64,000 nucleotides of DNA from Stratiformator vulcanicus. Its GTDB lineage: Bacteria; Planctomycetota; Planctomycetia; Planctomycetales; Planctomycetaceae. How positions within the stretch are numbered: position 1 is the first letter of the stretch; every line of letters begins with the position of its first letter. The notes beneath the pieces are model-generated. The model searched no databases, was not told the origin of the DNA, and saw only the letters and a list, made by a program, of their open reading frames with translations. The stretch spans positions 1,507,640 through 1,571,639 of the forward strand of contig NZ_CP036268.1 of the NCBI RefSeq assembly GCF_007744515.1, written 5' to 3'. This document shows positions 1 through 64,000 of this stretch, one piece after another. A program made the translations under genes and the position numbers.

Positions 1-1
1 T

Positions 2-409
2 ATTGAGATTAAACGACCTGATCATGCTGCTACACAAAAAGAAGTCTCTAGGCTTGTAGAGTATAAAGATAAGCTATCGCAGTCGGTTCCTGATGAGCAG
101 ATACAAATGGTGCTTGTATGTGGGCGAAATCCGAAGATTACCCCGAGTGAGCTTAAGTTGTGGGAGCGGGAAGAGAATAGAGAAATCCGATTTTGGAATT
201 CGATATGTGAGAAGACGAAACGGACATATTCGCACTATCGGGCGCTATTGGAGTCGGATATCGATCATCCTGATTTCGCGAGCGCAACTCGCGAAGTCAT
301 GAAGACTCGAGAGGTAATTGAAAGAGGGACAGTCCATCGCGGTCCCGAAGAGGATGATCGTCGTCTCGGTCGTCAAGATATCGAATATCGGGAGGGCGAA
401 GATGGATAA
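2..409 (+). CDS. C-terminal fragment of an unrecognised protein upstream of vsr (5' partial)
   Basis: An open frame enters from the left edge and ends in TAA at 407-409, giving about 135 residues of a longer protein. The first visible residues read IEIKRP, which resembles the E-x-K half of a PD-(D/E)xK nuclease core; the matching aspartate would lie outside the window. The remainder is charged and has no motif I recognise. Its stop overlaps the vsr-like ATG at 402, so the two are translationally coupled. Known operons pair Vsr with a cytosine methyltransferase and sometimes a MutL/MORC-like ATPase, so this could be such a partner. That last step is inference from context only. Confidence 0.6.
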   Translation: MEIKRPDHAATQKEVSRLVEYKDKLSQSVPDEQIQMVLVCGRNPKITPSELKLWEREENREIRFWNSICEKTKRTYSHYRALLESDIDHPDFASATREVMKTREVIERGTVHRGPEEDDRRLGRQDIEYREGEDG

Positions 410-809
410 CCTCAGCTCAAATCAACGGCGGAGGTGCATGAGCCAAAATCGTGGCAAAAACACATCGATCGAACTGGCTGTTCGCAGTCATCTGCACAGA
501 CGTGGTATGCGTTTTCGGAAGAATGTTAAGGCATTGCCCGGTTGCCCTGACATTGTATTCTCAAGAGCGAAGCTTGCCATATTCCTCGATGGCGACTTTT
601 GGCACGGGTATCGTTTTCCATCGTGGCACCACAAATTGTCGAAACCGTGGCGAGAGAAGATCGAGGAAACACGGAAGCGCGATCGTCGGATTCATCGACG
701 GCTGAGACGTCATGGATGGTGCGTTGCTCGTTTTTGGGAGCATGAAATTCGGTCAGATTTGACCGCTGTCGTTGACGAAATATCTAGGCTCTTGAAAAGC
801 TCACAGTAG
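402..809 (+). CDS. vsr: Vsr-like very short patch repair endonuclease
   Basis: A 135-residue protein with the Vsr layout: an N-terminal MSQNRGKNTSIE segment (the MSxxRGKxTxPE signature), the core LPGCPDIVF with the catalytic aspartate, then FLDGDFWHG and a basic C-terminal half ending near FWEHEI. Vsr enzymes nick 5' of T:G mismatches formed by deamination of 5-methylcytosine, so a cytosine methyltransferase is expected nearby but would be off the left edge. I chose ATG 402 because GGAG lies 8 bases upstream and the start overlaps the preceding stop; an upstream ATG at 318 would add 28 residues outside the family. The Cys of the usual GCFWHG is Asp here, as in many distant Vsr/DUF559-type relatives, so zinc binding may differ from the E. 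coli enzyme. Confidence 0.85.
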   Translation: MDNLSSNQRRRCMSQNRGKNTSIELAVRSHLHRRGMRFRKNVKALPGCPDIVFSRAKLAIFLDGDFWHGYRFPSWHHKLSKPWREKIEETRKRDRRIHRRLRRHGWCVARFWEHEIRSDLTAVVDEISRLLKSSQ

Positions 810-810
810 C

Positions 811-2121
811 CTAAAGATACCAATTCACCACATTCTCCAACATCTCCTGCCGCCCGCTCTTGTTCTTATCCGCTTCACCCTTGTCGAGCATGTATTGTTC
901 GAGTTCTTTGAAGCCGACTTCGCCGGATTCGATTTTGGCGCCGATGCCGGTGTCGTAGCTGTTGTAGCGGTCTTTGACGAAGTCTTTTAAGACGCCGTCT
1001 TTGCGGATGGCGGCGGCGATTTTGGTGCCGCGGGCGAAGGCGTCCATGCCGCCGATGTGCGCGTGGAACAGGTCGACCGGTTCGAAGCTCTCGCGGCGGA
1101 CCTTGGCGTCAAAGTTGGTGCCGCCGCTGCCGAGCCCGCCCTGTTTTAAGATCACGAGCATGATTTGCGTTGTGAGATAAATATCTGTCGGGAACTGGTC
1201 GGTGTCCCAGCCGAGGAGCAGGTCGCCGGTGTTGGCGTCGATCGAGCCGAGGGCGTCGTGCAGGCGGGCATATTCCAGCTCGTGCATCATCTCATGACCG
1301 GCGAGCGTGGCGTGATTGGTTTCGATGTTTAATTTCACGATGCCGTCAAGGCCGTTGCGGCCGATGAAATTAAGACACGCCGCAGCGTCGAAGTCATATT
1401 GATGCTTCGTCGGCTCTTTGGGTTTGGGCTCGAACAGAAACTGTCCGTCAAAGCCGATGCTCTTGGCATGCTCGTGGGCCAAGTGCATGAACTTGGCGAG
1501 TTGGTCGAGCTCGCGGCCCATGTCGGTATTATAAAGGTTTTGGTAGCCCTCGCGGCCGCCCCAAAAGACGTAGTTCTCCCCGCCGAGTTCGTGGGTGACT
1601 TCGATCGCTTTCTTCACCTGCGCGGCGGCGTAAGCGAAGACGTCGGCGTTGCAGCTTGTGGCGGCCCCGTGCATGAAGCGGGGGTTGCTGAAGAGGTTCG
1701 CCGTGCCCCAAAGGCACTTAATGCCGGTCTTGTCTTGATGCTCCTTGAGGAGCTTCGCGATCGCGTCGAAGTTGGCGTTCGTTTCCTTGAGATTGGCGCC
1801 TTCGGGGGCGACGTCGCGATCGTGCCAGCAGTAGTAGGGGGCACCGAGCTTTTCGATAAATTCGAACCCGACCTCAACGCGTTTCTTCGCCATGTCGAGC
1901 GAATCGGTGCCGTCCTCCCAAGGACGCTCGGCCGTGCCGGGCCCGAACGGGTCTCCGCCGGTGCCGCGGAACGTGTGCCACCAACACACGGCGAAGCGGA
2001 GCAATTCCTTCATGCTCTGCCCCTCAATGACTTCGTCCGGATTGTAGTGCTTGAAGGCGAGTGGATTCTTGGACTCAGGGCCTTCGAATTCGATTTTGGA
2101 AACTTCGGGAAAATAGGACAT
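811..2121 (-). CDS. xylA: xylose isomerase, class II
   Basis: 436 residues, the usual length for class II xylose isomerase, which interconverts D-xylose and D-xylulose in the cytoplasm with two divalent metals. The active-site motif [13 protein letters not shown] places the catalytic His near 100 and Asp near 103. Metal and substrate ligands are recognisable in [14 protein letters not shown] (Glu231, Lys233), [13 protein letters not shown] (Glu267, His270) and [10 protein letters not shown] (Asp306, Asp308). There is no kinase or transporter gene adjacent, so it is not in a xyl operon here. Its stop is one base from the convergent vsr-like gene. The reverse strand holds long overlapping frames that are shadows of this GC-rich gene. 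Confidence 0.98.
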
Positions 2122-2341
2122 GAGCGACTCCGAGTGCTGGTATTCGTGTGTGCTGCCGCGAGTTTAGCGGCAGATTCGCGAAGCGCGTAGCGAGCCGGAA
2201 GCGTCAGCGCCCGGAGTATGAACCATATGCATCGCGCAGATCGCCTCGTCGCCAAAGTCGAATCAACTTCATCGGATGCAATGCTGCTACACAGTGGAGC
2301 GGGATCGCATATGATCAAGGGGCACCGCCCCTTCGCCTGGA

Positions 2342-4609
2342 ATGTACCGATCGATGAATTTACTTCCTCCGCCCGCCGTTTTTCGCATGATCTCCCCGAC
2401 GTTCAGCCGAACCCGTTCCGCCGCCGTTCTTATGCATTGCTTGCTCGCGTTGCCGTTCGGGTCGTCCGGTGCCACCGCGGCTGAGCCACGCTCTGTCGCC
2501 GAATTGGCCGCGGAGGCGAAGCCGTCGGTCGTGGTCGTGACCTATCTCGACCGGGAGGGCGAAGTCGCAGGGCTGGGCACGGGGTTCGTCATCGATAAGA
2601 ACGGGCTGATCGCGACGAACCGGCACGTGATCGGCGAAGCGCGACCGATCCGGGTGCAACTATCCGACGGCACCGATTACGACGTGTCGGAAGTTCACGC
2701 GACGGCCCGCAACGCCGATTTGGCAATCCTGAAAATCGACGCCGATGATCTGAAGCCGCTGCCGTTGGGGGAATCGTCCCGCGTCCGACCGGGCGAGACG
2801 GTTGTGGCGCTGGGCAACCCGCAGGGGCTGAAATACAGCGTTGTGACGGGTGTTTTGTCAGGGAAGCGGCGGATCGACGAGCAGCCGATGTTGCAACTCG
2901 CGATGCCGATCGAGCCGGGCAATAGCGGCGGCCCGCTCCTCAATACGGAGGGTCGCGTGCTGGGAATCGTCTCGATCAAGAGTCTGGTCACTCCGAATCT
3001 CGGGTTCGCGATCGAGATCGACGCGCTCAAACCGCTGATTGAAGAGCCGAATCCGGTCTCGATGGACAAATGGCTGACGATCGGTCGACTCGATCCCAAA
3101 CGATGGTCGCCGCTGTACGGGGCGAATTGGAGCCGCCGGGCCGGCCGGATCGCCGTCGAGGGTCGCGGCGTCGGGTTCGGCGGGCGGTCACTTCTGATCG
3201 CCAATGAGGATCCGCCGACGCGACCCTATGAACTCGCCGTCACGGTGAAACTTGATGACGAGGCGGGTGCTGCGGGGCTGATCTTTGGTTCGAACGGCGG
3301 AGACCGACACTTCGGCTTTTATCCGTCCGGCGGCGGGCTGAGGCTAAGCCGGTTCGACGGGCCGGATGTCTTCAGTTGGCAGGTGCTGAAAGAGGTGCGA
3401 ACCCGGCATTACCGTCCGGGCGACTGGAACCGACTTGTCGTGCGGATTACTGAAAAGGGCCTCTTTTGCTCTGTCAACGGTCACATCGTCATCGAGTCTG
3501 ATGAGATTCCTCCGGCCGACGGCAAACTCGGACTCGCGAAATTCCGCGACACGAAGGCGGAGTTCCGGCACTTTGAATTCGGAAAAACTCTTCCATCGCG
3601 ACTGCCGAACAAGTCCGTGATCGCAGCGATGCGAGAGGCGATAGAACCGGTCGCGACCATCGATCTACTTGAGCGATCGACAGTCGAGAAGCTTTCTGCG
3701 GCGGGGGCGACTGTTGATATCGCGTTGCGGGAAGAGGCCCGGCTGCTCGAAGAGCGAGCGGCCCGACTTCGTCGTGCCGCCTCGGCGGTTCACGCTCAGA
3801 AGGTTCTCGGCGAAATTAAATCCGTCCTAAGTCAGGAGAACTTTGATTTTCTCGAGGTGGCCCTGCTCATTTCCAAACTCGATAACCCTGATCTTGAAGT
3901 CGATTCCTATCTGCAGATTATGGACGATCTGGCAGCCGACGTGAGATCCGATTTGAACGATCCATCGGAGACCGAAATTCTGGACGCCTTAAACCGGCGC
4001 CTGTTTTCGCAACTTGGCTATCACGGCAGTCGTACCAATTATTATCACCGGGCCAACAGCTATCTGAATGCGGTCATCGACGATCGCGAGGGGCTCCCAC
4101 TATCGTTAAGCATGCTCTATATCGGGTTGGCGCAGCGGCTCGGGGTCGAAGTCGCGGGGATCGGATTGCCGGGGCACTTCATCGTCCGGCATGAACCGAA
4201 GAACGGCGAATCTCGTTGGATCGACGTGTTTGAAGAGGGAGAAGTCATCAGTCGCGAGGAGGCATTCGCGATCGCGCGGCGATCAACGCGAACGCCTTTG
4301 GACGAATCGGTCTTCACGGCAGCAACTGAGCGAGAAATGCTGATTCGCATGTTACGAAATCTGATGGGAATCGCACGCGAAGATGAAGACGTCGCCGGGC
4401 TGCTTCGCTATGTGGATGCCGTGCTGACAATCGACCCCGACAGCAGCCGCGATTTGTTTTATCGGGCCGTTCTTAATTATCAGTCGGAATTGTGGGAAGC
4501 CGCGATCGATGACTGTGATCGATTGCTCGATTCGAAGTCGCGCGACGTCGATCTCGCGCGTGTCGCCCAATTGAAGTCGCTTGTGATCGAGCGTCGCGAC
4601 TCAAATTAA
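2342..4609 (+). CDS. secreted HtrA-like serine protease / DUF1080 / SirB1 transglutaminase-like fusion
   Basis: 755 residues in four blocks. Residues 1-47 are a signal region (hydrophobic run, then GATAAEP); the real start may be ATG 2354 or 2387. Residues 50-235 are a trypsin-like HtrA/DegP domain with the complete triad: His95 in ATNRHVIGE, Asp126 in NADLAILKI, Ser195 in EPGNSGGPLLN. Residues ~242-415 resemble DUF1080/concanavalin-like sugar-binding folds. Residues ~490-690 match the SirB1-type transglutaminase-like family (REGLPLSLSMLYIGLAQRLG, then GLPGHFIVRHE), followed by a TPR-like tail. There is no PDZ domain, unlike DegP. It probably works outside the cytoplasm on envelope proteins or glycoproteins; the substrate is unknown. 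Confidence 0.85.
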   Translation: MYRSMNLLPPPAVFRMISPTFSRTRSAAVLMHCLLALPFGSSGATAAEPRSVAELAAEAKPSVVVVTYLDREGEVAGLGTGFVIDKNGLIATNRHVIGEARPIRVQLSDGTDYDVSEVHATARNADLAILKIDADDLKPLPLGESSRVRPGETVVALGNPQGLKYSVVTGVLSGKRRIDEQPMLQLAMPIEPGNSGGPLLNTEGRVLGIVSIKSLVTPNLGFAIEIDALKPLIEEPNPVSMDKWLTIGRLDPKRWSPLYGANWSRRAGRIAVEGRGVGFGGRSLLIANEDPPTRPYELAVTVKLDDEAGAAGLIFGSNGGDRHFGFYPSGGGLRLSRFDGPDVFSWQVLKEVRTRHYRPGDWNRLVVRITEKGLFCSVNGHIVIESDEIPPADGKLGLAKFRDTKAEFRHFEFGKTLPSRLPNKSVIAAMREAIEPVATIDLLERSTVEKLSAAGATVDIALREEARLLEERAARLRRAASAVHAQKVLGEIKSVLSQENFDFLEVALLISKLDNPDLEVDSYLQIMDDLAADVRSDLNDPSETEILDALNRRLFSQLGYHGSRTNYYHRANSYLNAVIDDREGLPLSLSMLYIGLAQRLGVEVAGIGLPGHFIVRHEPKNGESRWIDVFEEGEVISREEAFAIARRSTRTPLDESVFTAATEREMLIRMLRNLMGIAREDEDVAGLLRYVDAVLTIDPDSSRDLFYRAVLNYQSELWEAAIDDCDRLLDSKSRDVDLARVAQLKSLVIERRDSN

Positions 4610-4654
4610 AATACGTCTTCATAAAATCGCGATATTGATCTCTGGCGCGAGACC

Positions 4655-5650
4655 ATGGCTGCTAATTTAACTCCGCAATATCGGAAGGCGGAAGCGGAAT
4701 ATCGTCGGGCTGCTGCGCCGAGCGAACAGGCGACATGTTTGGAGCGGATGTTGCAACTAATCCCCAAGCACAAGGGGACCGAAAAGCTGCAGGCGGACAT
4801 CAAGAGCCGGCTCAAGGAGGCACGGGCTGACGCCGATGTGGAGAAGAAGGCTCCGAAATCACACGGGCCGACGTATCGATTTCCAAGGCAGGGGGCGGGC
4901 ACGATTGCGGTGATCGGCGGACCGAACGCAGGCAAGACGCGACTGGTCAACGCGCTGACGGGGGCGGATCGGCCGGTCGCCGATTATCCGTTTACGACGC
5001 ACGAGCCAGCCCCCGCGATGATGCCTTGGGAAGACGTCACCGCGCAGTTGATCGACACGCCACCGATTTCCGATGCGCCGCTGCCGACCTATTTGCTCAA
5101 CCTTGTCCGGACGGCCGACGCCGTCGTCCTCTGTTTCGACGGCTCGAGTGACGACGCTCCGGGCGATACGCAGACATTGCTCAGGCAGTTTAATGCGAGG
5201 AAAACGCAGCTTTCGAAAGACGGGGGGATTGACGAGGTCGACTTCTCGGTCATCCATGTTGCCTCTTTGCTGGCAGTCACCCGCGGATCAGATGCCGAGG
5301 TCGACGTGCGGCTGGAGCTACTCAAGGAAGTCAGCCCGATCGATCTGCCGATCATCAAGGTTGAGCTTGACGACCCGGCCTCAGTCGACGCAGCGAGCGA
5401 GGCGATTTTCGCGTCATTGCACTTAATTCGCGTCTATCCGAAGACGCCCGGGAAACCGGTCGACATGAAAGACCCGTTTACGATCCCACGAGGCGGCACG
5501 GCTGAAGATGTGGCCGCGAAAGTCCATCGCGATCTCGCCGAAAAGTTAAAATTTGCGAAGTTATGGGGAGGTGATGGACCCGACGGCCGGACGGTATCGT
5601 GTGATCATCAACTCTGCGACGGCGACGTGATTGAACTGCATACTTCTTAA
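4655..5650 (+). CDS. TGS-domain GTPase of the OBG/DRG type with a degenerate G4 motif
   Basis: 331 residues. An N-terminal ~70-residue helical segment precedes a P-loop domain with G1 GGPNAGKT at 88-95, a switch I-like YPFTTHEP at 111-118 (as in OBG/DRG proteins) and a G3 DTPP at 134-137 (usually DxPG). The C-terminal ~75 residues are a TGS domain ending GDVIELHTS. Where DRG-type enzymes have VANKID, this protein reads VASLLA, so the guanine-specificity motif NKxD appears lost. OBG/DRG GTPases act in ribosome assembly or translation; the altered G3/G4 suggests weakened or changed nucleotide specificity. It starts 45 bases after the protease fusion and may be co-transcribed with it. Confidence 0.85.
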   Translation: MAANLTPQYRKAEAEYRRAAAPSEQATCLERMLQLIPKHKGTEKLQADIKSRLKEARADADVEKKAPKSHGPTYRFPRQGAGTIAVIGGPNAGKTRLVNALTGADRPVADYPFTTHEPAPAMMPWEDVTAQLIDTPPISDAPLPTYLLNLVRTADAVVLCFDGSSDDAPGDTQTLLRQFNARKTQLSKDGGIDEVDFSVIHVASLLAVTRGSDAEVDVRLELLKEVSPIDLPIIKVELDDPASVDAASEAIFASLHLIRVYPKTPGKPVDMKDPFTIPRGGTAEDVAAKVHRDLAEKLKFAKLWGGDGPDGRTVSCDHQLCDGDVIELHTS

Positions 5651-5688
5651 AATTAGGGGTAAGACAGCTCGCCCCGCTCTTGAAGTGA

Positions 5689-6726
5689 TCAGCGCTGATA
5701 GATCGGCAGGAATCCGTTTTGCAGTTGTAAGATAGTCGAATTGATGGACGTGACGTAGACCGGGCCGATGTGGCCCTGCAGCCAGGCGCCGTCGTCGGGG
5801 CCGCCGCGGGTTTGTTGCTTTAAGATTTCACCGCCGATTTGCTTCGAGTACTTCGGCCACAGTTCTTCATCGCGATACATGACCTGTGAGTAGTAGTAGT
5901 GCATGTAATGCCAATGGCCGCTGTAGGTGTTACCGCCACCGCCGGGCCAGATATTTTTCTTGCAGTATGCGAGCAGCTTCTTCGCCATTTCGTCTTCCTG
6001 CTCGCCGGAATTAAACAGGCAGGCGATCGCCGCGCCCGAAATTGCGGGCCGGGCCCCACCGCCGCGGATGCTGTATTGGACCCCGCCGTCGGCGGTCATG
6101 CAGTCGGAGATGTATTTGACCGCCCGATCAATGACGTTCTTCGGCACCGGGATGCCCGCATTCCGGCACGCCCGCAGCCCCTGGACCTGCGTGATGCAGG
6201 TCGAGCCTTCATCGAAATCATTTCCGTCTTTGGCTGAGACATAGCCCCAGCCGCCGCGTGACGTCTGAGCGTTCTTGGTGAATTCAACCGCCTTCACCAA
6301 GACCTCTTTGAGTTCCTGCCGGCGGACCTTGTCTTCTTCTTCGCCGTAGACCTGCGAGAGGAACAGCATCGAGAAGCCGTGGCCGTAGGTGTAGTGGTAA
6401 TCATCCTTGAATCCGATCAGCCCGGCTGGCTGGCTCATGCTCACCAAGTAATTGACGGCGGCGCGAATGTTTTCGGCATAGCGGCCGCGTGTGGTCGTCG
6501 AGCCTTCGCACAACATGGCATTTGCGGCCAGCGCCGTCATCGCAACGCGGTACTGACCTTGGTTGGCGGTCCAATAACCCTGCTTGGTCTGAGCCCGTGC
6601 GAGGTAGTCGAGGCTGCGACGAACAGCGGCTTCGATCTTCGGATCAGGCGGATCGGCAACCGCGGGCTGCCAGCAACACGTGATCGCGAGGACCGCAATG
6701 ACTGCCGATGCCACTGAACGCGTCAT
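5689..6726 (-). CDS. secreted prenyltransferase/squalene-cyclase-fold protein
   Basis: About 345 residues after choosing the ATG at 6726, which follows GGAGAG and starts a clean signal peptide (MTRSVASAVIAVLAITCCW, cleavage after AVA). The mature part has repeated QxxxGxW-type helical segments (QTKQGYW near the N-terminus, TSRGGWGY, TADGGVQYS and RGGPDDGAW further on) typical of alpha/alpha-barrel terpenoid cyclase and prenyltransferase folds. Planctomycetes encode many such exported proteins of unknown function. There is no DxDD cyclase motif, so enzymatic squalene cyclisation is unlikely; a scaffold or binding role is more plausible. It is convergent with the TGS GTPase. Confidence 0.8.
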   Translation of the reverse strand: MTRSVASAVIAVLAITCCWQPAVADPPDPKIEAAVRRSLDYLARAQTKQGYWTANQGQYRVAMTALAANAMLCEGSTTTRGRYAENIRAAVNYLVSMSQPAGLIGFKDDYHYTYGHGFSMLFLSQVYGEEEDKVRRQELKEVLVKAVEFTKNAQTSRGGWGYVSAKDGNDFDEGSTCITQVQGLRACRNAGIPVPKNVIDRAVKYISDCMTADGGVQYSIRGGGARPAISGAAIACLFNSGEQEDEMAKKLLAYCKKNIWPGGGGNTYSGHWHYMHYYYSQVMYRDEELWPKYSKQIGGEILKQQTRGGPDDGAWLQGHIGPVYVTSINSTILQLQNGFLPIYQR

Positions 6727-6941
6727 ATTTCTCTCCATCACTTCCACTTGGCGACAGCCATTGTGGCGATATTGTCAGTCTGTTTTTGCAGTCCGAATCC
6801 GGTGCTTGAGCATCTTATAGCGCCCACGTCACCGCGATACTTGAAGACGACTTCGATCGTAGGACCTAACGGCGCTCGTCGCGAGGGCCAAAACCAAGGT
6901 TTACCTTTCCCGGTTTCCGTTCGTGACGGAAACTCCTCCGA

Positions 6942-7901
6942 TTATAGCGCAGAACCGGTCAGCGATTGAGCAAAGAAGTCGAGAATCCCCTGGATATCGA
7001 CTTTCCGGGCGACTTCAACGTTCGTTTTCCAATGCGGGATGCCGCGACGGTCAAACACGGTTGTGCCCCGCGTCAGTTCGCCCGAAGTCTCCACATCGAC
7101 CGACATCGACTCGCTTTCAAAGAGTTCCGGGCGGGCGACGGCGGCGAGCGCTACGATCTCAGGCAGTGGCACACTTTCTTTGCCGCGGAATTGATGACTG
7201 GCTCGGAAGGCGTACGCCGCCAAAGTTTCGACGACACGCCGCTTTTCAGGGGGAATTCGCTGACGAAGGCGATCGAATTGCTGGTAGGTCAGCTCCACTT
7301 TCGCCGCGACATCGAGCGGAACCAGCGTCTTCGTCAACGACGATCTCAGCAGACTGCGAGCGGCGGTCGGGTCGGCGTAGATGTTGAACTCCGCAGCCGG
7401 CGTGACGTCGCCGCCGACTTCCACCGATCCGCCCAGACAAATGACCTGCTTGACGGTCGATCCGAAGTCGGGCCAAGCCTCCGCCACCCGGCATAAATTT
7501 GTCAGCGGCCCCAGCGTCAGCACCGTGACGTCATGCGGGAACTCTCGGACGACATCTTTGATGAGCTTCGTCGATTCGCGAGGATCATGCAGGTCAGCGA
7601 ACCCGAACGGCCATCCGCCCAATCCGTCCGGACCGTTCAGTTGCGACCAGTCGACGGTTTGACCACCGAACGCGAATTCGACCCCGCCGATGCGGTCGCC
7701 GCACCCGCCGAGCCGGGGCCGCTTCGGCGGATCGAGCAAATCAACAATCGCCTGCACGTTGCGAGTCGCCATCCGCCCTTCGACGCAACCGGCGACACCA
7801 GTGATCGCGATGACGTCAAGCTCGGGGTTGGGAAGCGCCGCCGTGATGGCGAGGGCATCGCCAATACCCGGGTCGGCGTCGATCAGAAGCAACTTCGGCA
7901 C
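6942..7901 (-). CDS. inosine/uridine-preferring nucleoside hydrolase family protein
   Basis: 319 residues, normal for the family, starting at GTG 7901 with GGAGAG 5 bases upstream. The N-terminal metal-binding motif, usually DTDPGxDDALAL, reads DADPGIGDALAI: one of the paired calcium-ligand aspartates is Gly (codon GGC, one base from GAC). Downstream regions match the family, including VTVLTLGPLTNLCR (the TxxxLGPLTN motif) and CLGGSV. Family members hydrolyse the N-glycosidic bond of ribonucleosides in salvage. The substitution could reduce metal affinity, so catalysis is not certain. It stands divergent from trpD with about 200 bases between. Confidence 0.88.
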   Translation of the reverse strand: MPKLLLIDADPGIGDALAITAALPNPELDVIAITGVAGCVEGRMATRNVQAIVDLLDPPKRPRLGGCGDRIGGVEFAFGGQTVDWSQLNGPDGLGGWPFGFADLHDPRESTKLIKDVVREFPHDVTVLTLGPLTNLCRVAEAWPDFGSTVKQVICLGGSVEVGGDVTPAAEFNIYADPTAARSLLRSSLTKTLVPLDVAAKVELTYQQFDRLRQRIPPEKRRVVETLAAYAFRASHQFRGKESVPLPEIVALAAVARPELFESESMSVDVETSGELTRGTTVFDRRGIPHWKTNVEVARKVDIQGILDFFAQSLTGSAL

Positions 7902-8108
7902 GGTCTCTCCGGCGACGGTTGATCGCGATCTCTATCAGACCGGAACACCGTAGGCGTTTCGTTGCCGACTCGTCAAATCAATATTCGCGGCGATGAGACT
8001 GTCCGACACGCTGCTCGCGACGTTATTCTTCCGGCTGATTTATGCAGTTTGCGCCGACGATCGCGTCCAGACAGCGATTTCGCCAGCGAAACAAGGACTT
8101 GAAACGAT

Positions 8109-9143
8109 ATGACAGCAATCCGAACGGCGCTGCAACGGGCACTCGGTGGCGCCGACCTGACCTCCGATGAAATGCGAGCGGCCGTCGGCGAACTGATGGA
8201 AGGCCGGGCCGAAGAGATTCCGACGGCGGCCCTGCTAACGGCCCTTCGCATTCGAGGCGAGACGGCAGACGAAATCGTCGGAGCGGCGCGCGCGATGCGC
8301 GAGCGAGCCGAACAGATTCCCTGTGAAGCCGAGGACCTCATCGACACCTGCGGCACCGGAGGCGACGGACTCGGCACTTTCAATATCAGCACAGCCACGG
8401 CGATCATCGTCGCCGCATGCGGGATGAAAGTCGCCAAGCACGGCAACCGCAGCGTTTCGAGCCGAAGCGGCAGTGCCGACGTGCTCGAAGCACTCGACGT
8501 ACAGATCGGATTGAGCCCGGCCGCTGTCGGACGTTGCATCGACGAGGTGGGAATCGGTTTTTGCTTCGCGCCCCTCGTCCACGGGGCGATGAAACACGCC
8601 GTGCCGATCCGCAAGGCCCTTGGATTCCCGACGATCTTCAATCTTCTCGGCCCGTTGACGAACCCGGCCGGTGCGAAATTCCAATTGCTCGGGGCGAACC
8701 GCACCGAATCTGCCCGCAAATTGGCTGGCGCGTTGGCCAATTTGGGCACGACTCGTTCTGTGGTTGTGTGCGGCGCCGATGAATTAGACGAAGTGGCACT
8801 GTGGGGCGAAACGGCTGCATTTGTTGTCGAAGGGGACAAGATCGACGAACAATCTTGGACGCCCAAGATGTTCGGTCTGGAGAGCTGCCAAGCGGACGAT
8901 CTTCGTGTTGAAAATCCGGAACAGAGCGCGAACGTGATCCGGGCAATCTTGTCGGGCGAACACGGCCCGGCTCGTTCAATCGTCGTGGCAAACACCGCGG
9001 CCGCACTTTTTGCCGCGGGACGTTGCGACGACCTGAAAGCCGGCGTCGCGACCGCGGCCGAAGCCATCGACCGCGGAATCGCATCCGAAACCTTGACGCG
9101 ACTGATAGCGCTGACGACCGAATTGGCCCAGTCTTCCGATTGA
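8109..9143 (+). CDS. trpD: anthranilate phosphoribosyltransferase
   Basis: 344 residues, the standard length. It transfers phosphoribose from PRPP to anthranilate, the second step of tryptophan synthesis. The PRPP loop DTCGTGGDG lies at 79-87 followed by TFNIST; KHGNRSVSSRSGSADVLEAL at 110-129 is the anthranilate-binding signature; the metal-binding pair is in GADELDEVAL near 225. It stands alone here, without trpE, trpG or trpC, a scattered arrangement that is common in planctomycetes. Only a weak ribosome site precedes the ATG. A long frame on the opposite strand is a codon-bias shadow. Confidence 0.97.
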   Translation: MTAIRTALQRALGGADLTSDEMRAAVGELMEGRAEEIPTAALLTALRIRGETADEIVGAARAMRERAEQIPCEAEDLIDTCGTGGDGLGTFNISTATAIIVAACGMKVAKHGNRSVSSRSGSADVLEALDVQIGLSPAAVGRCIDEVGIGFCFAPLVHGAMKHAVPIRKALGFPTIFNLLGPLTNPAGAKFQLLGANRTESARKLAGALANLGTTRSVVVCGADELDEVALWGETAAFVVEGDKIDEQSWTPKMFGLESCQADDLRVENPEQSANVIRAILSGEHGPARSIVVANTAAALFAAGRCDDLKAGVATAAEAIDRGIASETLTRLIALTTELAQSSD

Positions 9144-9216
9144 CAATTGCGTCGACGACGCGATGAATTGCGACTGATCACACACTGTTGGCTTTACATA
9201 ATCGAACTTAGTTTCC

Positions 9217-10158
9217 ATGACCGAACATCTCGACGTCGGCGGCGTCCAGCTTTATTTGTCACCGCCCGACACATCGTCCGGAGTCTGGATCGGCCAGCCG
9301 GAAGTGTTAAAGCAGGTCATGGCCTGTTGGCTCACGCTCGACGACAAAGATCTGCCGCTCACCCCGCGTCTCGTCGGCCCGCCGGGCATCGGTAAGACGA
9401 CCCTCGGAATTGCCGCCGCCAAAGCCCGCGAGCAGTCGCTCTATATTTATCAATGCACCGCTGACACGCGACCGGAGGATCTATTGGTTCTCCCGGTGCT
9501 CGGCGAGAACGGGAATATCAAATATCACGCATCGCCGCTGGTCACGGCGATGTTATTGGGTGGTGTCTGCATCCTCGACGAGGGCAATCGAATGTCCGAG
9601 AAGTCGTGGGCGAGCCTGGCTGCCCTGCTCGATCACCGTCGCTATGTCGAAAGCATCGTGGCCGGGATTACGATTCCCGCTCACCGGGAATTCCGCTGCG
9701 TCGTCACGATGAACTCAGACGAGTCGACCTTTACGATTCCAGATTACATTCTGTCACGTTTGCAACCGGCGCTGGAGTTGGAACATCCGAAACGGGATGA
9801 GGAACTGGCGATCTTAAAATACCACTTACCGTTCGCCGAACCGGAGATGCTGAGCCTGACGGTCGATTTTTTGCAAGAGGCGCACAACCTAAAACTCGAT
9901 TTCTCGACCCGCGATGGCTTAAACGTTCTACGCTATGCCATGAAGCGACTCGCATCCGACCCCGATCATCCGATGTCGAAGGATGCCGCGTGGCAGGAAT
10001 CTTTGGAGAAATGTCTCGGAGATGATGCACTCGATTTAAACACGCTGGCCGAAAAGAAGTCTCGTTCGCTCGGCGGAAATACGCTTCCGATGGGGCTCGG
10101 CGACTTTTTCTTCGACCCCGGAGACGAATTGCATCCGGATGAGGATGATGAGGATTGA
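9217..10158 (+). CDS. MoxR-family AAA+ ATPase
   Basis: 313 residues. Walker A is GPPGIGKTT near residue 50, Walker [11 protein letters not shown] near 110, and sensor 1 VVTMNSD near 165, the layout of MoxR/RavA-like ATPases. The C-terminal tail is acidic ([14 protein letters not shown]). MoxR ATPases usually work with a VWA-domain partner to remodel or activate other proteins. No VWA gene is seen; the next large gene in the same direction (10853-12724) may be the partner, with a toxin-antitoxin pair lodged between them. It lies 73 bases after trpD. Confidence 0.9.
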
Positions 10159-10197
10159 CCAAGCGATCGAAAACCGGCAAGCCGTGGAGGTCATACG

Positions 10198-10452
10198 ATG
10201 CGAAAGACATTAATTGGAACTGTTCGCGGGAACTCAATCGAATTGGCGGGAGACGCTAAACTCCCCGAAGGCCAAGAGATCGAGGTTACAGTCGAATTCG
10301 ACCACCCGGCAGACTCGACCAAAGTCTTGCCGCCCGGGGAAGGAATCAGGCGAGCGTTCGGGTCGTGGGCAGATGATGCTGAAGAGCTTGATGCTTTTCT
10401 CGAATGGAATCGGGCGTCGCGTAAACTCGAGCGACGGGATAGTGCTGAATGA
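10198..10452 (+). CDS. VapB-like antitoxin
   Basis: 84 residues: a short N-terminal beta-rich segment (GTVRGNSIEL, then LPEGQEIEVTVEF) of the kind found in small AbrB/DUF104-like antitoxins, then a toxin-binding tail with PGEGIRRAFGSWADDAEEL and EWNRASRKLERR. An excellent GGAGG lies 9 bases before the ATG. The TGA stop overlaps the next gene's ATG (ATGA), so antitoxin and toxin are coupled. It should neutralise the adjacent PIN toxin and autorepress the pair, as known for VapBC modules; I did not identify an operator. Confidence 0.85.
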   Translation: MRKTLIGTVRGNSIELAGDAKLPEGQEIEVTVEFDHPADSTKVLPPGEGIRRAFGSWADDAEELDAFLEWNRASRKLERRDSAE

Positions 10453-10847
10453 GCTATCTTATCGACACCGACGTAATGAGTGCTTATTTGCGTGGACGCA
10501 AAGAATTGTTTGCTCGCTTCATGCAGTATTCTGGCAGATTATATATATCGACGGTCACGCTCGGCGAACTCTCCGCATGGGTTTTTCGCGCATCTTCGAC
10601 GGTTCGATTGCAAGAAGACTTCGCGGCGTTGCTCGCGGACGTTCATCTTATTGATGTCGACAGGGCGGTGGCAGAGAAGTTCGGCGAGATTCGAGCAAAG
10701 GGTTTTGATAAAGGGCAACCGACGCCGGTCGGTGACTCGTTTCTCGCTGCAACCGCTCTCGTTCATAATTTGACTCTTGTCACCCACAATATCTCCGACT
10801 TCTCGGGAATCGACGACCTGCGGATTGAAGATTGGCTTGCTGCGTGA
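10449..10847 (+). CDS. vapC: VapC-like PIN-domain ribonuclease toxin
   Basis: 132 residues with the four acidic positions of PIN nucleases: LIDTDV (Asp near 6-8), TLGELS (Glu near 40), GDSFLAA (Asp near 97) and THNISDFSGI (Asp near 117). Such toxins cleave tRNA or rRNA when not bound by antitoxin. The ATG overlaps the antitoxin stop. The pair lies between a MoxR ATPase gene and its probable partner gene, so it looks like an insertion into an older operon. Confidence 0.93.
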   Translation: MSYLIDTDVMSAYLRGRKELFARFMQYSGRLYISTVTLGELSAWVFRASSTVRLQEDFAALLADVHLIDVDRAVAEKFGEIRAKGFDKGQPTPVGDSFLAATALVHNLTLVTHNISDFSGIDDLRIEDWLAA

Positions 10848-10852
10848 CTCGC

Positions 10853-12724
10853 ATGGACTCACTTAAATTATCGCCGAAGATCACCGTATTCCCCGTCGTG
10901 CACGGGAGCGGGGACTTTGCCGTCGCGGTCCGGCAGCAAATGTTGGAGACCGAATACGATTGCCTCGCCGTTCCGTTGCCGCCTTCCTTTCAGGCGAATG
11001 TCGAAGAAGCGATACAGTATCTCCCGGCCATCACGTCCGTGGTGCAGCCTGAGCCGCGGGAGTATCACACCGACTGGTCGCCGGAATCCGATCGCGAGGA
11101 CGATGAGGAGGAGCATGCCTGCTCGTACGTGCCGATCGATCCCTGTCAACCGGTCATCGCCGCGTTGAGAATCGCTTTGCAGGAACATATACCGCGGCGA
11201 TTTATCGATTTGGAGACCTCGCACTTTGCACCGGTCACGGCCATGCTGCCCGATGCGTACGCCTTAAAGACCGTGCGTCCCGATCGGTTCGCCGCCGCCG
11301 TGCTGCCGAGTTTGGAAATCGTTCGTGAAGGGCAACCGTGGGATCGTGTTGTTGCGTTGGCCGCCCGCCTGCGTGAGTTGGAGCAGGACTTTGACTCGAT
11401 TCTCGTGGTTTGCTCGATCCTTGACTGGCCTTGGATTAAAGACGCCTATCACGATGGCGTGACTCAACAGGTCTTCGATGATGATGTTGATGACGTCGAG
11501 ACGTTTTCCGTCGCGCCGCGGACTCTGACATTTCTCTTAGGCGAATTGCCGTTTGTGACTTCGCTCTATGAGCGGGCGCGGGCGGAGCTTGATTCGGACG
11601 AGCACCTCAGCGTGGACGGGATTAAAGCCCTCTTACTGGAGACGCGCGATCGCTATCGCGCCGAACTTAAGCAGCGAGCCCGCAGAATTACCCCCAAAGG
11701 GCTAAAGATATATCTCCAATATGTCCGCAATTTGTCACTCGTCGAGCGGAGGATGACGCCCGATCTCTACACATTGGCGGTTGCGGCGCGGCAAATCTTC
11801 GGCGATGCGTTCGCGGTGCAATTAATGGAGACCGCCCGCGATTATCAATTCGACAGAGAGACCGGGTTCGCAACGCTGCGGATGGGCATCGACAAGGCGG
11901 CATTTCCTGATGGCGAAGTCGCGGAAATGATCTCCCGGCTGCCGGGGCCCCCGGTTGTATGGCGATCGCTGGCGCTGAATCGGCGTCCGCCCGAAATCGA
12001 CGAGCGGCAGTGGAAACAACGTTGGAATCCGTTTTCGCAATGCAGTTGGCCGCCCGAAGACGAGTCGATCGAAAACCTGCGTACGGCCGTCCAAGACATG
12101 GCGCTCGCGATCACCGGAGATGATCTGGCACGATCCGAGAAGTTTACGACAAGCTTGATGGATGGGCTGGACATCCGCGAGACGCTTCGCAATTGGCACA
12201 CGAACGATCTTTACGTCAAAGTCTTCCCGCCGAACCGGGGTACGCTCGATTGCGTGGTCATGCTGTTCGACTCGCCCGCTGATCCGCGTGACTACCCGTG
12301 GCGAACGACCTGGATGGCCGAGCATCAGAATGAGTCGACCCTCTGCTTCTTCGCGACCGACTTTCGGTCCGAACTGATCGGGCCGGGAATCGCACGGGCG
12401 ACATACGGCGGCGCGATGTTTCTGTTTCCGCCACGGACGGTGCCGGACATCTGGCAGGATCCGCGGTTCGATGCGGTCGATACCCTCGAGGAACGTCTGC
12501 TGCTCGCGGGATGCTTCCACGCGAAAGAACCGTATGTGGCGGTCCTCTCAGAAACCGCTCCGGGGCGTGCCTTTCAGCACATCGCGAAGCGTTTCGGCAA
12601 AAAATTGGTGCATGTACCTTCGGCCAAACTCAGCCAGGAAACGATTTCTCAACTGCGGACGTTTCACGTGTTAAACGGACGCGAAGTGCGAAGTTTTGCA
12701 TCGCATTTCATCCGCAAGCCATGA
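10853..12724 (+). CDS. large conserved hypothetical protein, possibly TraB/DUF5682-like
   Basis: 623 residues from ATG 10853; a TTG 21 bases upstream would overlap vapC and is less likely. There is no signal peptide or membrane segment. The start (ITVFPVVHGSGDFAVAVR, then YDCLAVPLPPSF) recalls proteins of the TraB/DUF5682 type, in which a conserved N-terminal His and acidic residues form a putative metallo-hydrolase site; this is a resemblance by eye only. The second half contains WNPFSQCSWPPEDESIENL and LFDSPADPRDYPWRT. Such proteins are often encoded with MoxR ATPases, which fits the gene at 9217-10158. The function is unknown. Confidence 0.75.
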   Translation: MDSLKLSPKITVFPVVHGSGDFAVAVRQQMLETEYDCLAVPLPPSFQANVEEAIQYLPAITSVVQPEPREYHTDWSPESDREDDEEEHACSYVPIDPCQPVIAALRIALQEHIPRRFIDLETSHFAPVTAMLPDAYALKTVRPDRFAAAVLPSLEIVREGQPWDRVVALAARLRELEQDFDSILVVCSILDWPWIKDAYHDGVTQQVFDDDVDDVETFSVAPRTLTFLLGELPFVTSLYERARAELDSDEHLSVDGIKALLLETRDRYRAELKQRARRITPKGLKIYLQYVRNLSLVERRMTPDLYTLAVAARQIFGDAFAVQLMETARDYQFDRETGFATLRMGIDKAAFPDGEVAEMISRLPGPPVVWRSLALNRRPPEIDERQWKQRWNPFSQCSWPPEDESIENLRTAVQDMALAITGDDLARSEKFTTSLMDGLDIRETLRNWHTNDLYVKVFPPNRGTLDCVVMLFDSPADPRDYPWRTTWMAEHQNESTLCFFATDFRSELIGPGIARATYGGAMFLFPPRTVPDIWQDPRFDAVDTLEERLLLAGCFHAKEPYVAVLSETAPGRAFQHIAKRFGKKLVHVPSAKLSQETISQLRTFHVLNGREVRSFASHFIRKP

Positions 12725-12821
12725 TGCGGATTCTTCATCCACATCTTAATCTTTCACCCGCATCAACGATCCCGCAGCAAACGCGACCCATTTCACAACG
12801 ATCGACCTTAAGCTAAATCGA

Positions 12822-13058
12822 TTATTCTTCCAGAAGGTCGCCGTTTCCGTCCCGCCCGAAATGGCGAGGGTGGTCTGTATAATAAATGGCCGACGGGTCG
12901 ATACCCGCCGACCGATGCTGATCAATGCGATCGCGAATGGCCGGGTATTCGCTGAGCCGCGGCAGTAGAGTGAGCCAAACGAAGCCGATCAGGACAACTG
13001 CGGTAATCAGACGTGCGAAGCCGACCACGCGCGCGAGATCATCTCTGGTTGCGCTCAT
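12822..13058 (-). CDS. small single-pass membrane protein downstream of yeiH
   Basis: 78 residues from ATG 13058, which overlaps the TGA of the transporter gene (ATGA), so it is translated together with it. One hydrophobic helix (LITAVVLIGFVWLTLLPRL, about residues 16-35) is followed by a soluble tail rich in His, Asp and Arg (YYTDHPRHFGRDGNGD). I do not recognise a family. The coupling suggests an accessory subunit or regulator of the YeiH-type transporter. A longer start at 13121 would run inside the transporter gene and has no support. Confidence 0.65.
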   Translation of the reverse strand: MSATRDDLARVVGFARLITAVVLIGFVWLTLLPRLSEYPAIRDRIDQHRSAGIDPSAIYYTDHPRHFGRDGNGDLLEE

Positions 13059-14500
13059 TTCGCAGCGCTTTCCATTAACTCTGCGGCCGCATCGGGAAAG
13101 ATTTGCGTATACATCAGCCACGCCATAAACAGCGTCAGCAGAATGTTAAGCGACTGCCCGCACACGTATAGAATCAATGGCTTGCCGCCGTGTAAATAGC
13201 GGCCGAGTTCGCGGAAATTGGTTTCAAGCCCGATGCTCACGAACGCGAGGCAAAAGCACCAGCCGCGCAAGGTTTTCGTCGTGCCCGCGATGATCGCGTC
13301 GACAATTTCTGACCCGCCTTCTGTGATGTAAATCGTCGTAAAAATGGCGGACGCTCCGAGAAACCCGAGCACGAATTTCGGGAAGCGAATCCAGACTTCG
13401 CGGAGGCTCGGTTGCGGGCCGTCGGGGTTCCGCTCGACGTAGGTCGTCCAGTAAACCGCAACGCCGAATGCGACTGCTCCGATCAAGATATTCTGTATCA
13501 TTTTCACAGTCGCCGCGACCGCTAGCGCCGTATCACCGAGAATACCGCCCGCGGCAGCGACCGCGCCGGTTGAGTCGATCGTTCCTCCGATCCACGCACC
13601 GCCGACGACTGGTCCAAGGTCGAGCCACACAATGACCGGCGGTAAGATGACCATCATTATGACGGTAAAGATGAGCGAGATTCCGATGGCGAGCGACAGC
13701 TCTTCTTTCTTGGCATTACACGCTGCTGCGGTCGCGATCGCGGCCGAGACGCCGCAAACCGACATGTCGGCTGAGATCACCATGTTCAGCGATTTCGACC
13801 GTATCTTTAAGACTTTCTGCCCAAAGATATATGTGCTGATTAATACGATCGGTGTCACGACCCAAGCGACAACAATGCCCGGCTGACCGAGGGCAAACAA
13901 ACGACTCAGAAGTACTTCCGCCCCCAGCAGGACCAGACCGGTCTTCGTATAAAACTCAACCATGACTGCCGGTTTGATCCACCTCGGTGTTCCGATCGTA
14001 TTGCTGATTAAGAGGCCGATGACCAGAGCCCAAAGTGGATACGACAGACTGTAGAACTTCACCGCCTCCTGCCCCGCGAGCACATAAGCGAACGTCGCCA
14101 GACCGAACACGGCGACGAAGGCAAACTCGAACCGCCGCCACGGGATGCCGAGTTGGGCGGTTCCGAAGCCGAACAGGGCCAGCAGCGTCACGAAGGAGCC
14201 GACGATCCCGACCAAGCCGCCGAACTCGGGGCCGCCAATCAGCGACGTGAGCGGGTCGTTCGACCACGTCCCCGGCTTGCCGAAGAACGGGGCAAGCGGG
14301 TTGGAAATCACCCCGCTCGCTGAGGCGAGAAACGTTGCGACCAACACGAGCGCGAAGATGCGAAAGGCGAGCTCGATCGCGAGCCAGTCTTCTGAGGGGC
14401 CGCTCTTCTCATGCTCCACGGCATCGGCGACTTCTTCGGCTGGGGCCAAAACCTCGGCGTCCGCTTCAGATTTGGAGGGCTGGTCAGTTTGGTCTGGCAT
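13055..14500 (-). CDS. yeiH: YeiH-family putative anion (sulfate) exporter
   Basis: 481 residues with about ten to twelve membrane helices after an acidic cytoplasmic N-terminus. Motifs typical of the YeiH/PSE family (PF03601) are visible: TGLVLLGAEVLLSR, SADMSVCGVSAAIATAAAC, WIGGTIDSTGAVAAAG and CLAFVSIGLETNFREL. Members are predicted to export sulfate or related sulfur anions. In a sulfatase-rich organism such an exporter may dispose of sulfate or sulfonate-derived anions, which is inference. It is longer than E. coli YeiH (about 350) because of an extra N-terminal segment and a longer central region. Confidence 0.88.
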   Translation of the reverse strand: MPDQTDQPSKSEADAEVLAPAEEVADAVEHEKSGPSEDWLAIELAFRIFALVLVATFLASASGVISNPLAPFFGKPGTWSNDPLTSLIGGPEFGGLVGIVGSFVTLLALFGFGTAQLGIPWRRFEFAFVAVFGLATFAYVLAGQEAVKFYSLSYPLWALVIGLLISNTIGTPRWIKPAVMVEFYTKTGLVLLGAEVLLSRLFALGQPGIVVAWVVTPIVLISTYIFGQKVLKIRSKSLNMVISADMSVCGVSAAIATAAACNAKKEELSLAIGISLIFTVIMMVILPPVIVWLDLGPVVGGAWIGGTIDSTGAVAAAGGILGDTALAVAATVKMIQNILIGAVAFGVAVYWTTYVERNPDGPQPSLREVWIRFPKFVLGFLGASAIFTTIYITEGGSEIVDAIIAGTTKTLRGWCFCLAFVSIGLETNFRELGRYLHGGKPLILYVCGQSLNILLTLFMAWLMYTQIFPDAAAELMESAAK

Positions 14501-14644
14501 GGGGAGCGTCGATTTCAGAGGAGCGCATTCGTGGTGACCTCCAACCTACGGCAATGCGTCGGCAAACTCGAACGTTCGAAGCGTTCAGACCTGAGGCGAA
14601 GCTCGCTATCATCGCATTTGAGTTCGAATCCGCAGGACGCACCC

Positions 14645-16048
14645 ATGCGCGACTATACCGCTGAAAGTCTTTCGCACGACCCGATCCACGGGTACATCCC
14701 GTTCGTTTCGACGACGGGGCTGCCGGAGGGCGAAGCCGCCGAGCAGGAGATCATTGATCACCCCTGGGTGCAGCGGCTCCGGCAGATTCATCAATTGCAG
14801 ACCGCGTGGTACGTGTTTCCCTCGGCGGAGCACATGCGGTTTCAGCATGTGCTCGGTGCGATGCATCTGGCCTCGGTCGTTATTGACGAGTGGTACGACT
14901 CGCTGGCCGCTGTCTGCGCGAACGTACCCTCGAAGCCGCACGTCGAATCGCTTTGCCGGATGGCGGCGTTGTTGCATGACGTCGGGCATGGTCCGTACGG
15001 TCACTTCTTCGATGACCAATACCTCGACCAGTTCGGGATAACGCACGAGACACTCGGTGCGCACATCATCATCGAAGAACTCGGTGATCTGTTGCGACGA
15101 ATCCGCCGCAATCCGAACGGGATCATGAAGCCGCTGGAGGAACTCGACCCATCGCAGGTGGCGTGGTTGATTTGTCGACCGAAGCCGGGGGATGGCGACG
15201 AGGGCCATCCCGACTGGCTCCGCAAACTGCGGAGCCTGTTCAGCGGTATCTACACGGTCGACAACATGGACTTCGTACTGCGTGATGCCTACATGTCGGG
15301 CTACAACACGCGGGCCTTCGATCTGTGGCGGCTGATCCACTATTCCTTTTTCACCGATCGGGGCCTGACCATCCACGCCCGCGGCCTGCCGACATTGATC
15401 AACTTTATCGAAACACGGGCAAATTTGTTTCGCACCGTCTATTTTCACCGCGCGGTTCGCGGCATCGACAAATCGCTTGAAGATGTTTTCGGCGAGACGA
15501 TGCCCCATTTGTTTCCCGGCAATCCGCTCGAACATCTTGATGAGTATCAGCGGCTCACCGAATCAAGCTTTCTGATCGACGTGCAGCGGCTCGCCTTGAG
15601 CGAGGATTTGGAGAAGCGGGATCTCGGCGAGCGATGGAACGACATGCTGGCACGTCGGGTGACCTGGAAGATGGCCGCTGAGCGCACGGTCAACTTTCAT
15701 TCGGCCCGCGCCCAGGCGATGGCGATTTTTTCAGTGCCCGACGAAGTAGTTGAGGGTATGGTCCGGCAGAATCTGCCTGATTCCCTCAAAGACATGCCGC
15801 TGCGTGTCGACTGTGCGAAGCACTATCACCGCCCGGCGGCCCGACTGCCCGCCGGAGGGCAGAACTATCTGCTCGACCCGGCAATCGGTGGTCCGCAAGA
15901 ACTGTCGGACGATGAACTGTTCCGCAGTCTGCCGATCAGTTTCGCCATTTTCCGCATCTACTCCCGCGACCACCGGCACGATGCCGCGGTCAATTCGGCT
16001 TTGAATGCGGTGCTTGGCGACGCGGGGGATACGAAGACGAATATGTGA
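14645..16048 (+). CDS. HD-superfamily phosphohydrolase
   Basis: 467 residues from ATG 14645; an earlier in-frame start would run through the divergent yeiH gene. HD metal ligands are present: His68 in RFQHVLGAMHLA, the HD pair 111-112 in LLHDVGHGPYGHFFDD, and a downstream Asp in VDNMDFVLRDAYMSGY. The opening DPIHGYIPF is typical of the YdhJ/SAMHD1-like family, some of which are dNTP triphosphohydrolases. The substrate here is unknown. It is divergent from yeiH with about 145 bases between starts. Confidence 0.92.
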   Translation: MRDYTAESLSHDPIHGYIPFVSTTGLPEGEAAEQEIIDHPWVQRLRQIHQLQTAWYVFPSAEHMRFQHVLGAMHLASVVIDEWYDSLAAVCANVPSKPHVESLCRMAALLHDVGHGPYGHFFDDQYLDQFGITHETLGAHIIIEELGDLLRRIRRNPNGIMKPLEELDPSQVAWLICRPKPGDGDEGHPDWLRKLRSLFSGIYTVDNMDFVLRDAYMSGYNTRAFDLWRLIHYSFFTDRGLTIHARGLPTLINFIETRANLFRTVYFHRAVRGIDKSLEDVFGETMPHLFPGNPLEHLDEYQRLTESSFLIDVQRLALSEDLEKRDLGERWNDMLARRVTWKMAAERTVNFHSARAQAMAIFSVPDEVVEGMVRQNLPDSLKDMPLRVDCAKHYHRPAARLPAGGQNYLLDPAIGGPQELSDDELFRSLPISFAIFRIYSRDHRHDAAVNSALNAVLGDAGDTKTNM

Positions 16049-16173
16049 ATCACGAAATACCTGTGATGAGAGCCGATGAGTAAAATTCGCGTGGCTCTCG
16101 AAGCGTTCTCCTGCCGGGATGATACGATGACTATTGATCTTCGAATCGTCTCTCCAATCGGAGTCTGACCAAT

Positions 16174-16404
16174 ATGTCCACTGATCTTGAAGAATACGTT
16201 CAACGCAAAGTCGATTCCGGCGAGTACGCGTCGCGAGAGGAAGTGACAGAAGCTGCGCTGAATTTGCTCAAAGACGTTGAGGGTTATCACGAATTTCGAC
16301 GAGAGGTCGGTTCTCGAATCGCGGCTGCCGACCGCGGTGAGCTGACAGCTTTCGACGTCGATTCAATTAAGGCCCAGTTGACACGCGAATGGGTTCAGCC
16401 GTGA
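16174..16404 (+). CDS. ParD-like antitoxin
   Basis: 76 residues with a ParD-type ribbon-helix-helix N-terminus: EEYVQRKVDSGEYASREEVT, then EAALNLLKD, the usual YxSxSEVVREALRLL pattern. The C-terminal half (RIAAADRGELTAFDVDSIKAQL) is the toxin-wrapping tail. It overlaps the next gene: TGA 16402-16404 lies in GTGA, and an ATG lies at 16389. Expected to repress its own promoter and neutralise the ParE-like toxin. Confidence 0.85.
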   Translation: MSTDLEEYVQRKVDSGEYASREEVTEAALNLLKDVEGYHEFRREVGSRIAAADRGELTAFDVDSIKAQLTREWVQP

Positions 16405-16712
16405 CCGGCATCGTTCGTTCAACTGAGGCGGCTCATGAAGACTTGATGCGAATCGGCCGTTACATTGCGGAGAATTCCGGGAGCCTCGAACGTGCGCTCG
16501 AAGTTCTCGATCAAATCGATTTGAAGTGCAAAAAGTATGCTCGACAGCCTTTGATGGGCGACCCGCGTCCCGATCTGGGACCAGATGTTCGGCTCTTCGC
16601 AATTTACAGTTATCTCGTCATCTATCGGCCAAGCTCGAGTGGAATCGAGGTATTGATGGTCACGCATGGTGCCCGCGATCTCCCCAAGTTGATCCGTGAT
16701 CGAATCTCGTAG
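16389..16712 (+). CDS. ParE-like RelE/ParE superfamily toxin
   Basis: 107 residues from ATG 16389, or 103 from GTG 16401 overlapping the antitoxin stop. The family pattern is clear: EAAHEDLMRIGRYIAENS, CKKYARQPLMGDPRPDL, VRLFAIYSYLVIYRP and a final EVLMVTHGARDLPKLI. ParE toxins poison DNA gyrase; RelE-like members cut mRNA. The DPRPDLGPDVRLF segment resembles the ParE group more than RelE. A second toxin-antitoxin pair within 7 kb of the first. Confidence 0.88.
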   Translation: MGSAVTGIVRSTEAAHEDLMRIGRYIAENSGSLERALEVLDQIDLKCKKYARQPLMGDPRPDLGPDVRLFAIYSYLVIYRPSSSGIEVLMVTHGARDLPKLIRDRIS

Positions 16713-16844
16713 CATTGTTGAGCTACCGATTTCGCTAACGCGAATTCCGAATTCGAGTGAAGGTCACGATGTAACGGCCGGACCGGTCGTTCCGGTCGTC
16801 GAGGTTGCCGGGGGAATCGTCACGGCCGGGGCGCGGTTCGGTCG

Positions 16845-17162
16845 ATGACGGATTGCATGACCGATATCACCGCCCCCCGCCGACTTGACGACTCGTCCCG
16901 CCGATTGCTCGAAGCGTATGCGGCTTCGACCGCCGTGCTGCTGGCGACGAACCCTGAACACGACGGTCGGATTGACCGATTGCATGACGTCGACGGACTG
17001 ACCGACGACGAATTGCCCATGCTTCACGGCCAATTGCTCGCCGCCGGGCTGATCGAATTCGATCTCAACGATCGCGACGGCGGCGTCTATAGCATCACTT
17101 CCGAAGGCAAACGCCTTCTGAGCAAGACCTCGGAAGCGGAATCAGAATCAGACGCCGCTTAA
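16845..17162 (+). CDS. small winged-helix-like hypothetical protein
   Basis: 105 residues (101 if ATG 16857 is used). It has no membrane segment. The C-terminal half reads ELPMLHGQLLAAGLIEFDL, then YSITSEGKRLLSK, which resembles the recognition helix and wing of MarR/PadR-like winged-helix proteins (LxxxGLI...YxLTxxGxxLL). The N-terminus is helical. It could be a DNA-binding regulator, but no target is apparent. A strong hairpin terminator follows 24 bases after the stop. Confidence 0.7.
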   Translation: MTDCMTDITAPRRLDDSSRRLLEAYAASTAVLLATNPEHDGRIDRLHDVDGLTDDELPMLHGQLLAAGLIEFDLNDRDGGVYSITSEGKRLLSKTSEAESESDAA

Positions 17163-17180
17163 GTGGCTTGGCCATCACGC

Positions 17181-17216
17181 GAAAAAGCCCACGGGGTGCG
17201 ACCCGTGGGCTTTTTT
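17181..17216. terminator. bidirectional intrinsic terminator
   Basis: A perfect 9-bp stem, GCCCACGGG (17187-17195) with CCCGTGGGC (17202-17210), encloses a 6-base loop. It is flanked by AAAAA on the left and TTTTTT on the right, so it works for both strands. It serves the gene ending at 17162 and the convergent OmpA-like gene ending at 17237. Confidence 0.95.
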
Positions 17217-17236
17217 GTTTCGCAACAATTGATTCA

Positions 17237-18622
17237 TCAAATCCGCTGGTTTTGCTCCCAGCCCGCGACGAGTGCGTTCGGTGCCAGCACGAAAATTTCG
17301 ACGCGACGGTTCTGCTGACGTCCGTCTTCCGATTGGTTCGACGCAGCCGGTTGATGTTTGCTGTAGCCGGCGACGCCCATGCGAGATTCGCTGATGCCGG
17401 CATCTTTGAGCAGCAGAGCGACCGAGTTCGCCCGGTTGGTGGAAAGATGCCAGTTCGTCGGGTGACGTTCCGAGGTCGACTTTCGCCCGATCGGCTGAGC
17501 GTCGGTGTGTCCGACAACCAGAATGTTCAGCGGTTTGGCCGAAGAATCGTTCATGATCTGGGCAAATTCCCGCAGCAGTGGCTTCGCATTGGATTTCAAT
17601 GCGGCACTGCCGGTGTCGAACAGGATGTCCGAGTGAAACTTGCTGACGCCGGTGACCGGATCGAATTCGAAGTTGGGATACCGCTTGGCGAGGTCTTCGA
17701 ACTGCTTGGAGACCCCCGGCCCGAGCGGGCTGTCTTTGACCTGCTTAAGAAGGCCGACGTATTTCGCCTGAAGTTGGCCACGCTCGTCGACGAGGTTTGA
17801 CAGTCGTTGTTCGGCGATTTCGAGGCTCTTGGCGAGACGAGCCGCACTCTTTTGAGCTTCTTCCTTCTCGCTGAAGAGCTTCTGGCTCAGGGCCTTATAC
17901 TTCGTTTGGGCTCCGTCATCGACTCCCGTCGCACCGCTCGGCGGAGCCGCCGGTGTCGGTCCCGGGTTCGCCGGGAAACCGGGCTGAGCGGGAGAGAACG
18001 TCGGCCCGGTGCCGGGATAAAACTGCTGACCCGGGGGAAATTGCTGACCCGGAGCAAACTGCTGACCCGGAGCGAACTGCGGACCTGTCGCCGGATAGCC
18101 GCCGACGCCGCCAGGGAAGGTCATTGGAGCCGGATAACCACCGGGAATTCCGACCGGCGAACCGAAGGGATCGCCGCCAAATCCGCCGCACGGATCGCAT
18201 GGCGACGGATAGATCGGGTGGCCCGGCTCACAACCGCAGCCGTGCCCGCCGCAGCCCAGGCAACCGCCCAGACATCCGCCGAACAGGAACCGGCACAGCC
18301 CGCCATTGAACAGGCAACAGTCCTCTAGCAGGCAGTACTGCTGCCCGCCGCAGGGACCGTAGTGTGCACCATACGGCTCGCAGCCGCAGGTGTTGCTGAT
18401 CGGCTGATAGGCACCGATCAGCGGTCGTGAAATCGGCCCGCAGGGGTCGCACGGTGGCGGACAAACGGGACCGCAAGGCTGCGGGCAAACCGGACCACAC
18501 GCCGGTCCGTACCCGACAGATCCGTAATGCCCACCCATCCCGCAGGGATCGAGGCAACAACAGGCGATACTGCTTAACGGAAGCAGCGCGGAGAGCAGCC
18601 AAAAGAAGGCACGGCTCGACAT
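17237..18622 (-). CDS. OmpA-family lipoprotein with Cys/Gly/Pro-rich N-terminal region
   Basis: 461 residues from ATG 18622, preceded by AAGGA. A signal of lipoprotein type (ALLPLSSIAC|CC) leads to ~140 residues very rich in Cys, Gly and Pro (CGPVCPPPCDPCGP, GCLGGCLGCGGHGCGC). Then come four xxPGQQF heptapeptide copies coded near 18010-18085, a coiled coil (about 230-300, KLFSEKEEAQKSAARLAKSL) and a C-terminal OmpA/MotB peptidoglycan-binding domain (ILVVGHTDAQPIG, NRANSVALLLKDAG, QNRRVEIFV). It probably links outer membrane to peptidoglycan, with the Cys-rich part exposed and disulfide-bonded. It converges on the terminator at 17181. Confidence 0.88.
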   Translation of the reverse strand: MSSRAFFWLLSALLPLSSIACCCLDPCGMGGHYGSVGYGPACGPVCPQPCGPVCPPPCDPCGPISRPLIGAYQPISNTCGCEPYGAHYGPCGGQQYCLLEDCCLFNGGLCRFLFGGCLGGCLGCGGHGCGCEPGHPIYPSPCDPCGGFGGDPFGSPVGIPGGYPAPMTFPGGVGGYPATGPQFAPGQQFAPGQQFPPGQQFYPGTGPTFSPAQPGFPANPGPTPAAPPSGATGVDDGAQTKYKALSQKLFSEKEEAQKSAARLAKSLEIAEQRLSNLVDERGQLQAKYVGLLKQVKDSPLGPGVSKQFEDLAKRYPNFEFDPVTGVSKFHSDILFDTGSAALKSNAKPLLREFAQIMNDSSAKPLNILVVGHTDAQPIGRKSTSERHPTNWHLSTNRANSVALLLKDAGISESRMGVAGYSKHQPAASNQSEDGRQQNRRVEIFVLAPNALVAGWEQNQRI

Positions 18623-18985
18623 CGGAGGACATCCTTTCCGTCCCGACGTGAAGAACGGTGCCTGCCCACCGGTGCCACACGAGGCACGCCGGGAATGCGC
18701 ACATTCAACCGCCGGGTCAGACCCGATCGGAGAGAAACGAATTGTGTTGTGGAGTACTAAGAGAGGTGTTCGATCACTGGTCGCCTTGCGGTGGAGAGGC
18801 CGCGTGGACGGAGACCGTTGTGCGATCGGGTAGCGTTTTAGTTCGCGCGCCGAGCAGTTGCAAGTCGGCCTTCGCCAATTTGGCGGGCAGAAATGCAAAA
18901 GAGAAAAAGTTACACTCCGATCACAAATTCGATTTCAGTCCAGTCCGGGACACTTTCTCGCGACGACTCCTCTGGCGGATAGCAC

Positions 18986-19492
18986 ATGGCGGAAGAACTC
19001 TTTGATGTCGTCGATGAACATGATCACGTCCAAGCGCAATTGCCGCGGAGCGAGGTTCATCGTCGAAACCTGTTGCACCGCGCCGTCAGTATTTTCGTAT
19101 TCAACACGCGGGGCGAGCTGCTCCTGCAGATGCGATCGGCGAGCAAGGATCAATTTCCCAATTGCTGGACATCGTCGGCGTCCGGCCATGTCACTGCCGG
19201 GGATGACTACGATGAAACGGCCCATCGAGAGTTGGAAGAAGAACTCGGCCTGACCTGCGACATCACACGGGTTGCGAAGTTCGATGCCTCGCCCGATTCC
19301 GCCTACGAATTCACGGTGCTTTATAAAGCGGTGACCGATGACGCACCGGTGCCTGATCCCGAAGAGATCTCCGACGTTAAGTTCGCATCGCTCGACGACT
19401 GGAAAGAACAAGCGGCGGCGCAGCCGGAACTCTTTACGCCGCCTTTTCGATTACTGCTCGATTGGTACATGGAACGCGGGACCAATCAATAG
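18986..19492 (+). CDS. Nudix hydrolase, YfcD/isopentenyl-diphosphate isomerase-like
   Basis: 168 residues. The start [13 protein letters not shown] and the central [20 protein letters not shown] match YfcD and type-1 IPP isomerase-like Nudix proteins. The Nudix box is [22 protein letters not shown] (residues ~69-90), with the full RExxEELG. The catalytic Cys of true IPP isomerases (NTCCSHP) is replaced by CWTSSASGH, so pyrophosphohydrolase activity is more likely than isomerisation. It converges with the DUF456 gene, the stops being 6 bases apart. Confidence 0.9.
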
Positions 19493-19498
19493 CGAAGT

Positions 19499-20137
19499 TT
19501 AGAAACGATCGGCCGGGACGATCACCTCCGGGAGAATGGGCTCGGACGTTTTGGACTCGTCTACGATTTCGGCCACCTGAGCACCGGGGCGAAACACGAG
19601 CACTGCGACCAGCCCGACCATGACCGCTCCGATCGCCATCCGTCCGAGCGTGCCGAGGATCTTACCGACGAAGGCCCCCGTCCCGACGTCGATCCGTCCT
19701 TTCACATCGCGACCCTTCCACTGCTCGCCGAGATAAGCTCCGGCAAATGCGCCGAAGGCTCCGCCGAGCAGGGCGGCGATCAATGGGCCGATCACCGGAA
19801 TCGGAACGCCGAAGATCGCGCCGACGATGCTGCCGATTCCTGCCCCGACCAACGAGAGTGCGGCGGCGCGTTTGCTCGACCCCGCCTTGCGGGCGCCTGC
19901 GGCGCCGGCCGCCGCCTCGACCACTTCGCCGACGACCGCCAGCCCGACGAGCACGCCCACCGCCCACCAACCGAAGCCGCGACCGTAGGTCTCAACGGGC
20001 ATGCCCCACACCCACAGCCCGGATAGCCCCGCCACCATCCAGTTCCCCGGGAGCATGAATACATTGAGCACCCAGCAGACGCACGAGGCGACGATGAGTA
20101 GTAAGGCGAGCAGCAGGTAAGTCGCATCGAAATCCAT
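19499..20137 (-). CDS. DUF456 family membrane protein
   Basis: 212 residues from ATG 20137 (an in-frame ATG at 20149 adds four). Several hydrophobic segments include an N-terminal pair (LLLALLLIVASCVCWVLNVF and a Trp-rich helix) and a Gly-rich glycine-zipper region (GAGIGSIVGAIFGVPIPVIG, LLGGAFGAFAGAYLGE). These are typical of DUF456. It is the last gene of the minus-strand operon that runs from 24718, 35 bases after the preceding stop. The function is unknown; glycine-zipper proteins often sit in or perturb membranes. Confidence 0.85.
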   Translation of the reverse strand: MDFDATYLLLALLLIVASCVCWVLNVFMLPGNWMVAGLSGLWVWGMPVETYGRGFGWWAVGVLVGLAVVGEVVEAAAGAAGARKAGSSKRAAALSLVGAGIGSIVGAIFGVPIPVIGPLIAALLGGAFGAFAGAYLGEQWKGRDVKGRIDVGTGAFVGKILGTLGRMAIGAVMVGLVAVLVFRPGAQVAEIVDESKTSEPILPEVIVPADRF

Positions 20138-20172
20138 AACGGCAATCATAACGTCGGAGGGCACCGCCCGGT

Positions 20173-20847
20173 TCACCGCGAACTCGCGACATTCCCATTT
20201 GGGGAAGTCACTGACTCCCGCTCCCTCTGATTGAGCACGGCGATCCGCAGGTATCCGACCGGCAACGAGCCGATCACGCCGACAAGAGCGATCGCACCGT
20301 AGATGATTCCGATCATCAATTCTTCCATAATATAAAGACTCAGGTAGAGGGCGAGCACGAAAGCCGTCGAAACGTAGGCCGCGGCCAAAGCGCCAGCAAT
20401 AATAAAGAAGAGCATCGCCACCCCCCACTGTCGCAGATGAGGCCGGTACTCGTCCCCCACCCGATAATCGGCGACTGCAAGCAGTGTCAGGAAGCCGTGG
20501 CAGAATCCGACCACGGCACCGCATAACATTACGGCGACAGTTCCTCCGACTGTTCCGATTTCGTCGAAGTAGTCGCTCCAATCTTTGACGAACTCGTACC
20601 ATACGGCCCCGACAGGTAGGGCAAGCAAGGTCGCGACCAGCAGCCGGCTAATGCAAACGCCGTCTCGACGAAGGAACGGCAGGCCCGATCCGAACACGGC
20701 AGCGCCAGCAAATACGGCGAAAACGCAGTGCCAATTGAATTCACTCTCGAATGCCCTCTCGACGGTGAGCGAAATCGCGACCCACACCAACCCCACGGCA
20801 AAGCCAATGGCACCACACAGCAAATAAGACTTAGCCCACGTCGGCAT
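20173..20847 (-). CDS. paralogous polytopic membrane protein 5 (type B)
   Basis: 224 residues, about six membrane helices, no recognised family. It starts MPTWAKSYLLCGAIGFAVGL, has a loop WSDYFDEIGT near 90-100, and ends its last helix with IGSLPVGYLR before a short cytoplasmic tail. It is most like the protein at 21530-22162 (start MPAWSKHYIVCGVIGLVVG, end IGSIPVGYLR). It overlaps the upstream paralogue's stop by 17 bases, indicating coupled translation. Fifth of five paralogues in one operon. Confidence 0.85.
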   Translation of the reverse strand: MPTWAKSYLLCGAIGFAVGLVWVAISLTVERAFESEFNWHCVFAVFAGAAVFGSGLPFLRRDGVCISRLLVATLLALPVGAVWYEFVKDWSDYFDEIGTVGGTVAVMLCGAVVGFCHGFLTLLAVADYRVGDEYRPHLRQWGVAMLFFIIAGALAAAYVSTAFVLALYLSLYIMEELMIGIIYGAIALVGVIGSLPVGYLRIAVLNQRERESVTSPNGNVASSR

Positions 20848-21502
20848 CGCGACCTCCGCCGTTCGCGTGATCCGGAAGGTCGCCGCCCGCTGATCCGACT
20901 CGCAACGCTCTGAGGTAACCCATCGGCAGCAGGGCGTAGATCGGTATCAGCAAGATTGAGCCAATGATTACAACAGGTGCCATTACGGTCGACGCGGAGA
21001 ATTTTTCAATCACCATGACTGAGCCGATGATGTGGCCGGCGGCCCCAAAGCCGGCAATCACTGCCAATCCCAAGAACGCCAGTCGCTTCAGCGGCGTGAC
21101 AGGTCTGGCTGATGGCGCTCCCAAGGTTGCAACCATCACGATGAGGCCGAGGGTAACGGTGATGGGCGGGCCGCAGAAAATGCCCGCGACTTTGGCCCAG
21201 TTGGTACCGAACGACGGGAGATAGTTGCTCCACTCCATCAGAGCCTCAGCGATGCCGTAGCCAGCCGCGGCGCAGATTGCACAACTAAAAATTACCCGCA
21301 ACCACCAAAACGCTGACATTCGCATCGAAGCGGCAACAGCGACCGTCCCGGCGATGCCGCCCAAAATTGCGAAGGGGAGTTGAGGTCCGTCGAAATCTGG
21401 TAGCAGGCCGAGGGACGGGGCCAGCATCAAACCGATCCACGCTAGACCGACAAGCAGTCCGTAAACGGCGGCGATGAAATACGGGCGAATAAAATGCGGC
21501 AT
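20831..21502 (-). CDS. paralogous polytopic membrane protein 4 (type A)
   Basis: 223 residues with about six membrane helices. It starts with an IRPYFIAAVYGLLVGLAW helix, has the shared loop EWSNYLPSFGTNWAKVAG in the middle and LLPMGYLRALR at the end of the last helix. It resembles the 22164-22862 protein more than its immediate neighbours (WRPYLRP start, YWLDYFPSFQTPW loop). It overlaps the next gene by 17 bases and starts 27 bases after the previous stop. Confidence 0.85.
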   Translation of the reverse strand: MPHFIRPYFIAAVYGLLVGLAWIGLMLAPSLGLLPDFDGPQLPFAILGGIAGTVAVAASMRMSAFWWLRVIFSCAICAAAGYGIAEALMEWSNYLPSFGTNWAKVAGIFCGPPITVTLGLIVMVATLGAPSARPVTPLKRLAFLGLAVIAGFGAAGHIIGSVMVIEKFSASTVMAPVVIIGSILLIPIYALLPMGYLRALRVGSAGGDLPDHANGGGRDADVG

Positions 21503-21529
21503 GATAGTTTAATCGGGGACACGAGCCCT

Positions 21530-22162
21530 TTACGGGCCCTCCGGCGCGGTCATTTTTGACCGGAGATAGCCAACCGGGATCGACCCAATCACCGGCATCA
21601 TTAAAAACGAGCTGAATACCAAGCCGACGAACACGATTTCGTCAACATATCGACGCATCTCGTGACCGAAGTGGAAGACCGTTGTTGTGTAAACCGCCAG
21701 GAATGCCCCCGTTATGACGAAGACAGCAATCGCTGACAAATAATCATTCCGCGACATAACCCGGGGTTCGGCTTTCAGTTCAAAACTCATCAATAGCGTG
21801 AGCAGTCCATGAGCGAGGCCGAAAGCGGCGCCGCATAACGCGACTGCGGCGATCCCGCCCGGCGACGCGAACGACGGGAAGAAGTCGCCGGAATTCCCCA
21901 CAAGGAAGAAGCACAGCCAACCCAGCGGAAGCCCGAGCGTCGTTGCGACGAATAAACGTGCAAAGTACTCGACTGAAGGCCGTCGAAACGGCAAGCCGAA
22001 AGCGAACACGGCCAGAGCAGCGAACAGTGGTAAGACGACAGACCACACGGTTTCGCCATCAAGGTCTGCGAGAACGATGGTCGAGCCGACCGCCATCCAA
22101 ACGACGCCGACCACCAGGCCGATGACGCCACAAACAATATAATGCTTCGACCAGGCCGGCAT
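21530..22162 (-). CDS. paralogous polytopic membrane protein 3 (type B)
   Basis: 210 residues, about six membrane helices. Shared signatures are WSKHYIVCGVIGLVVGVVW at the start, GDFFPSFASP in the central loop and IGSIPVGYLRSKM at the end. It is closest to paralogue 5, for example FGLPFRRP...RLFVATTLGLPLG against GLPFLRRD...RLLVATLLALPVG. It starts 1 base after the preceding stop. The role is unknown. Confidence 0.85.
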   Translation of the reverse strand: MPAWSKHYIVCGVIGLVVGVVWMAVGSTIVLADLDGETVWSVVLPLFAALAVFAFGLPFRRPSVEYFARLFVATTLGLPLGWLCFFLVGNSGDFFPSFASPGGIAAVALCGAAFGLAHGLLTLLMSFELKAEPRVMSRNDYLSAIAVFVITGAFLAVYTTTVFHFGHEMRRYVDEIVFVGLVFSSFLMMPVIGSIPVGYLRSKMTAPEGP

Positions 22163-22163
22163 C

Positions 22164-22862
22164 TCAAACTCTCTCGCTGGATTGACTTGCCGATGAGTCT
22201 CCGCCGCGCGTCATAGCCGATTTTGCTCGCAAGTAACCGACGGCAATCGAACAAACAATGGGCATCAGACCGACAGACGAAAAGATGAGAGTCGTCTTAA
22301 TTGCATCGGACACGGGCAAAATTGTGAAATAGGAAATCCAGATACACAGGCCGACGTGCATCGACGTCAAAGCCGCTGTTCCGGAAAAAATTAAATAGAA
22401 TTTTGCCCAATCGCGTCTGCGGATCGAGGAAAACGGTCGAGTAAGATTCTCAGTGCGGTAACCAAAGGCAGTCGAGACAGAAACTGTGACGAACCCGACG
22501 ACGGCGGCCGCGAGCAGGCCATAGAGAAAGCCGACGACTCCCCCGGCGACGATTGCCCACGGTGTCTGAAACGAGGGAAAGTAATCGAGCCAGTATTTAA
22601 ATATCTCGCCGAGGACGCCCCCGCCGACCGCGCAACCGAGAATGCCGAGGCCGGCGCGAAACAATGGATAGGGCCGCAGAGCGACGGTTGAGCCGACCAA
22701 GCCGATCCCTGCAATGGTGCCCAACGTGCCAAATAGCACGTAAGGCAATTCGAACCAATTACCCAGCCCGACGGCACGGCTATAGAATACGGCGAGCCAG
22801 ATCACGCCTACGGCAACCCCGCACAGGGCGGGGCGCAAATAGGGCCGCCAACTAGCCGTCAT
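22164..22862 (-). CDS. paralogous polytopic membrane protein 2 (type A)
   Basis: 232 residues with about six membrane helices. It starts WRPYLRPALCGVAVGVIWL, carries the central YWLDYFPSFQTPWAIVAGG and ends CSIAVGYLRAKS, then a Ser-rich tail. It is closest to paralogue 4. It overlaps the upstream paralogue by 11 bases. The A-B-A-B order of paralogues 2 to 5 suggests duplication of a two-gene unit. Confidence 0.85.
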   Translation of the reverse strand: MTASWRPYLRPALCGVAVGVIWLAVFYSRAVGLGNWFELPYVLFGTLGTIAGIGLVGSTVALRPYPLFRAGLGILGCAVGGGVLGEIFKYWLDYFPSFQTPWAIVAGGVVGFLYGLLAAAVVGFVTVSVSTAFGYRTENLTRPFSSIRRRDWAKFYLIFSGTAALTSMHVGLCIWISYFTILPVSDAIKTTLIFSSVGLMPIVCSIAVGYLRAKSAMTRGGDSSASQSSERV

Positions 22863-23559
22863 GATTCGGGTCTTTACGCTTCATTCGATCGGACAGAGTT
22901 TGCGGTTCATCCATCGGATTGCGGTGAAACCCGGCGGCCGCGTGACCGGATAGTCGTTGATAGACATGTCCGAGCGGTAGTGCGAAAGCAACCGGAATAA
23001 AGGTTAATGTTGCGAACAATGGAACAAAAAATACAGTTTCGTCGACTGATCTTAAGAGTTCGCTCTCCTGTAAGAGAATTACTAACAGAGCGGGAGCCAT
23101 CGCGGCCGTGCCGGTCAATAAACCCGAGGCCAGCGCGACGCCGCCGACTTCCGCGGCACCGACGACGTCGCGGCGATCCGCTCCTCGCGCATTCAGTAAC
23201 GCCAAGCCACCGGCGCCGAGTGCCCCAATCCCGGCTCCGAATGTAGCCAGCACGATTAAGATTGCGCTGTCGTCATTGATCGAGATTTCACGCCCGACAC
23301 CGTAAGCCATCCCTCCGATAAAAAAGCCAAGCCAGATCGAGCCGAACAGACGAATCGGCCAATCGTCGTGAAAGCGCAAAAAGGGAATCATCATGATGAA
23401 AGCCACAACGGGCCCGGCAATTAAGATGATCGCCTCACTCATCTCGAACACGGCGACCAACAGGATCATCAGCCCGATCGGCACCACCGCCGCCGCAATG
23501 CTCGTTGCGGCGACGATGGTGTATGGCTTCCAATGCAATGTCGCGAAGAATGACTTCAT
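22852..23559 (-). CDS. paralogous polytopic membrane protein 1 (divergent member)
   Basis: 235 residues with about six membrane helices, the most diverged of the five. It keeps the start WKPYTIVAATSIAAAVVP and the final VAFALPLGHVYQRL in place of VGYLR, but lacks the clear YFPSF loop (it has SIWLGFFIGGMAYG). The cytoplasmic tail is charged (DPNHDG end). It starts 4 bases after the esterase stop, so it belongs to the same transcript. Confidence 0.82.
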   Translation of the reverse strand: MKSFFATLHWKPYTIVAATSIAAAVVPIGLMILLVAVFEMSEAIILIAGPVVAFIMMIPFLRFHDDWPIRLFGSIWLGFFIGGMAYGVGREISINDDSAILIVLATFGAGIGALGAGGLALLNARGADRRDVVGAAEVGGVALASGLLTGTAAMAPALLVILLQESELLRSVDETVFFVPLFATLTFIPVAFALPLGHVYQRLSGHAAAGFHRNPMDEPQTLSDRMKRKDPNHDG

Positions 23560-23563
23560 AGGA

Positions 23564-24718
23564 TTATCGCGCTGCCGGATTCGGTTCGTGAAATAATCGC
23601 GGCAACAACTCGACCAGGTATCGTCGCCACACGGGCCATTCGTGCCGGCCCGGTGTCACTTGATACTCGTGTTCAATGCCCGCAGCCTTGAAGGCCTCGT
23701 GAGTTTTTTGAACACGCTTTATGAGCCAGTCATCTTCGCCGACCGCGACCCAGATGAGTTTAAGTTGCTCGTTTAAGTCGGGTGTTTTCGCGACGAACTC
23801 GTCGACCAAAGCCTGCTGGTTCTCCCAGACAACAGGGCCACTGAACCCGCCGATCCATGCGAACTTCTGAGGATGTTTCAATCCGATTCGCAGGGCCTGC
23901 ATTGAACCCAGCGAAAGTCCGGCGATGGCCCTGTCCTCCGGTCGCTGCTCGGCACGATATTTTTTCTCAACGAACGGGATAATCTCGGTCAACAGTTCCT
24001 GTTCAAATTCGTCCGCGATGCGCCGCCGATAATCTTTCGCGTCTTTATAAACGACATGCACGTCGGGCATCACGATGATCATCGGAATGGCCCGTCCTCC
24101 ATGGAGCAGGTTGTCCATAATGCGATGAGCGCGGCCTTCGACCGTCCAACCTCCTTCGTGGTCACCGGTGCCGTGAAACAGATACAGCACCGGATATTTC
24201 CCCTCGCCCGTGTCGCGATAAGTCGGGGGCGTATAGACGATGAGGTTGCGGACGCTGTCGGTGACATCTGAAAGGTATTCGTGGCGGTGAAGCGTGCCGT
24301 GCGCAATGTCCGGGTTAAAGCGGGTGAGCGAATCTTCGCCGCCGGGCACTTCAAGTAAGTTCACTTTCGGTGTTCGGGACGGTTTCACGTAGCGGCTGCT
24401 CTCATCGAGTTGCCGGGCCCCGTCGACTTCGAACCAATAGGAATAAATCTCTGGTTCGAGCGGTCCGATCGTCACCGACCACACGCCTTCATCGTCGCGG
24501 GTCATCGGCGTTGTTTCGATCGGAGCGAAGCCCTTGAGCAGCACTTCGTCAGCCTTCGGAGCACGCACGCGGAAGGTCACCTGTCGATCCTCCGCGACCT
24601 CCGGGGAGGTCGGTAACCGCTTGTCACGCCGCGGCGGATCGTCGGCTTCGACGAAGCCTTGGACCGAAAGGGTCAGTACGACGAACGTGAACCATTTCAC
24701 GCAGGTAAGCTTTGACAT
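23564..24718 (-). CDS. secreted esterase, enterochelin/feruloyl-esterase-like, with N-terminal CBM48/E-set domain
   Basis: 384 residues from ATG 24718. A signal peptide (KWFTFVVLTLSVQGFVEA) precedes an early-set domain of the isoamylase/CBM48 type (VTFRVRAPKADEVLLKG, ending about residue 125) and an esterase D/CE1-like alpha/beta hydrolase. The nucleophile is in AGLSLGSM, the catalytic His in PGRHEWPVWRRYL, and the oxyanion region in YLFHGTGDHEGGW. Such two-domain enzymes release acyl or feruloyl groups from polysaccharides, or hydrolyse enterochelin-like esters. It heads the operon containing five membrane paralogues, which suggests a linked envelope or polysaccharide role (inference). Confidence 0.9.
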   Translation of the reverse strand: MSKLTCVKWFTFVVLTLSVQGFVEADDPPRRDKRLPTSPEVAEDRQVTFRVRAPKADEVLLKGFAPIETTPMTRDDEGVWSVTIGPLEPEIYSYWFEVDGARQLDESSRYVKPSRTPKVNLLEVPGGEDSLTRFNPDIAHGTLHRHEYLSDVTDSVRNLIVYTPPTYRDTGEGKYPVLYLFHGTGDHEGGWTVEGRAHRIMDNLLHGGRAIPMIIVMPDVHVVYKDAKDYRRRIADEFEQELLTEIIPFVEKKYRAEQRPEDRAIAGLSLGSMQALRIGLKHPQKFAWIGGFSGPVVWENQQALVDEFVAKTPDLNEQLKLIWVAVGEDDWLIKRVQKTHEAFKAAGIEHEYQVTPGRHEWPVWRRYLVELLPRLFHEPNPAAR

Positions 24719-24923
24719 GAGCGGCACCGGTATCGAGTCGGGTCATTTGGATCACCCGAAAATAACGCCCGGAGCGGCCGGTTGCACGACGACGCAGCGA
24801 TTTGCGACGGGACAACCGTAACGACGGAGGCCATGGTGACAGTTAGGCATCCGCGCCCAATTGAGAGAGCCGCTTGAACGGCCTCTCGCCTGGACCGGCA
24901 AACCTCGGGAAGAGTGCGCATAG

Positions 24924-24955
24924 AATGAGCCGCCACGACGCCGTGGCGGCTCATT
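24924..24955. terminator. strong perfect hairpin, probable terminator
   Basis: A perfect 14-bp inverted repeat, AATGAGCCGCCACG and its complement, with a 4-base loop. There is no long T tract on either side, so it may act as a weak intrinsic terminator or an mRNA 3'-end stabiliser. It lies 40 bases beyond the DUF2383 gene stop at 24996 (minus strand) and 205 bases upstream of the esterase gene start. Confidence 0.7.
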
Positions 24956-24995
24956 GATCTCGAACGCGGTCGCGAAGAATTCGACCGGACGCGAC

Positions 24996-25463
24996 TTACG
25001 AGTTGACCTCGTCCCGCATGTCGCGGACGCGGTCGTGCGAAGCGATGACGCTTTCCATGTGATTTTGCAGCACATCGTTCACGGGGCTGCCTGCCGTCTC
25101 CTTCAGCGTGTCTTTGTAAGCGTCTTTAATGTAATCCTCGCCTCGTTCGGCTTCGTTGAGGACGGCTCCGAGGTCGTCACTGGTGAGGGCGGTCCTCAAA
25201 TCCATGATCGTCCGGTGCAGCGAAGCGAGGTAGGAGCCTTCCTGCCTGGGCCGCTCGCCGCTGAATTCAACGAATCCCTGAAGCTGTTCGGCCTGTTGTT
25301 TTCGCTCGTCGGCCACGCCGCGGAAGTACTGCGAGATCGTCACATTTTCGATCTGCTCGGCCGAGTGGCGAAAGCCATCGGCACTGTCGATGTTGATCTG
25401 AATCAAATCTTGCAGTTGCTCCACTGCGTTATCGGAAAGTTCGGTCTGCGTGTGGGCATTCAT
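24996..25463 (-). CDS. DUF2383/PA2169-type four-helix-bundle protein
   Basis: 155 residues from ATG 25463, preceded by AGGAGA. The sequence is wholly helical and charged: NAVEQLQDLIQINIDSADGF, then QYFRGVADERKQQAEQLQ and LNEAERGEDYIKDAYKDTL. This is the pattern of the ferritin-like DUF2383 family, seen in stress-related cytoplasmic proteins. A longer frame to 25601 would include non-family residues and has no ribosome site. A perfect hairpin follows downstream. The biochemical role is unknown. Confidence 0.88.
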   Translation of the reverse strand: MNAHTQTELSDNAVEQLQDLIQINIDSADGFRHSAEQIENVTISQYFRGVADERKQQAEQLQGFVEFSGERPRQEGSYLASLHRTIMDLRTALTSDDLGAVLNEAERGEDYIKDAYKDTLKETAGSPVNDVLQNHMESVIASHDRVRDMRDEVNS

Positions 25464-25749
25464 TGCGACATCTCCTAATCGAATTGCGTGTCGGAACGCG
25501 TTTGCGTGCCGTTGATTAACGCAACGATGCAGGATTGATGCCAACAACAAATAGCGGCCTCCGCTTCGGCTCAAGCGGACGGCGATGGCTCGGTGAGGCA
25601 ACGCCGAACTTGTCCGGAAGTCCCTTTGACCAAAGGGGTTCCTTCAACTTAAGCAAGCCGCGGGACGGCAGCGGGAGCGATCTGCGCGAATGCGAACGCG
25701 TTGATCGACGAACCACCAACCTGAATGTTGGCGGAACGCACACCGTCTT

Positions 25750-26355
25750 TTATCGAACCGGCGGGGCGAACGGATTTTGTCCGACGCGGATCGGCATCCC
25801 GAAGCGGCCGCGGGCGACGTCAATCGTACGATCGCCGCGTGTGACGGTGACTTTGGCACTGCGTCCACTGCTCGGCTCGTCGGTCGCCTTGCCCGTTCGA
25901 ACTTCGCCGCCGTTCGTAGAAACGCCTCCGAGTTGGATTGTCTCACCGTTGCGGCAGGTGACGACCGTCTCATACATGCTGCTGCGAATTGCCGTAAGAC
26001 TGCGATTTCCCCGGGTTTCGGTGTCGACTTCCCGGTGCTCCATCGCGAGTCGAAGATGGATTTTCCCGGATTCCAGAACCGTCGGGACGGCGGTAAGCGT
26101 GAGCCCGACAGGAATGGTTTCGGTGTGGCGACCATCCGGCTCTTCAAAAGTCGCTGCGACGGTGCCGCCGACTTCTATTCGAGCAGGCTCGCCCGACACG
26201 GCGACGAGCGTGGGTGCGCTGGTGAGCGTGTCCCCATCATAGACTCGAACCTCAACCACCACCTGCGAGGTGATGACAGGTCGCGCGGCCTGAACGGGCT
26301 CGGCGGGAGGGGCGGAGATCGCACACAGCGCGGTCAGGACCATTACACCCGTCAT
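25750..26355 (-). CDS. exported secretin-domain-like small protein
   Basis: 201 residues. A signal peptide (MTGVMVLTALCAISAPPAEP) precedes VVVEVRVYDGDT and APTLVAVSGEPARIEVGG, then VGLTLTAVPTVLESGKIHLR. These match the beta-domain core of type II/III secretin proteins (GspD/PilQ). It lacks the N-domains and the length needed for a pore, so it is a stand-alone secretin fragment, a form common in planctomycetes. Its job is unknown. Overlapping frames on the plus strand are shadows. Confidence 0.78.
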   Translation of the reverse strand: MTGVMVLTALCAISAPPAEPVQAARPVITSQVVVEVRVYDGDTLTSAPTLVAVSGEPARIEVGGTVAATFEEPDGRHTETIPVGLTLTAVPTVLESGKIHLRLAMEHREVDTETRGNRSLTAIRSSMYETVVTCRNGETIQLGGVSTNGGEVRTGKATDEPSSGRSAKVTVTRGDRTIDVARGRFGMPIRVGQNPFAPPVR

Positions 26356-26539
26356 GACTTCAGCCTTATTGGAAATATTTGACGCGGGGGAGCGGTGCGG
26401 GACGACCGAGCAATGGCGAACCGCCGAATAGAGTTCAGCGGCAACGCCGCAAGCACAACGCTCCCGTCAACCGGGAGGATGTATCTTTAAGGTCGCCGCT
26501 TTGGTCAATGGCAATCTCCGTCTCAGGACACCGCGCACC

Positions 26540-26824
26540 ATGCTCAAATCGTTTCTCGCGAATTATGTCCAGCGGCACCGCGACCCCGTCAATCAGGTGC
26601 TGCACGTGATCGGTTTGCCGGTGACGTTCGTCGCACCGATCGTTTTTTTCTGCCTCGGTGACGTCTGGAACGGGATCGCCTGTTTCGTGATCGGATATGT
26701 GCTGCAGTTCTTGGGGCACGCCGTCGAAGGCAATGAAGCTGGCGAAGTGGTGCTCGTCAAGAAATGGCTCGGCTTCCCATACGTCGAGTTCGGGCCGAAA
26801 GCGAATCGGCCGGAGACCGAATAG
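26540..26824 (+). CDS. DUF962/Mpo1-like membrane protein
   Basis: 94 residues from ATG 26540. The family signature is clear: YVQRHRDPVNQVLHVIGLP at the start and FLGHAVEGNEAGEV in the middle, with two membrane helices between and KKWLGFPYVEFGP at the end. Yeast Mpo1, the characterised member, is an Fe(II)-dependent 2-hydroxy fatty acid dioxygenase that uses conserved histidines; those seen here (HRDPxNxxLH, GHxxE) fit. An extended start at 26501 is not supported. Confidence 0.9.
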   Translation: MLKSFLANYVQRHRDPVNQVLHVIGLPVTFVAPIVFFCLGDVWNGIACFVIGYVLQFLGHAVEGNEAGEVVLVKKWLGFPYVEFGPKANRPETE

Positions 26825-26959
26825 GCGGATTATTTGGCATTTATCCGCTTACTTCGTGTGCGGCTCGTACTTTCGTAGCGCGAACCACGCTGGGACCGTT
26901 GGCGGGTTGCTGCTATCGTTGGCGGATTCGTTCCCCGTCTCGCAGCCGATCCGCGTGCG

Positions 26960-29317
26960 ATGTCGACAGAACCGGCCACCGTGAACCCCGTCCGCCAGAC
27001 GCTTGAGGCACTGGCGATTGTCGTCGCGATGCTCGCGGCGCTGGTGTTCGCGCTTCTGCAATTCGGAGGACTCGAGTCGGACAACGACGTCGGCAAATGG
27101 CTGCCCGCGAACGATCCGCAGGCTCGAATTCTCGAGTGGACCCGCCGACACTTCCCATCCGAAGATCGCATCTTCGTCACATGGGCGGGAAGTTCGCTCG
27201 GAGATGCCCGTGGTCAGCGCTTCGAGGCGGCCCTTGAGAAAATCGACGGCGTGATCGACGTCACCACTCCGACCGAATTGGTCGATCGAATGACCGACAT
27301 CGGAGTGGACGAAGACGAGGCGCTCGATCGGCTCGAAGGCTTGCTCGTCGGGAAAGCCGGACGCTCGCCGGTCGCCTATTCGGTAGCGCTCGATGAAGAG
27401 AATGAGTCGCTCGAGACGGAGCAGATTCTCGACGCGATTCGGGACGCCGCGGCAGCGGCGGACATTCCGTCCGATCAATTGCACATGGGCGGCACCCGCG
27501 TTGCCGGAACGGAACTCGACCGGTTTGTGCATCAGGCCGAGTGGAACCGCGATGTCCCGGCCTGGATGCTTTGGAAGAAAAGTCCCCTCGGGTTTTCCGC
27601 TCTGTTCTCCGCGATTCTCGCTGTCGTGCTCTTACGTCAAATCGTGTTGGCCGGGTTGGTCCTGTTTGTCACGCTGTCGGCAACCATCATGACGGTCGCC
27701 ATCGTTCCCCTGTCGGGGGCGACAATGAATATGGTCTTGATAGTTATGCCGTCACTGCTGATGGTGCTGACGCTTTCGGCTTCGATCCACGTGGCCAACT
27801 ACTGGAAACATGCGGCTCTGACCGACCGGGCGACTGCCCCGGAAGTCGCCCGGCGCGAAGCCGCCGTTCCGTGTGCGCTGGCCAGCATGACGACCGCGAT
27901 CGGATTGGCCTCACTGGGGACGAGTCCACTCACTCCGGTTCGCCATTTCGGTTTGTACTCGGCGGCGGGCTGCTTCATCTCGCTGATTTGTTCGCTCGTC
28001 GTGCTTCCGGCGCTGATTCGCCTGCTGCCCGTCGGACGGCCGCGCGGCGTGACGCGCGTCTCCGATCACTTCAGCGCGTTCGGAACGCGGATCGCTCAAC
28101 ACGCCGTTCCGGTTTCGCTGACCTGCCTGGCCCTGTTCGGCATAGCGGCACTCGGTATGACGCGGTTTCATACTGAAACGAAGGTCATTCACTATTTCCC
28201 AACCGACAGCCGCATTATTGCGGACTATCGATTCATCGAAGACGAACTGACGGGCATCATTCCGGTCGAGGTCGTTGTCCGCTTCACCCCGGAAGCGACC
28301 CAAGAAATTCCGTTCATCGAACGGGTGGAAATCGTGCGGGAGGTCGAGCGATCGGTCTCATCGCATCCCGACGTGACCGGCACGTTGGCCCTTCCCGACT
28401 TTCTGCGAGGGGCTGAGAATCGGTCGATCGGCTACAACGTTCGGCTCAGACGAATGGAGGCGTCCATCGCTGAGAACGATGATGCCGAGGCAGGGCAGTT
28501 TGTCACGCTGGCTCGCGAAGACGCCATTGGCCCCCAAGAGGAATTGCTGGCGAACCGGGGCGATGAACTGTGGCAGATAACGGCGCAGGTGAAAATTCTC
28601 TCCGATTTAAACTACGCAAGTTTGACCGGCGATTTGACCGGCCGCATTGATGACGTCTTCAGCCGATACACCGGGGTGTCGGGCATCGTTACGGGGACAG
28701 TGCCGCTATTTCTTCGCACGCAGCAAGCAGTGCTCGAAAGTCTGATTAAGAGTTTCGGCATCGCCTTCGCGGTGATCGCGCTGTTGATGATGGTCATGCT
28801 TCGCAGCGTCGGTGGCGGCGTTCTGACGATGCTTCCGAACTTGCTGCCCGTGGGACTGGTCTTCGGGACGATCTCGTGGTTCGGACTGGCGACCGATATC
28901 GGCACGATGATCACGGCTTCGGTCGCACTCGGTATCGCGGTCGACGGCACATTGCATCTGATCACCTGGTTCCGCCGCCACCTCGACGAAAATGGTGGGG
29001 ATCGCCCCGCGGCGATCGCTTCGGCGATGAGTCATTGCGGACCGGCGATGTGGCAAACGAGCCTGATCGTTTCTGCCGGTTTGATGATGCTTGTATTCGC
29101 GGACCTGCTGCTGATCCTGAGATTCGGCTGGCTGATGGCTTCACTCGTCGGGGCCGCGTTGATCGCCGATCTCGTCTACCTCCCGTCCCTGCTGTGCGGA
29201 CCGCTTGGTCGTTGGATTGTGCCCCATCGTCGATCGGCAAGTACCCACGACGACATGAAGCAACCGGACGCGGGCGAGCAACAAATTGATCACGCCGAAT
29301 CGAGCATCTCGCGATAA
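26960..29317 (+). CDS. RND-superfamily (MMPL-like) exporter
   Basis: 785 residues with the RND layout: one N-terminal helix, a large periplasmic loop (about 45-210), five helices, a second helix and loop (about 385-600), then five helices. Family motifs include NMVLIVMPSLLMVLTLSASI and TDIGTMITASVALGIAVDGTLH, with intramembrane Asp residues that would carry protons. The nearest relatives are MMPL/hopanoid-type (HpnN-like) single-component transporters rather than tripartite AcrB. The substrate is probably a lipid or hydrophobic molecule. No adaptor or outer-membrane channel is adjacent. Confidence 0.92.
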   Translation: MSTEPATVNPVRQTLEALAIVVAMLAALVFALLQFGGLESDNDVGKWLPANDPQARILEWTRRHFPSEDRIFVTWAGSSLGDARGQRFEAALEKIDGVIDVTTPTELVDRMTDIGVDEDEALDRLEGLLVGKAGRSPVAYSVALDEENESLETEQILDAIRDAAAAADIPSDQLHMGGTRVAGTELDRFVHQAEWNRDVPAWMLWKKSPLGFSALFSAILAVVLLRQIVLAGLVLFVTLSATIMTVAIVPLSGATMNMVLIVMPSLLMVLTLSASIHVANYWKHAALTDRATAPEVARREAAVPCALASMTTAIGLASLGTSPLTPVRHFGLYSAAGCFISLICSLVVLPALIRLLPVGRPRGVTRVSDHFSAFGTRIAQHAVPVSLTCLALFGIAALGMTRFHTETKVIHYFPTDSRIIADYRFIEDELTGIIPVEVVVRFTPEATQEIPFIERVEIVREVERSVSSHPDVTGTLALPDFLRGAENRSIGYNVRLRRMEASIAENDDAEAGQFVTLAREDAIGPQEELLANRGDELWQITAQVKILSDLNYASLTGDLTGRIDDVFSRYTGVSGIVTGTVPLFLRTQQAVLESLIKSFGIAFAVIALLMMVMLRSVGGGVLTMLPNLLPVGLVFGTISWFGLATDIGTMITASVALGIAVDGTLHLITWFRRHLDENGGDRPAAIASAMSHCGPAMWQTSLIVSAGLMMLVFADLLLILRFGWLMASLVGAALIADLVYLPSLLCGPLGRWIVPHRRSASTHDDMKQPDAGEQQIDHAESSISR

Positions 29318-29459
29318 AGTCGCGATGAACCTCGCGACCGGCCCGTCTTTGGAACCGCGGCATCATCGATAACTTGCCCCGGCGCCCCTTGGGTCTGCTC
29401 AATCCCTTCGCTAGTCTTTGATCGACATCGAAGTTCTCTCACAATTCTCGGAGCTACGA

Positions 29460-30857
29460 ATGCATTTGCTCGGCTCGACTCCACCATCGCTAGTGCGGAA
29501 TGTTCCTGCCGTCGCCGCGGGACTGCTTTTGTTGTTTGTCGTTGTCTACTGTCGAAGCGTTGGTGCGGAGGAGTTGCAGCCTCATCCCAAGGCCACCGCC
29601 ACGCCCGACCGCATCCTCGCAACTTGGCGCGAGGACCCTTCGAGTACGCTTTCGGTCACTTGGCGAACCGGTCCGCAAGTCCGACAGGCCGATCTGCAGA
29701 TCGCCGTCGCCGGTGCGGGCCCCGATTTCAAACTCGATGCCGAGACATTCAATGGCGAGACGACGGAATTGAAAACAAATGCCGGTCTGGTCAAGATGCA
29801 CGCCGCGACGGCGACCGGTCTGAAGCCGGAAACGCTTTACGCGTATCGTGTCGGCGACGGCACCGAGTGGAGCGAGTGGTTCCACTTCCGCACGGCGGCG
29901 AATGAATTTAAGCCCTTCAGCTTTTTATACGTGGGAGATGCTCAAAACGATGTCAAAGAGCACTGGTCTCGCTTGATTCGCGAAGCCTATTCGGATGCCC
30001 CACGAGCCTTGCTGATGTTGCATGCGGGCGATCTGATCAACCGCGGAAACAAGGACGATGAGTGGGGCGAGTGGTTCCACGCGGGCGGGTGGGTTCACGC
30101 GCAAAAACCCTGCATCGCCATACCGGGAAACCATGAATATGACTTCGATATTTTCAATCCGACCGACGGCGGCTTTCGCCCCGTGCGATTGCTTGCCCGA
30201 CGGTGGAATCAACGGTTCGAGTTTCCGCAAAACGGGCCGGAGGGGCTGAAAGAGTCGGTCTACTATCTCGACGTCCAAGGCGTGCGATTCATCGGATTGA
30301 ACTCAAATGAGAAAATTAAGGAACAGGCCGAATGGCTCGAACCGGTGCTTGCCGATAATCCCAATCGCTGGACGATCGTGACGCACCACCACCCCGTCTA
30401 CTCGACGAGTCGCGGCCGTGACAATCCGGAGCTGCGCGATCTCTGGCAACCCCTCTACGACAAGTATCGTGTTGACCTCGTCCTCCAAGGGCACGATCAC
30501 ACCTACGGTCGTACTCCGCTGATCGCGAGCGGCAAGCAGCGATTGAGCGGTGGTGAGTCGAACGTCGCATCCGGAGCCGCGGCTCAGTCAGAGCAGGGGG
30601 GAACGGTCTACGTCGTTTCTGTCAGCGGTCCGAAAATGTATCCGCTCAAAGATTACGACGACGGAAAAAACCCATTCGACCGCCGCGCCGAGGATACTCA
30701 GCTCTACCAAATCATTTCGCTGGAAGCGGACAAATTGCGGTACGAAGCCAAGACCGCCAATGGCGAACTCTACGATGCGTTCACGCTTCTGAAGCGGCCC
30801 GGCCGGCTCAACGACCTGATCGACGAAACACCGGCGACACCCGAACGTCGGCGTTAG
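29460..30857 (+). CDS. purple acid phosphatase-like secreted metallophosphoesterase
   Basis: 465 residues from ATG 29460 with GGAG 7 bases upstream. A signal helix (AVAAGLLLLFVVVYCRSVGA) is followed by a fibronectin-III-like N-domain (about 45-145; RILATWREDPSSTLSVTW) as in plant purple acid phosphatases. The metallophosphoesterase domain has GDAQND at 159-164, HAGDLINRG at 188-196, GNHEY at 223-227, VTHHHPVY and GHDHTYGR, the full set of binuclear metal ligands. It should cleave phosphate monoesters outside the cytoplasm. Confidence 0.93.
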   Translation: MHLLGSTPPSLVRNVPAVAAGLLLLFVVVYCRSVGAEELQPHPKATATPDRILATWREDPSSTLSVTWRTGPQVRQADLQIAVAGAGPDFKLDAETFNGETTELKTNAGLVKMHAATATGLKPETLYAYRVGDGTEWSEWFHFRTAANEFKPFSFLYVGDAQNDVKEHWSRLIREAYSDAPRALLMLHAGDLINRGNKDDEWGEWFHAGGWVHAQKPCIAIPGNHEYDFDIFNPTDGGFRPVRLLARRWNQRFEFPQNGPEGLKESVYYLDVQGVRFIGLNSNEKIKEQAEWLEPVLADNPNRWTIVTHHHPVYSTSRGRDNPELRDLWQPLYDKYRVDLVLQGHDHTYGRTPLIASGKQRLSGGESNVASGAAAQSEQGGTVYVVSVSGPKMYPLKDYDDGKNPFDRRAEDTQLYQIISLEADKLRYEAKTANGELYDAFTLLKRPGRLNDLIDETPATPERRR

Positions 30858-30974
30858 CGTGTAGGGACAGCGTCCGAGACGCTTGCGAATCGTCGGCCAA
30901 GGACCGTAGTTTATTACTCTCACTCGCTTTGTCCGTTCGGACATTTGTCACGACAGTAAAGGCTTCACAATCTC

Positions 30975-31409
30975 ATGATTCGACAATGCGCACGGTTCAG
31001 TTCAATCGCGGTTGCGACGTTTTCGCTCCTGCTCGTCGGCTGCGGCGAGAGTTACCAAATGGGCACGACGCCTGTGAGCGGCAAAGTCACGTGTAACGGA
31101 GAGCCGGTGACGTCAGGAAGTATCGTCTTCCGTCCCCACGCAAAACCGGGCGAAAACGCGGCTTACCCCGGCAAGCCCGCGATCGGACAGATTCAGTCCG
31201 ACGGAAGCTACACGGTGTCGACCTACACAGAAGGAGACGGGGCGATCATCGGCAAGCACACCGTCCGCCTTCAGGCTCCCGAACCTGACGTTGCCGAAGG
31301 CGAAGAACCGCCGGGACCGGAGGAAGAAATTGATTTCCCCTGCAACGGCAGCGAGTTGGAAATCGAAGTCATGGGCGGTGAAGGCACCGTCAACCTCGAC
31401 TTCACGTAA
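30975..31409 (+). CDS. planctomycete-type small lipoprotein with carboxypeptidase-regulatory-like fold
   Basis: 144 residues. The lipobox LLLVGCG gives an N-terminal lipid-anchored Cys near 23. The mature part reads PVSGKVTCNGEPVTSGSIVF, then IQSDGSYTVSTYTEGDGAIIG and GKHTVRLQ, the transthyretin/CarboxypepD_reg-like beta sandwich repeated in many planctomycete genomes. No enzymatic residues are seen. It lies 117 bases after the phosphatase; the terminator at 31530 probably ends its transcript. Confidence 0.88.
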   Translation: MIRQCARFSSIAVATFSLLLVGCGESYQMGTTPVSGKVTCNGEPVTSGSIVFRPHAKPGENAAYPGKPAIGQIQSDGSYTVSTYTEGDGAIIGKHTVRLQAPEPDVAEGEEPPGPEEEIDFPCNGSELEIEVMGGEGTVNLDFT

Positions 31410-31462
31410 TTTACTCGTGACAGGTAAAGCGATTACCTTCAAGGGATGGCGGATCGACAGCG

Positions 31463-32395
31463 TCAGGCAGTCGGTCGTATGCCGCTCGGCCGGGAACGGC
31501 TCGAATGAGATGAAATCGATTCGGCAACGAAATGCCGCCGGGAAGTCGAGCAATCGACTGTCGGCGGCATTTTTTCGTTCAGCGTAGTGGCTTGGTTCAG
31601 TGAGACTTGGTTAGCTGAAACCTGGTCGACTGAGACTTCGTTGAGCTTGGCAATTTGGCGTTGCTCGTGCGAACGAACGACTCGTGCTTGTGCGAATATG
31701 TTGCGTTCGAACCAGTTGAAGTCCCAACCGGCGGCGCGAAACACCGGGCGGTGCGTTCGCCACACGAGCAGCATCGCCCCTCGAAGAATCAGCCGATCGC
31801 GCCAACGGGCTGCTGCTAACGTGATGGGGTTGCGTCGCTGCCGGAGACGCCCAAGTTGCTCGGCCTGAAATCGCAGGTGGCCGACCTCATCGGCGAGAAG
31901 TCGACGGCAGATCGCAGCGAGTGTGGGTGAGCCGGTCGCGCTCATCAAGGCGGCGTAGTAGGCCATCGCGATCGTCTCCGCAGCCAGCAAAGTGACAACG
32001 CATTGCTCCAAGCCGGCAAGTTTTCGGAGTCGGCGGAAGCCAGAGTCAGACCATTCCCGCTCCAATCGAGAGATCTCCTCCTGATCGAGGAAGCGGCCCA
32101 ATGCATCGGCATGTCGGTTCTCTTCATCGATGAAAAGTTGCAGCGCTTGCGGGTAAACCTCGTCGCCGCTCTGCTCGGCATAGGTGAGGGCGCACTTCAT
32201 TAAGTGCGAGCCCGTGCCCGACTCGCCCCGCTGAAAAATCTGGACTGAACGCGCAATGCGATCGCGCTCGGCCAAAGTGAGTGTCGGCTCAAGCGACCAA
32301 GCCGTTTCGGTAATCGGTTCGCAGTTCGCATTAAAATAGGCGACCCAATCGGGGGAAGTGTGTTCGCTAAACCGGGTTGGAACTGAGCAGGGCAT
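31463..32395 (-). CDS. ferritin-like di-iron protein
   Basis: 310 residues from ATG 32395, preceded by AAAGGA; the ATG at 32410 has no ribosome site. Helices carry ferritin-like metal ligands: EENRHADALGRF, AAETIAMAYY and LADEVGHLRFQAEQL, the ExxH pattern of di-iron carboxylate proteins. The extreme C-terminus (last ~40 residues) is low-complexity with five-residue repeats (NEVSV, DQVSA, NQVSL), and its coding region runs across a terminator for the opposite strand. Upstream lies a palindromic operator shared with the winged-helix regulator operon. The substrate is unknown. Confidence 0.8.
   Translation of the reverse strand: MPCSVPTRFSEHTSPDWVAYFNANCEPITETAWSLEPTLTLAERDRIARSVQIFQRGESGTGSHLMKCALTYAEQSGDEVYPQALQLFIDEENRHADALGRFLDQEEISRLEREWSDSGFRRLRKLAGLEQCVVTLLAAETIAMAYYAALMSATGSPTLAAICRRLLADEVGHLRFQAEQLGRLRQRRNPITLAAARWRDRLILRGAMLLVWRTHRPVFRAAGWDFNWFERNIFAQARVVRSHEQRQIAKLNEVSVDQVSANQVSLNQATTLNEKMPPTVDCSTSRRHFVAESISSHSSRSRPSGIRPTA
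31530..31575 (+). terminator. intrinsic terminator for the lipoprotein transcript
   Basis: The outer stem AAATGCCGCC (31530-31539) pairs with GGCGGCATTT (31563-31572), and an inner stem AGTCGA/TCGACT sits around a GCAA tetraloop. A run of six T begins at 31570. On the plus strand this terminates the transcript of the gene ending at 31409. It lies inside the antisense ferritin-like coding region. Confidence 0.85.
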
Positions 32396-32422
32396 CAGAA
32401 TTCCTTTCATAAGGGGGACTTA

Positions 32423-32439
32423 ACTTTGCAATACAAAGT
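32423..32439. promoter_or_regulatory. palindromic operator copy 1
   Basis: ACTTTG-CAATA-CAAAGT, a perfect 6-bp inverted repeat with a 5-base spacer. It lies 28 bases upstream of the ferritin-like start at 32395. An identical 17-mer occurs at 33469, before the regulator operon, so it is the likely binding site of the regulator at 32457-32813. Confidence 0.82.
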
Positions 32440-32456
32440 GTAGGTGCAAAAAAAAT

Positions 32457-32813
32457 TTAGGTGTCTGCGAGACGAGCCCGCGACAATTGCGTTGTGGGGG
32501 CCGCATCAGCAATGACCCGCTCAAGTTCGGAAAGGTAGGAGAGGAATTGCTCGCGGCCTGATTCGGTCAAACTAACCCGGGTTTGGGAACGCCCGCCGCT
32601 GGTCGACTTCCAAATTTCGATCAGGCCGGCACTCTCAAGCGTCGCGAGGTGTCGACTCAGGTTGCCGTCGGTCAGATCACAGTGTTCTTTTAAGTCACTG
32701 AAGACTACGCCGTTCGGCTGAGTCACGAGTGATGTCAAAATGCCGAGCCGAGCCTTCTCGTGCATCACGCGTGAGAGCCCGGGGTAAGAAAATTTGCCGG
32801 ATGATTCAGGCAC
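32457..32813 (-). CDS. winged-helix transcriptional regulator
   Basis: 118 residues from GTG 32813, which has AAGGAT 8 bases upstream and overlaps the preceding stop by 8 bases. The winged-helix core reads ARLGILTSLV, VVFSDLKEHCDLTDGNLSRH, LATLESAGLIEIWKS, then RVSLTESGREQFLSYL: the HTH_34/ArsR-MarR-like fold. Proteins of this type often pair with a small polytopic membrane protein, as here. A palindrome precedes both this operon and the ferritin-like gene, so it is expected to regulate both. Confidence 0.88.
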   Translation of the reverse strand: MPESSGKFSYPGLSRVMHEKARLGILTSLVTQPNGVVFSDLKEHCDLTDGNLSRHLATLESAGLIEIWKSTSGGRSQTRVSLTESGREQFLSYLSELERVIADAAPTTQLSRARLADT

Positions 32814-33447
32814 GAGTTGATCCTTCCCCGGCCGGCGACCGCACGGGATCAGTCTCGATCGTGGCATACAACAAGACGGCTGCGAAAATTTGCCCGACGC
32901 CGAACGCAAGGGGCATCGTCCAAGCACAAAAAGCACTCTCGCCTTGGCAATACCGCAGCAATAGCAAGCCGGCGGTCAAGTAATAAATGCCGACAAGCAT
33001 GAGTGGACGTGGCAGGTAAGGGCAGGAAGCGAATGCGCCGAGGCCGAACAGAATCGACCACAGGCCCGGCAGCATCCACATCGCCGACGCACAGTAATCG
33101 GTAACGACAAATGTCAGCAGCCCGCCCGCAATCAGAGACGGTGCGATCGCCGTCACAGCCGCCAATATCGCATCCCGCCGAGCGGTCGAGGGGGCACGGT
33201 AGATCCACACGGCCAATTCGGCCGCAATCACCGCGATGCAGATCAACGCGACAGCCACCCAAGTCTCGATGAATGCCAATGAGCCGACCGGCCGCATCCC
33301 GAAGTGCGCGAACTGATAGGCTCCGATGAGAAACGCGAGGATTCCACTCCCGCCGACCGTTACGGCACGATAGCCACGAAATGTCTGCGTCCGGGCCAGT
33401 TGCTGCCGGATCGCGGAAATCTGGCCGAGCGCTTCAGTGGCATCCAT
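32806..33447 (-). CDS. polytopic membrane protein coupled to the winged-helix regulator
   Basis: 213 residues from ATG 33447, with GGGAGG upstream. A cytoplasmic N-terminal stretch (ATEALGQISAIRQQLARTQT) precedes about six membrane helices. The N-terminal helix pattern recurs in planctomycete and acidobacterial membrane proteins encoded before HTH_34 regulators. The role may be to sense a membrane signal or to sequester the regulator (inference). It is translationally coupled to the regulator. Confidence 0.82.
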   Translation of the reverse strand: MDATEALGQISAIRQQLARTQTFRGYRAVTVGGSGILAFLIGAYQFAHFGMRPVGSLAFIETWVAVALICIAVIAAELAVWIYRAPSTARRDAILAAVTAIAPSLIAGGLLTFVVTDYCASAMWMLPGLWSILFGLGAFASCPYLPRPLMLVGIYYLTAGLLLLRYCQGESAFCAWTMPLAFGVGQIFAAVLLYATIETDPVRSPAGEGSTRA

Positions 33448-33468
33448 CTTCGACAACCTCCCTGACAG

Positions 33469-33485
33469 ACTTTGCAATACAAAGT
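33469..33485. promoter_or_regulatory. palindromic operator copy 2
   Basis: The same ACTTTG-CAATA-CAAAGT sequence, 22 bases before the ATG at 33447. Its position just before the start suggests autorepression of the membrane protein/regulator operon. Confidence 0.82.
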
Positions 33486-33914
33486 ATCGTCTTTCTTGTC
33501 GCTGTCAATCCGATTGTCAATTAATTCGGTCGAGATGATCAAAGCGGCCTATTTAACGAAGCGGCAGCCCTAAACCGCCGAAAGAAAAATCCTGCGGTTG
33601 ATCGATCGAAGCTTGTTGCCTGCGCAACTTGGGGGAAGACGATACGGGGAGAGTTTCTCGATCTGCAGACATCGTTGGCGTCGCCGCATCGCCGGCACTT
33701 CGTCAGAAAAACCGACGGCCCGCGGCATCAATTCGGGGCGGGACTTGAAAAGCCGCAGACCGCCGGTTTGCACGCCGATGTCCCGGTCGCCAAAGCCGAC
33801 CGGGACATCAACCGAGCACTCGTTTCCGCCATCAATAGTTTCGGCCGATGCGAATCTCTCTCTCATTTGCAGGCATCGCGCGTTATCTCGTCGCTGAAAG
33901 TTGTTCGGTCAGCC
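33486..33914. other. intergenic region without a recognisable gene
   Basis: Open frames of about 100 codons exist on both strands, but none has a ribosome site or a recognisable sequence. The one clear structure is a 10-bp perfect hairpin (GTCCCGGTCG with a 7-base loop) at 33780-33806, downstream of the low-complexity gene ending at 33915. It has no T tract. The AT-rich 33480-33550 segment likely holds the promoter of the 33447 operon. Confidence 0.6.
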
Positions 33915-34499
33915 CTAAGCGTCCGGTCCGCTCTCGCGCTCGTTGATCCGATCAAGCCGAGCTTGCCGGCGTGCTTCGACACGCTCGCGTAACCGCTCGA
34001 TCCGCCGTTCCCGTTCTGTCATCGGGCGGTCCGTTGGGCTCGTCGCATTCGCGGTTCGGACATTCATCGCGTTCTGGCGGGCCAATTGCTGCTGCTCGAA
34101 TTGTTGCTGTCGGAGGGCGGTCATGACCTGCTGTTGGCGTTGCAACATCTGTTGTTGCATCTGCATTTGCATCTGTTGCATTTGCTGAGCCTGTTGGGCC
34201 ATCTGCATCATCATTTGGGAGCCGCCACCGTTCATTCCGCCACCTCCGCCTCCAGCACCAGCTCCTCCGCCCATGGGCCGGCCCATGCCTCCACCCATCG
34301 GGCCACCGAGGCCGCCTCCACCCATGCCCCCCATTCCTCCAGCCATCCCGCCTCCGCCCCCCATACCACCTGCGCCTCCACCCCCACCGGGGCATTGCGC
34401 GAAAGCGGGGACCGAAGCAAATGCGGCGAGGGCGAATGCCGCCGACGAGTAGGCGATGAACTGACGAAAGCTGGGAAATCGTGACGTGACGTTAGACAT
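33915..34499 (-). CDS. secreted low-complexity Gly/Met/Gln-rich protein
   Basis: 194 residues from ATG 34499, with AGAGG upstream. The signal peptide (FIAYSSAAFALAAFASVPAF, cut after AFA) is followed by ~60 residues of Gly and Met (GGMGGGGGMAGGMGGMGG), then a Gln/Met coiled coil (QQAQQMQQMQMQMQQQM) and an Arg/Glu helix (RERRIERLRERVEARRQARL). It has one cysteine after the signal. No family or enzyme motif; possibly a structural envelope or matrix component. Composition makes reverse-strand frames meaningless. Confidence 0.8.
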   Translation of the reverse strand: MSNVTSRFPSFRQFIAYSSAAFALAAFASVPAFAQCPGGGGGAGGMGGGGGMAGGMGGMGGGGLGGPMGGGMGRPMGGGAGAGGGGGGMNGGGSQMMMQMAQQAQQMQQMQMQMQQQMLQRQQQVMTALRQQQFEQQQLARQNAMNVRTANATSPTDRPMTERERRIERLRERVEARRQARLDRINERESGPDA

Positions 34500-34719
34500 G
34501 GCAAACCTCTGACTGGGATTCCTGAAGGCGAATTGACAAGCCATAAGAGAGAAAACGCGGTCAGGTGTCGGTTTCAACAACACAATTCCGTCCGACGTAC
34601 TGAATCTTAGCTGCCAGTCGCACGCCGGTTGCGAGGGGCGGTCGACTCGAACATGATGAAATTGATCAAATTCCGCGTCGGCGCACACCGTCCCGAACGA
34701 TTTGGAAGGCCGCTCCGTT

Positions 34720-36405
34720 ATGAAAACCGCACTGCCTCTTCTCGTATCGCTGTTCGCAATTCTCGGGTCCCCATTCGCCGTAGCGAACGAGCGACCGAAC
34801 ATCCTGTGGATCTATGTCGAAGACATGTCTCCGTGGATGTCGTGCTACCAAGACAGCGTCGTCGAGACGCCGCACATCGACGCGCTCGCGGAGCAGGGCG
34901 TCAAATTCGATCGTTTCTACACGCCGGCCGGTGTCTGCTCAGCCACGCGATCCGCGTTAATTACCGGGATGTGGCAGACGACGATCGGCGCTCACAACCA
35001 TCGTTCCAGCCGGGCCTGGTTCCGCGGCAAAAAGATGGAGGACTACGACGCGATCAAACTCCCCGAAGAAGTTCTTCCGATCCCTGCCATTCTTAAAGAT
35101 GCCGGCTATTTCACATTCAATCAGGGAAAACTTGATTACAACTTCGAGTTCGATCGGGACAACCTCTACTCGTATCTCGAGGAGAAAAACGGATTCTACG
35201 GCGGCAAAGAGTGGAAGAAGAAGGGGCGGGCTCAACCGTTCTTCGGGCAAATCCAATTGAAAGGCGGCAAGAACAACGGCAAGGTCTCGCCGAAGACCGA
35301 CCCCGACAGCGTGACCGTCCCGCCTTACTACCCGGACCACCCCATTTACCGAGAGGAAATCGCCTTTCATTACGACTGCATTCGTCAGACCGATGCCGAG
35401 GTCGGCGACATTGTGGCCGCCTTAAAACGGGACGGGCTGTATGACAATACCGTAATTATCTTCTTCACCGATCACGGCATGAGATTGCCTCGACACAAAC
35501 AATTCATTTACGAGGGCGGCATTCATGTTCCGCTGATCATCGCGGGGCCGGGCGTCCCCTCTTACTCCTCAGACCCAGCCGTAGTCATCGTTCAGATCGA
35601 AGGTTTGAAATCAATTAAAGTGAACGACCGAGACACCGGTCTCGCCGAACTGCCGAAGGCGATTCAAGAGGTAACGTCAGATACCTCGCTGCCGGTCCTG
35701 ATCAGGGGCGGCGGAAAGATTCCCTACGGGACGGTGGCCAAAGTCATTCAATCAGTCAACGCGGCCGGATTTAAGAACGTCCGCATCTCCGCCCATGACA
35801 AGGCCCCCGCCGATGCGCCGGCCGGGACTAAGGTCCGACACGATCTCGTCAGCGGAATTGATCTCGCCGCAACCACGCTCGCTCTCGCCGGTGAGGCCGT
35901 GCCTGAGTGGATGCAAGGGCGAGACTTATTCGCCTCGGATCATCAGCCCCGTAAATTTATTGCCGCGGCTCGCGATCGTTGCGATTACACGATTGACCGC
36001 ATCCGCACGATCGTGACGAAAGACTTTCAATACCTGCGCAACTTTAAGACGGACCGACCCTATCTGCAGCCGCAATACCGCGACGGACGGCCGTCGATGG
36101 AGATTCTTAAGGAGCTATATGCAAAGGGCGAACTCAATGAGACTCAGGCCCGATTTGTCGGCCCCTATCGTCCGGCCGAAGAATTGTACGACCTACGCAG
36201 CGACCCGGATGAAATCCACAACCTCGCCGGCGACCCGCAATACGCCGACGAGCTTGCCCGTCATCGATCTCTACTCGCAGATTGGATCGAACAGACCGAC
36301 GATCAGGGCCGCTATCCCGAATCGGACGACGGGTTAAAGGCGACGCTTCAACGGTGGGGCAAGAAAGCGGTCAATCCCGAATACGATCGCGTCCGCGACA
36401 ATTAA
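34720..36405 (+). CDS. formylglycine sulfatase with an inserted ExbD/TolR-like domain
   Basis: 561 residues from ATG 34720, with GGAAGG upstream and a signal peptide. The sulfatase fold is complete at both ends: NILWIYVEDMSPWMSCYQ, the Cys-type formylglycine site CSATR (Cys73), FFTDHGMRLPRHKQFIYEGG in the middle, and AARDRCDYTIDRIRTIV, PAEELYDLRSDPDEIHNLAG at the end. Between AGPGVP and AGTKVRHDLVSGIDLAATT about 86 residues (DNA 35560-35817) are foreign: VVIVQIEGLKSIKVND, LPVLIRGGGKIPYG, VIQSVNAAGFKNVRIS. These match the periplasmic C-terminal domain of ExbD/TolR proteins. It hydrolyses sulfate esters outside the cytoplasm if the insertion is tolerated. Confidence 0.9.
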   Translation: MKTALPLLVSLFAILGSPFAVANERPNILWIYVEDMSPWMSCYQDSVVETPHIDALAEQGVKFDRFYTPAGVCSATRSALITGMWQTTIGAHNHRSSRAWFRGKKMEDYDAIKLPEEVLPIPAILKDAGYFTFNQGKLDYNFEFDRDNLYSYLEEKNGFYGGKEWKKKGRAQPFFGQIQLKGGKNNGKVSPKTDPDSVTVPPYYPDHPIYREEIAFHYDCIRQTDAEVGDIVAALKRDGLYDNTVIIFFTDHGMRLPRHKQFIYEGGIHVPLIIAGPGVPSYSSDPAVVIVQIEGLKSIKVNDRDTGLAELPKAIQEVTSDTSLPVLIRGGGKIPYGTVAKVIQSVNAAGFKNVRISAHDKAPADAPAGTKVRHDLVSGIDLAATTLALAGEAVPEWMQGRDLFASDHQPRKFIAAARDRCDYTIDRIRTIVTKDFQYLRNFKTDRPYLQPQYRDGRPSMEILKELYAKGELNETQARFVGPYRPAEELYDLRSDPDEIHNLAGDPQYADELARHRSLLADWIEQTDDQGRYPESDDGLKATLQRWGKKAVNPEYDRVRDN

Positions 36406-36455
36406 GATGTCCGACATGGACCCGCAGTGGGATCTCAAGACGCGTTAAAAGCGCT

Positions 36456-37073
36456 CTAAGTTTGGGCTGAAGCTTCCTCTGCAGTCTTATCTTCAATCTT
36501 AACGACCGACTTCGGCGGAACGACAATTCCCGCGATGACTAGCCCCACCAACAGCCAGCCGACCGCGACTTCGAACGCCATTGAAAGCGTGTGTGCCGTC
36601 GGCACAAGCATCCAATTCCACATCGCCCCGTGTGAGACGATCGAGGCGAACAGGCCGAGTCCGAGCACAAAACCGACGCGAGCGAAATAGCTTCGACAGC
36701 ATCCGCCGGCCGCTCCCCACAAGAGAGCCGACGCAATCAACGAGGCCGCCACGTCGAGGGCGAATCCAGTGACAAAGATTTGCGGCCGCATCGGTTCGAA
36801 GCCGTCCCGCTGAACCATAAGGGTAAACAACGGCCCTTCCTGATGTTTCTCGTAAAAGCCCGATTCAGGGTCGCCGATCTCTTCCGGCGAACCGAAGGGC
36901 ACAAAATATACCCCGGTCTCAACTTCCTGATCGACGACCATCGCACGAAATTGGTCTTCACCCGGCAGTTGCTGCATCGAATCGTCATGCACGGGGAGCA
37001 CCATCCACGTCATAACCAGCCAAACATAGTAAACCATCCCGCCGACTAAACCGGCTACCAGTACGCGAATCAC
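36456..37073 (-). CDS. hypothetical four-helix membrane protein
   Basis: 205 residues from GTG 37073, with AGGAG 8 bases upstream. One N-terminal helix (VLVAGLVGGMVYYVWLVMTW) leads to an extracytoplasmic ~75-residue domain (VYFVPFGSPEEIGDPESGFY) and then three helices (FALDVAASLIASALLWGA and two more) before a charged tail. Not a family I can name. It is convergent with the sulfatase. Confidence 0.75.
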   Translation of the reverse strand: MIRVLVAGLVGGMVYYVWLVMTWMVLPVHDDSMQQLPGEDQFRAMVVDQEVETGVYFVPFGSPEEIGDPESGFYEKHQEGPLFTLMVQRDGFEPMRPQIFVTGFALDVAASLIASALLWGAAGGCCRSYFARVGFVLGLGLFASIVSHGAMWNWMLVPTAHTLSMAFEVAVGWLLVGLVIAGIVVPPKSVVKIEDKTAEEASAQT

Positions 37074-37163
37074 GACGAAACTCCTGTGCGAGCGAGCGAC
37101 TAATTAGATTGACAACGCTAAACATAACGTCATTCACTTTAAAGGGCGCGAGCGACGGTGCGA

Positions 37164-38810
37164 CTAATCTTGCTTCTCGATCTCCGTTTCATCAGCGACC
37201 GCGTCGGGACCTGCGAGGCGACGCAATTGGGCGACTTCGTCTTTTTCCGTGAGCAGAATTTCGCGATGACAGAGCAGGTCTTTCGCGACATCCCACGGAA
37301 ATTTGAATGAGTGAAATGCGTCTGAGGATATGCGGCGATGCTCAATGTCATCAACAACTGCATTGAAAATGTCGGTCAATTCCTTCCAGAGCGTCTCCAA
37401 TTCGCTTCGGTCGCGGGCCTTGAGTGCATTGTCGACGAGGTCCGCCAGTTGGCGGTTATAGGTTTCGGCGCGCAGTCGCTTTTGACGAGTTGCGTTGATA
37501 AAGAAGGCGCGACCACCCGAGGCAATCGCGATGGCCACAGCCAAACATAAACTTGCGAGCTCGGCATTCTGAGCAAGCCACGAGGGCTCATCGCTGGTTA
37601 AGAAGTCAGTGACGCCCGGATGCATCGGAATACCAAGCGAAAGGTCGGCTTGATACCCGGGCAGCAACGCCGCATGGGGTGCCGCAAACCAGTCTGACGC
37701 ATCCGCGACCTCGTCGCCCCGGCCGTGCCGATACTTCTCGGCCAAGGCGGAGGCCTCCTGCAACTCAATTAAGCTTGGGCGGGTTTGCGACAGTTCGCCA
37801 GGGTAGAGACTTAAGATTTCTGCCAGTTCGCGAACATATGTGGTGTCCAGATCGGAGCGAGCCGCGAGCATCGCATAGACCCCGGCCGTCGGAATGCGGT
37901 CGGGCGGCACCGGTTGCATCAATTTCGCACCGTCGTCCCTGATCGTCATTCGATGTCCATAGGCGCCTTTCGGAATTTCATAAGGATTCACATTCGGAAA
38001 CCAGAGCTTCAGCGCCTCGGCCTCATCAATAGAGACCAAATGCGCTTCTGGTAAACTCAGAACTTGCTCGGCGAGTTCATTACCGAGTGCGACAATATAG
38101 AACATGGCGTCGATACGTGGGCCTTCATCGGAACCGACGGTATTTCGCTCGAACGCCTCGACCAGTTCCTGCGCACTCATCGGATGCAGCGTGACATCAG
38201 CGTCATCGCCCTGCCAACTCAGCCCGTAGTGTTCGAGAAGCCCGAGGAACACGTCGTAAGTGCGGCTCCCTTTATTGAGAACTCCGACGTGCTTGCCTCT
38301 GAAATCATCAATTGAAGCGATCGATTCATCAGCAATGACGTGAAAAACTTCTGGAAATAGAGGAGCGACGAGCCGGCAGTTTCGGACCGTCGGCGTATCG
38401 CTTTGAGCGATAATTAAATCAATCGTTTCGACTTCGGGCCGACCGTTGTTGGCGGCTACGGTCTTGATTTTCTCCCGATCGGCTTCCAGCGATCCGCGGA
38501 GCATTCGCATGTTTTCGGCGGAGCCTCTTGTCGTCAGCAGTTCGAGACGCCAGTCGAGCTCGTGATCCTCGATATGATCAGTCGTGACACGTTGCAGCGC
38601 CTGGCCGAAGCGATGATAAGATCCGGCGGGCGTACCTGTCGCCAATGTGATTTGCACAGGACTCGCCCGCCGCCCGACGATTCGCACAAGAACCGCGACA
38701 GACGTCAACAGAGCGAGGACGAACAGGAGCCCCAAGCCGATCTGCCAACCACGGCCGACAACGCCGCTTTGCCAACGAATCGATTTCAAATTCTCATGCT
38801 CGCTCCCCAC
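37164..38810 (-). CDS. TAXI-family TRAP solute-binding protein with membrane anchors
   Basis: 548 residues from GTG 38810, with GAGAGG upstream. An N-terminal helix (IGLGLLFVLALLTSVAVLV) anchors a TAXI-type binding domain: ITLATGTPAGSYHRFGQALQ, a DLIIAQSDTP motif, GKHVGVLNKGSRTYDVFLG. A second membrane helix (ELASLCLAVAIAIASGG, about residue 425) is followed by a cytoplasmic ~100-residue coiled tail. TAXI proteins normally deliver substrates to TRAP permeases, but no permease gene is near. The tethered form with a cytoplasmic tail suggests a sensor or signalling role (inference). Confidence 0.85.
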   Translation of the reverse strand: MGSEHENLKSIRWQSGVVGRGWQIGLGLLFVLALLTSVAVLVRIVGRRASPVQITLATGTPAGSYHRFGQALQRVTTDHIEDHELDWRLELLTTRGSAENMRMLRGSLEADREKIKTVAANNGRPEVETIDLIIAQSDTPTVRNCRLVAPLFPEVFHVIADESIASIDDFRGKHVGVLNKGSRTYDVFLGLLEHYGLSWQGDDADVTLHPMSAQELVEAFERNTVGSDEGPRIDAMFYIVALGNELAEQVLSLPEAHLVSIDEAEALKLWFPNVNPYEIPKGAYGHRMTIRDDGAKLMQPVPPDRIPTAGVYAMLAARSDLDTTYVRELAEILSLYPGELSQTRPSLIELQEASALAEKYRHGRGDEVADASDWFAAPHAALLPGYQADLSLGIPMHPGVTDFLTSDEPSWLAQNAELASLCLAVAIAIASGGRAFFINATRQKRLRAETYNRQLADLVDNALKARDRSELETLWKELTDIFNAVVDDIEHRRISSDAFHSFKFPWDVAKDLLCHREILLTEKDEVAQLRRLAGPDAVADETEIEKQD

Positions 38811-38889
38811 GCCCCGATCCTCTCTATTGCGAAATGCAAATTAAAACCGCCTCTTTAGCCGGGCGTGTCACATTAAGTTAATTTCAGCT

Positions 38890-39861
38890 TCAGCCTGGCT
38901 TCGGGTCGATTAGGACCTTAAGTGCGTTCTGCCCGGCGGCTTCAATCGCTTCGACACCGTCGTCGAGTTGATATCGCGCAGAGATCAACGACCGAACGTC
39001 GATACTTCCTTGTGCCAATGCCTCAATGGCGGGAGCAAACGGCCCGCACCGCGACCCGATGATCGATATCTCGTCGATAACGATCGACGCGTGCGGCATT
39101 TGTGTCTCCGCCGCCACGGTCGTCTTTAAGACGATGGTGCCTCGTGGTCTGACAAGCCTGAGCGCCGTCGGGAGGCCTGTTGGCGATCCGGTACAGTCCA
39201 CGACGATATCGGCCTTATTCTCTGAATGACCCGCGTGCGGCAAGTCATCGAGCATTGCGACACTAATTCCCCGGTCCAATTCCGAGAGTAGTTGAAGCTT
39301 CTCAGAGTGCTTGTCAACCGCGGTGACGTGGCAGCCGATTGAATTCAGGACTTGTGCGCACAAGTTTCCGAGGCGACCACTCCCCAACACGACAACACGT
39401 TCATTACCGTCTAATCTTAATTGTTCCAGAATCCGGAAAGCGGCGGCGAGCGGTTCCACAAACACCGCTCGCTCGTCCTCTACTTCGTCGGGTATTCGAT
39501 GAAGATTCGCGTTCGGCACCGAAAGCCGCTCGGCGAAAGCACCGTTCCGCCCCAAAATGCCAATGACCGTCCGGTGCGGACAGTGGTTAGCCATCCCGCG
39601 ACCGCATAGATCGCAGTCGCCGCAAGAGCAATTAAGTTCACCGCAGACTCTTTGGCCTGCAAGCGGCCCGGTCTCGGCCGTGCCCACGAATTCGTGGCCC
39701 AGGATTCCGGAAAAGTTCATATATCCGCGGATCAGTTGCAGGTCGGTTTCGCATACCCCCGCCAAATCAACTTTGACGATCGACTCCCCGGAAGTCTCAT
39801 CGGGTTCGTGGCAGTCAATGCGAAACTCAGGACCGGATTCACTTAAAAACAACGCTCTCAT
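38890..39861 (-). CDS. zinc-dependent medium-chain alcohol dehydrogenase
   Basis: 323 residues from ATG 39861. The catalytic zinc ligands are Cys37 (LAGVCETD) and His56-Glu57 (GHEF). The structural zinc site has Cys80, 83, 86 and 94 (CGDCDLCGRGMANHC). The nucleotide-binding turn is VVLGSGRLGNLCAQ. The overall length is short for the family, as in threonine/sorbitol-dehydrogenase-like subgroups. The substrate is not predictable. It stands alone. Confidence 0.92.
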   Translation of the reverse strand: MRALFLSESGPEFRIDCHEPDETSGESIVKVDLAGVCETDLQLIRGYMNFSGILGHEFVGTAETGPLAGQRVCGELNCSCGDCDLCGRGMANHCPHRTVIGILGRNGAFAERLSVPNANLHRIPDEVEDERAVFVEPLAAAFRILEQLRLDGNERVVVLGSGRLGNLCAQVLNSIGCHVTAVDKHSEKLQLLSELDRGISVAMLDDLPHAGHSENKADIVVDCTGSPTGLPTALRLVRPRGTIVLKTTVAAETQMPHASIVIDEISIIGSRCGPFAPAIEALAQGSIDVRSLISARYQLDDGVEAIEAAGQNALKVLIDPKPG

Positions 39862-39960
39862 AGTCGCTTCGGGCCGATAAGGTTGCCAATAAATAATCAA
39901 ATAAGCCTGTGATCGTTCAGCATAACTTCAACGAGAAAAATGATGCACCGTTGCTGCCGT

Positions 39961-40782
39961 TTAAAGCCGCACGGGCCGCGAATAGCTTTCGGGAGGTAAA
40001 TCTTCTTCGGAGACCGTAATGACTGATATCGTGAAACCCTTTTCAGCACGTCGAACTTGAAGCACGCAAGGCAGCCCGGCAACCAATTCACGCACGATTC
40101 GATAAAATTCGAGTTGGTCAGAGACCGGTTCGCCGTTAATTTGCACGATGACGTCCCCTGGTCTTAATCCCGATTCTTCAGCCGGTGTCGCCCGGCCGAC
40201 CTGGCCGATCATGACTCCGCCGCCCGGCGATGTCCCGACCATGATTCCGAGAAAGCCACGCGGATGACTCGTCGGAACGGACTCGATGCCGCGCTGTCGT
40301 CGCAACCCGTCGTCGAGCTGCTCACGCGAGACCAATCGCGCCGTTCCGGTCGCCGTCGCGGTCGGATCGTTCAACTTGCCCTCTTTGACAAACGTGACGG
40401 CCAATCGGGTGCCGGCCCGCCAAACGTTTCGAGCGTCTCTGGCCGATTGGGTTTTCGTCAGGCGAATCGGACCGATCTTCGTCACGACATCACCGGCTTG
40501 CAGACCGATTTGCGAGACCGGTGCGCCATCGATGACATGGACGACCAGCAATCCACTGCCCGGAATCCATGGCCCTCGTTCAGGAATGTCGTGCGCATAA
40601 ATACCGAGATACCCACGTTCCGGGAACGCGGCCTCGGAACTACTAGCGTCTTCCTCTCGCGACGAAAGGCTGGCAAACTTCATCCCGAAATAGGCACTCG
40701 CAATCGAAAAACCCACCAGCAGCAACGCAAAAGCGATGCGGTAGTGCATTTTGCCCGTCGTCAAAAAAGGAATCACGCTCAT
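39961..40782 (-). CDS. membrane-anchored protein with two PDZ domains
   Basis: 273 residues. An N-terminal helix (YRIAFALLLVGFSIASAYFG) anchors two PDZ domains: residues ~55-150 (RGYLGIYAHDIPE...GLQAGDVVTKIG) and ~175-265 (RGFLGIMVGTSPGGG...GLRPGDVIVQINGEPV). No protease domain is attached, in contrast to DegS/DegP. It may be a scaffold presenting substrates to a separate protease or holding an envelope complex. An alternative ATG lies 33 bases inside. Confidence 0.88.
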   Translation of the reverse strand: MSVIPFLTTGKMHYRIAFALLLVGFSIASAYFGMKFASLSSREEDASSSEAAFPERGYLGIYAHDIPERGPWIPGSGLLVVHVIDGAPVSQIGLQAGDVVTKIGPIRLTKTQSARDARNVWRAGTRLAVTFVKEGKLNDPTATATGTARLVSREQLDDGLRRQRGIESVPTSHPRGFLGIMVGTSPGGGVMIGQVGRATPAEESGLRPGDVIVQINGEPVSDQLEFYRIVRELVAGLPCVLQVRRAEKGFTISVITVSEEDLPPESYSRPVRL

Positions 40783-40906
40783 TCTTGGGCCGAACCGTGA
40801 CGTTGCGGGGGGAGTCCGCTATCATAAGCATTCACACGATCAATACGCACGCGCTGCCGAACCGGAACGGTCCCTGACCGCTCCCGCGGAATCGTGCGGA
40901 TCGTAC

Positions 40907-40993
<87 letters not shown>

Positions 40994-41091
40994 CTTGATG
41001 TTCTTCCGACCTGTAAGTCATTGTTGTGAAGCAGGTTACGGCAGGGCCATTGGGCCGAGAACCGAACTGAGACACAACTGGGACAAATCGG

Positions 41092-42396
41092 TCAGCTTTC
41101 CGGCGTCGTTGTTGCCTCCACTGGTTCGCGTCGAAGAACTCCAGATTCATTAAAGGACACGCTGGCAATATCGCCGACCGTGTTCGGTTGCTCCACCGGA
41201 TCGAGAGCTAGCGGCTCGAGCTTACTGATTTCGCGAGCCGCGTCTTTGTGATGGAGGTGGAAGTAGTGCTGGGTCATCGCCGGATCATGGTGCCCCATCC
41301 ACGACATGGCTGTTTGCTGGCTGACACCCTGACGGATCGCCTCACTGCAGAAGTGATGTCGGAACGAATGAAGCCGCCCTTTGGCGAGAAGCCTGTCGTC
41401 GGGAAACTCATCAAGGATCGGTCGGAGCGCTTTGGCAACGAACTGTTCCCGCAGCCGATCGGGACGGAGTTTGTGACCGCTTGCAGTCCGGAAAACATAT
41501 CCGGGAGAATCTGTCCGAAGGCGTTCAAGAATTGGCCGAAGTTCCGGGTGGATCGGAACCTCCCGGCTCTTACCGTTCTTTGTTCGTCTGGTTGATGAGT
41601 CCCCGGAATTCCCGGTTTCACTCACCACTCGGATAAGGTTTCGTTGCAGATCAATGTCTTCGGCTCGCAGGTCAACAAACTCGCCGATTCGAAGACCGGT
41701 CCGAGCAAGACCCAAAATGATGTCAGCGAGCCACGTGAGACCCGCTGTATTCCGACAGTGCTGGATCATCGCGGCGACCTGCTGCCGCGTGTAGCTGTAG
41801 GTGGGAGAGGCGGCTGGTTTAGGTAACTTAACTTTAAGTTCTCAACCGTCAGGTGCCATCCCTCGTTCGGGGAGGAACTTCACAAGTTGCTTAAGCAGGG
41901 TCAATTCTAGGTAGACCGTCTTCGGCTTGGCTCCGGCCTTGCTTCGTGAGTCAGCGTAGTGATCCGCCTGGCGCTCCCGGAACTGTCCCCAATGGCTGAG
42001 CTTTTGCAGATGGCAGTATCGCGTGATGTGATCGAGAGCTGCGCGGTATCTTTTCTTCGTCGAAGGACGAACTCCACCGGTTGCTTCACCGCGTCCAATA
42101 TAGTCGCGGAATGCATCGATCCCGACCTCGATCGAGACAAATTCGAAGCCCGAATTTGGGACATCACGCGGATCGAGTATCCCGTGCTGTATCGCCATTG
42201 CCTGGTCAAGAGCGGTAACGGCATTTCGAGCGTCTTCTAGACTTCGGGTTCCGAGCGAGTGCTTACCGAGCGACGGGTGATTTCCGCGGCCATCGGCATA
42301 CCACAAGCCGTTGTCACGCTGAAAGAGCCGCCATACGTAGTAGCTAGCGTTAATCTTCAGCCTCTTCGGGCTGGGCTTCTTTTGAGACTTCTTCAT
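41092..42396 (-). pseudogene. tyrosine recombinase (integrase) interrupted by one TGA
   Basis: One reading frame from ATG 42396 to the stop at 41092, broken only by TGA at 41842-41844. The first part (184 residues) holds the N-terminal DNA-binding and SAM-like core domains (STKKRYRAALDHITRYC, LLKQLVKFLPERG). The second part resumes in the same frame (ELKVKLPKPAASPTYSYTRQ) and carries the catalytic set: Arg in ARTGLRIGE, HSFRHHF, GHHD and the Tyr in MTQHYFH. The stop may be a TGG-to-TGA or CGA-to-TGA change. The element's integration next to tRNA-Ser fits a genomic island. The full-length protein would need read-through. Confidence 0.9.
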
Positions 42397-42399
42397 TGG

Positions 42400-42669
42400 T
42401 TATCTCCCTAGACGCTTCCAGCGTGGTCGAGGGCCACTGGTGGAGCGTGGTGTCTGTTCGATATTCGTACGGTGGGCGCCATGCTGCCGTGAAGCGACTG
42501 CGTCCAATTCAGATCGAGGAATGAGGATCCTGCCGCCGGGGCCGGCTGGCTGAACCGCGAAGATTCGCCCCTTCTTGATCCAGCGTCGCAAGGTCTTATC
42601 GCAAATGCGGAGTTGCCAGGCTGTTTCGGCAACAGTAAGAAGTTCCGGGGTCTGATCGATGTCATCCAT
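42400..42669 (-). CDS. excisionase-like MerR-type DNA-binding protein
   Basis: 89 residues from ATG 42669, with GAGGTG upstream; a GTG at 42678 is an alternative. The helix-turn-helix reads LLTVAETAWQLRICDKTLRR, then WIKKGRIFAVQP and GGRILIPRSELD, the excisionase/MerR-like pattern. The stop lies 3 bases before the integrase start, so the two form an xis-int pair. The basic tail after residue 65 is unstructured. Confidence 0.88.
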   Translation of the reverse strand: MDDIDQTPELLTVAETAWQLRICDKTLRRWIKKGRIFAVQPAGPGGRILIPRSELDAVASRQHGAHRTNIEQTPRSTSGPRPRWKRLGR

Positions 42670-43089
42670 GACAGTCACCTCACCGGGCTCAATCGAAATG
42701 GCAGCGGCGTGGGGATGGCATGCCTCAAAAAAAACGGAACCAGTTCTAATGAGGGTCGCAAAGTTGCCGGGGCGACACTCCCCCTGCCGACGCCACGTGT
42801 CCCGATGCAGTTAAAGGCTACATGGCGACTGGCTCGTCAGACGCGACGACGACCGTATCAATTGTAGCGATGCGGGAGTGACATGATGATCGGGGGATAT
42901 AGAACCGCTTGTCCCGGTCTTTGTGCTCGGCATGACTCAGGAGACGCATACCGATCAGGTCAGTGAACCCAGGTCGAAGCGTGGCGCTAGCGTCGTAGGT
43001 CCGCGGAACCGGAGGGTGTGAAACGAAGGACCGGCTTCGAGAGATCAATGGAGGCTCGCTTCATGCCGGCACCTTCTCTCGCACTGCGG
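42670..43089. other. island segment without a recognisable gene
   Basis: There is no convincing coding frame on either strand. A 76-codon minus-strand frame at 42818-43048 has no ribosome site and no family features. The segment probably holds the xis promoter and decayed island DNA. Confidence 0.5.
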
Positions 43090-43659
43090 CTACGGCGGAA
43101 ACCAGCGTCGGCTCCCCGGAAGGGGCCCCTCATCGCCGCCGTCCTCTTCGTCCGCGCAGTTATGGCAGTAGCCTTCGACGTCGTCGCGACAGCCGTGACA
43201 GAAGCAGGCGTCGCAGCCCTCTTGGCGACAGCGCGACACGCAGCTAGAGCAGAAATGAGCTTCACAGGTCTCGCAGCTGACCTGGCAAGAATCACAGAGT
43301 CTGCATTCGCAGGCGTCGCAGTACGAGGAATAGTCCCTATCACAGGAGTCTCCGCAGCTCTCGCACGAGAGGTCGGTATCCCAGTCGTCGAGCGCGACGT
43401 AGGCACTGTCCGGGTTGTAGGTGTGGAGCACCCGCGAAACGACGTGAAAGAAATCGGCCAGCCGACCGTCGGCCAGCGCGTATTTGATCGGTGCGGCGGC
43501 CTCCCGTTCACACAGTCCGCGGGTGGCCCGGCCGATTCTCGGCCGGGTGCCGAAAGGCACGAGCTGTCGTTCGAGAACCTCCCGGTGTATTTGAGGCGGA
43601 TCAGTCAGCCAAACGATTTCGAACATCATCCTGTCGCTTCGCGACCCGGCCGTGTTCAC
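43090..43659 (-). CDS. Cys-rich zinc-finger-like protein whose 5' end lies in a repeat element
   Basis: The frame gives 189 residues, but the first ~50 are encoded by a dispersed repeat (43520-43673) and are found, out of any gene context, in two other places. The genuine part starts about residue 55 (PIKYALADGRLADFFHVVSR, TYNPDSAYVALDDWD) and continues into many Cys pairs (CESCGDSC, YCDACECRLCDSC, CETCEAHFCSSC, CDACFCHGC) that could bind four or more zinc ions in a RING/treble-clef-like array. Most likely the original 5' end was lost to the repeat, leaving a truncated gene. Confidence 0.6.
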   Translation of the reverse strand: MNTAGSRSDRMMFEIVWLTDPPQIHREVLERQLVPFGTRPRIGRATRGLCEREAAAPIKYALADGRLADFFHVVSRVLHTYNPDSAYVALDDWDTDLSCESCGDSCDRDYSSYCDACECRLCDSCQVSCETCEAHFCSSCVSRCRQEGCDACFCHGCRDDVEGYCHNCADEEDGGDEGPLPGSRRWFPP

Positions 43660-43673
43660 GTCCGGGCCACCCG
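43520..43673 (+). repeat. structured dispersed repeat, copy A (complete)
   Basis: 154 bp ending in inverted repeats (CGGGTGGCCCGG and CCGGGCCACCCG). It contains ordered hairpins: CCCGGCCG-ATTCT-CGGCCGGG type at the left end, GTGCC-GAAA-GGCAC, GTCGC-TTC-GCGAC, and a right-end hairpin that is imperfect in this copy. Three other copies occur at 50222, 59191 and 61141. It has no transposase; a MITE or REP-like element is the best description. Confidence 0.85.
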
Positions 43674-43889
43674 TGGGGTTTCCGCACTTAACCGCCCGCT
43701 CTGAGAGTTACTCTGACCTGGGTCTATAGCGACAGCAACCTAAACCCCGCGCTCGCTGGGGGCGGCTCTTCGAGACCGTCCCCAGCCACCCGCCGAAGAC
43801 TCGTGCGGTATTGTCGGCGTTTCATGGCCGTGGGTACAATGGAGCGGAGTTCGCGGCGTTCAGGAGAAGGCCCGTTCAGGAGAGGATCA

Positions 43890-44141
43890 GTGACGAAACC
43901 AGAGATTGAAGAATTCGTGCGACGGGCGGAAGCGATCTACTCAACAAGACTGAAGTCGATTTTGGAGCCCGGGCACGTTGATGAATTTGTGGCCATCGAA
44001 CCGGAGTCTGGCGATTACTTCTTGGGAAAGACGCTGAGCGAAGCCACGCAGGCCGCCCGTCGGTCGCATCCCGATCGGTCGACGCACGCGATGCGTATCG
44101 GGCACAGCGCGGCGCTCCAACTTGGAATGCTGTGTCGATGA
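43890..44141 (+). CDS. small hypothetical protein paired with a retropepsin-like gene
   Basis: 83 residues from GTG 43890, with AGGAGAGG upstream. Sequence KPEIEEFVRRAEAIYSTRLK, VDEFVAIEPESGDYFLGKTL, then SEATQAARRSHPDRSTH, resembles the DUF5678-like partners encoded just before clan AA aspartic proteases in cyanobacteria and planctomycetes. Its TGA overlaps the next ATG (ATGA). It might be an antitoxin-like or substrate-recognition partner; the function is unknown. Confidence 0.78.
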   Translation: MTKPEIEEFVRRAEAIYSTRLKSILEPGHVDEFVAIEPESGDYFLGKTLSEATQAARRSHPDRSTHAMRIGHSAALQLGMLCR

Positions 44142-44500
44142 ATGGTCGAGTCGATCGTCTTGGGCGGGCGCTGGTCACGGTTTCCCTTCGCTCGTCGGAC
44201 ACGACAGCCAGCCATGACGTCGAGGTTTGGATCGATACGGGATTCAACGGCGACCTCGTGTTGCCGCAGCAGCAAATCGACGATCTGGGATAGGCGGAAT
44301 CAGGGACCGTTAAGGCGATTCTTGCCGACGGCTCCGAGGTTGCCTTGCAGAGATACGTGTGCCACGTTGATTGGCTCGGGAACCAACGTGAACTGGAAGT
44401 GGTTGCCAACGAGGGCGAGTATCCACTCCTTGGCGTCGGATTGCTGCTGGGACTCGATCTTCACATCAGCTACCGGTCAGGCGAAATCACGATCCAGTAG
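44138..44500 (+). pseudogene. clan AA (retropepsin-like) aspartic protease, interrupted by one TAG
   Basis: 121 codons in one frame. The first 51 include the active-site DTG in VWIDTGFNGDLVLP. TAG at 44291-44293 then breaks the frame, which resumes AESGTVKAILADGSEV and ends LLGVGLLLGLDLHISY, the second half of the family. A TTG-to-TAG change (usual reading IDxLGL) is likely. The upstream overlap with the 43890 gene is intact, so the damage looks recent. Confidence 0.85.
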
Positions 44501-44556
44501 CCTTGCCGACGAACGGCCGCAATCACGCGGTCGGGACGAGAGACGATCTATTGTCA

Positions 44557-44598
44557 AAAACGCCCGGCATCGCGGTTCCGATGGATTGGCTTGTTACA
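44557..44598 (-). other. degenerate attC-like site at the distal end of the cassette array
   Basis: On the minus strand, TGTAACAAG just past the TIR gene stop faces GGGCGTTTTTGAC, with an imperfect stem between (CCATCGG against GCGATG). On the plus strand AACGCCCGGCATC matches the AACGCCTCGCATC start of the site at 47920. The outer GTTAT box is degenerate. Confidence 0.55.
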
Positions 44599-44605
44599 TT
44601 GCCGG

Positions 44606-45559
44606 TCACTTGGGTTTTACGCCGCTAATTGCTTTGGCGATATCAAGTGCCGTTTGCAGTATTTGAGGATCGACGTCCTTGGCATCTTGGTCAATAAACG
44701 TCGAGCCCTTGTCAATGTTCCAGTGTTGAAATGCTTCTTTAATCTCAGACCAATCAGCTTTGTCGCCAAACGCATTAAGATAGAATTCGCCAAATGAAAT
44801 TGCATGACCGCGGTCTGCATTACGTAGTGACTCTACCATGAATGCTTTGCCAAGAAGAAACGCGAATCGTGATAAAGCGCCCAGCACGCCAACAACCAGA
44901 ATTGTGATGAGACCAAGTTGGGCGAGCGACTCCCAAGATGGCGGCGTGGAATCGCCGCTCACTGTAACGGCCCGCCAAATGCCGAATATCAAACCGCCAA
45001 CGAGAGAGAACAGCGCCAATCCGTACCAGAAGTAAGCAACGCGTCGATATCCGATTTCGCGTTTTTCCAGATTAGTGAGCGACTCCTTAATGTACGTCGC
45101 GGCTGTGGCCTCCACCTTTTGTTGAATTTCCCGACGTTGATCCTCTTTTGCCTTCATGCGGCCCAGCATTGCATCCAATGCGGCATCAATCTCTTTTGCG
45201 ATCTCAGTTACAGACTTGCCGGTGGCGAATAGAGCTTGGACGCTTTGAAGCGGTGATGGGATGGACGCGTTTTCAAGTATCACGGGCACAACCAACGGTC
45301 GGTCCCGTTCCCGGAAGTACGCCATCGCAGTTCCGGTTTCCGTGAACAGCCACTTGCTGTCCATCGCGGTCGGAGAAACGATTGCCAATAGAGCGTCAGC
45401 ATTGCGGAGAGCGTCACTTAGGACGGACTCCCAATCTTGGCCGAGCTGGATGGCTTCGCCAGAGAAGAACACATCGTGGCCGTACCTCATCAGTTCATTC
45501 GCAAGTTCACGAACGTATGGCTGATCACTGTTGTGGTACGAAATGTAAACCTTGGCCAT
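44606..45559 (-). CDS. TIR-domain protein with two membrane helices (integron cassette gene)
   Basis: 317 residues from ATG 45559, with GAGG upstream. Residues 1-105 are a TIR_2-type domain: VYISYHNSDQPYVRELANEL, GHDVFFSGE, ADALLAIVSP, then SKWLFTETGTAMAYFRERD, where Glu74 occupies the position of the catalytic Glu of TIR NADases. A coiled coil (about 125-165) leads to two membrane helices near 173-195 and 214-236, and a cytoplasmic C-terminal domain. Bacterial TIR proteins commonly deplete NAD+ in abortive infection; here the TIR would sit at the inner membrane. The defence role is inference. Confidence 0.87.
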   Translation of the reverse strand: MAKVYISYHNSDQPYVRELANELMRYGHDVFFSGEAIQLGQDWESVLSDALRNADALLAIVSPTAMDSKWLFTETGTAMAYFRERDRPLVVPVILENASIPSPLQSVQALFATGKSVTEIAKEIDAALDAMLGRMKAKEDQRREIQQKVEATAATYIKESLTNLEKREIGYRRVAYFWYGLALFSLVGGLIFGIWRAVTVSGDSTPPSWESLAQLGLITILVVGVLGALSRFAFLLGKAFMVESLRNADRGHAISFGEFYLNAFGDKADWSEIKEAFQHWNIDKGSTFIDQDAKDVDPQILQTALDIAKAISGVKPK

Positions 45560-45582
45560 CAAAGCCTCGTGTCTTTAGCAAT

Positions 45583-45668
45583 GTAACGTCCACGATCACC
45601 GGGCCGCCGGAGTGATCCGTGCGTTCAAACACGCGCCGCCGGCGGCTCCGCGTGCATCGTGTTGTTAT
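45583..45668 (-). other. integron attC site
   Basis: An imperfect palindrome of about 86 bp bounded by GTAAC and GTTAT boxes. On the minus strand it reads CATAACAACACGATGCA, then a stem of CCGCCGG-type arms, and ends GATCGTGGACGTTACAT. Arm mismatches fit the extrahelical bases of attC. It separates the TIR cassette from the 45665-46489 cassette and overlaps that gene's stop. Confidence 0.8.
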
Positions 45669-46489
45669 GTCGCCTCTGATAGCAAACTGTCGAGTTCTGG
45701 TGGAAACACGAAACCAAGCGATCCAACAAGGTGGTCCTTGTCGTCCTCACCTCGAAGCCCCACATCAATTCTCCACTTGCAAGACTCAAAGACACCCCTG
45801 TAATTCTCTTCCCACCATTCTTGGTCAGATTCGGCATATAGGATTATGAGCTTGTTCATTTTGTCGGAGCCTTTCAGATGTTCAACTTCCCTAACGATCC
45901 CCGCGGATGGGGTTTCGAGATCGAGAATTACTATTTCTGATTGGCGAATCATCTCTTCCACGTCGGAAAACCAATTGTTGCCGGTACTGAGTACTGGTTG
46001 AAAGGGAATACTCCAGCGGGTGTCTGACGTGTCCCAAAGTCCAAACATCTCTATTCGACCGTGCAGTAGGTGCTGAAGTCTATTTCCGGTCGGCGATTGA
46101 TGAACAACTATTCCACGAGTCGCTATAGGCGAAACTATTCTCGAGGATTCGCCGTTTGAGTCCCGTAGATACAATGCGAAACGGCCTCCCGATTGAACCA
46201 ACTCACGCAGTTTTGAACGATTGTTAAACGCTTCGTTGATTCGTGAACGGTTGAAGATGTGAAGGGTGAATCCGAGAAGTAAGCCCATGACAAAGAGGCC
46301 TGCGAGCCCAAAGGGCAAATCAGGGCGCATCGGCTGACCGTAACCAAAAACCGCAATTGCCCAAATTGTAGCCATGAAGGCAGTAATTCCCGTACCGATC
46401 AAGAAACCAGCGAATGTGTTGTAGGATCGCGATCTTTTTAGACATAAGTCTGCGTATTCTCTAACCTCAAGATCATGTTCGATTTTCAT
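45665..46489 (-). CDS. membrane protein with C-terminal Rossmann/TIR-like domain (cassette gene)
   Basis: 274 residues from ATG 46489; an ATG at 46537 would start inside a degenerate attC. Two helices (FAGFLIGTGITAFMATIWAI and LAGLFVMGLLLGFTLHIF) precede a cytoplasmic region. Its end reads WFSDVEEMIRQSEIVILDLE, then VREVEHLKG and KLIILYAESDQEWW, the beta-alpha pattern of a nucleotide- or TIR-like Rossmann domain with an SxxVxxDL motif. It may be an effector working with or like the neighbouring TIR protein. No named family. Confidence 0.72.
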   Translation of the reverse strand: MKIEHDLEVREYADLCLKRSRSYNTFAGFLIGTGITAFMATIWAIAVFGYGQPMRPDLPFGLAGLFVMGLLLGFTLHIFNRSRINEAFNNRSKLRELVQSGGRFALYLRDSNGESSRIVSPIATRGIVVHQSPTGNRLQHLLHGRIEMFGLWDTSDTRWSIPFQPVLSTGNNWFSDVEEMIRQSEIVILDLETPSAGIVREVEHLKGSDKMNKLIILYAESDQEWWEENYRGVFESCKWRIDVGLRGEDDKDHLVGSLGFVFPPELDSLLSEAT

Positions 46490-46493
46490 GTCG

Positions 46494-46550
46494 ACATAAG
46501 GCTGCCATCTGCGGCGGCGATAAGCCGTCCGTAGCATGGCTTTGTTCTAC
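46494..46550 (-). other. degenerate attC-like site
   Basis: On the minus strand AGAACAAAGCCATGC corresponds to the ATAACAATCGCATGC of the site at 47920, and CAGCCTTATGT to the GCCGTTATGT of the site at 48436; one base of the core G-TTA is lost. The imperfect stem GGCTGCCATCTGCGG pairs with CCGTAGCATGGC. It separates the sulfatase cassette from the next gene. Confidence 0.6.
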
Positions 46551-46564
46551 CGTTTTTCTTTAAG

Positions 46565-47893
46565 TCAGGAGCGCTTCTTGACGTTCCTGTTCACATCTGC
46601 ATACCAGTGTTTCAGTAGAGATAGGAGGTCCTTGACCAACTCTGGGTGTGCCGCAGCAATATCGTCCTTCTCTCCAAGGTCGCTGCTTAAATTATACAAA
46701 GAGGGGTTGGAAAAGGATTTGTCGGTCACTAACTTGAAATCGCCCTTCCTGATGGCTAATTGATTCCGGACTCCCCAGAAAAGAGGTCGATCTGACAGCT
46801 GTTTGTTCTGAAACAGGTACGGCAGGAGGTCGATACCATCCAGCGTAACGTCTTGAGGCAAAGCAGCGCCACTGATTGCGGCGATAGTGGGCAAGAGATC
46901 AGAACCCATTGCCGGGAGATCGGACGTCTTGCCTTTCTCAATCCTTCCCGGCCAGCAGGCAATCGCTGGCACGCGGTGTCCTCCCTCCCAAATCTGCCCC
47001 TTCTTTCCTCGTAGTGGACCCGCGGAGCCAGGGCCGGCTGGCCCGTTGTCTGAAAAGAAGAAGATAAGCGTGTTGTCGCTTATCCCTGCGTCAACAACAG
47101 CTTTTCGGATACGCCCCACACCCTCGTCCATTACTTCAATCATTTCTTTGTAGACCGCCGGTGTGACCGGATCCTTGGTTCTGCCTCTTCCCGGTTGGTA
47201 ACGCGGCGGATCCTTGCGACCCTGATATGGATAGTGCGGAGCCTCATGGGGGAGATAGAGTAAGAACGGCCTGTCCTTGTTGTGTTGAATGAAATCAACT
47301 CCATGATCTGTGATAAGGTCAGTTGTGTATCCGGTTTCCGGAGACAGCTTATCCTGTTTCCACCAGTCTTCTTTGCCGGTCTGGTCGAGGTGGGCATGGT
47401 AGTCAACGTTGCCGCTCACAAACCCGATGAATTCATCGAATCCCTGACGAACGGGATTGTAATCTGCATTGTAGCCCACATGCCACTTGCCAAATAGAGC
47501 GGTGGTGTATCCAAGTGGCTTAACAACCTCCGCGAAAGTCGTTTCTTGAAGATCCAATCCCGTATGGCGATGTCCTTTTGCGGTAACTACACCTGTGATG
47601 CCAGTGCGCTGCTGATATCGCCCCGTCAACAGGGCCGCTCGTGTTGGACTGCACACTGCACCGTTGGAGTGAAAGTCGGTGAAGCGGATGCCGTCCGCAG
47701 CTAGGGCATCAATGTTTGGTGTCTTGAATCTCTTGCTCCCGTAACATCCCACATCGGCATACCCCAAGTCATCGGCGAGGATAATGATGATGTTGGGCTT
47801 CCGAGTTTCACTATCGGCCAGAAGAGACGCTGGAGCCATAGCCGTGAGAGCAGTGGCACCAGCGATCGCAATGAATTGTCGTCTGTTTCGCAT
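46565..47893 (-). CDS. formylglycine sulfatase (integron cassette gene)
   Basis: 442 residues from ATG 47893, with GGAGAAG upstream. A Tat-like signal (RNRRQFIAIAGATALTAM) is followed by NIIIILADDLGYADVGCYG, the formylglycine site CSPTR (Cys81), TTALFGKWHVGY, FFFSDNGPAGPGSAG and GKKGQIWEGGHRVP. It is a complete S1-family sulfatase, probably periplasmic, related to N-acetylgalactosamine-type enzymes. An anaerobic or aerobic formylglycine-generating enzyme must be elsewhere. A metabolic sulfatase is an unusual cassette cargo. Confidence 0.92.
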   Translation of the reverse strand: MRNRRQFIAIAGATALTAMAPASLLADSETRKPNIIIILADDLGYADVGCYGSKRFKTPNIDALAADGIRFTDFHSNGAVCSPTRAALLTGRYQQRTGITGVVTAKGHRHTGLDLQETTFAEVVKPLGYTTALFGKWHVGYNADYNPVRQGFDEFIGFVSGNVDYHAHLDQTGKEDWWKQDKLSPETGYTTDLITDHGVDFIQHNKDRPFLLYLPHEAPHYPYQGRKDPPRYQPGRGRTKDPVTPAVYKEMIEVMDEGVGRIRKAVVDAGISDNTLIFFFSDNGPAGPGSAGPLRGKKGQIWEGGHRVPAIACWPGRIEKGKTSDLPAMGSDLLPTIAAISGAALPQDVTLDGIDLLPYLFQNKQLSDRPLFWGVRNQLAIRKGDFKLVTDKSFSNPSLYNLSSDLGEKDDIAAAHPELVKDLLSLLKHWYADVNRNVKKRS

Positions 47894-47919
47894 GATTTGG
47901 CTTCTCCATTCTTAATGGT

Positions 47920-47991
47920 ATAACGCCTCGCATCAGCGGCAAATTTGCAAGCGAAGCGCAGCAAATTTGTCCGGCTGCATGCGATTGTTAT
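47920..47991 (-). other. integron attC site
   Basis: A 72-bp imperfect palindrome. On the plus strand ATAACGCCTCGCATC and GCGATTGTTAT are the outer arms, and CAAATTTGC/GCAAATTTG are inner arms. It ends one cassette (SRPBCC, whose stop at 47988 overlaps it) and precedes the sulfatase gene. The clearest attC of the array. Confidence 0.85.
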
Positions 47992-48407
47992 GTGCTACTT
48001 GCTTCGACATATGATTTAAAGTTGTTCAAAATACTTTGCCAACCTTGTCGCTGCTGCTCACCCGAGTGTTCATCCTCAGCTTCGAAAGTCTCAACTACAA
48101 CAACACCGTTCTTTGATTCTTCAAACCCAATGGTTACCTTCCGATCATCATCTAGAGAGTACTGGAATTTGCGGCCAGCCTCGATCGCTGTGAATGTACC
48201 TTCAAAATCAAATCCCATTGATCCGTCCTTCGATTCCATGCGATATTTAAATCTGCCGCCAACAGTTAAATCAATCTCTGCCTTCGGGCATTGCCAATCC
48301 TCTGATGCAAAATTCCATCTATTAATATGCTCGGGCGTAATCCATGCCTCCCAAACATTGTCGATTGGTGCATCTACTGTCGTCTCAACTGAAATATTCA
48401 ATGCCAT
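47988..48407 (-). CDS. SRPBCC/AHSA1-domain protein (integron cassette gene)
   Basis: 139 residues. The START/AHSA1 pattern is clear: VDAPIDNVWEAWITPEHINR, WQCPKAEIDLTVGGRF, MESKDGSMGFDFEG, and GWQSILNNFKSYVEA at the end. Such helix-grip proteins bind hydrophobic ligands or stimulate Hsp90. GGAGG directly abuts the ATG with no spacer, so initiation may be inefficient or differently placed. Bounded by attC sites on both sides. Confidence 0.9.
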   Translation of the reverse strand: MALNISVETTVDAPIDNVWEAWITPEHINRWNFASEDWQCPKAEIDLTVGGRFKYRMESKDGSMGFDFEGTFTAIEAGRKFQYSLDDDRKVTIGFEESKNGVVVVETFEAEDEHSGEQQRQGWQSILNNFKSYVEASST

Positions 48408-48435
48408 CCTCCATGTTGGTTTTGATCAATGCAAC

Positions 48436-48522
48436 ATAACGGCAATGTTCACCGGGTCGCGGCGAACAGCATTGATTTCGAAAGCCGCACGACCCGCGAC
48501 TCCGTGTGCAACATTTTGTTAT
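48436..48522 (-). other. integron attC site
   Basis: An 87-bp imperfect palindrome. On the plus strand it begins ATAACGGCAATGTTCACCGG and ends CGTGTGCAACATTTTGTTAT, with GTCGCGG/CCGCGAC inner arms. It follows the stop of the DUF4303-like/HEAT gene. The box sequences match the other attC sites of the array. Confidence 0.82.
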
Positions 48523-48536
48523 TCGGTGGTCTGCAT

Positions 48537-49883
48537 CTATTTTACCTCGAGTTGTCGCATTGTGTTTCGAGCAGCTTCGCGTACATCAGGGTCAGGGTCT
48601 TTCCTCGCCAACTTTCGGATCGCAGGAAAGTAATCCTTGGCCGTGTTTTTCCAATCTTTAATACGTAGAACGGCCAAGCGGCGCACTGACATCGCTCGGT
48701 CTTCGAAGCAATCGACCATGGCCTGTATCGCCTTGAGGCTGCATGCTTTTCCGATGCCGCGGTCCCCAAGGCAACATACAGCATGTTCCCGAATCATCTT
48801 GTACTTTGATCTGGTTCCGCGAATAGCTTCGTCAACGTCGCCAGCTTTGATTTCACGGTTTCCCAATGCAAAATTGAAGTAACCACCAGTATCCCTGGGT
48901 CTTTGAGCAGGTTTGCGACAAGTGTCGATCGCGAGCAACTGCTCAAGCGGTCGATAGTCAAGCGGAACATGAATTGTGGAGTAATCCGCAGAGGTCGAGT
49001 AAAGGTCTCTGATTCCATCAATTGCAATCGCGCGAGATTCTTTGCGACCAGCCAGTTTCAGCAGAAAATCAATGTCTCCCAGTAAAGCCAAAGAAGTCGC
49101 AGCATGACGACAACAACTGTCGTCTGTTGAATCAACGAGTTCCCTCAAAGCTTCAATCGCATTTTTGTCAGGGATACCCAGTCTGCCAAGAAGATTCGCT
49201 GCAAGCCATCCATCCTCACCGCTGAGTGCGTTAATCAGTACCGGAATCGCTTTCTTGCCATGTGTGAGTAATCTTTCGCAATTTTCTTCCGACAGGTCGC
49301 TCGCGTAGAGGGCCAGTTTTTTTGCCGCTGGTAGTTCTTCAGTCGTCTGCTTGCGCTCGATGTCCTCCAGTAAATCGGGAAACAGTTTTTTGAATTTGGC
49401 TGAAGTCATGCAGCGACGAAGTACATCAACCATTTCATCTGATTCTTCGTCGAAAAGGAAAAAGCCAAAGTCCTTAGTGGCTTGTTCTTGCTTTTTGAGC
49501 TTTGTAGTTAATCGTTTCGCAACCTGAATCAGTGATGCCACCCATTGTTTGTGAAGCGTCTCCCAATGCTTGCCGTCTTCGGAACTCGCAAACCCGTTGA
49601 GCTGATCATGCAAGCTGACCAGAGCACGTCCTGCATAGTCAAGGTCGTTCCAGTACCAGTCAGGCGAAGACCATCTCGTATCGAGATTCTCGTCGATTTC
49701 TTCTTCAGTATTCACAGCCAAACAAGGTAAGCCAATCCGATCTCCATACTCACGGTAGAATGAGTGAAAGGCCGCACCGTAAAAATGTTCATCGGGATAC
49801 TGCCCCATCACTTCGAGAACCGCTTTTTCGAGGTACTTTAGAAGCTCGGTCTCGTAATTTTCCCAGTTAAATTTCTTCGCCAT
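48537..49883 (-). CDS. DUF4303-like plus HEAT-repeat protein (integron cassette gene)
   Basis: 448 residues. The first ~170 resemble DUF4303 (HFYGAAFHSFYREYGDRIGL, PCLAVNTEEEIDENL), a domain often found in immunity proteins of contact-dependent toxin systems. The rest is HEAT/PBS-lyase-type helical repeats (AIPVLINALSGEDGWLAANL, REHAVCCLGDRGIGKACSLK, KDPDPDVREAARNTMRQLE). No enzyme residues. It is the first cassette, next to the putative attI; no ribosome site precedes the ATG, as in many cassette genes. Confidence 0.82.
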   Translation of the reverse strand: MAKKFNWENYETELLKYLEKAVLEVMGQYPDEHFYGAAFHSFYREYGDRIGLPCLAVNTEEEIDENLDTRWSSPDWYWNDLDYAGRALVSLHDQLNGFASSEDGKHWETLHKQWVASLIQVAKRLTTKLKKQEQATKDFGFFLFDEESDEMVDVLRRCMTSAKFKKLFPDLLEDIERKQTTEELPAAKKLALYASDLSEENCERLLTHGKKAIPVLINALSGEDGWLAANLLGRLGIPDKNAIEALRELVDSTDDSCCRHAATSLALLGDIDFLLKLAGRKESRAIAIDGIRDLYSTSADYSTIHVPLDYRPLEQLLAIDTCRKPAQRPRDTGGYFNFALGNREIKAGDVDEAIRGTRSKYKMIREHAVCCLGDRGIGKACSLKAIQAMVDCFEDRAMSVRRLAVLRIKDWKNTAKDYFPAIRKLARKDPDPDVREAARNTMRQLEVK

Positions 49884-49919
49884 TATCGTTTCGATGTTGT
49901 TTTCTCGTTGAGTGGAGTC

Positions 49920-49980
49920 AACCGAATAACTAGTGTTTAACAGGAATGATTCCGAATAACGTGCGCAGGTTATTCGGAAT
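49920..49980 (-). other. putative attI recombination region
   Basis: The 9-mer GTTATTCGG occurs three times: twice in direct orientation on the minus strand (49922-49930, 49952-49960) and once inverted (49969-49977). The last two form a perfect CCGAATAAC/GTTATTCGG palindrome with an 8-base spacer. It lies between the integrase remnant and the first cassette, where attI belongs, and the repeats could be IntI binding and crossover sites. Confidence 0.6.
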
Positions 49981-50221
49981 GAAATTGGTCGAAGTCGGCC
50001 GGGCTGCGGACGCCGCGACCGCCACGATTGAGTACGTGCGTGTAGACCATTGTCGTCCGAACGTCGCGCGTATATTCGATAAGGGGGCCAAGGAGTTCCT
50101 GCACGGTTCGGATATCGTAACCGGCTTCGATCAAGTGCGTCGCGAACGAGTGCCGGAATGTGTGGGCGATCACACTGTTCGTGATATCACTCCGAACGGT
50201 TGCTGCGCGAATTGCCTGCGA
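49970..50221 (-). pseudogene. intI: integron integrase (IntI) C-terminal remnant
   Basis: About 83 codons with the IntI catalytic end: [47 protein letters not shown]. The HxxR box and the catalytic Tyr are intact. The usual LLGHKDV reads [12 protein letters not shown], which loses the second His and adds five residues. The frame continues upstream ([14 protein letters not shown]) and stops being IntI exactly at the repeat beginning at 50222, so the N-terminal three-quarters is missing. Its orientation, the same as the cassettes, is that reported for planctomycete and Treponema integrons. Confidence 0.85.
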
Positions 50222-50379
50222 CGCAGGTGGCCCGGCCGATTCTCGGCCGGGTGCCGAAAGGCACGAGATGTCGTTCGAGAACCTCCCGGTGTATTCGAGA
50301 CCGATTAGTCAGCCAAACGGTTTCGAACCACATCCTGTCGCTTCGCGACCCGGCCGTTTTCACGGCCGGGCCACCTGCG
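50222..50379 (+). repeat. structured dispersed repeat, copy B (complete)
   Basis: 158 bp with 17-bp terminal inverted repeats starting CGCAGGTGGCCCGGCCG. Both end hairpins are perfect (CCCGGCCG-ATTCT-CGGCCGGG and CCCGGCCG-TTTTCA-CGGCCGGG), and the GTGCC-GAAA-GGCAC and GTCGC-TTC-GCGAC hairpins are conserved. It truncates intI. The next 140 bases to the porin gene hold no recognisable gene. Confidence 0.88.
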
Positions 50380-50520
50380 GGAGGATCGCCATCGCCTACG
50401 GTCGAGACGTGGCGGACGTCGCCCTCTTCACGCAGTTCGGCGATCCACTTCAGATTCTGGGGATGACTGTCACGGTCGAGCGGCTCGCGGCCCCCCCGCT
50501 TGAGAGCTATCGAGTTCACG

Positions 50521-51900
50521 TCAGAAATCGATCAGCACACGCGTCCCGAGCGCCGTGAAGGTTCCTTCGGTCTGACCATCGACCGGGAAGTGGCTGCCGA
50601 TGTCGCCGTGGATGCAGTTGAACTGCATCCGGGCCCGTCTGGTCCAGTACCAATTGACCCCCGCGGTGACGTTCTGGCCGACACCGCCAAGCACGTCGTC
50701 GTCGCTCAGGTCCGCATAGGACCAACGAACCGCGACCTGCCACGCATGTCCGAACGGTTTGGGACAGGCTTCAGTGTCGCCAATCTTGCGGACGCGACCG
50801 ATCGTACCGAGCTTCCGGTTCCAAGGCTGATAGTGGTCGGTCAGAAACCATGCGACCTGCGCATAGCCGCCGTGAAAATGGACCGGCGGACCGAAACCGC
50901 TCTCACGACCCAGCCAGAGGTTGAGGTGCTCACCGGTAAACTGGAACGGTCCGTAATTGGCAACACACTCGAGACCGACGAGGCCGAAGCGATTGGCGCC
51001 GTCGATCATTCCCGTGTCGAGCCACTGGACGGTCGAGCGGGCCTCGGGTTCGGTCCGGAATCGGGCTTGGTTTATGGCACGGGGCGGGGCTGCAGTGCCG
51101 TCGGGAATGGCGAAGCTGGATGAGACCGCCAGATGCAGGTACTCGGAGGGCTCGGAGATCTCGCCGATTGTTCGGGCGAGTCGTCCGGCAATCTCTCCCT
51201 GATAGTGATCGCTGATGTAGACGCCGTTGTCCTGAATCTCGTCAAGATTGAAACCGCCCAAACGCCAGTTCCAGGCCTCGTCTTCGCTCACGCCGTACCA
51301 CTGTGCCCCGAACCGGCGGTTGTTGCGGTTGAAGGCCTGAACGACCAGCGGCCGCTCCATGAAGACGTTGAAGTTGCTGCTATTGAGATGGTCGAGACCG
51401 TAGGGGCGTTTTTGGTTGCCGAACCGGATCGCGCCCCCGATCGCAGGGATGTCCTTCCAGCCGATATAGAGATCGCGGAACTCGGGGTTCGACGCCTCGG
51501 AAAGCTCTAAGTCGAGCTTGTACTCCATCTGCCCCGGAAGATCGCCGAACGCGGCAAACCGGGCGCGACGAAGTTCGAGGCGATCCTGCGGTGTGTCCGC
51601 GGTGCTTCCGGTCTCGAAGGCGTTCACACCGGGCGAATCGCCGGGAAACGTCCACCAGTCGATATGAATCCGACCCGCAAACTCGATCGGGTGCTCGTCC
51701 CAATTCGGAAGTCGCACCCGCCCGGGAGCCGAAGTGAGGCCGTATAGCTGCGACCGGAGCGATCGATTCTCGGCTTCGAGTCGCTCCACGCGTGAATCGA
51801 TGTCGCGGAGAAACTCGTCGAGCGGATCGCTGGGTATCTCCGCTGCGGCGGTCACGCCGACGGTCGACACAGCAATCAAGATCAAACCGGGATAGGACAC
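50521..51900 (-). CDS. phosphate-selective porin O/P-like outer-membrane protein
   Basis: 459 residues from GTG 51900. A signal ([16 protein letters not shown]) and a short coiled coil ([20 protein letters not shown]) precede a beta-barrel: [72 protein letters not shown]. These match OprP/OprO-type porins, and the last residues are [12 protein letters not shown] with a C-terminal Phe. It should admit anions such as phosphate or sulfate esters. It follows the FadL gene in the same direction. Confidence 0.9.
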
Positions 51901-51960
51901 GGAATCCGCAGCAAGAGACTGGCCTTCGAGATCACTTCCGGGTCGGCGTGAGGTGATCGC

Positions 51961-53271
51961 TCAGAACGCGACATTGACACCCGCGACGAGCGAGTCGTAC
52001 TCAGTATCGATCGCCACCGTCGCTCCCGGGATCTGAAGAATCGGCCCCTGACTGCTGCCTTCGAACCCGTGCACATAGGCGAGCGACATAGAGACCGATT
52101 CGTTGAGCTTGACCGTCGCCCCGGTGCTGAAGGTGTGCTGAATCATGCCCGGCAACTGCGTGTTGAACAGCGTCCCCGCGGCCGGGACGGGGTTCTCGTT
52201 GACCGTGTAGCCGATCCGGACCGTGACCATCTGATTGAGTTCGTGCTGTGCTCCCAGCGAGAAGGCCCAAATGCTGTCCCAGCCGGTACCGCCGTCGGCC
52301 GGTGATTCACCCAGCGTCTTGGTCGTGGCGTAATCGAGCCAACGGAGATCGGCGGCGACGATCGTGCCGGGCAGACCCTTGTAGGCGACACCCGCACTGA
52401 AGATCTGCGGGATCGTAAACGGAAGCCGGAGTCGGAGAGGGGATCTCAGCTCGTCGTACGAATTGAAGACGAACGTCTCCATCCAGATCGGGCTCTTGTA
52501 GGCGAATCCGACATTGAGGTCGTCGGTCAGGGCAACGAGTGCGCCGAGCCGAAACCCGCCGCCCCAATAGGGTCGCCCGTGGGTCGCGGCCGGAAAGGTT
52601 GAAACACCATCTCCGTTCGCATCATTCGGCCTGGCAAAGAACGCCGGATCTAGTGACATCGTCATCGAGGCGATGACCGGGCCGCCGCCGACCGACAGCC
52701 AGTCATTAATCTTGTAGGAGGCGGTAGGCACGATCTCGAACAGCGCCGCACTTGCGGCCTGAGGGCCGAAGCCGAAAGTAAAGGGCGGCGTTCGGCCGCC
52801 ACCGGGAGGATTGGTCGGGTTGAGCACCGGACTGCCGCTGCCCGGAAAGTTGACCGAGCCCCCCACTGTGGCGAGCAACCCGATCCCCGTCGTGAGCGGC
52901 GAATCGGGGCCGAGTGGCCGGAAGACCATCGCGATCGACGGAATCGCGGCTAGGCCGCTGTCGCTCCGCGCGACGCCGGTCCGTGTCGTCGGCGGTGCGC
53001 CGGGACCGAGCGCCCTGGCCGGGATCGTCGAATCGAGACGAGTATTGGCAAGCAGGAGTTCGCTTCCGAAGGCGATCTCGTTTCCGGGTAGCGCCGAGAG
53101 CGTCGCCGGATTCCATGTGAGCGCCGACGTGGCATCGAGTGGTACCGCCGTATTCGCACCACCGAACGATCGGCCGATCGGCCCAGCGGCGGGGAAGACC
53201 AAACCTTGCGCGCGAACCGTTGCAGGGAGCATCGCAATAAGGAGCAGGGCCAGCACTGAAACTCTTCGCAT
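51961..53271 (-). CDS. FadL/OmpP1-family outer-membrane transporter
   Basis: 436 residues from ATG 53271; a start at 53313 adds 14 non-family residues. The signal MRRVSVLALLLIAMLPATVRA precedes the FadL opening (GPIGRSFGGANTAVPLDATS, ALTWNPATLSALPGNEIAFG), which is the hatch-domain start with its NPA motif. The barrel ends GVNVAF with a terminal Phe. FadL proteins take up long-chain fatty acids and other hydrophobic compounds. Here it probably imports an aromatic or sulfated substrate processed by the neighbouring cluster (inference). Confidence 0.9.
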   Translation of the reverse strand: MRRVSVLALLLIAMLPATVRAQGLVFPAAGPIGRSFGGANTAVPLDATSALTWNPATLSALPGNEIAFGSELLLANTRLDSTIPARALGPGAPPTTRTGVARSDSGLAAIPSIAMVFRPLGPDSPLTTGIGLLATVGGSVNFPGSGSPVLNPTNPPGGGRTPPFTFGFGPQAASAALFEIVPTASYKINDWLSVGGGPVIASMTMSLDPAFFARPNDANGDGVSTFPAATHGRPYWGGGFRLGALVALTDDLNVGFAYKSPIWMETFVFNSYDELRSPLRLRLPFTIPQIFSAGVAYKGLPGTIVAADLRWLDYATTKTLGESPADGGTGWDSIWAFSLGAQHELNQMVTVRIGYTVNENPVPAAGTLFNTQLPGMIQHTFSTGATVKLNESVSMSLAYVHGFEGSSQGPILQIPGATVAIDTEYDSLVAGVNVAF

Positions 53272-53492
53272 CTTTACGCCTTCGCCGAGCAGGATTGTCG
53301 CGCAAGTACACATCGGTTAGTCGGTGTATCGACTTTGCCGATTGTGATGATTGAGCAGAGAATGCGCTGTGGCGGGAAGAACGGTGAGAATCCGGCTCCT
53401 TATTGCCGTTTCTTGATAGAGAAGGCGGCTTGGCTGGAAGCAATCCTCTGCTTGCGAGGGATTCCACTGCATCGCCCCGTACACACGGTGCT

Positions 53493-54428
53493 TCAGGCGG
53501 CAAATCGAGCCTGCGTGTCGGATGGCAGTTCGCCGAAGTGGCGACGGTAGTCGGCGGCGAATTGGCCCATGTGCCAGAACCCCCAGCGGATCGCGACGTC
53601 CTGGATCGACACCCTCGAGTCGCCCGCGACCAGCGCCTTGCGAACACCGTTGAGACGGCAGGCTTGCAGATACTGTTTAGGCGAGAGACCGAAACGTTCT
53701 TGGAAGCCGTAGCGCAGTGCCCGTTCACTCACTCCCGCCGCAGTCGCGACCTCCGGGATCGTAACGGCAAGGTGGGCATGTTCGGCCATGAATTCGACCG
53801 CACGGCCAACGGCCCTGTGGCCCGCAGAGCGCTCGCCCCTGAGCTGAACACGCCCGACCGAAGCGATTGATGCGATTCCCTGAGCCAGCATCACATCGAA
53901 CTCGGCCTGAAAACTGGGCAAGAGCACGACATCCGACTGAGTCTCGATGTCGCGCTGAATCTCCTTCAGCCGCTGACGAAACGCGTTGAGCCGCGTGCGA
54001 TCACACCTCAACACCGCTGATTCGCCGGATCGTCCGAACTCGGGCATTTCGACCGAATCGAGGATTTCGTCGGAGACCGAAAGGGTGTCGACTTCGAACG
54101 TCGCATCCGAGACGGCCTGCAACTCGCCGTTGACGGGGAAGACCAGCAGGTCGGAATTGGTCACTGTCCGTCCGCGCCATTCGAAGTCGCGTGTGTTTGC
54201 GGAGGGAAATGCGAACGTTCGCATACCGTACGGGGCCGACCCGGCCTGCACGAGTTGTCGACCGAACCGTGCTCGGCTTAACAGCGATCGCGTCGTCCCG
54301 ACTTGGAAGATCTCCCCGCGAAACGAGCCACGGTCGAATTGCCGGAGGTCGAGATTCCAAGCCTGCGATTCGATGGCGAGTTCATCGAAGTCGCGGAACG
54401 ACTTCTGAAAGAAGAACGGCGAGTGCAT
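53493..54428 (-). CDS. AraC-family transcriptional regulator
   Basis: 311 residues. The N-terminal half is a ligand-binding domain (DFDELAIESQAWNLDLRQFD, YGMRTFAFPS). The C-terminal ~100 residues form the AraC double helix-turn-helix: TIPEVATAAGVSERALRYGF, QERFGLSPKQYLQACRLNGV, VSIQDVAIRWGFWHMGQFA, YRRHFGELPS. It is divergent from the arylsulfatase across 119 bases, so it very likely controls that operon. Confidence 0.94.
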   Translation of the reverse strand: MHSPFFFQKSFRDFDELAIESQAWNLDLRQFDRGSFRGEIFQVGTTRSLLSRARFGRQLVQAGSAPYGMRTFAFPSANTRDFEWRGRTVTNSDLLVFPVNGELQAVSDATFEVDTLSVSDEILDSVEMPEFGRSGESAVLRCDRTRLNAFRQRLKEIQRDIETQSDVVLLPSFQAEFDVMLAQGIASIASVGRVQLRGERSAGHRAVGRAVEFMAEHAHLAVTIPEVATAAGVSERALRYGFQERFGLSPKQYLQACRLNGVRKALVAGDSRVSIQDVAIRWGFWHMGQFAADYRRHFGELPSDTQARFAA

Positions 54429-54547
54429 ATGTTGGCCGCGGCGTGCCGTTTTTTGATGTCGAAGGAAGTGACAACCCCGCTACATTAGTGAGTTGAACCG
54501 CTAATGTCTCTTCTCCGACCCGCTCCGCTCGCATTTCGGAACTGACC

Positions 54548-56260
54548 ATGACAAAGCCTCTTTCGGGACTGCTCGCATTCGTATTCGCGACCTCAGCCTT
54601 GGCCGGGCCGATCGTCCACGACGCCGAGTACTACGTGCTCGAAGCGCAGAACGGAAAACGCTGGGCAGCCGAGGACGACGGACTGCGGGCCCGGCTCTCC
54701 GCCCTGCGCGAGAAGTTCGGCACGCCACCGAACATCGTGCACATCATGTGGGACGATACCGCTTACGGTGACGTCGGCATCCCCGCGATCCAGAAGGTCC
54801 GCGGGCTCGACACGCCGCATCTCAATCGGATGGCCCGCGAAGGCATCCTCTTCACAAGAATGTACACCGAGGTCGGCTGCACGCCGAGCCGTGCTGCCTG
54901 CATGACCGGCCGGCATCCGATCCGCAACGGGATGTACAACATCGGCATGCTTCGCGAGAGCCACGGACTGCGGGCCGAAGAGGTCACTTTGGCCGAAGTC
55001 CTTTCAGGGGCGGGTTACGCCACGGCTTTTCACGGGAAGTGGCACCTCGGCGACATCGAAGAAAGCTACGCCCACCTGCAGGGCTTCGACGAAGCGTTCT
55101 TCACGGGTTACAACCAGATCCTCTCACTGTGGACGCGTCAGGCCGAACAGGCGAATGCCACGATGGGCCTGTTCGAAGACCTGCTGCCGTCCGATCCCTA
55201 CAAGCTGGATGACACTTTCATCACCAAAGGCTGGGTGACGGTACTGGAGGGCACGAAGGGCGGAGCGGCGCGGCAATGGCTCGACAACAGCTACGCGACG
55301 TACGAGAAGATCGATGCGGAGGCTCAAGACCGCACGATCGCGTTCATCGAGAAGAAAGCAAAGGCCAAGCAGCCGTTCTATGTGGCCAACTGGCCGATGA
55401 TGGCCTCGTTCATGCCGACCGCAAAGAAGGTGTCGCAGGGTCGAAGCCTGTTGCAGGACGGGCTCCAGGGCAACGTCGATCCGTTCGTCGGTCGGGTCAT
55501 GGAAGTGCTAAACGACCTCGGGATTGCCGAGAACACACTCCTCGTCTGCATGGCCGATAACGGCCCGATGGCCCACAACCCCCCGCCCGGCTGCGGTTTT
55601 GCCGAGACAATCTTCCGCGGCGGCAAGGGGGACTTCCTTGAAGGCGGCGTCCGAGTCCCGGCGCAGGCATGGTGGCCGGGCACGATCGAACCGGGTCAAC
55701 TCGTGGGGGACATCATCCACGAAGTCGATCTGTTCACGACCTTCGCATCACTGGCCGGGGCGACTGATGCGATCCCGGCCGACCGAGTCATCGATGGAAT
55801 TGACCAGACGGCACTGCTACTGAACGGTGACACCCACAGCCGGCGCGACTACGTCTTCATTTATGCGGGGCCGAATCTCGGGGCCACAGTGAAGGGACCG
55901 TACAAGCGGCACTGGATCACCTCCGACCCGATCGGCGAAGGGAGCGGGATTGCGGCCGGCTTCTTCTTCCTGCCGTCAGACACGCGCGAAAAGAGTCCGA
56001 TGTTGGTCAACTTGATTCACCTCAAGACTCCGTTCAATCGGATGCGGATTCGCCACGAACTCTGGAAGAAGAAGTACCCGGATTCCCCGGAAAAGCACGG
56101 CATTCCGTGGACCGGTATCGCCAACGCAACTCCCGAGGTGAAGGCACTGGCGAGTCCTCCCGCCGTCCTGAAGGCACTCCCGTTCGATCCGCTCGAGTAT
56201 GTCGAACACCTCGACGAACTGCCTTTTGACCCGCAAGCGGACCCGGATTTCGGTGAGTAA
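54548..56260 (+). CDS. secreted arylsulfatase
   Basis: 570 residues with a signal peptide (LSGLLAFVFATSALAG). The sulfatase core starts after an ~55-residue N-terminal extension: NIVHIMWDDTAYGDVGIPA, then the formylglycine site CTPSR (Cys111), ATAFHGKWHLGD, CMADNGPMAHNPPPG, and FRGGKGDFLEGGVRVPAQAW. It should hydrolyse an aryl or carbohydrate sulfate in the periplasm. First gene of a plus-strand operon with DUF3302, HlyD, phosphatase and decarboxylase-like genes. Confidence 0.94.
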   Translation: MTKPLSGLLAFVFATSALAGPIVHDAEYYVLEAQNGKRWAAEDDGLRARLSALREKFGTPPNIVHIMWDDTAYGDVGIPAIQKVRGLDTPHLNRMAREGILFTRMYTEVGCTPSRAACMTGRHPIRNGMYNIGMLRESHGLRAEEVTLAEVLSGAGYATAFHGKWHLGDIEESYAHLQGFDEAFFTGYNQILSLWTRQAEQANATMGLFEDLLPSDPYKLDDTFITKGWVTVLEGTKGGAARQWLDNSYATYEKIDAEAQDRTIAFIEKKAKAKQPFYVANWPMMASFMPTAKKVSQGRSLLQDGLQGNVDPFVGRVMEVLNDLGIAENTLLVCMADNGPMAHNPPPGCGFAETIFRGGKGDFLEGGVRVPAQAWWPGTIEPGQLVGDIIHEVDLFTTFASLAGATDAIPADRVIDGIDQTALLLNGDTHSRRDYVFIYAGPNLGATVKGPYKRHWITSDPIGEGSGIAAGFFFLPSDTREKSPMLVNLIHLKTPFNRMRIRHELWKKKYPDSPEKHGIPWTGIANATPEVKALASPPAVLKALPFDPLEYVEHLDELPFDPQADPDFGE

Positions 56261-56276
56261 TAGGAGGACCTCTCCA

Positions 56277-56552
56277 ATGGGCTTGCTGGACCTCTTCGCT
56301 TTGCTAATTCTCGCCGTTCTAGGGGCTTCCCTGGTTGGACTGTGGGCCTTGCTGGGAATCTTGCCTGGAATGATTGCCAGGAAGCGTAGGCACCCGCAGG
56401 CCGATGCAATTTCCGTTTGCGGATGGTGGGGAGCAGCCACCCTCGGCGTGCTATCACCGCTTGCCTACGTCTGGGCTTATACCAACTCCGACTGGCGGGA
56501 TAGCGAAAGGGGCGTACCTCAAGGTAATGGGAATGGGGTCGACGACCAATGA
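56277..56552 (+). CDS. DUF3302 inner-membrane protein (YiaW-like)
   Basis: 91 residues from ATG 56277, with GGAGG 9 bases upstream. Two membrane helices (FALLILAVLGASLVGLWALL, and GWWGAATLGVLSPLAYVWAY) enclose ARKRRHPQADAISV, the DUF3302 signature. In E. coli the homologue yiaW precedes yiaV, which encodes an HlyD-like protein; the same order is present here. Its TGA overlaps the next ATG (ATGA). Confidence 0.9.
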   Translation: MGLLDLFALLILAVLGASLVGLWALLGILPGMIARKRRHPQADAISVCGWWGAATLGVLSPLAYVWAYTNSDWRDSERGVPQGNGNGVDDQ

Positions 56553-57937
56553 TTGTCTTCCTCACATTGTGTTACATCGCTGTACTTGCGTTGCTCGTCC
56601 GAATACGCGTCATCCCCCTCAATCTGTGGTGGAAGCTATCACCAGCTGTATGGATGTTTGTGATGCTAATCGTGCTCTTTCTGCCAATGCAGTGGGGAGC
56701 CCCGTCAGGCCCGGTCAATGTCTACAAGACCGTTGTTGAGGTCGTTCCGAACGTATCGGGAGAGGTCATCGAGGTCCCAGCACGTGGCCTGGAATCCCTT
56801 GAGCAGGGTGCCGTCCTGTTCCGAATTGACCCCGAGCCTTATCAGGCCAGGGCCGATGAATTGCAGGCACAACTTGCCGAGACAAAGCAGAATGTTGACC
56901 GATTAAGGGCCAGCTCTGACGCGGCCGCCGCGACTGTGAAGAATACGCTGGCGGAAATCGAGGTTGCTAAGGCGGATGAGGCAGCGTCAATAGCTGCGGT
57001 CGAAGCGGCAAAAGCAGCTCTCGAAGAAGCGAAAGGGAACAAGCAGAAAGCAGAAGCGGTAGTCTCTGACCTCGGCGTTCAAGTTGCGGCCGCCCAAAGG
57101 GAGTACGACCGCGTCCTCTCCCTCGTGCCCTCTGGTGCGATCACCGAGTCCGAGCGTGACCGTACCGAGATTCAGATAACCTCTCTGAAGAGTCAGCTGA
57201 ACACGGCGAGGGTCGACGTGCGAGTCGCGGACGATGTCATCGCACGAGCCGGTGCTGACGTGACCGCTGCAAACGCCGTAGCTGCTTCCTCCGGGTTGCG
57301 TGTCAAACAATTGTTCGAAGCAGACCTTGTTCGCGTAAGGGCAGAAGCTCGTGAAGCCGACTTGTTGGCAAACTCAATGATTGGCGATGAACACACCAGC
57401 GTGGTCAGGGTCCGGTCGCAACTTGCAAAGGCCCAATTTGACCTTGAGCAAACAACCGTACGGGCTCCTAGCGACGGTTACGTTGTCGGGATGAGCCTGA
57501 GACCAGGGCAGCGGGTCGCTGCGTTTCCTGTGCGAACATGGATGAGTTTCGTGCCAGTGGACGACGTGACGGTTGCCGTTGGGATTCCACAATACACCGT
57601 CCGAAACGTGAAGCCTGGTCAGAAGGTAGAAGTCGTATTCAAGCTCTATCCAGGAAGGGTCTTCTCTGCAACGGTCGAAAAACTCATGCGCATCAACGAA
57701 CAAGGCCAGCTTCAACCCAGTGGAAACGTCGCGACGACCCCGGGAGTCGACCAATCCACTGTCCCATTTGGAGTACGATTGCGTCTCGACGAGAACGATG
57801 ACATTGACGTTGCGTCGCTTCCAGGAGGAGCTGTCGGGACAGCTTCAATTTACACCGACCAGGCTCGTGCAACTCACATCATTCGGAGGGTAATGCTCCG
57901 GATGGAAACATGGATGAACTACATCATTCCCTGGTAA
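56549..57937 (+). CDS. HlyD-family membrane fusion protein (YiaV-like)
   Basis: 462 residues. Two N-terminal helices, then a biotinyl/lipoyl-like start (VPNVSGEVIEVPARGLESLE, GAVLFRIDPEPYQARADELQ), a long coiled-coil hairpin (about 110-260) and the returning half (VRAPSDGYVVGMSLRPGQRV, AFPVRTWMSFVP). It would form the periplasmic adaptor of an export system. The last ~65 codons were duplicated and survive as a fragment at 59324-59523. No transporter or outer-membrane channel of the usual ABC/RND type is in the cluster. Confidence 0.92.
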   Translation: MIVFLTLCYIAVLALLVRIRVIPLNLWWKLSPAVWMFVMLIVLFLPMQWGAPSGPVNVYKTVVEVVPNVSGEVIEVPARGLESLEQGAVLFRIDPEPYQARADELQAQLAETKQNVDRLRASSDAAAATVKNTLAEIEVAKADEAASIAAVEAAKAALEEAKGNKQKAEAVVSDLGVQVAAAQREYDRVLSLVPSGAITESERDRTEIQITSLKSQLNTARVDVRVADDVIARAGADVTAANAVAASSGLRVKQLFEADLVRVRAEAREADLLANSMIGDEHTSVVRVRSQLAKAQFDLEQTTVRAPSDGYVVGMSLRPGQRVAAFPVRTWMSFVPVDDVTVAVGIPQYTVRNVKPGQKVEVVFKLYPGRVFSATVEKLMRINEQGQLQPSGNVATTPGVDQSTVPFGVRLRLDENDDIDVASLPGGAVGTASIYTDQARATHIIRRVMLRMETWMNYIIPW

Positions 57938-57942
57938 TTGCT

Positions 57943-58797
57943 ATGACCGCCTATCGCATCCTTATCACAGCTTGCCTTGTAGCCGCGTCGCTCAGCATGT
58001 GCTACGCCGAAAGTACTCGGCAGGTGCCGCTTACGGGCCAATGCAACTTCCGAGATATCGGTGGCTACGAGACAGACGACGGCCGACAGGTCAGAGAAGG
58101 TTTCGTCTTTCGCAGTGGAGAGTTGCCACGACTGACCGACGAAGACTTAGCCGTTCTAAAGCGGCTCCGCATCAAGACTGTCGTGAACTTCTTGACAGAC
58201 GTTGAGACCAGATCCCGTGGCAAGGACCGGCTCCCGCAAGGTGCTCGTGAAGTCTCCTTTCCGATCGAATCGGACGAGGGCCTTGTGGCAGCCGTCGTAG
58301 AGGCCCGTAGAACAGCAGATTTCTCCGTAATGCCGCCCAGTATTAATCCGAAAATCCACCGCGAATTGATCAGCGAAGCCCGAGAACAGTACGCGTCATT
58401 GTTCAGGGAAATCGCTCAGTCGCGAGAGCCACTCGTGTTTCACTGTTCTCATGGCGTCCACCGCACGGGCACGGCGACCGCAGTTCTCTTGTGGGGATTG
58501 GGGGTACCCTGGGACACGGTGCGGGAAGACTATCTACTGTCGAACAAATTCCGCGAAGCCGAGGTCAAGAAACGCTTGTCACAACTTAGGAAGTTGGCGG
58601 CCGAGAACCAGGACATATCACCAGACAACGTGGACATGACAAACATCGAGGCCTTCTACATCCTCAAGGGCGTATACATCGATGCTAGTCGCGACGAGAT
58701 ACTCAAGCACTTTGGTTCCATCGAAGGCTACCTGTCACGGGGGCTTGGTCTGACGGCCACCGAAATCAACTTGCTGCGTGAGAAAATGCTCCAGTGA
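57943..58797 (+). CDS. secreted protein tyrosine phosphatase-like enzyme
   Basis: 284 residues from ATG 57943, with a signal peptide (ILITACLVAASLSMCYAES). The opening NFRDIGGYETDDGRQVREG and FVFRSGELPRLTDED are the Y_phosphatase3 signature. The catalytic loop FHCSHGVHRTGTATAV holds Cys168 and Arg174 (CX5R). It lies 5 bases after the HlyD stop. Such enzymes hydrolyse phosphotyrosine or phosphoinositides; an exported one in a sulfatase cluster is unusual. Confidence 0.9.
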   Translation: MTAYRILITACLVAASLSMCYAESTRQVPLTGQCNFRDIGGYETDDGRQVREGFVFRSGELPRLTDEDLAVLKRLRIKTVVNFLTDVETRSRGKDRLPQGAREVSFPIESDEGLVAAVVEARRTADFSVMPPSINPKIHRELISEAREQYASLFREIAQSREPLVFHCSHGVHRTGTATAVLLWGLGVPWDTVREDYLLSNKFREAEVKKRLSQLRKLAAENQDISPDNVDMTNIEAFYILKGVYIDASRDEILKHFGSIEGYLSRGLGLTATEINLLREKMLQ

Positions 58798-58837
58798 AGA
58801 ATTTCAAGAACAAAATGTAAGTGTGTCATCCGGCCGC

Positions 58838-59190
58838 AGTTTTTTGCCGGCGATGTTTCTGGAAGGCCGCAGCAGCCTTGTCATTCGGCATCTCCATACT
58901 CCCTACCGGAGCACTTGCCGAGGAAGACAACTCGCAGCCTGACGTGTTGCCTACAACCGTCGCCGGATGCCCGTAAAAACTTGTGACAGCGACTCAAGAC
59001 GGCCGCGTCAGAATTGATGCATGTCATTCAGAATTCATGACGTCAAAGCTTGATGAAATATGTCAAGATGCGCTTCCCGGCCCTCAGACTCGCGACGTGA
59101 CAGAGATTAATTATTCGTCTATGTCTTGGCCTATTACAACGATGGGTTTCGTGGCTCCCTGCCACGCCCATTTTCGTCCTAAACGGACTT
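58838..59190 (+). pseudogene. decayed first copy of the decarboxylase-like gene
   Basis: Reading CFWKAAAALSFGISILPTGA, then VLPTTVAGCP, a stop codon (TAA), VTATQDGRVRIDA and GPQTRDVTEIN, it follows the intact gene at 59709 (SFLKSSAASTLGLAMLHGA, LPLTVAGYPYERVTAIQDGR, SGPQTRDVTEVG) position by position. DNA similarity continues to about 59190, where the repeat copy C begins. The start codon, signal and 3' two-thirds are lost. Confidence 0.88.
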
Positions 59191-59323
59191 CGCGGGTGCC
59201 GAAAGGCACGAGCTGTCGTTCGAGATCCTCCCGGTGTATTCTAGACGGATCAGTCAGCGGAACGGTTTCGAACAACATCCTGGCGCTTCGCGCCCGGCCG
59301 CTTTCTCGGCCGGGCCACCCGCG
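59191..59323 (+). repeat. structured dispersed repeat, copy C (left hairpin deleted)
   Basis: 133 bp. The left end reads CGCGGGT directly joined to GCCGAAAGGCACGAG; the first hairpin is missing by a deletion between two GGGT/GGTG direct repeats. The right hairpin CCCGGCCG-CTTTCT-CGGCCGGG and the CCACCCGCG end are intact. It is the exact junction between the decayed decarboxylase copy and the HlyD fragment. Confidence 0.85.
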
Positions 59324-59523
59324 ACTCCTGGAGTTGATCAGTCGACTGTTCCATTCGGAGTGCGATTGAGCCTCGATGAGAACGATGATATCGATGTTAC
59401 GACACTCCCGGGAGGAGCTGTTGGAACAGCTTCTGTATACACCGAGAACGCTCGGGCGACGCACATTATTCGGCGGGTGATGTTGCGAATGGAGACGTGG
59501 ATGAATTACATCATGCCCTGGTA
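59324..59523 (+). pseudogene. HlyD 3' fragment (second copy)
   Basis: 67 codons, TPGVDQSTVPFGVRLSLDEN and so on to RMETWMNYIMPW, then TAA. It differs from the last 67 codons of the HlyD gene at 56549-57937 at few positions (for example SLDEN for RLDEN, VYTEN for IYTDQ). The rest of the gene is absent, replaced by the repeat. Confidence 0.92.
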
Positions 59524-59529
59524 ATTAAT

Positions 59530-59712
59530 TGTGACGCTTTCTCTCATACCTTAATCAGCTTGCTTTACATTGGCATTTTTTGGTGTGTCCAACGCCGAGG
59601 ACACTCGCTATGAAATACTCAAGCAATACGGCTCCACTGAAGGCTATCTGACGCAGCGGCTTAGACTGTACGCCGACGAAATCACAAACTCCGTGAGGGT
59701 CTGCTCCAATGA
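59530..59712 (+). pseudogene. phosphatase gene remnant with a large internal deletion (second copy)
   Basis: It begins like the phosphatase signal region and jumps to its last ~30 codons: RYEILKQYGSTEGYLTQRLR aligns with RDEILKHFGSIEGYLSRGLG of the intact gene. The whole catalytic domain is deleted, and one base is lost near the end. The ancestral stop overlaps the ATG of the next gene (ATGA), showing how the operon was originally coupled. Confidence 0.85.
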
Positions 59713-60863
59713 GAATGCTAAATTTTCAACGCATCGATTTGTCCACGAGTGACGCTTTTCCCCGACGAAGTTTCCTGAAATCTTCAGCGGCTTCGACCCT
59801 CGGCTTGGCCATGCTTCATGGAGCCGCAAATGCCCAAGAAGCCAACTCGAAGTCTGAAAAGTTGCCTCTAACAGTAGCGGGGTACCCTTACGAACGGGTC
59901 ACAGCGATTCAAGACGGTCGCGTAGAAATCGACAATCGTCAGGTAGAGTTCGAGACGGCGAAAATTGGGGAAATGAATCAGCACGTTTTTTCGGGGCCTC
60001 AAACACGTGACGTGACCGAGGTTGGCCTCATCCCCTATTTGCTAGCGTTCTGCAATGACGGGTTTCGCGACTATTTGCCGCTGCCGATCTTCGTGCTGAA
60101 GGTGTTCCGGCACAAAAGCATCTTTGTGCATGCCGATCGAGGAATCAACAAGCCTGAAGATTTGCGCGGCCGGAAGGTCGCCACGGTTGGCTATTCGTCC
60201 TCTGGCCTGACTTGGGTACGAGGCATCCTGCAAGATGAGTACGGAGTTTCACCTGAGGACATCAAGTGGGTCTTGACGGAAAAAGACTCCGCTGCAGGGC
60301 AGACTGGAGGCGCTTCCAAGTGGGAAAAATTGTTGCCTGCAAGCCTTGCAGTCGAAAAGGCTCCCGCCGGAAAGGATGAGTCCGACCTGCTATTAGAAGG
60401 GGCCGTTGACGCCATCTTCCATCCGGCAGAGCCAAGGGCCTACGTTAAGCGTCACCCGAAAGTCAGGAGACTCTTCGGAGACTGTCGTGCAGTTGAGCAG
60501 CGTTACTTCAAGAAGACCGGGATTTATCCCATCATGCACCTGGTCGCTATTCGACGTGAATTGGCAGAGCAGCAGCCTTGGTTGCCGAAAGCTATATTCA
60601 ATGCCTACTGTAAGTCGAAACAACTCGACTATGAGGAATCAAGGAGAATTCGCTGGGCCTACAGCTCTCTCCCGTGGTACGGGCAAGAGTTCAACGAGAC
60701 AGTCGAGTTCATGGGCCCCAACTTCTACTCGTACGGAATACCTAAGAACCGGAAGGCCCTCGAAACAGTGTTCCGCTACCTGCATAAACAGGGCCTTGCG
60801 GAACGCGAACTTAAGATTGAAGAAGTCTTCCTTGAATCGACGATCGGGCTCGAAGATTCCTGA
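59709..60863 (+). CDS. Tat-exported 4,5-dihydroxyphthalate decarboxylase-like / substrate-binding protein
   Basis: 384 residues. The twin-arginine signal PRRSFLKSSAASTLGLAMLH ends in ANAQ. The mature part follows the 4,5-dihydroxyphthalate decarboxylase/NMT1-like fold: LPLTVAGYPYERVTAIQDGR, FRHKSIFVHADRGINKPEDL, GRKVATVGYSSSGLTWVRGI, LQDEYGVSPEDIKWVLTEKD, IYPIMHLVAIRRELAEQQ. Cytoplasmic relatives decarboxylate aromatic diacids; the fold is that of periplasmic binding proteins. Export by Tat implies a cofactor or binding role in the periplasm. Last intact gene of the arylsulfatase operon. Confidence 0.85.
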   Translation: MRMLNFQRIDLSTSDAFPRRSFLKSSAASTLGLAMLHGAANAQEANSKSEKLPLTVAGYPYERVTAIQDGRVEIDNRQVEFETAKIGEMNQHVFSGPQTRDVTEVGLIPYLLAFCNDGFRDYLPLPIFVLKVFRHKSIFVHADRGINKPEDLRGRKVATVGYSSSGLTWVRGILQDEYGVSPEDIKWVLTEKDSAAGQTGGASKWEKLLPASLAVEKAPAGKDESDLLLEGAVDAIFHPAEPRAYVKRHPKVRRLFGDCRAVEQRYFKKTGIYPIMHLVAIRRELAEQQPWLPKAIFNAYCKSKQLDYEESRRIRWAYSSLPWYGQEFNETVEFMGPNFYSYGIPKNRKALETVFRYLHKQGLAERELKIEEVFLESTIGLEDS

Positions 60864-61022
60864 AACTGGCTGACGCTAAGGACAACTGACTAGGAATAGG
60901 AATTGTTGATTAGTGTCGTTCCGCAGTACATGTAGCGTCTCACGGCGGCGTTTCTGAGAAGTTTGCAGGCATTATGCGTTCGATAGCCGCAACGGTAAGA
61001 GCGGAACCGCTCTAGAAGCGGT

Positions 61023-61137
61023 TTTGCTCTCACGCAGGCTCAGCTGCATACCTGTCAAGTGTTGCGGACTTATCTGAAGACGACTTGCCGGGGAGTGATT
61101 CAGTTTCTGGAAGTATCGGAGGCGTTGCGTGAGCATG
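61023..61137 (+). pseudogene. transposase N-terminal fragment, IS4/IS5-like
   Basis: Reading AQLHTCQVLRTYLKTTCRGV, then IQFLEVSEALREHAPR, it resembles the YLKTTYRGVxxLL...LREAxGL segment near the N-terminus of IS4/IS5-type DDE transposases. It stops at repeat copy D (61141). No terminal inverted repeats or catalytic domain remain. Confidence 0.6.
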
Positions 61138-61140
61138 CCC

Positions 61141-61172
61141 CGCGGGTGGCCCGGCCGATTCTCGGCCGGGTG
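61141..61172 (+). repeat. structured dispersed repeat, copy D (left end only)
   Basis: 32 bp: CGCGGGTGGCC followed by the complete left hairpin CCCGGCCG-ATTCT-CGGCCGGG and TG. The body and right end are missing. It ends the transposase fragment. Confidence 0.8.
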
Positions 61173-61393
61173 AGGGGGGCAGGTCATGATGACGATCGGA
61201 AGCTCGGCGTACATGTCACCTTCACCGGAGACGATGCCGCCCCTTGGGAGTATTCGATCGAGGGCAGCTTTGCCAAGATTCACTCCGGCCCGCAGAAGCC
61301 GATCCTCGACCTCAACGAACTGTGCGATTGGCATCAAGATGTTCGAGAAATCGGCGAAAGTGATCTTGCGCCGCATGAGGTGATTGGAAAGCG

Positions 61394-61820
61394 CAAGTCG
61401 TAGCTCCAGACATGATCTTTAAATTCCGGCCTTAATCGAATACACGAGCCGTCGTTCAGCCACAGTCGCCGGCGTTTCGGCTGCTTCTGCGGCACTTTCA
61501 GGCCTTCTCGTCGCCACAGCCGTTCGATACGCTTGTGGTTCACATTCCATCCGCGACGCCTTAAAAGCACTGTGACCCGACGATAGCCGTAACGGCCGTA
61601 CTGGGTCGCCATCTCCACCAAGTCCCGGACCGAACGAGACTCGTCGTCCGATAAATTGGGCGAGCGCCGCTGCGTTGACCGCCGGGGTCCGATAACGTGG
61701 CAGGCACGGCACTCGTCGACCGTCTCTCTCCGAATACCTCGTAAACGTGAGTCACCGCATGCCACCGTTTCAACCGGGCGTTCTCACTCTCCAGAAACGG
61801 ATTTCGCCGTCTCGCAATCA
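61394..61820 (-). pseudogene. IS3-family transposase remnant
   Basis: One frame (61394-61723) reads RACHVIGPRRSTQRR, YGRYGYRRVTVLLRRRGWNV, NHKRIERLWRREGLKVPQKQ, RRLWLNDGSCIRLRPE, DHVWSYDL. This is the HTH_21 region and the start of the integrase core of IS3 OrfB (IS407-like). It breaks before the DDE residues. A second frame upstream has ESENARLKRW, typical of the OrfA end. Frameshifted and truncated. Confidence 0.88.
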
Positions 61821-62568
61821 ATCCGCGAGCGGGACGAAGCGCCGATCCCATCAATGGTGCTCACCCGTGCGGTGGTTTCGGTGTGACGGCGGGCCTAGCC
61901 GACAAACTCGCTCCAAGAAACCAACCCCTCCGCTTCGTGTGGATACGCGGAGATGTGCTTAGCCGCCAATCGCCAAGATTTGAACGCAACGAGCGGCGTC
62001 GGTTCGAGGGACGAGTCAATCCTGGCCTTTACTGTGGTCGTTCTAATGCGGAGGAAATTCGCCAACCACTTCGGCCATTTCAGTCAGACACACCCAGATC
62101 AATTCGTGTCGAAGCATCGTGCCTGACCTCATTCGTTGGAAACAATGCGGCTTAAGGGCTGCACGAACCCGAAAACCCGACTCGGCCCGATTCGGCGGTG
62201 CACGACGTAAGAAAATTCAGTCGATCGAAGTGTATTGCTTCCGCAAATGGCACACAGATTGAAATGGCGAACCCTTGATGCAGCAATCGAGCGTGGTGGC
62301 CGGCACGTCGAAATTGCCACTCTGCATGGATACGACCAAAGCCAGTGCTTGATTCGATTTGCGAGCGCACAATTTTAATCAGAATTCGTGATTCTGCCCC
62401 GAATTCCATGGACACTTGCGTCCGAAGTCGTTAGCGTCAGTATTGTGTACAATTCGAGAATCTAGATATGTAAATCGTTCCGCCCCCTTTCAATCAGGCC
62501 GTTCAGTACGTGGGCGATGTCGGATTCTGTTGTTGATCAAGGCTTCATTTCTTGACCGAGAGGTAGTC
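61821..62568. other. gene-free stretch before the DUF1559 genes
   Basis: I see no convincing coding frame in about 750 bases on either strand. The left part is likely decayed insertion-sequence DNA; the right part should contain the promoter of the gene at 62569. The 60864-61022 and 61173-61393 stretches are also empty of recognisable genes. Confidence 0.5.
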
Positions 62569-63594
62569 ATGCCCCGTAATTCCCGCGGCTTCACACTGAT
62601 CGAGTTACTCGTAGTGATCGCGATCATCGCGATTTTGATTGCCCTGCTCCTGCCGGCGGTGCAGCAAGCCCGGGAGAGCGCCCGGCGGAGCCAGTGCCAG
62701 AATAATCTCAAGCAGTTCGGACTCGCACTGCATAACCACCATGACGCTTTTGGCCGTATGCCGGCTGGGGCAAACGGGGATAACTGGTCGTGGGGCGTTT
62801 TTCTGCTTCCATATTTGGATCAGGCGCAACTGTACGACAATCTTGATCCGCACAGCAATACGGTCGCGGCGGCCTTGGGGAACTCAACGAATCTCGACAA
62901 TGCTCGAACGAAATTGCCGGTCTTCAGGTGCCCGTCTGACATCGGTCCGAATATTAACGACCAGCAAACTGTCGGCGGCAACAACTATAATGTCGCAACA
63001 TCAAATTATCTCGGCAGTCACGATACCCACTTCTACAGTCGCGACGTTTACTTCAATAAGGAATCAGGCGGCGGTGGCCGACCGGCGGGGTCTGTGGGTG
63101 CCTTCGGGGTCGCGAGAGGCGGGCACGAAGGCTTCACATTTGAAGAAATTCTTGATGGCACGAGTAACACGATCACGATCGGCGAGAAGGCGTGGCAGAT
63201 CGGCGACGACGTGACCGGGGGTGGTGCTACCGTCGCGGTCAGGGACGGTGACGGAAACATTGACGACTGGGCCGGCAACGGCCTCGCTCTGGCTATCGGG
63301 CGTTGGGGCATTAACGCGACACGCCAAAACGCAACCGACACCGACGAAGTGCAGCAGTCGTTTTCAAGCCGGCACGCTGGGGGGGCTCACTTCGTGTTTG
63401 CCGACGGATCGGTGCATTTCCTAAGTGAGAATATCGATCACGGATATGAGCAATTAATTGGCAACGGAAAAGGCAGTTCTCCAGCCGGGCAATTTAATAA
63501 GCAGGAGCTTTCGTTCGATCACGTAAAGAGATCGAATGGCGTCTGGGAGCGACTGATCCACATTCGGGATAGAAAACCAGTTGGGCAGTTTTAG
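62569..63594 (+). CDS. DUF1559 protein with prepilin-type N-terminus
   Basis: 341 residues from ATG 62569, with GAGAGG upstream; an earlier in-frame start is not supported. The N-terminus [20 protein letters not shown] is a type IV prepilin cleavage/methylation signal (G|FTLIE). It continues [39 protein letters not shown] and PVFRCPSD, and ends with the [19 protein letters not shown] motif: the DUF1559 (SBP_bac_10) architecture that is expanded in planctomycetes. Pseudopilin-like surface or secretion role, not experimentally defined. Confidence 0.95.
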
Positions 63595-63688
63595 CTGCAG
63601 GGGTGATGAAGTATCGCCTTATTTTTTACTCGGCCGCATTGCATGCAATTCATCTCGGAACGTCACATTCGTGAATAGGAACAAGCTC

Positions 63689-64000
63689 ATGAGTCCTCGT
63701 CGCTCGGCCTTTACACTTATCGAACTCTTAGTCGTGATCGCCATTATTGCGATCCTGATTGCCCTCCTTCTGCCGGCAGTGCAGCAGGCAAGAGAGGCGG
63801 CCCGCCGCAGTAGTTGCCGAAATCATCTCAAGCAAGTCGGGCTTGCGATGCACAATTATCACGAGATTCACCGTTGCTTTCCATCGGGCTGGATTGAAGA
63901 GGAGCCTCGCAATCAGCAGGGTTGCAACTGGGGCTGGGGGGCCCTGATTCTGCCACTGTTGGAACAGGACGCTCGATATAACGAAATGTATGTCGGCCGT
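63689..64000 (+). CDS. DUF1559 protein with prepilin-type N-terminus (3' partial)
   Basis: 104 codons from ATG 63689, with AGGAA upstream, open to the right edge. It reads [81 protein letters not shown] second member of the same family lies 94 bases upstream in the same direction, so this is a tandem pair. Confidence 0.95.

Follow-up and report, generated by a model that had tools for sequence, protein, structure and literature searches.

What is a periplasmic domain of the ExbD/TolR type doing in the middle of a putatively secreted sulfatase, and how did it get there? These questions are raised by a gene of Stratiformator vulcanicus that lies in a stretch of 64,000 nucleotides, called the window below. 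ExbD/TolR proteins have an N-terminal membrane helix with a proton-handling aspartate. The guest belongs to an envelope motor and the host is a polysaccharide enzyme, two systems that are not related to each other. Whole domains are found inserted within an enzyme fold less often than joined to its end. Each part is familiar; a sulfatase with an inserted ExbD domain appears to be a new combination. The gene has the following features:

34720..36405, + strand: sulfatase gene, 561 amino acids, signal-peptide-like N-terminus (open frame, Pfam, hydropathy)
34795..35559, + strand: N-terminal part of the sulfatase fold, residues 26-280 (PF00884 at residues 26-281)
35560..35820, + strand: inserted ExbD/TolR periplasmic domain without membrane helix, residues 281-367 (PF02472)
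35821..36402, + strand: C-terminal part of the sulfatase, residues 368-561 (SGSH_C 363-404; S1_8B alignment)

The host sulfatase

The frame beginning at 34720 runs uninterrupted through 561 residues to the stop ending at 36405, in agreement with an earlier, sequence-only reading of this DNA that had called it open throughout. Pfam matches over cut-off follow each other along the protein as Sulfatase (residues 26-281), ExbD (285-359) and SGSH_C, the last being a partial match with its best stretch at 363-404. PF00884 reaches 107.8 bits against a cut-off of 25, which identifies the host as carrying an S1 sulfatase domain. A signal peptide is suggested by eye from a hydrophobic start ending in AVA-NE, and a hydropathy scan places the strongest hydrophobic window at residues 4-22, with a 19-residue hydropathy of 2.08 at the N-terminus and 1.43 at best beyond it.

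Residues D35, C73, R77, K137, D251, H252, and K260 are invariant across the aligned sulfatases (n = 18). C73-S-A-T-R77 fits C-x-(P/A)-x-R, the pattern of formylglycine sulfatases, C73 presumably being the cysteine that matures to formylglycine; both C73 and R77 are present in 18/18 sulfatases. S1_8 proteins take the first five places among the PDB sequence matches, by which the host is a candidate S1_8 sulfatase. The closest solved sequence, S1_8B (PDB 9bbd), an enzyme of a lambda-carrageenan pathway, shares the fold class and aligns with residues 19-278 and 371-556 at E 6.9e-127, the second stretch pairing with S1_8B residues 309-494, but it lacks any equivalent of the inserted domain between them. 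Its substrate is a 2-O-sulfated galactose (PMC12549532). A full-length model (seven rows) has a mean pLDDT of 56.5, i.e., low confidence; its sulfatase part matches sulfamidase 4mhx_A with Z 24.5 over 268 residues at an rmsd of 3.4, and the model, weak as it is, retains the sulfatase fold.

Reality and limits of the insertion

Comparison with relatives places the insert at residues 281-367 (DNA 35560-35820), which makes 87 residues. The start proposed earlier, residue 281, stands, and the end moves from about 366 to 367, one codon further. Sulfatase matches at E 1e-30 or better are found in 150 of the 170 family genomes (own included), with at most eight candidates scored per genome; this threshold was used because matches split at the insert, so that a family search at E 1e-100 found only the own gene. 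The loop has 97 residues here versus 9-14 in 29/29 aligned family relatives, these being the loci retrieved from a longer list of matches, and in none of the 29 is there a counterpart of the insert. In the best relative (G063), the DNA matching query residues 9-280 (20431-19592) directly abuts that matching residues 368-560 (19591-19016), and both halves are 54-58% identical to it. The proposal that the flanks join seamlessly as one sulfatase is borne out.

A real insertion is shown at the level of sequence comparison, with its boundaries at domain ends, the sulfatase positions intact, and the ExbD membrane helix absent. Its GC3 and codon usage are ordinary: GC3 is 0.667 compared to a mean of 0.686 for flank windows of equal size, and among 135 chunks cut from 28 long open frames of the window, one of them the sulfatase, its codon usage ranks at the 36th percentile.

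Identity of the inserted domain

The likeness to ExbD/TolR noticed in the sequence-only reading withstands profile comparison. PF02472 gives 33.8 bits (E 4e-8) for the insert alone and 29.1 bits for the whole protein, against a cut-off of 25.4. The NCBIfam TolR model matches with E 4.7e-7 and 30.5 bits, far under the cut-off of 127.3 set for that full-length model. The ExbD match covers profile positions 51-126 of 128 and hence begins past the membrane helix, which is also not seen in the hydropathy of the fusion (1.43 vs 2.08 at the N-terminus). The insert starts at the linker before the first core strand and, beyond the final strand, runs out in a short tail.

A profile was built from 26 native ExbD periplasmic domains, leaving aside the window's own copy and three near-duplicates. 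The insert reaches 63.9 bits against it; 18 of the 26 natives stay below that value once they themselves and their close kin are taken out, a comparison that slightly favours the insert, for which no row was omitted. By these scores the insert is, as far as its sequence tells, an intact ExbD domain that has not decayed. The resemblance is not due to chance. Its best identity in the native set is 33% over aligned columns, and its best local match reaches 40% over query residues 15-79 (G003).

A single-sequence model of the insert (mean pLDDT 73.7) has the order strand, strand, helices, strand, helix, strand. In VIA-align, ExbD chains come out on top (Z 6.1, 6.0, and 5.7; best rmsd 2.2 over 63 residues) with unrelated chains close behind (Z 5.7 to 5.0), and Foldseek gives no significant match for the insert (best E 0.27); the structural likeness of the modelled insert to ExbD is only suggestive. 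The periplasmic domains of TolR and ExbD (PDB 5by4, 8pek, 8p9r, 8vgd) have their sequence profile and their strand and helix order in common with the insert, but the insert lacks the membrane helix and the N-terminal swapped arm, and sits within an enzyme. By alignment it spans about TolR residues 58-137 (chain numbering converted); compared directly with the sequence of solved TolR, it matches only marginally (E 0.018).

Distribution of the fusion

The same chimera was looked for in relatives, as had been proposed, and no second sulfatase-ExbD fusion is found in 170 family, 392 phylum, and 397 class genomes, which are overlapping sets, the phylum and class samples not exhausting those groups. 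An order-level search covered the 170 genomes again. Within the family, the insert has matches at E 0.01 in 26 of 170 genomes (own included), 29 of them outside its own genome: 27 are native ExbD with a membrane segment, and the remaining two (L052 and L064) lie in open frames of 119 and 137 residues. In the phylum sample, 6/392 genomes match at E 1e-4, and in the class sample, for which a longer query with flanks was used, 4/397 match at E 1e-6; besides the window's own gene, these are native ExbD genes. A contig scan restricted to close relatives, in which the own record is possibly absent, returned one distant sulfatase. The genus is represented by one genome in the searched set, and the fusion is seen in that genome only. 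Among the papers listed by searches of an open-access library, which covers few subscription papers, none shows an ExbD-sulfatase fusion.

A proposed passive binding module

The in-frame ExbD/TolR domain in the loop of this secreted sulfatase is tentatively read here as a binding or anchoring module with peptidoglycan as the likeliest target, a reading held with somewhat less than even confidence. According to it, a complete ExbD/TolR-type periplasmic domain would have entered the sulfatase loop in frame, in this lineage alone within the searches made. Both halves of the sulfatase would have been retained, and the enzyme would still fold and act, either in the periplasm or on the surface of the cell. 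By analogy with the free domains, the insert would be a passive binding module, which would probably hold the enzyme in the cell envelope by contacting the glycan strands of peptidoglycan; self-association via the inserted domain would be the next likeliest role.

Peptidoglycan is proposed because its glycan strands are bound in vitro by the periplasmic domain of ExbD and by a shortened core of TolR. The ExbD periplasmic domain contacts peptidoglycan glycan chains transiently (PMC10771500). TolR(60-133), a construct freed of the arms that swap between subunits, binds peptidoglycan, an ability that the intact strand-swapped domain conceals (PMC4646322). The parallel is partial, since the N-terminal arm is missing from the insert, whereas the C-terminal strand (TolR 133-139), which the construct does without, is present. 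Placement in a loop within an enzyme may prevent formation of the two-fold ExbD dimer.

If the guest binds peptidoglycan, the protein would be an example of how bacteria can fix a digestive enzyme in place within their envelope, and it would provide an ExbD core without the N-terminal arm in which binding is measurable. If the guest binds nothing, it would be a clean natural case of a tolerated domain insertion.

Alternative explanations

The latter case, a real but functionless insertion in which the loop tolerates a folded domain, the sulfatase is unaffected, and the ExbD part is idle, follows closely in probability. We think, by analogy, that an anchoring or self-associating role is the likeliest function, and that a functionless tolerated insertion is about as likely. 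The loop is variable in length among the 29 relatives (9-14 residues), and the fusion is known from one genome, the only one of its genus in the set, both of which would suit an idle domain; on the other hand, the insert resembles ExbD no less than native domains do. It is also far from every sampled ExbD (33% over aligned columns, 40% over residues 15-79), an argument against its having come from one of them very recently.

A coupling of the sulfatase to an ExbB/TonB-type motor through the inserted domain is very improbable. ExbD periplasmic domains are described as dimerising and capturing a TonB strand (PMC10907165), and the three ExbB-ExbD-ExbD clusters of the genome could supply a partner. 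The sequence-only reading had suggested that the insert, as a proton-motive-force transducer domain, might tether the enzyme to such a machine. A tethering role may still apply, but a transducer is not supported: the fusion has neither the membrane helix nor a second strong hydrophobic stretch, no ExbB match lies in the window, and TonB_C is missing from the genome matches. None of the eight genomic ExbB matches (0/8) falls in the window, none is found among 10 nearby proteins scanned, and the fusion gene does not lie beside exbB or tolQ. TonB_C has no match in the genome at E 0.1, a search confined to this TonB family; its control, made on 14 named genomes, found TonB_C in 4, including E. coli. 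By its predicted topology the inserted domain cannot itself transduce proton-motive force or be a motor subunit, because the ExbD membrane helix is absent. Two of the further ExbB matches of the genome lie in loci L105 and L106. With three ExbB-ExbD-ExbD clusters but no TonB_C match, the motors of this organism may serve another partner.

Large insertions can harm an enzyme, and the gene might be a sulfatase losing its function on the way to a pseudogene. This is very improbable, about as much so as motor coupling: all 561 residues are read without stop or frameshift, the catalytic positions are invariant, and the identity of both halves to the G063 relative is 54-58%. An assembly artefact, i.e., a piece of an ExbD gene joined into a sulfatase, would likewise give a fusion in one genome only, but it is very improbable too, given a single-contig genome of 5,228,745 bases (5.23 Mb) that is 98.74% complete, the need for two joins that are both in frame and at domain ends, and the lack of a second copy of the insert DNA in the genome to misjoin.

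Origin of the domain

Recent recombination from a near-identical ExbD gene, which the sequence-only reading had considered, finds no support in the genome. The 261 bases of the insert match in full only themselves, the next match being 22 bases long (E 0.014), and six other genomic ExbD genes share 8-16 identities with the insert over 70-76 aligned columns, at most about 21%. With no second DNA copy and with six ExbD genes that are too dissimilar, a donor elsewhere in the genome is rejected. The search for a phage or plasmid donor gave no tblastn match at E 0.01, and an exact 26-base pattern of the insert has no match in viral contigs. The direct words at the joins give no mobile-element signature, the longest shared one having 7 bases; among 297 random pairs, 79 shared exactly 7 bases and 45 more than 7. 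The longest inverted word at the joins has 9 bases (raw length).

The six other ExbD genes over cut-off form three clusters, each of one ExbB and two ExbD, and the sulfatase insert is the sole ExbD-like sequence over cut-off outside these clusters. One ExbB gene (L104:3088-4029; own genome C1 3847587-3848528, minus strand) is not followed by an ExbD gene and is flanked by a TPR-protein gene and by thiS/thiG-like genes (names other than ExbB read from sequence). In two relatives (L107, L108), a TPR gene and an ExbB gene, with identities of 32-34% for the former and of 61 and 62% for the latter, are directly followed by an ExbD gene of the group called L050-type here. In three more distant genomes (L116-L118), an ExbB relative (43-46%) is followed by an L050-type ExbD, and these ExbD genes are the best class-search matches of the insert (L075-L077). 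Since the L104 ExbB is without the ExbD that follows in relatives, the insert could be the periplasmic part of a native ExbD that moved here from behind the TPR-ExbB pair, where no ExbD is left. Such an origin is unlikely on balance; it is possible but unproven, a lead and not a result. The L050-type genes, including those that follow the TPR protein and ExbB in L107 and L108, are native ExbD with a membrane helix, unlike the insert.

Among seven ExbD groups, the L050-type group scores best for the insert with 48.8 bits, the next reaching 41.7, in a group-profile test that classed 35 of 37 natives correctly (41 less near-identical rows) and may favour bigger groups. Several results tell against relocation. 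In leave-one-out, 14 of the 15 L050-type members score 91.5-121.6 bits vs 48.8 for the insert, and the insert is 28% identical to the L107 ExbD, whereas the ExbB is 61% identical. In the tree, AU p is 0.158 for a clade of the insert with the L050-type group and 0.497, 0.507, and 0.312 for clades with three other groups; none of the four clades is rejected, those with the other groups fit no worse, and the tree does not settle the donor group. Nine other relatives (L109-L115, L119, L120) have an L050-type ExbD without such an ExbB in the stretch retrieved, and therefore the pairing is not general. If true, the relocation would mean that a motor subunit was broken up and that its outer half now serves to anchor a sugar-processing enzyme in the envelope.

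Surroundings of the gene

Besides sulfatases, synteny with the two nearest relatives amounts to one weak dehydrogenase match, so that orthology by place is not supported. The promoter scan found 0 sites with 0.8 expected, and the terminator scan found 2 with 2.4 expected. Two further sulfatase-like frames of the window, 46565-47893 and 54548-56260, match sulfatases of relatives, and the genome-wide ExbD search gave no ExbD match in either. A phage-integrase-family protein is encoded at 41092-41769, about 4.7 kb downstream of the sulfatase; within 41092-42396, the frame adjoining the integrase may, by eye, be its N-terminal part. Distant relatives of the sulfatase are encoded in nine loci of the viral collection (L078-L086, tblastn), three of which (L078-L080) have the same match figures.
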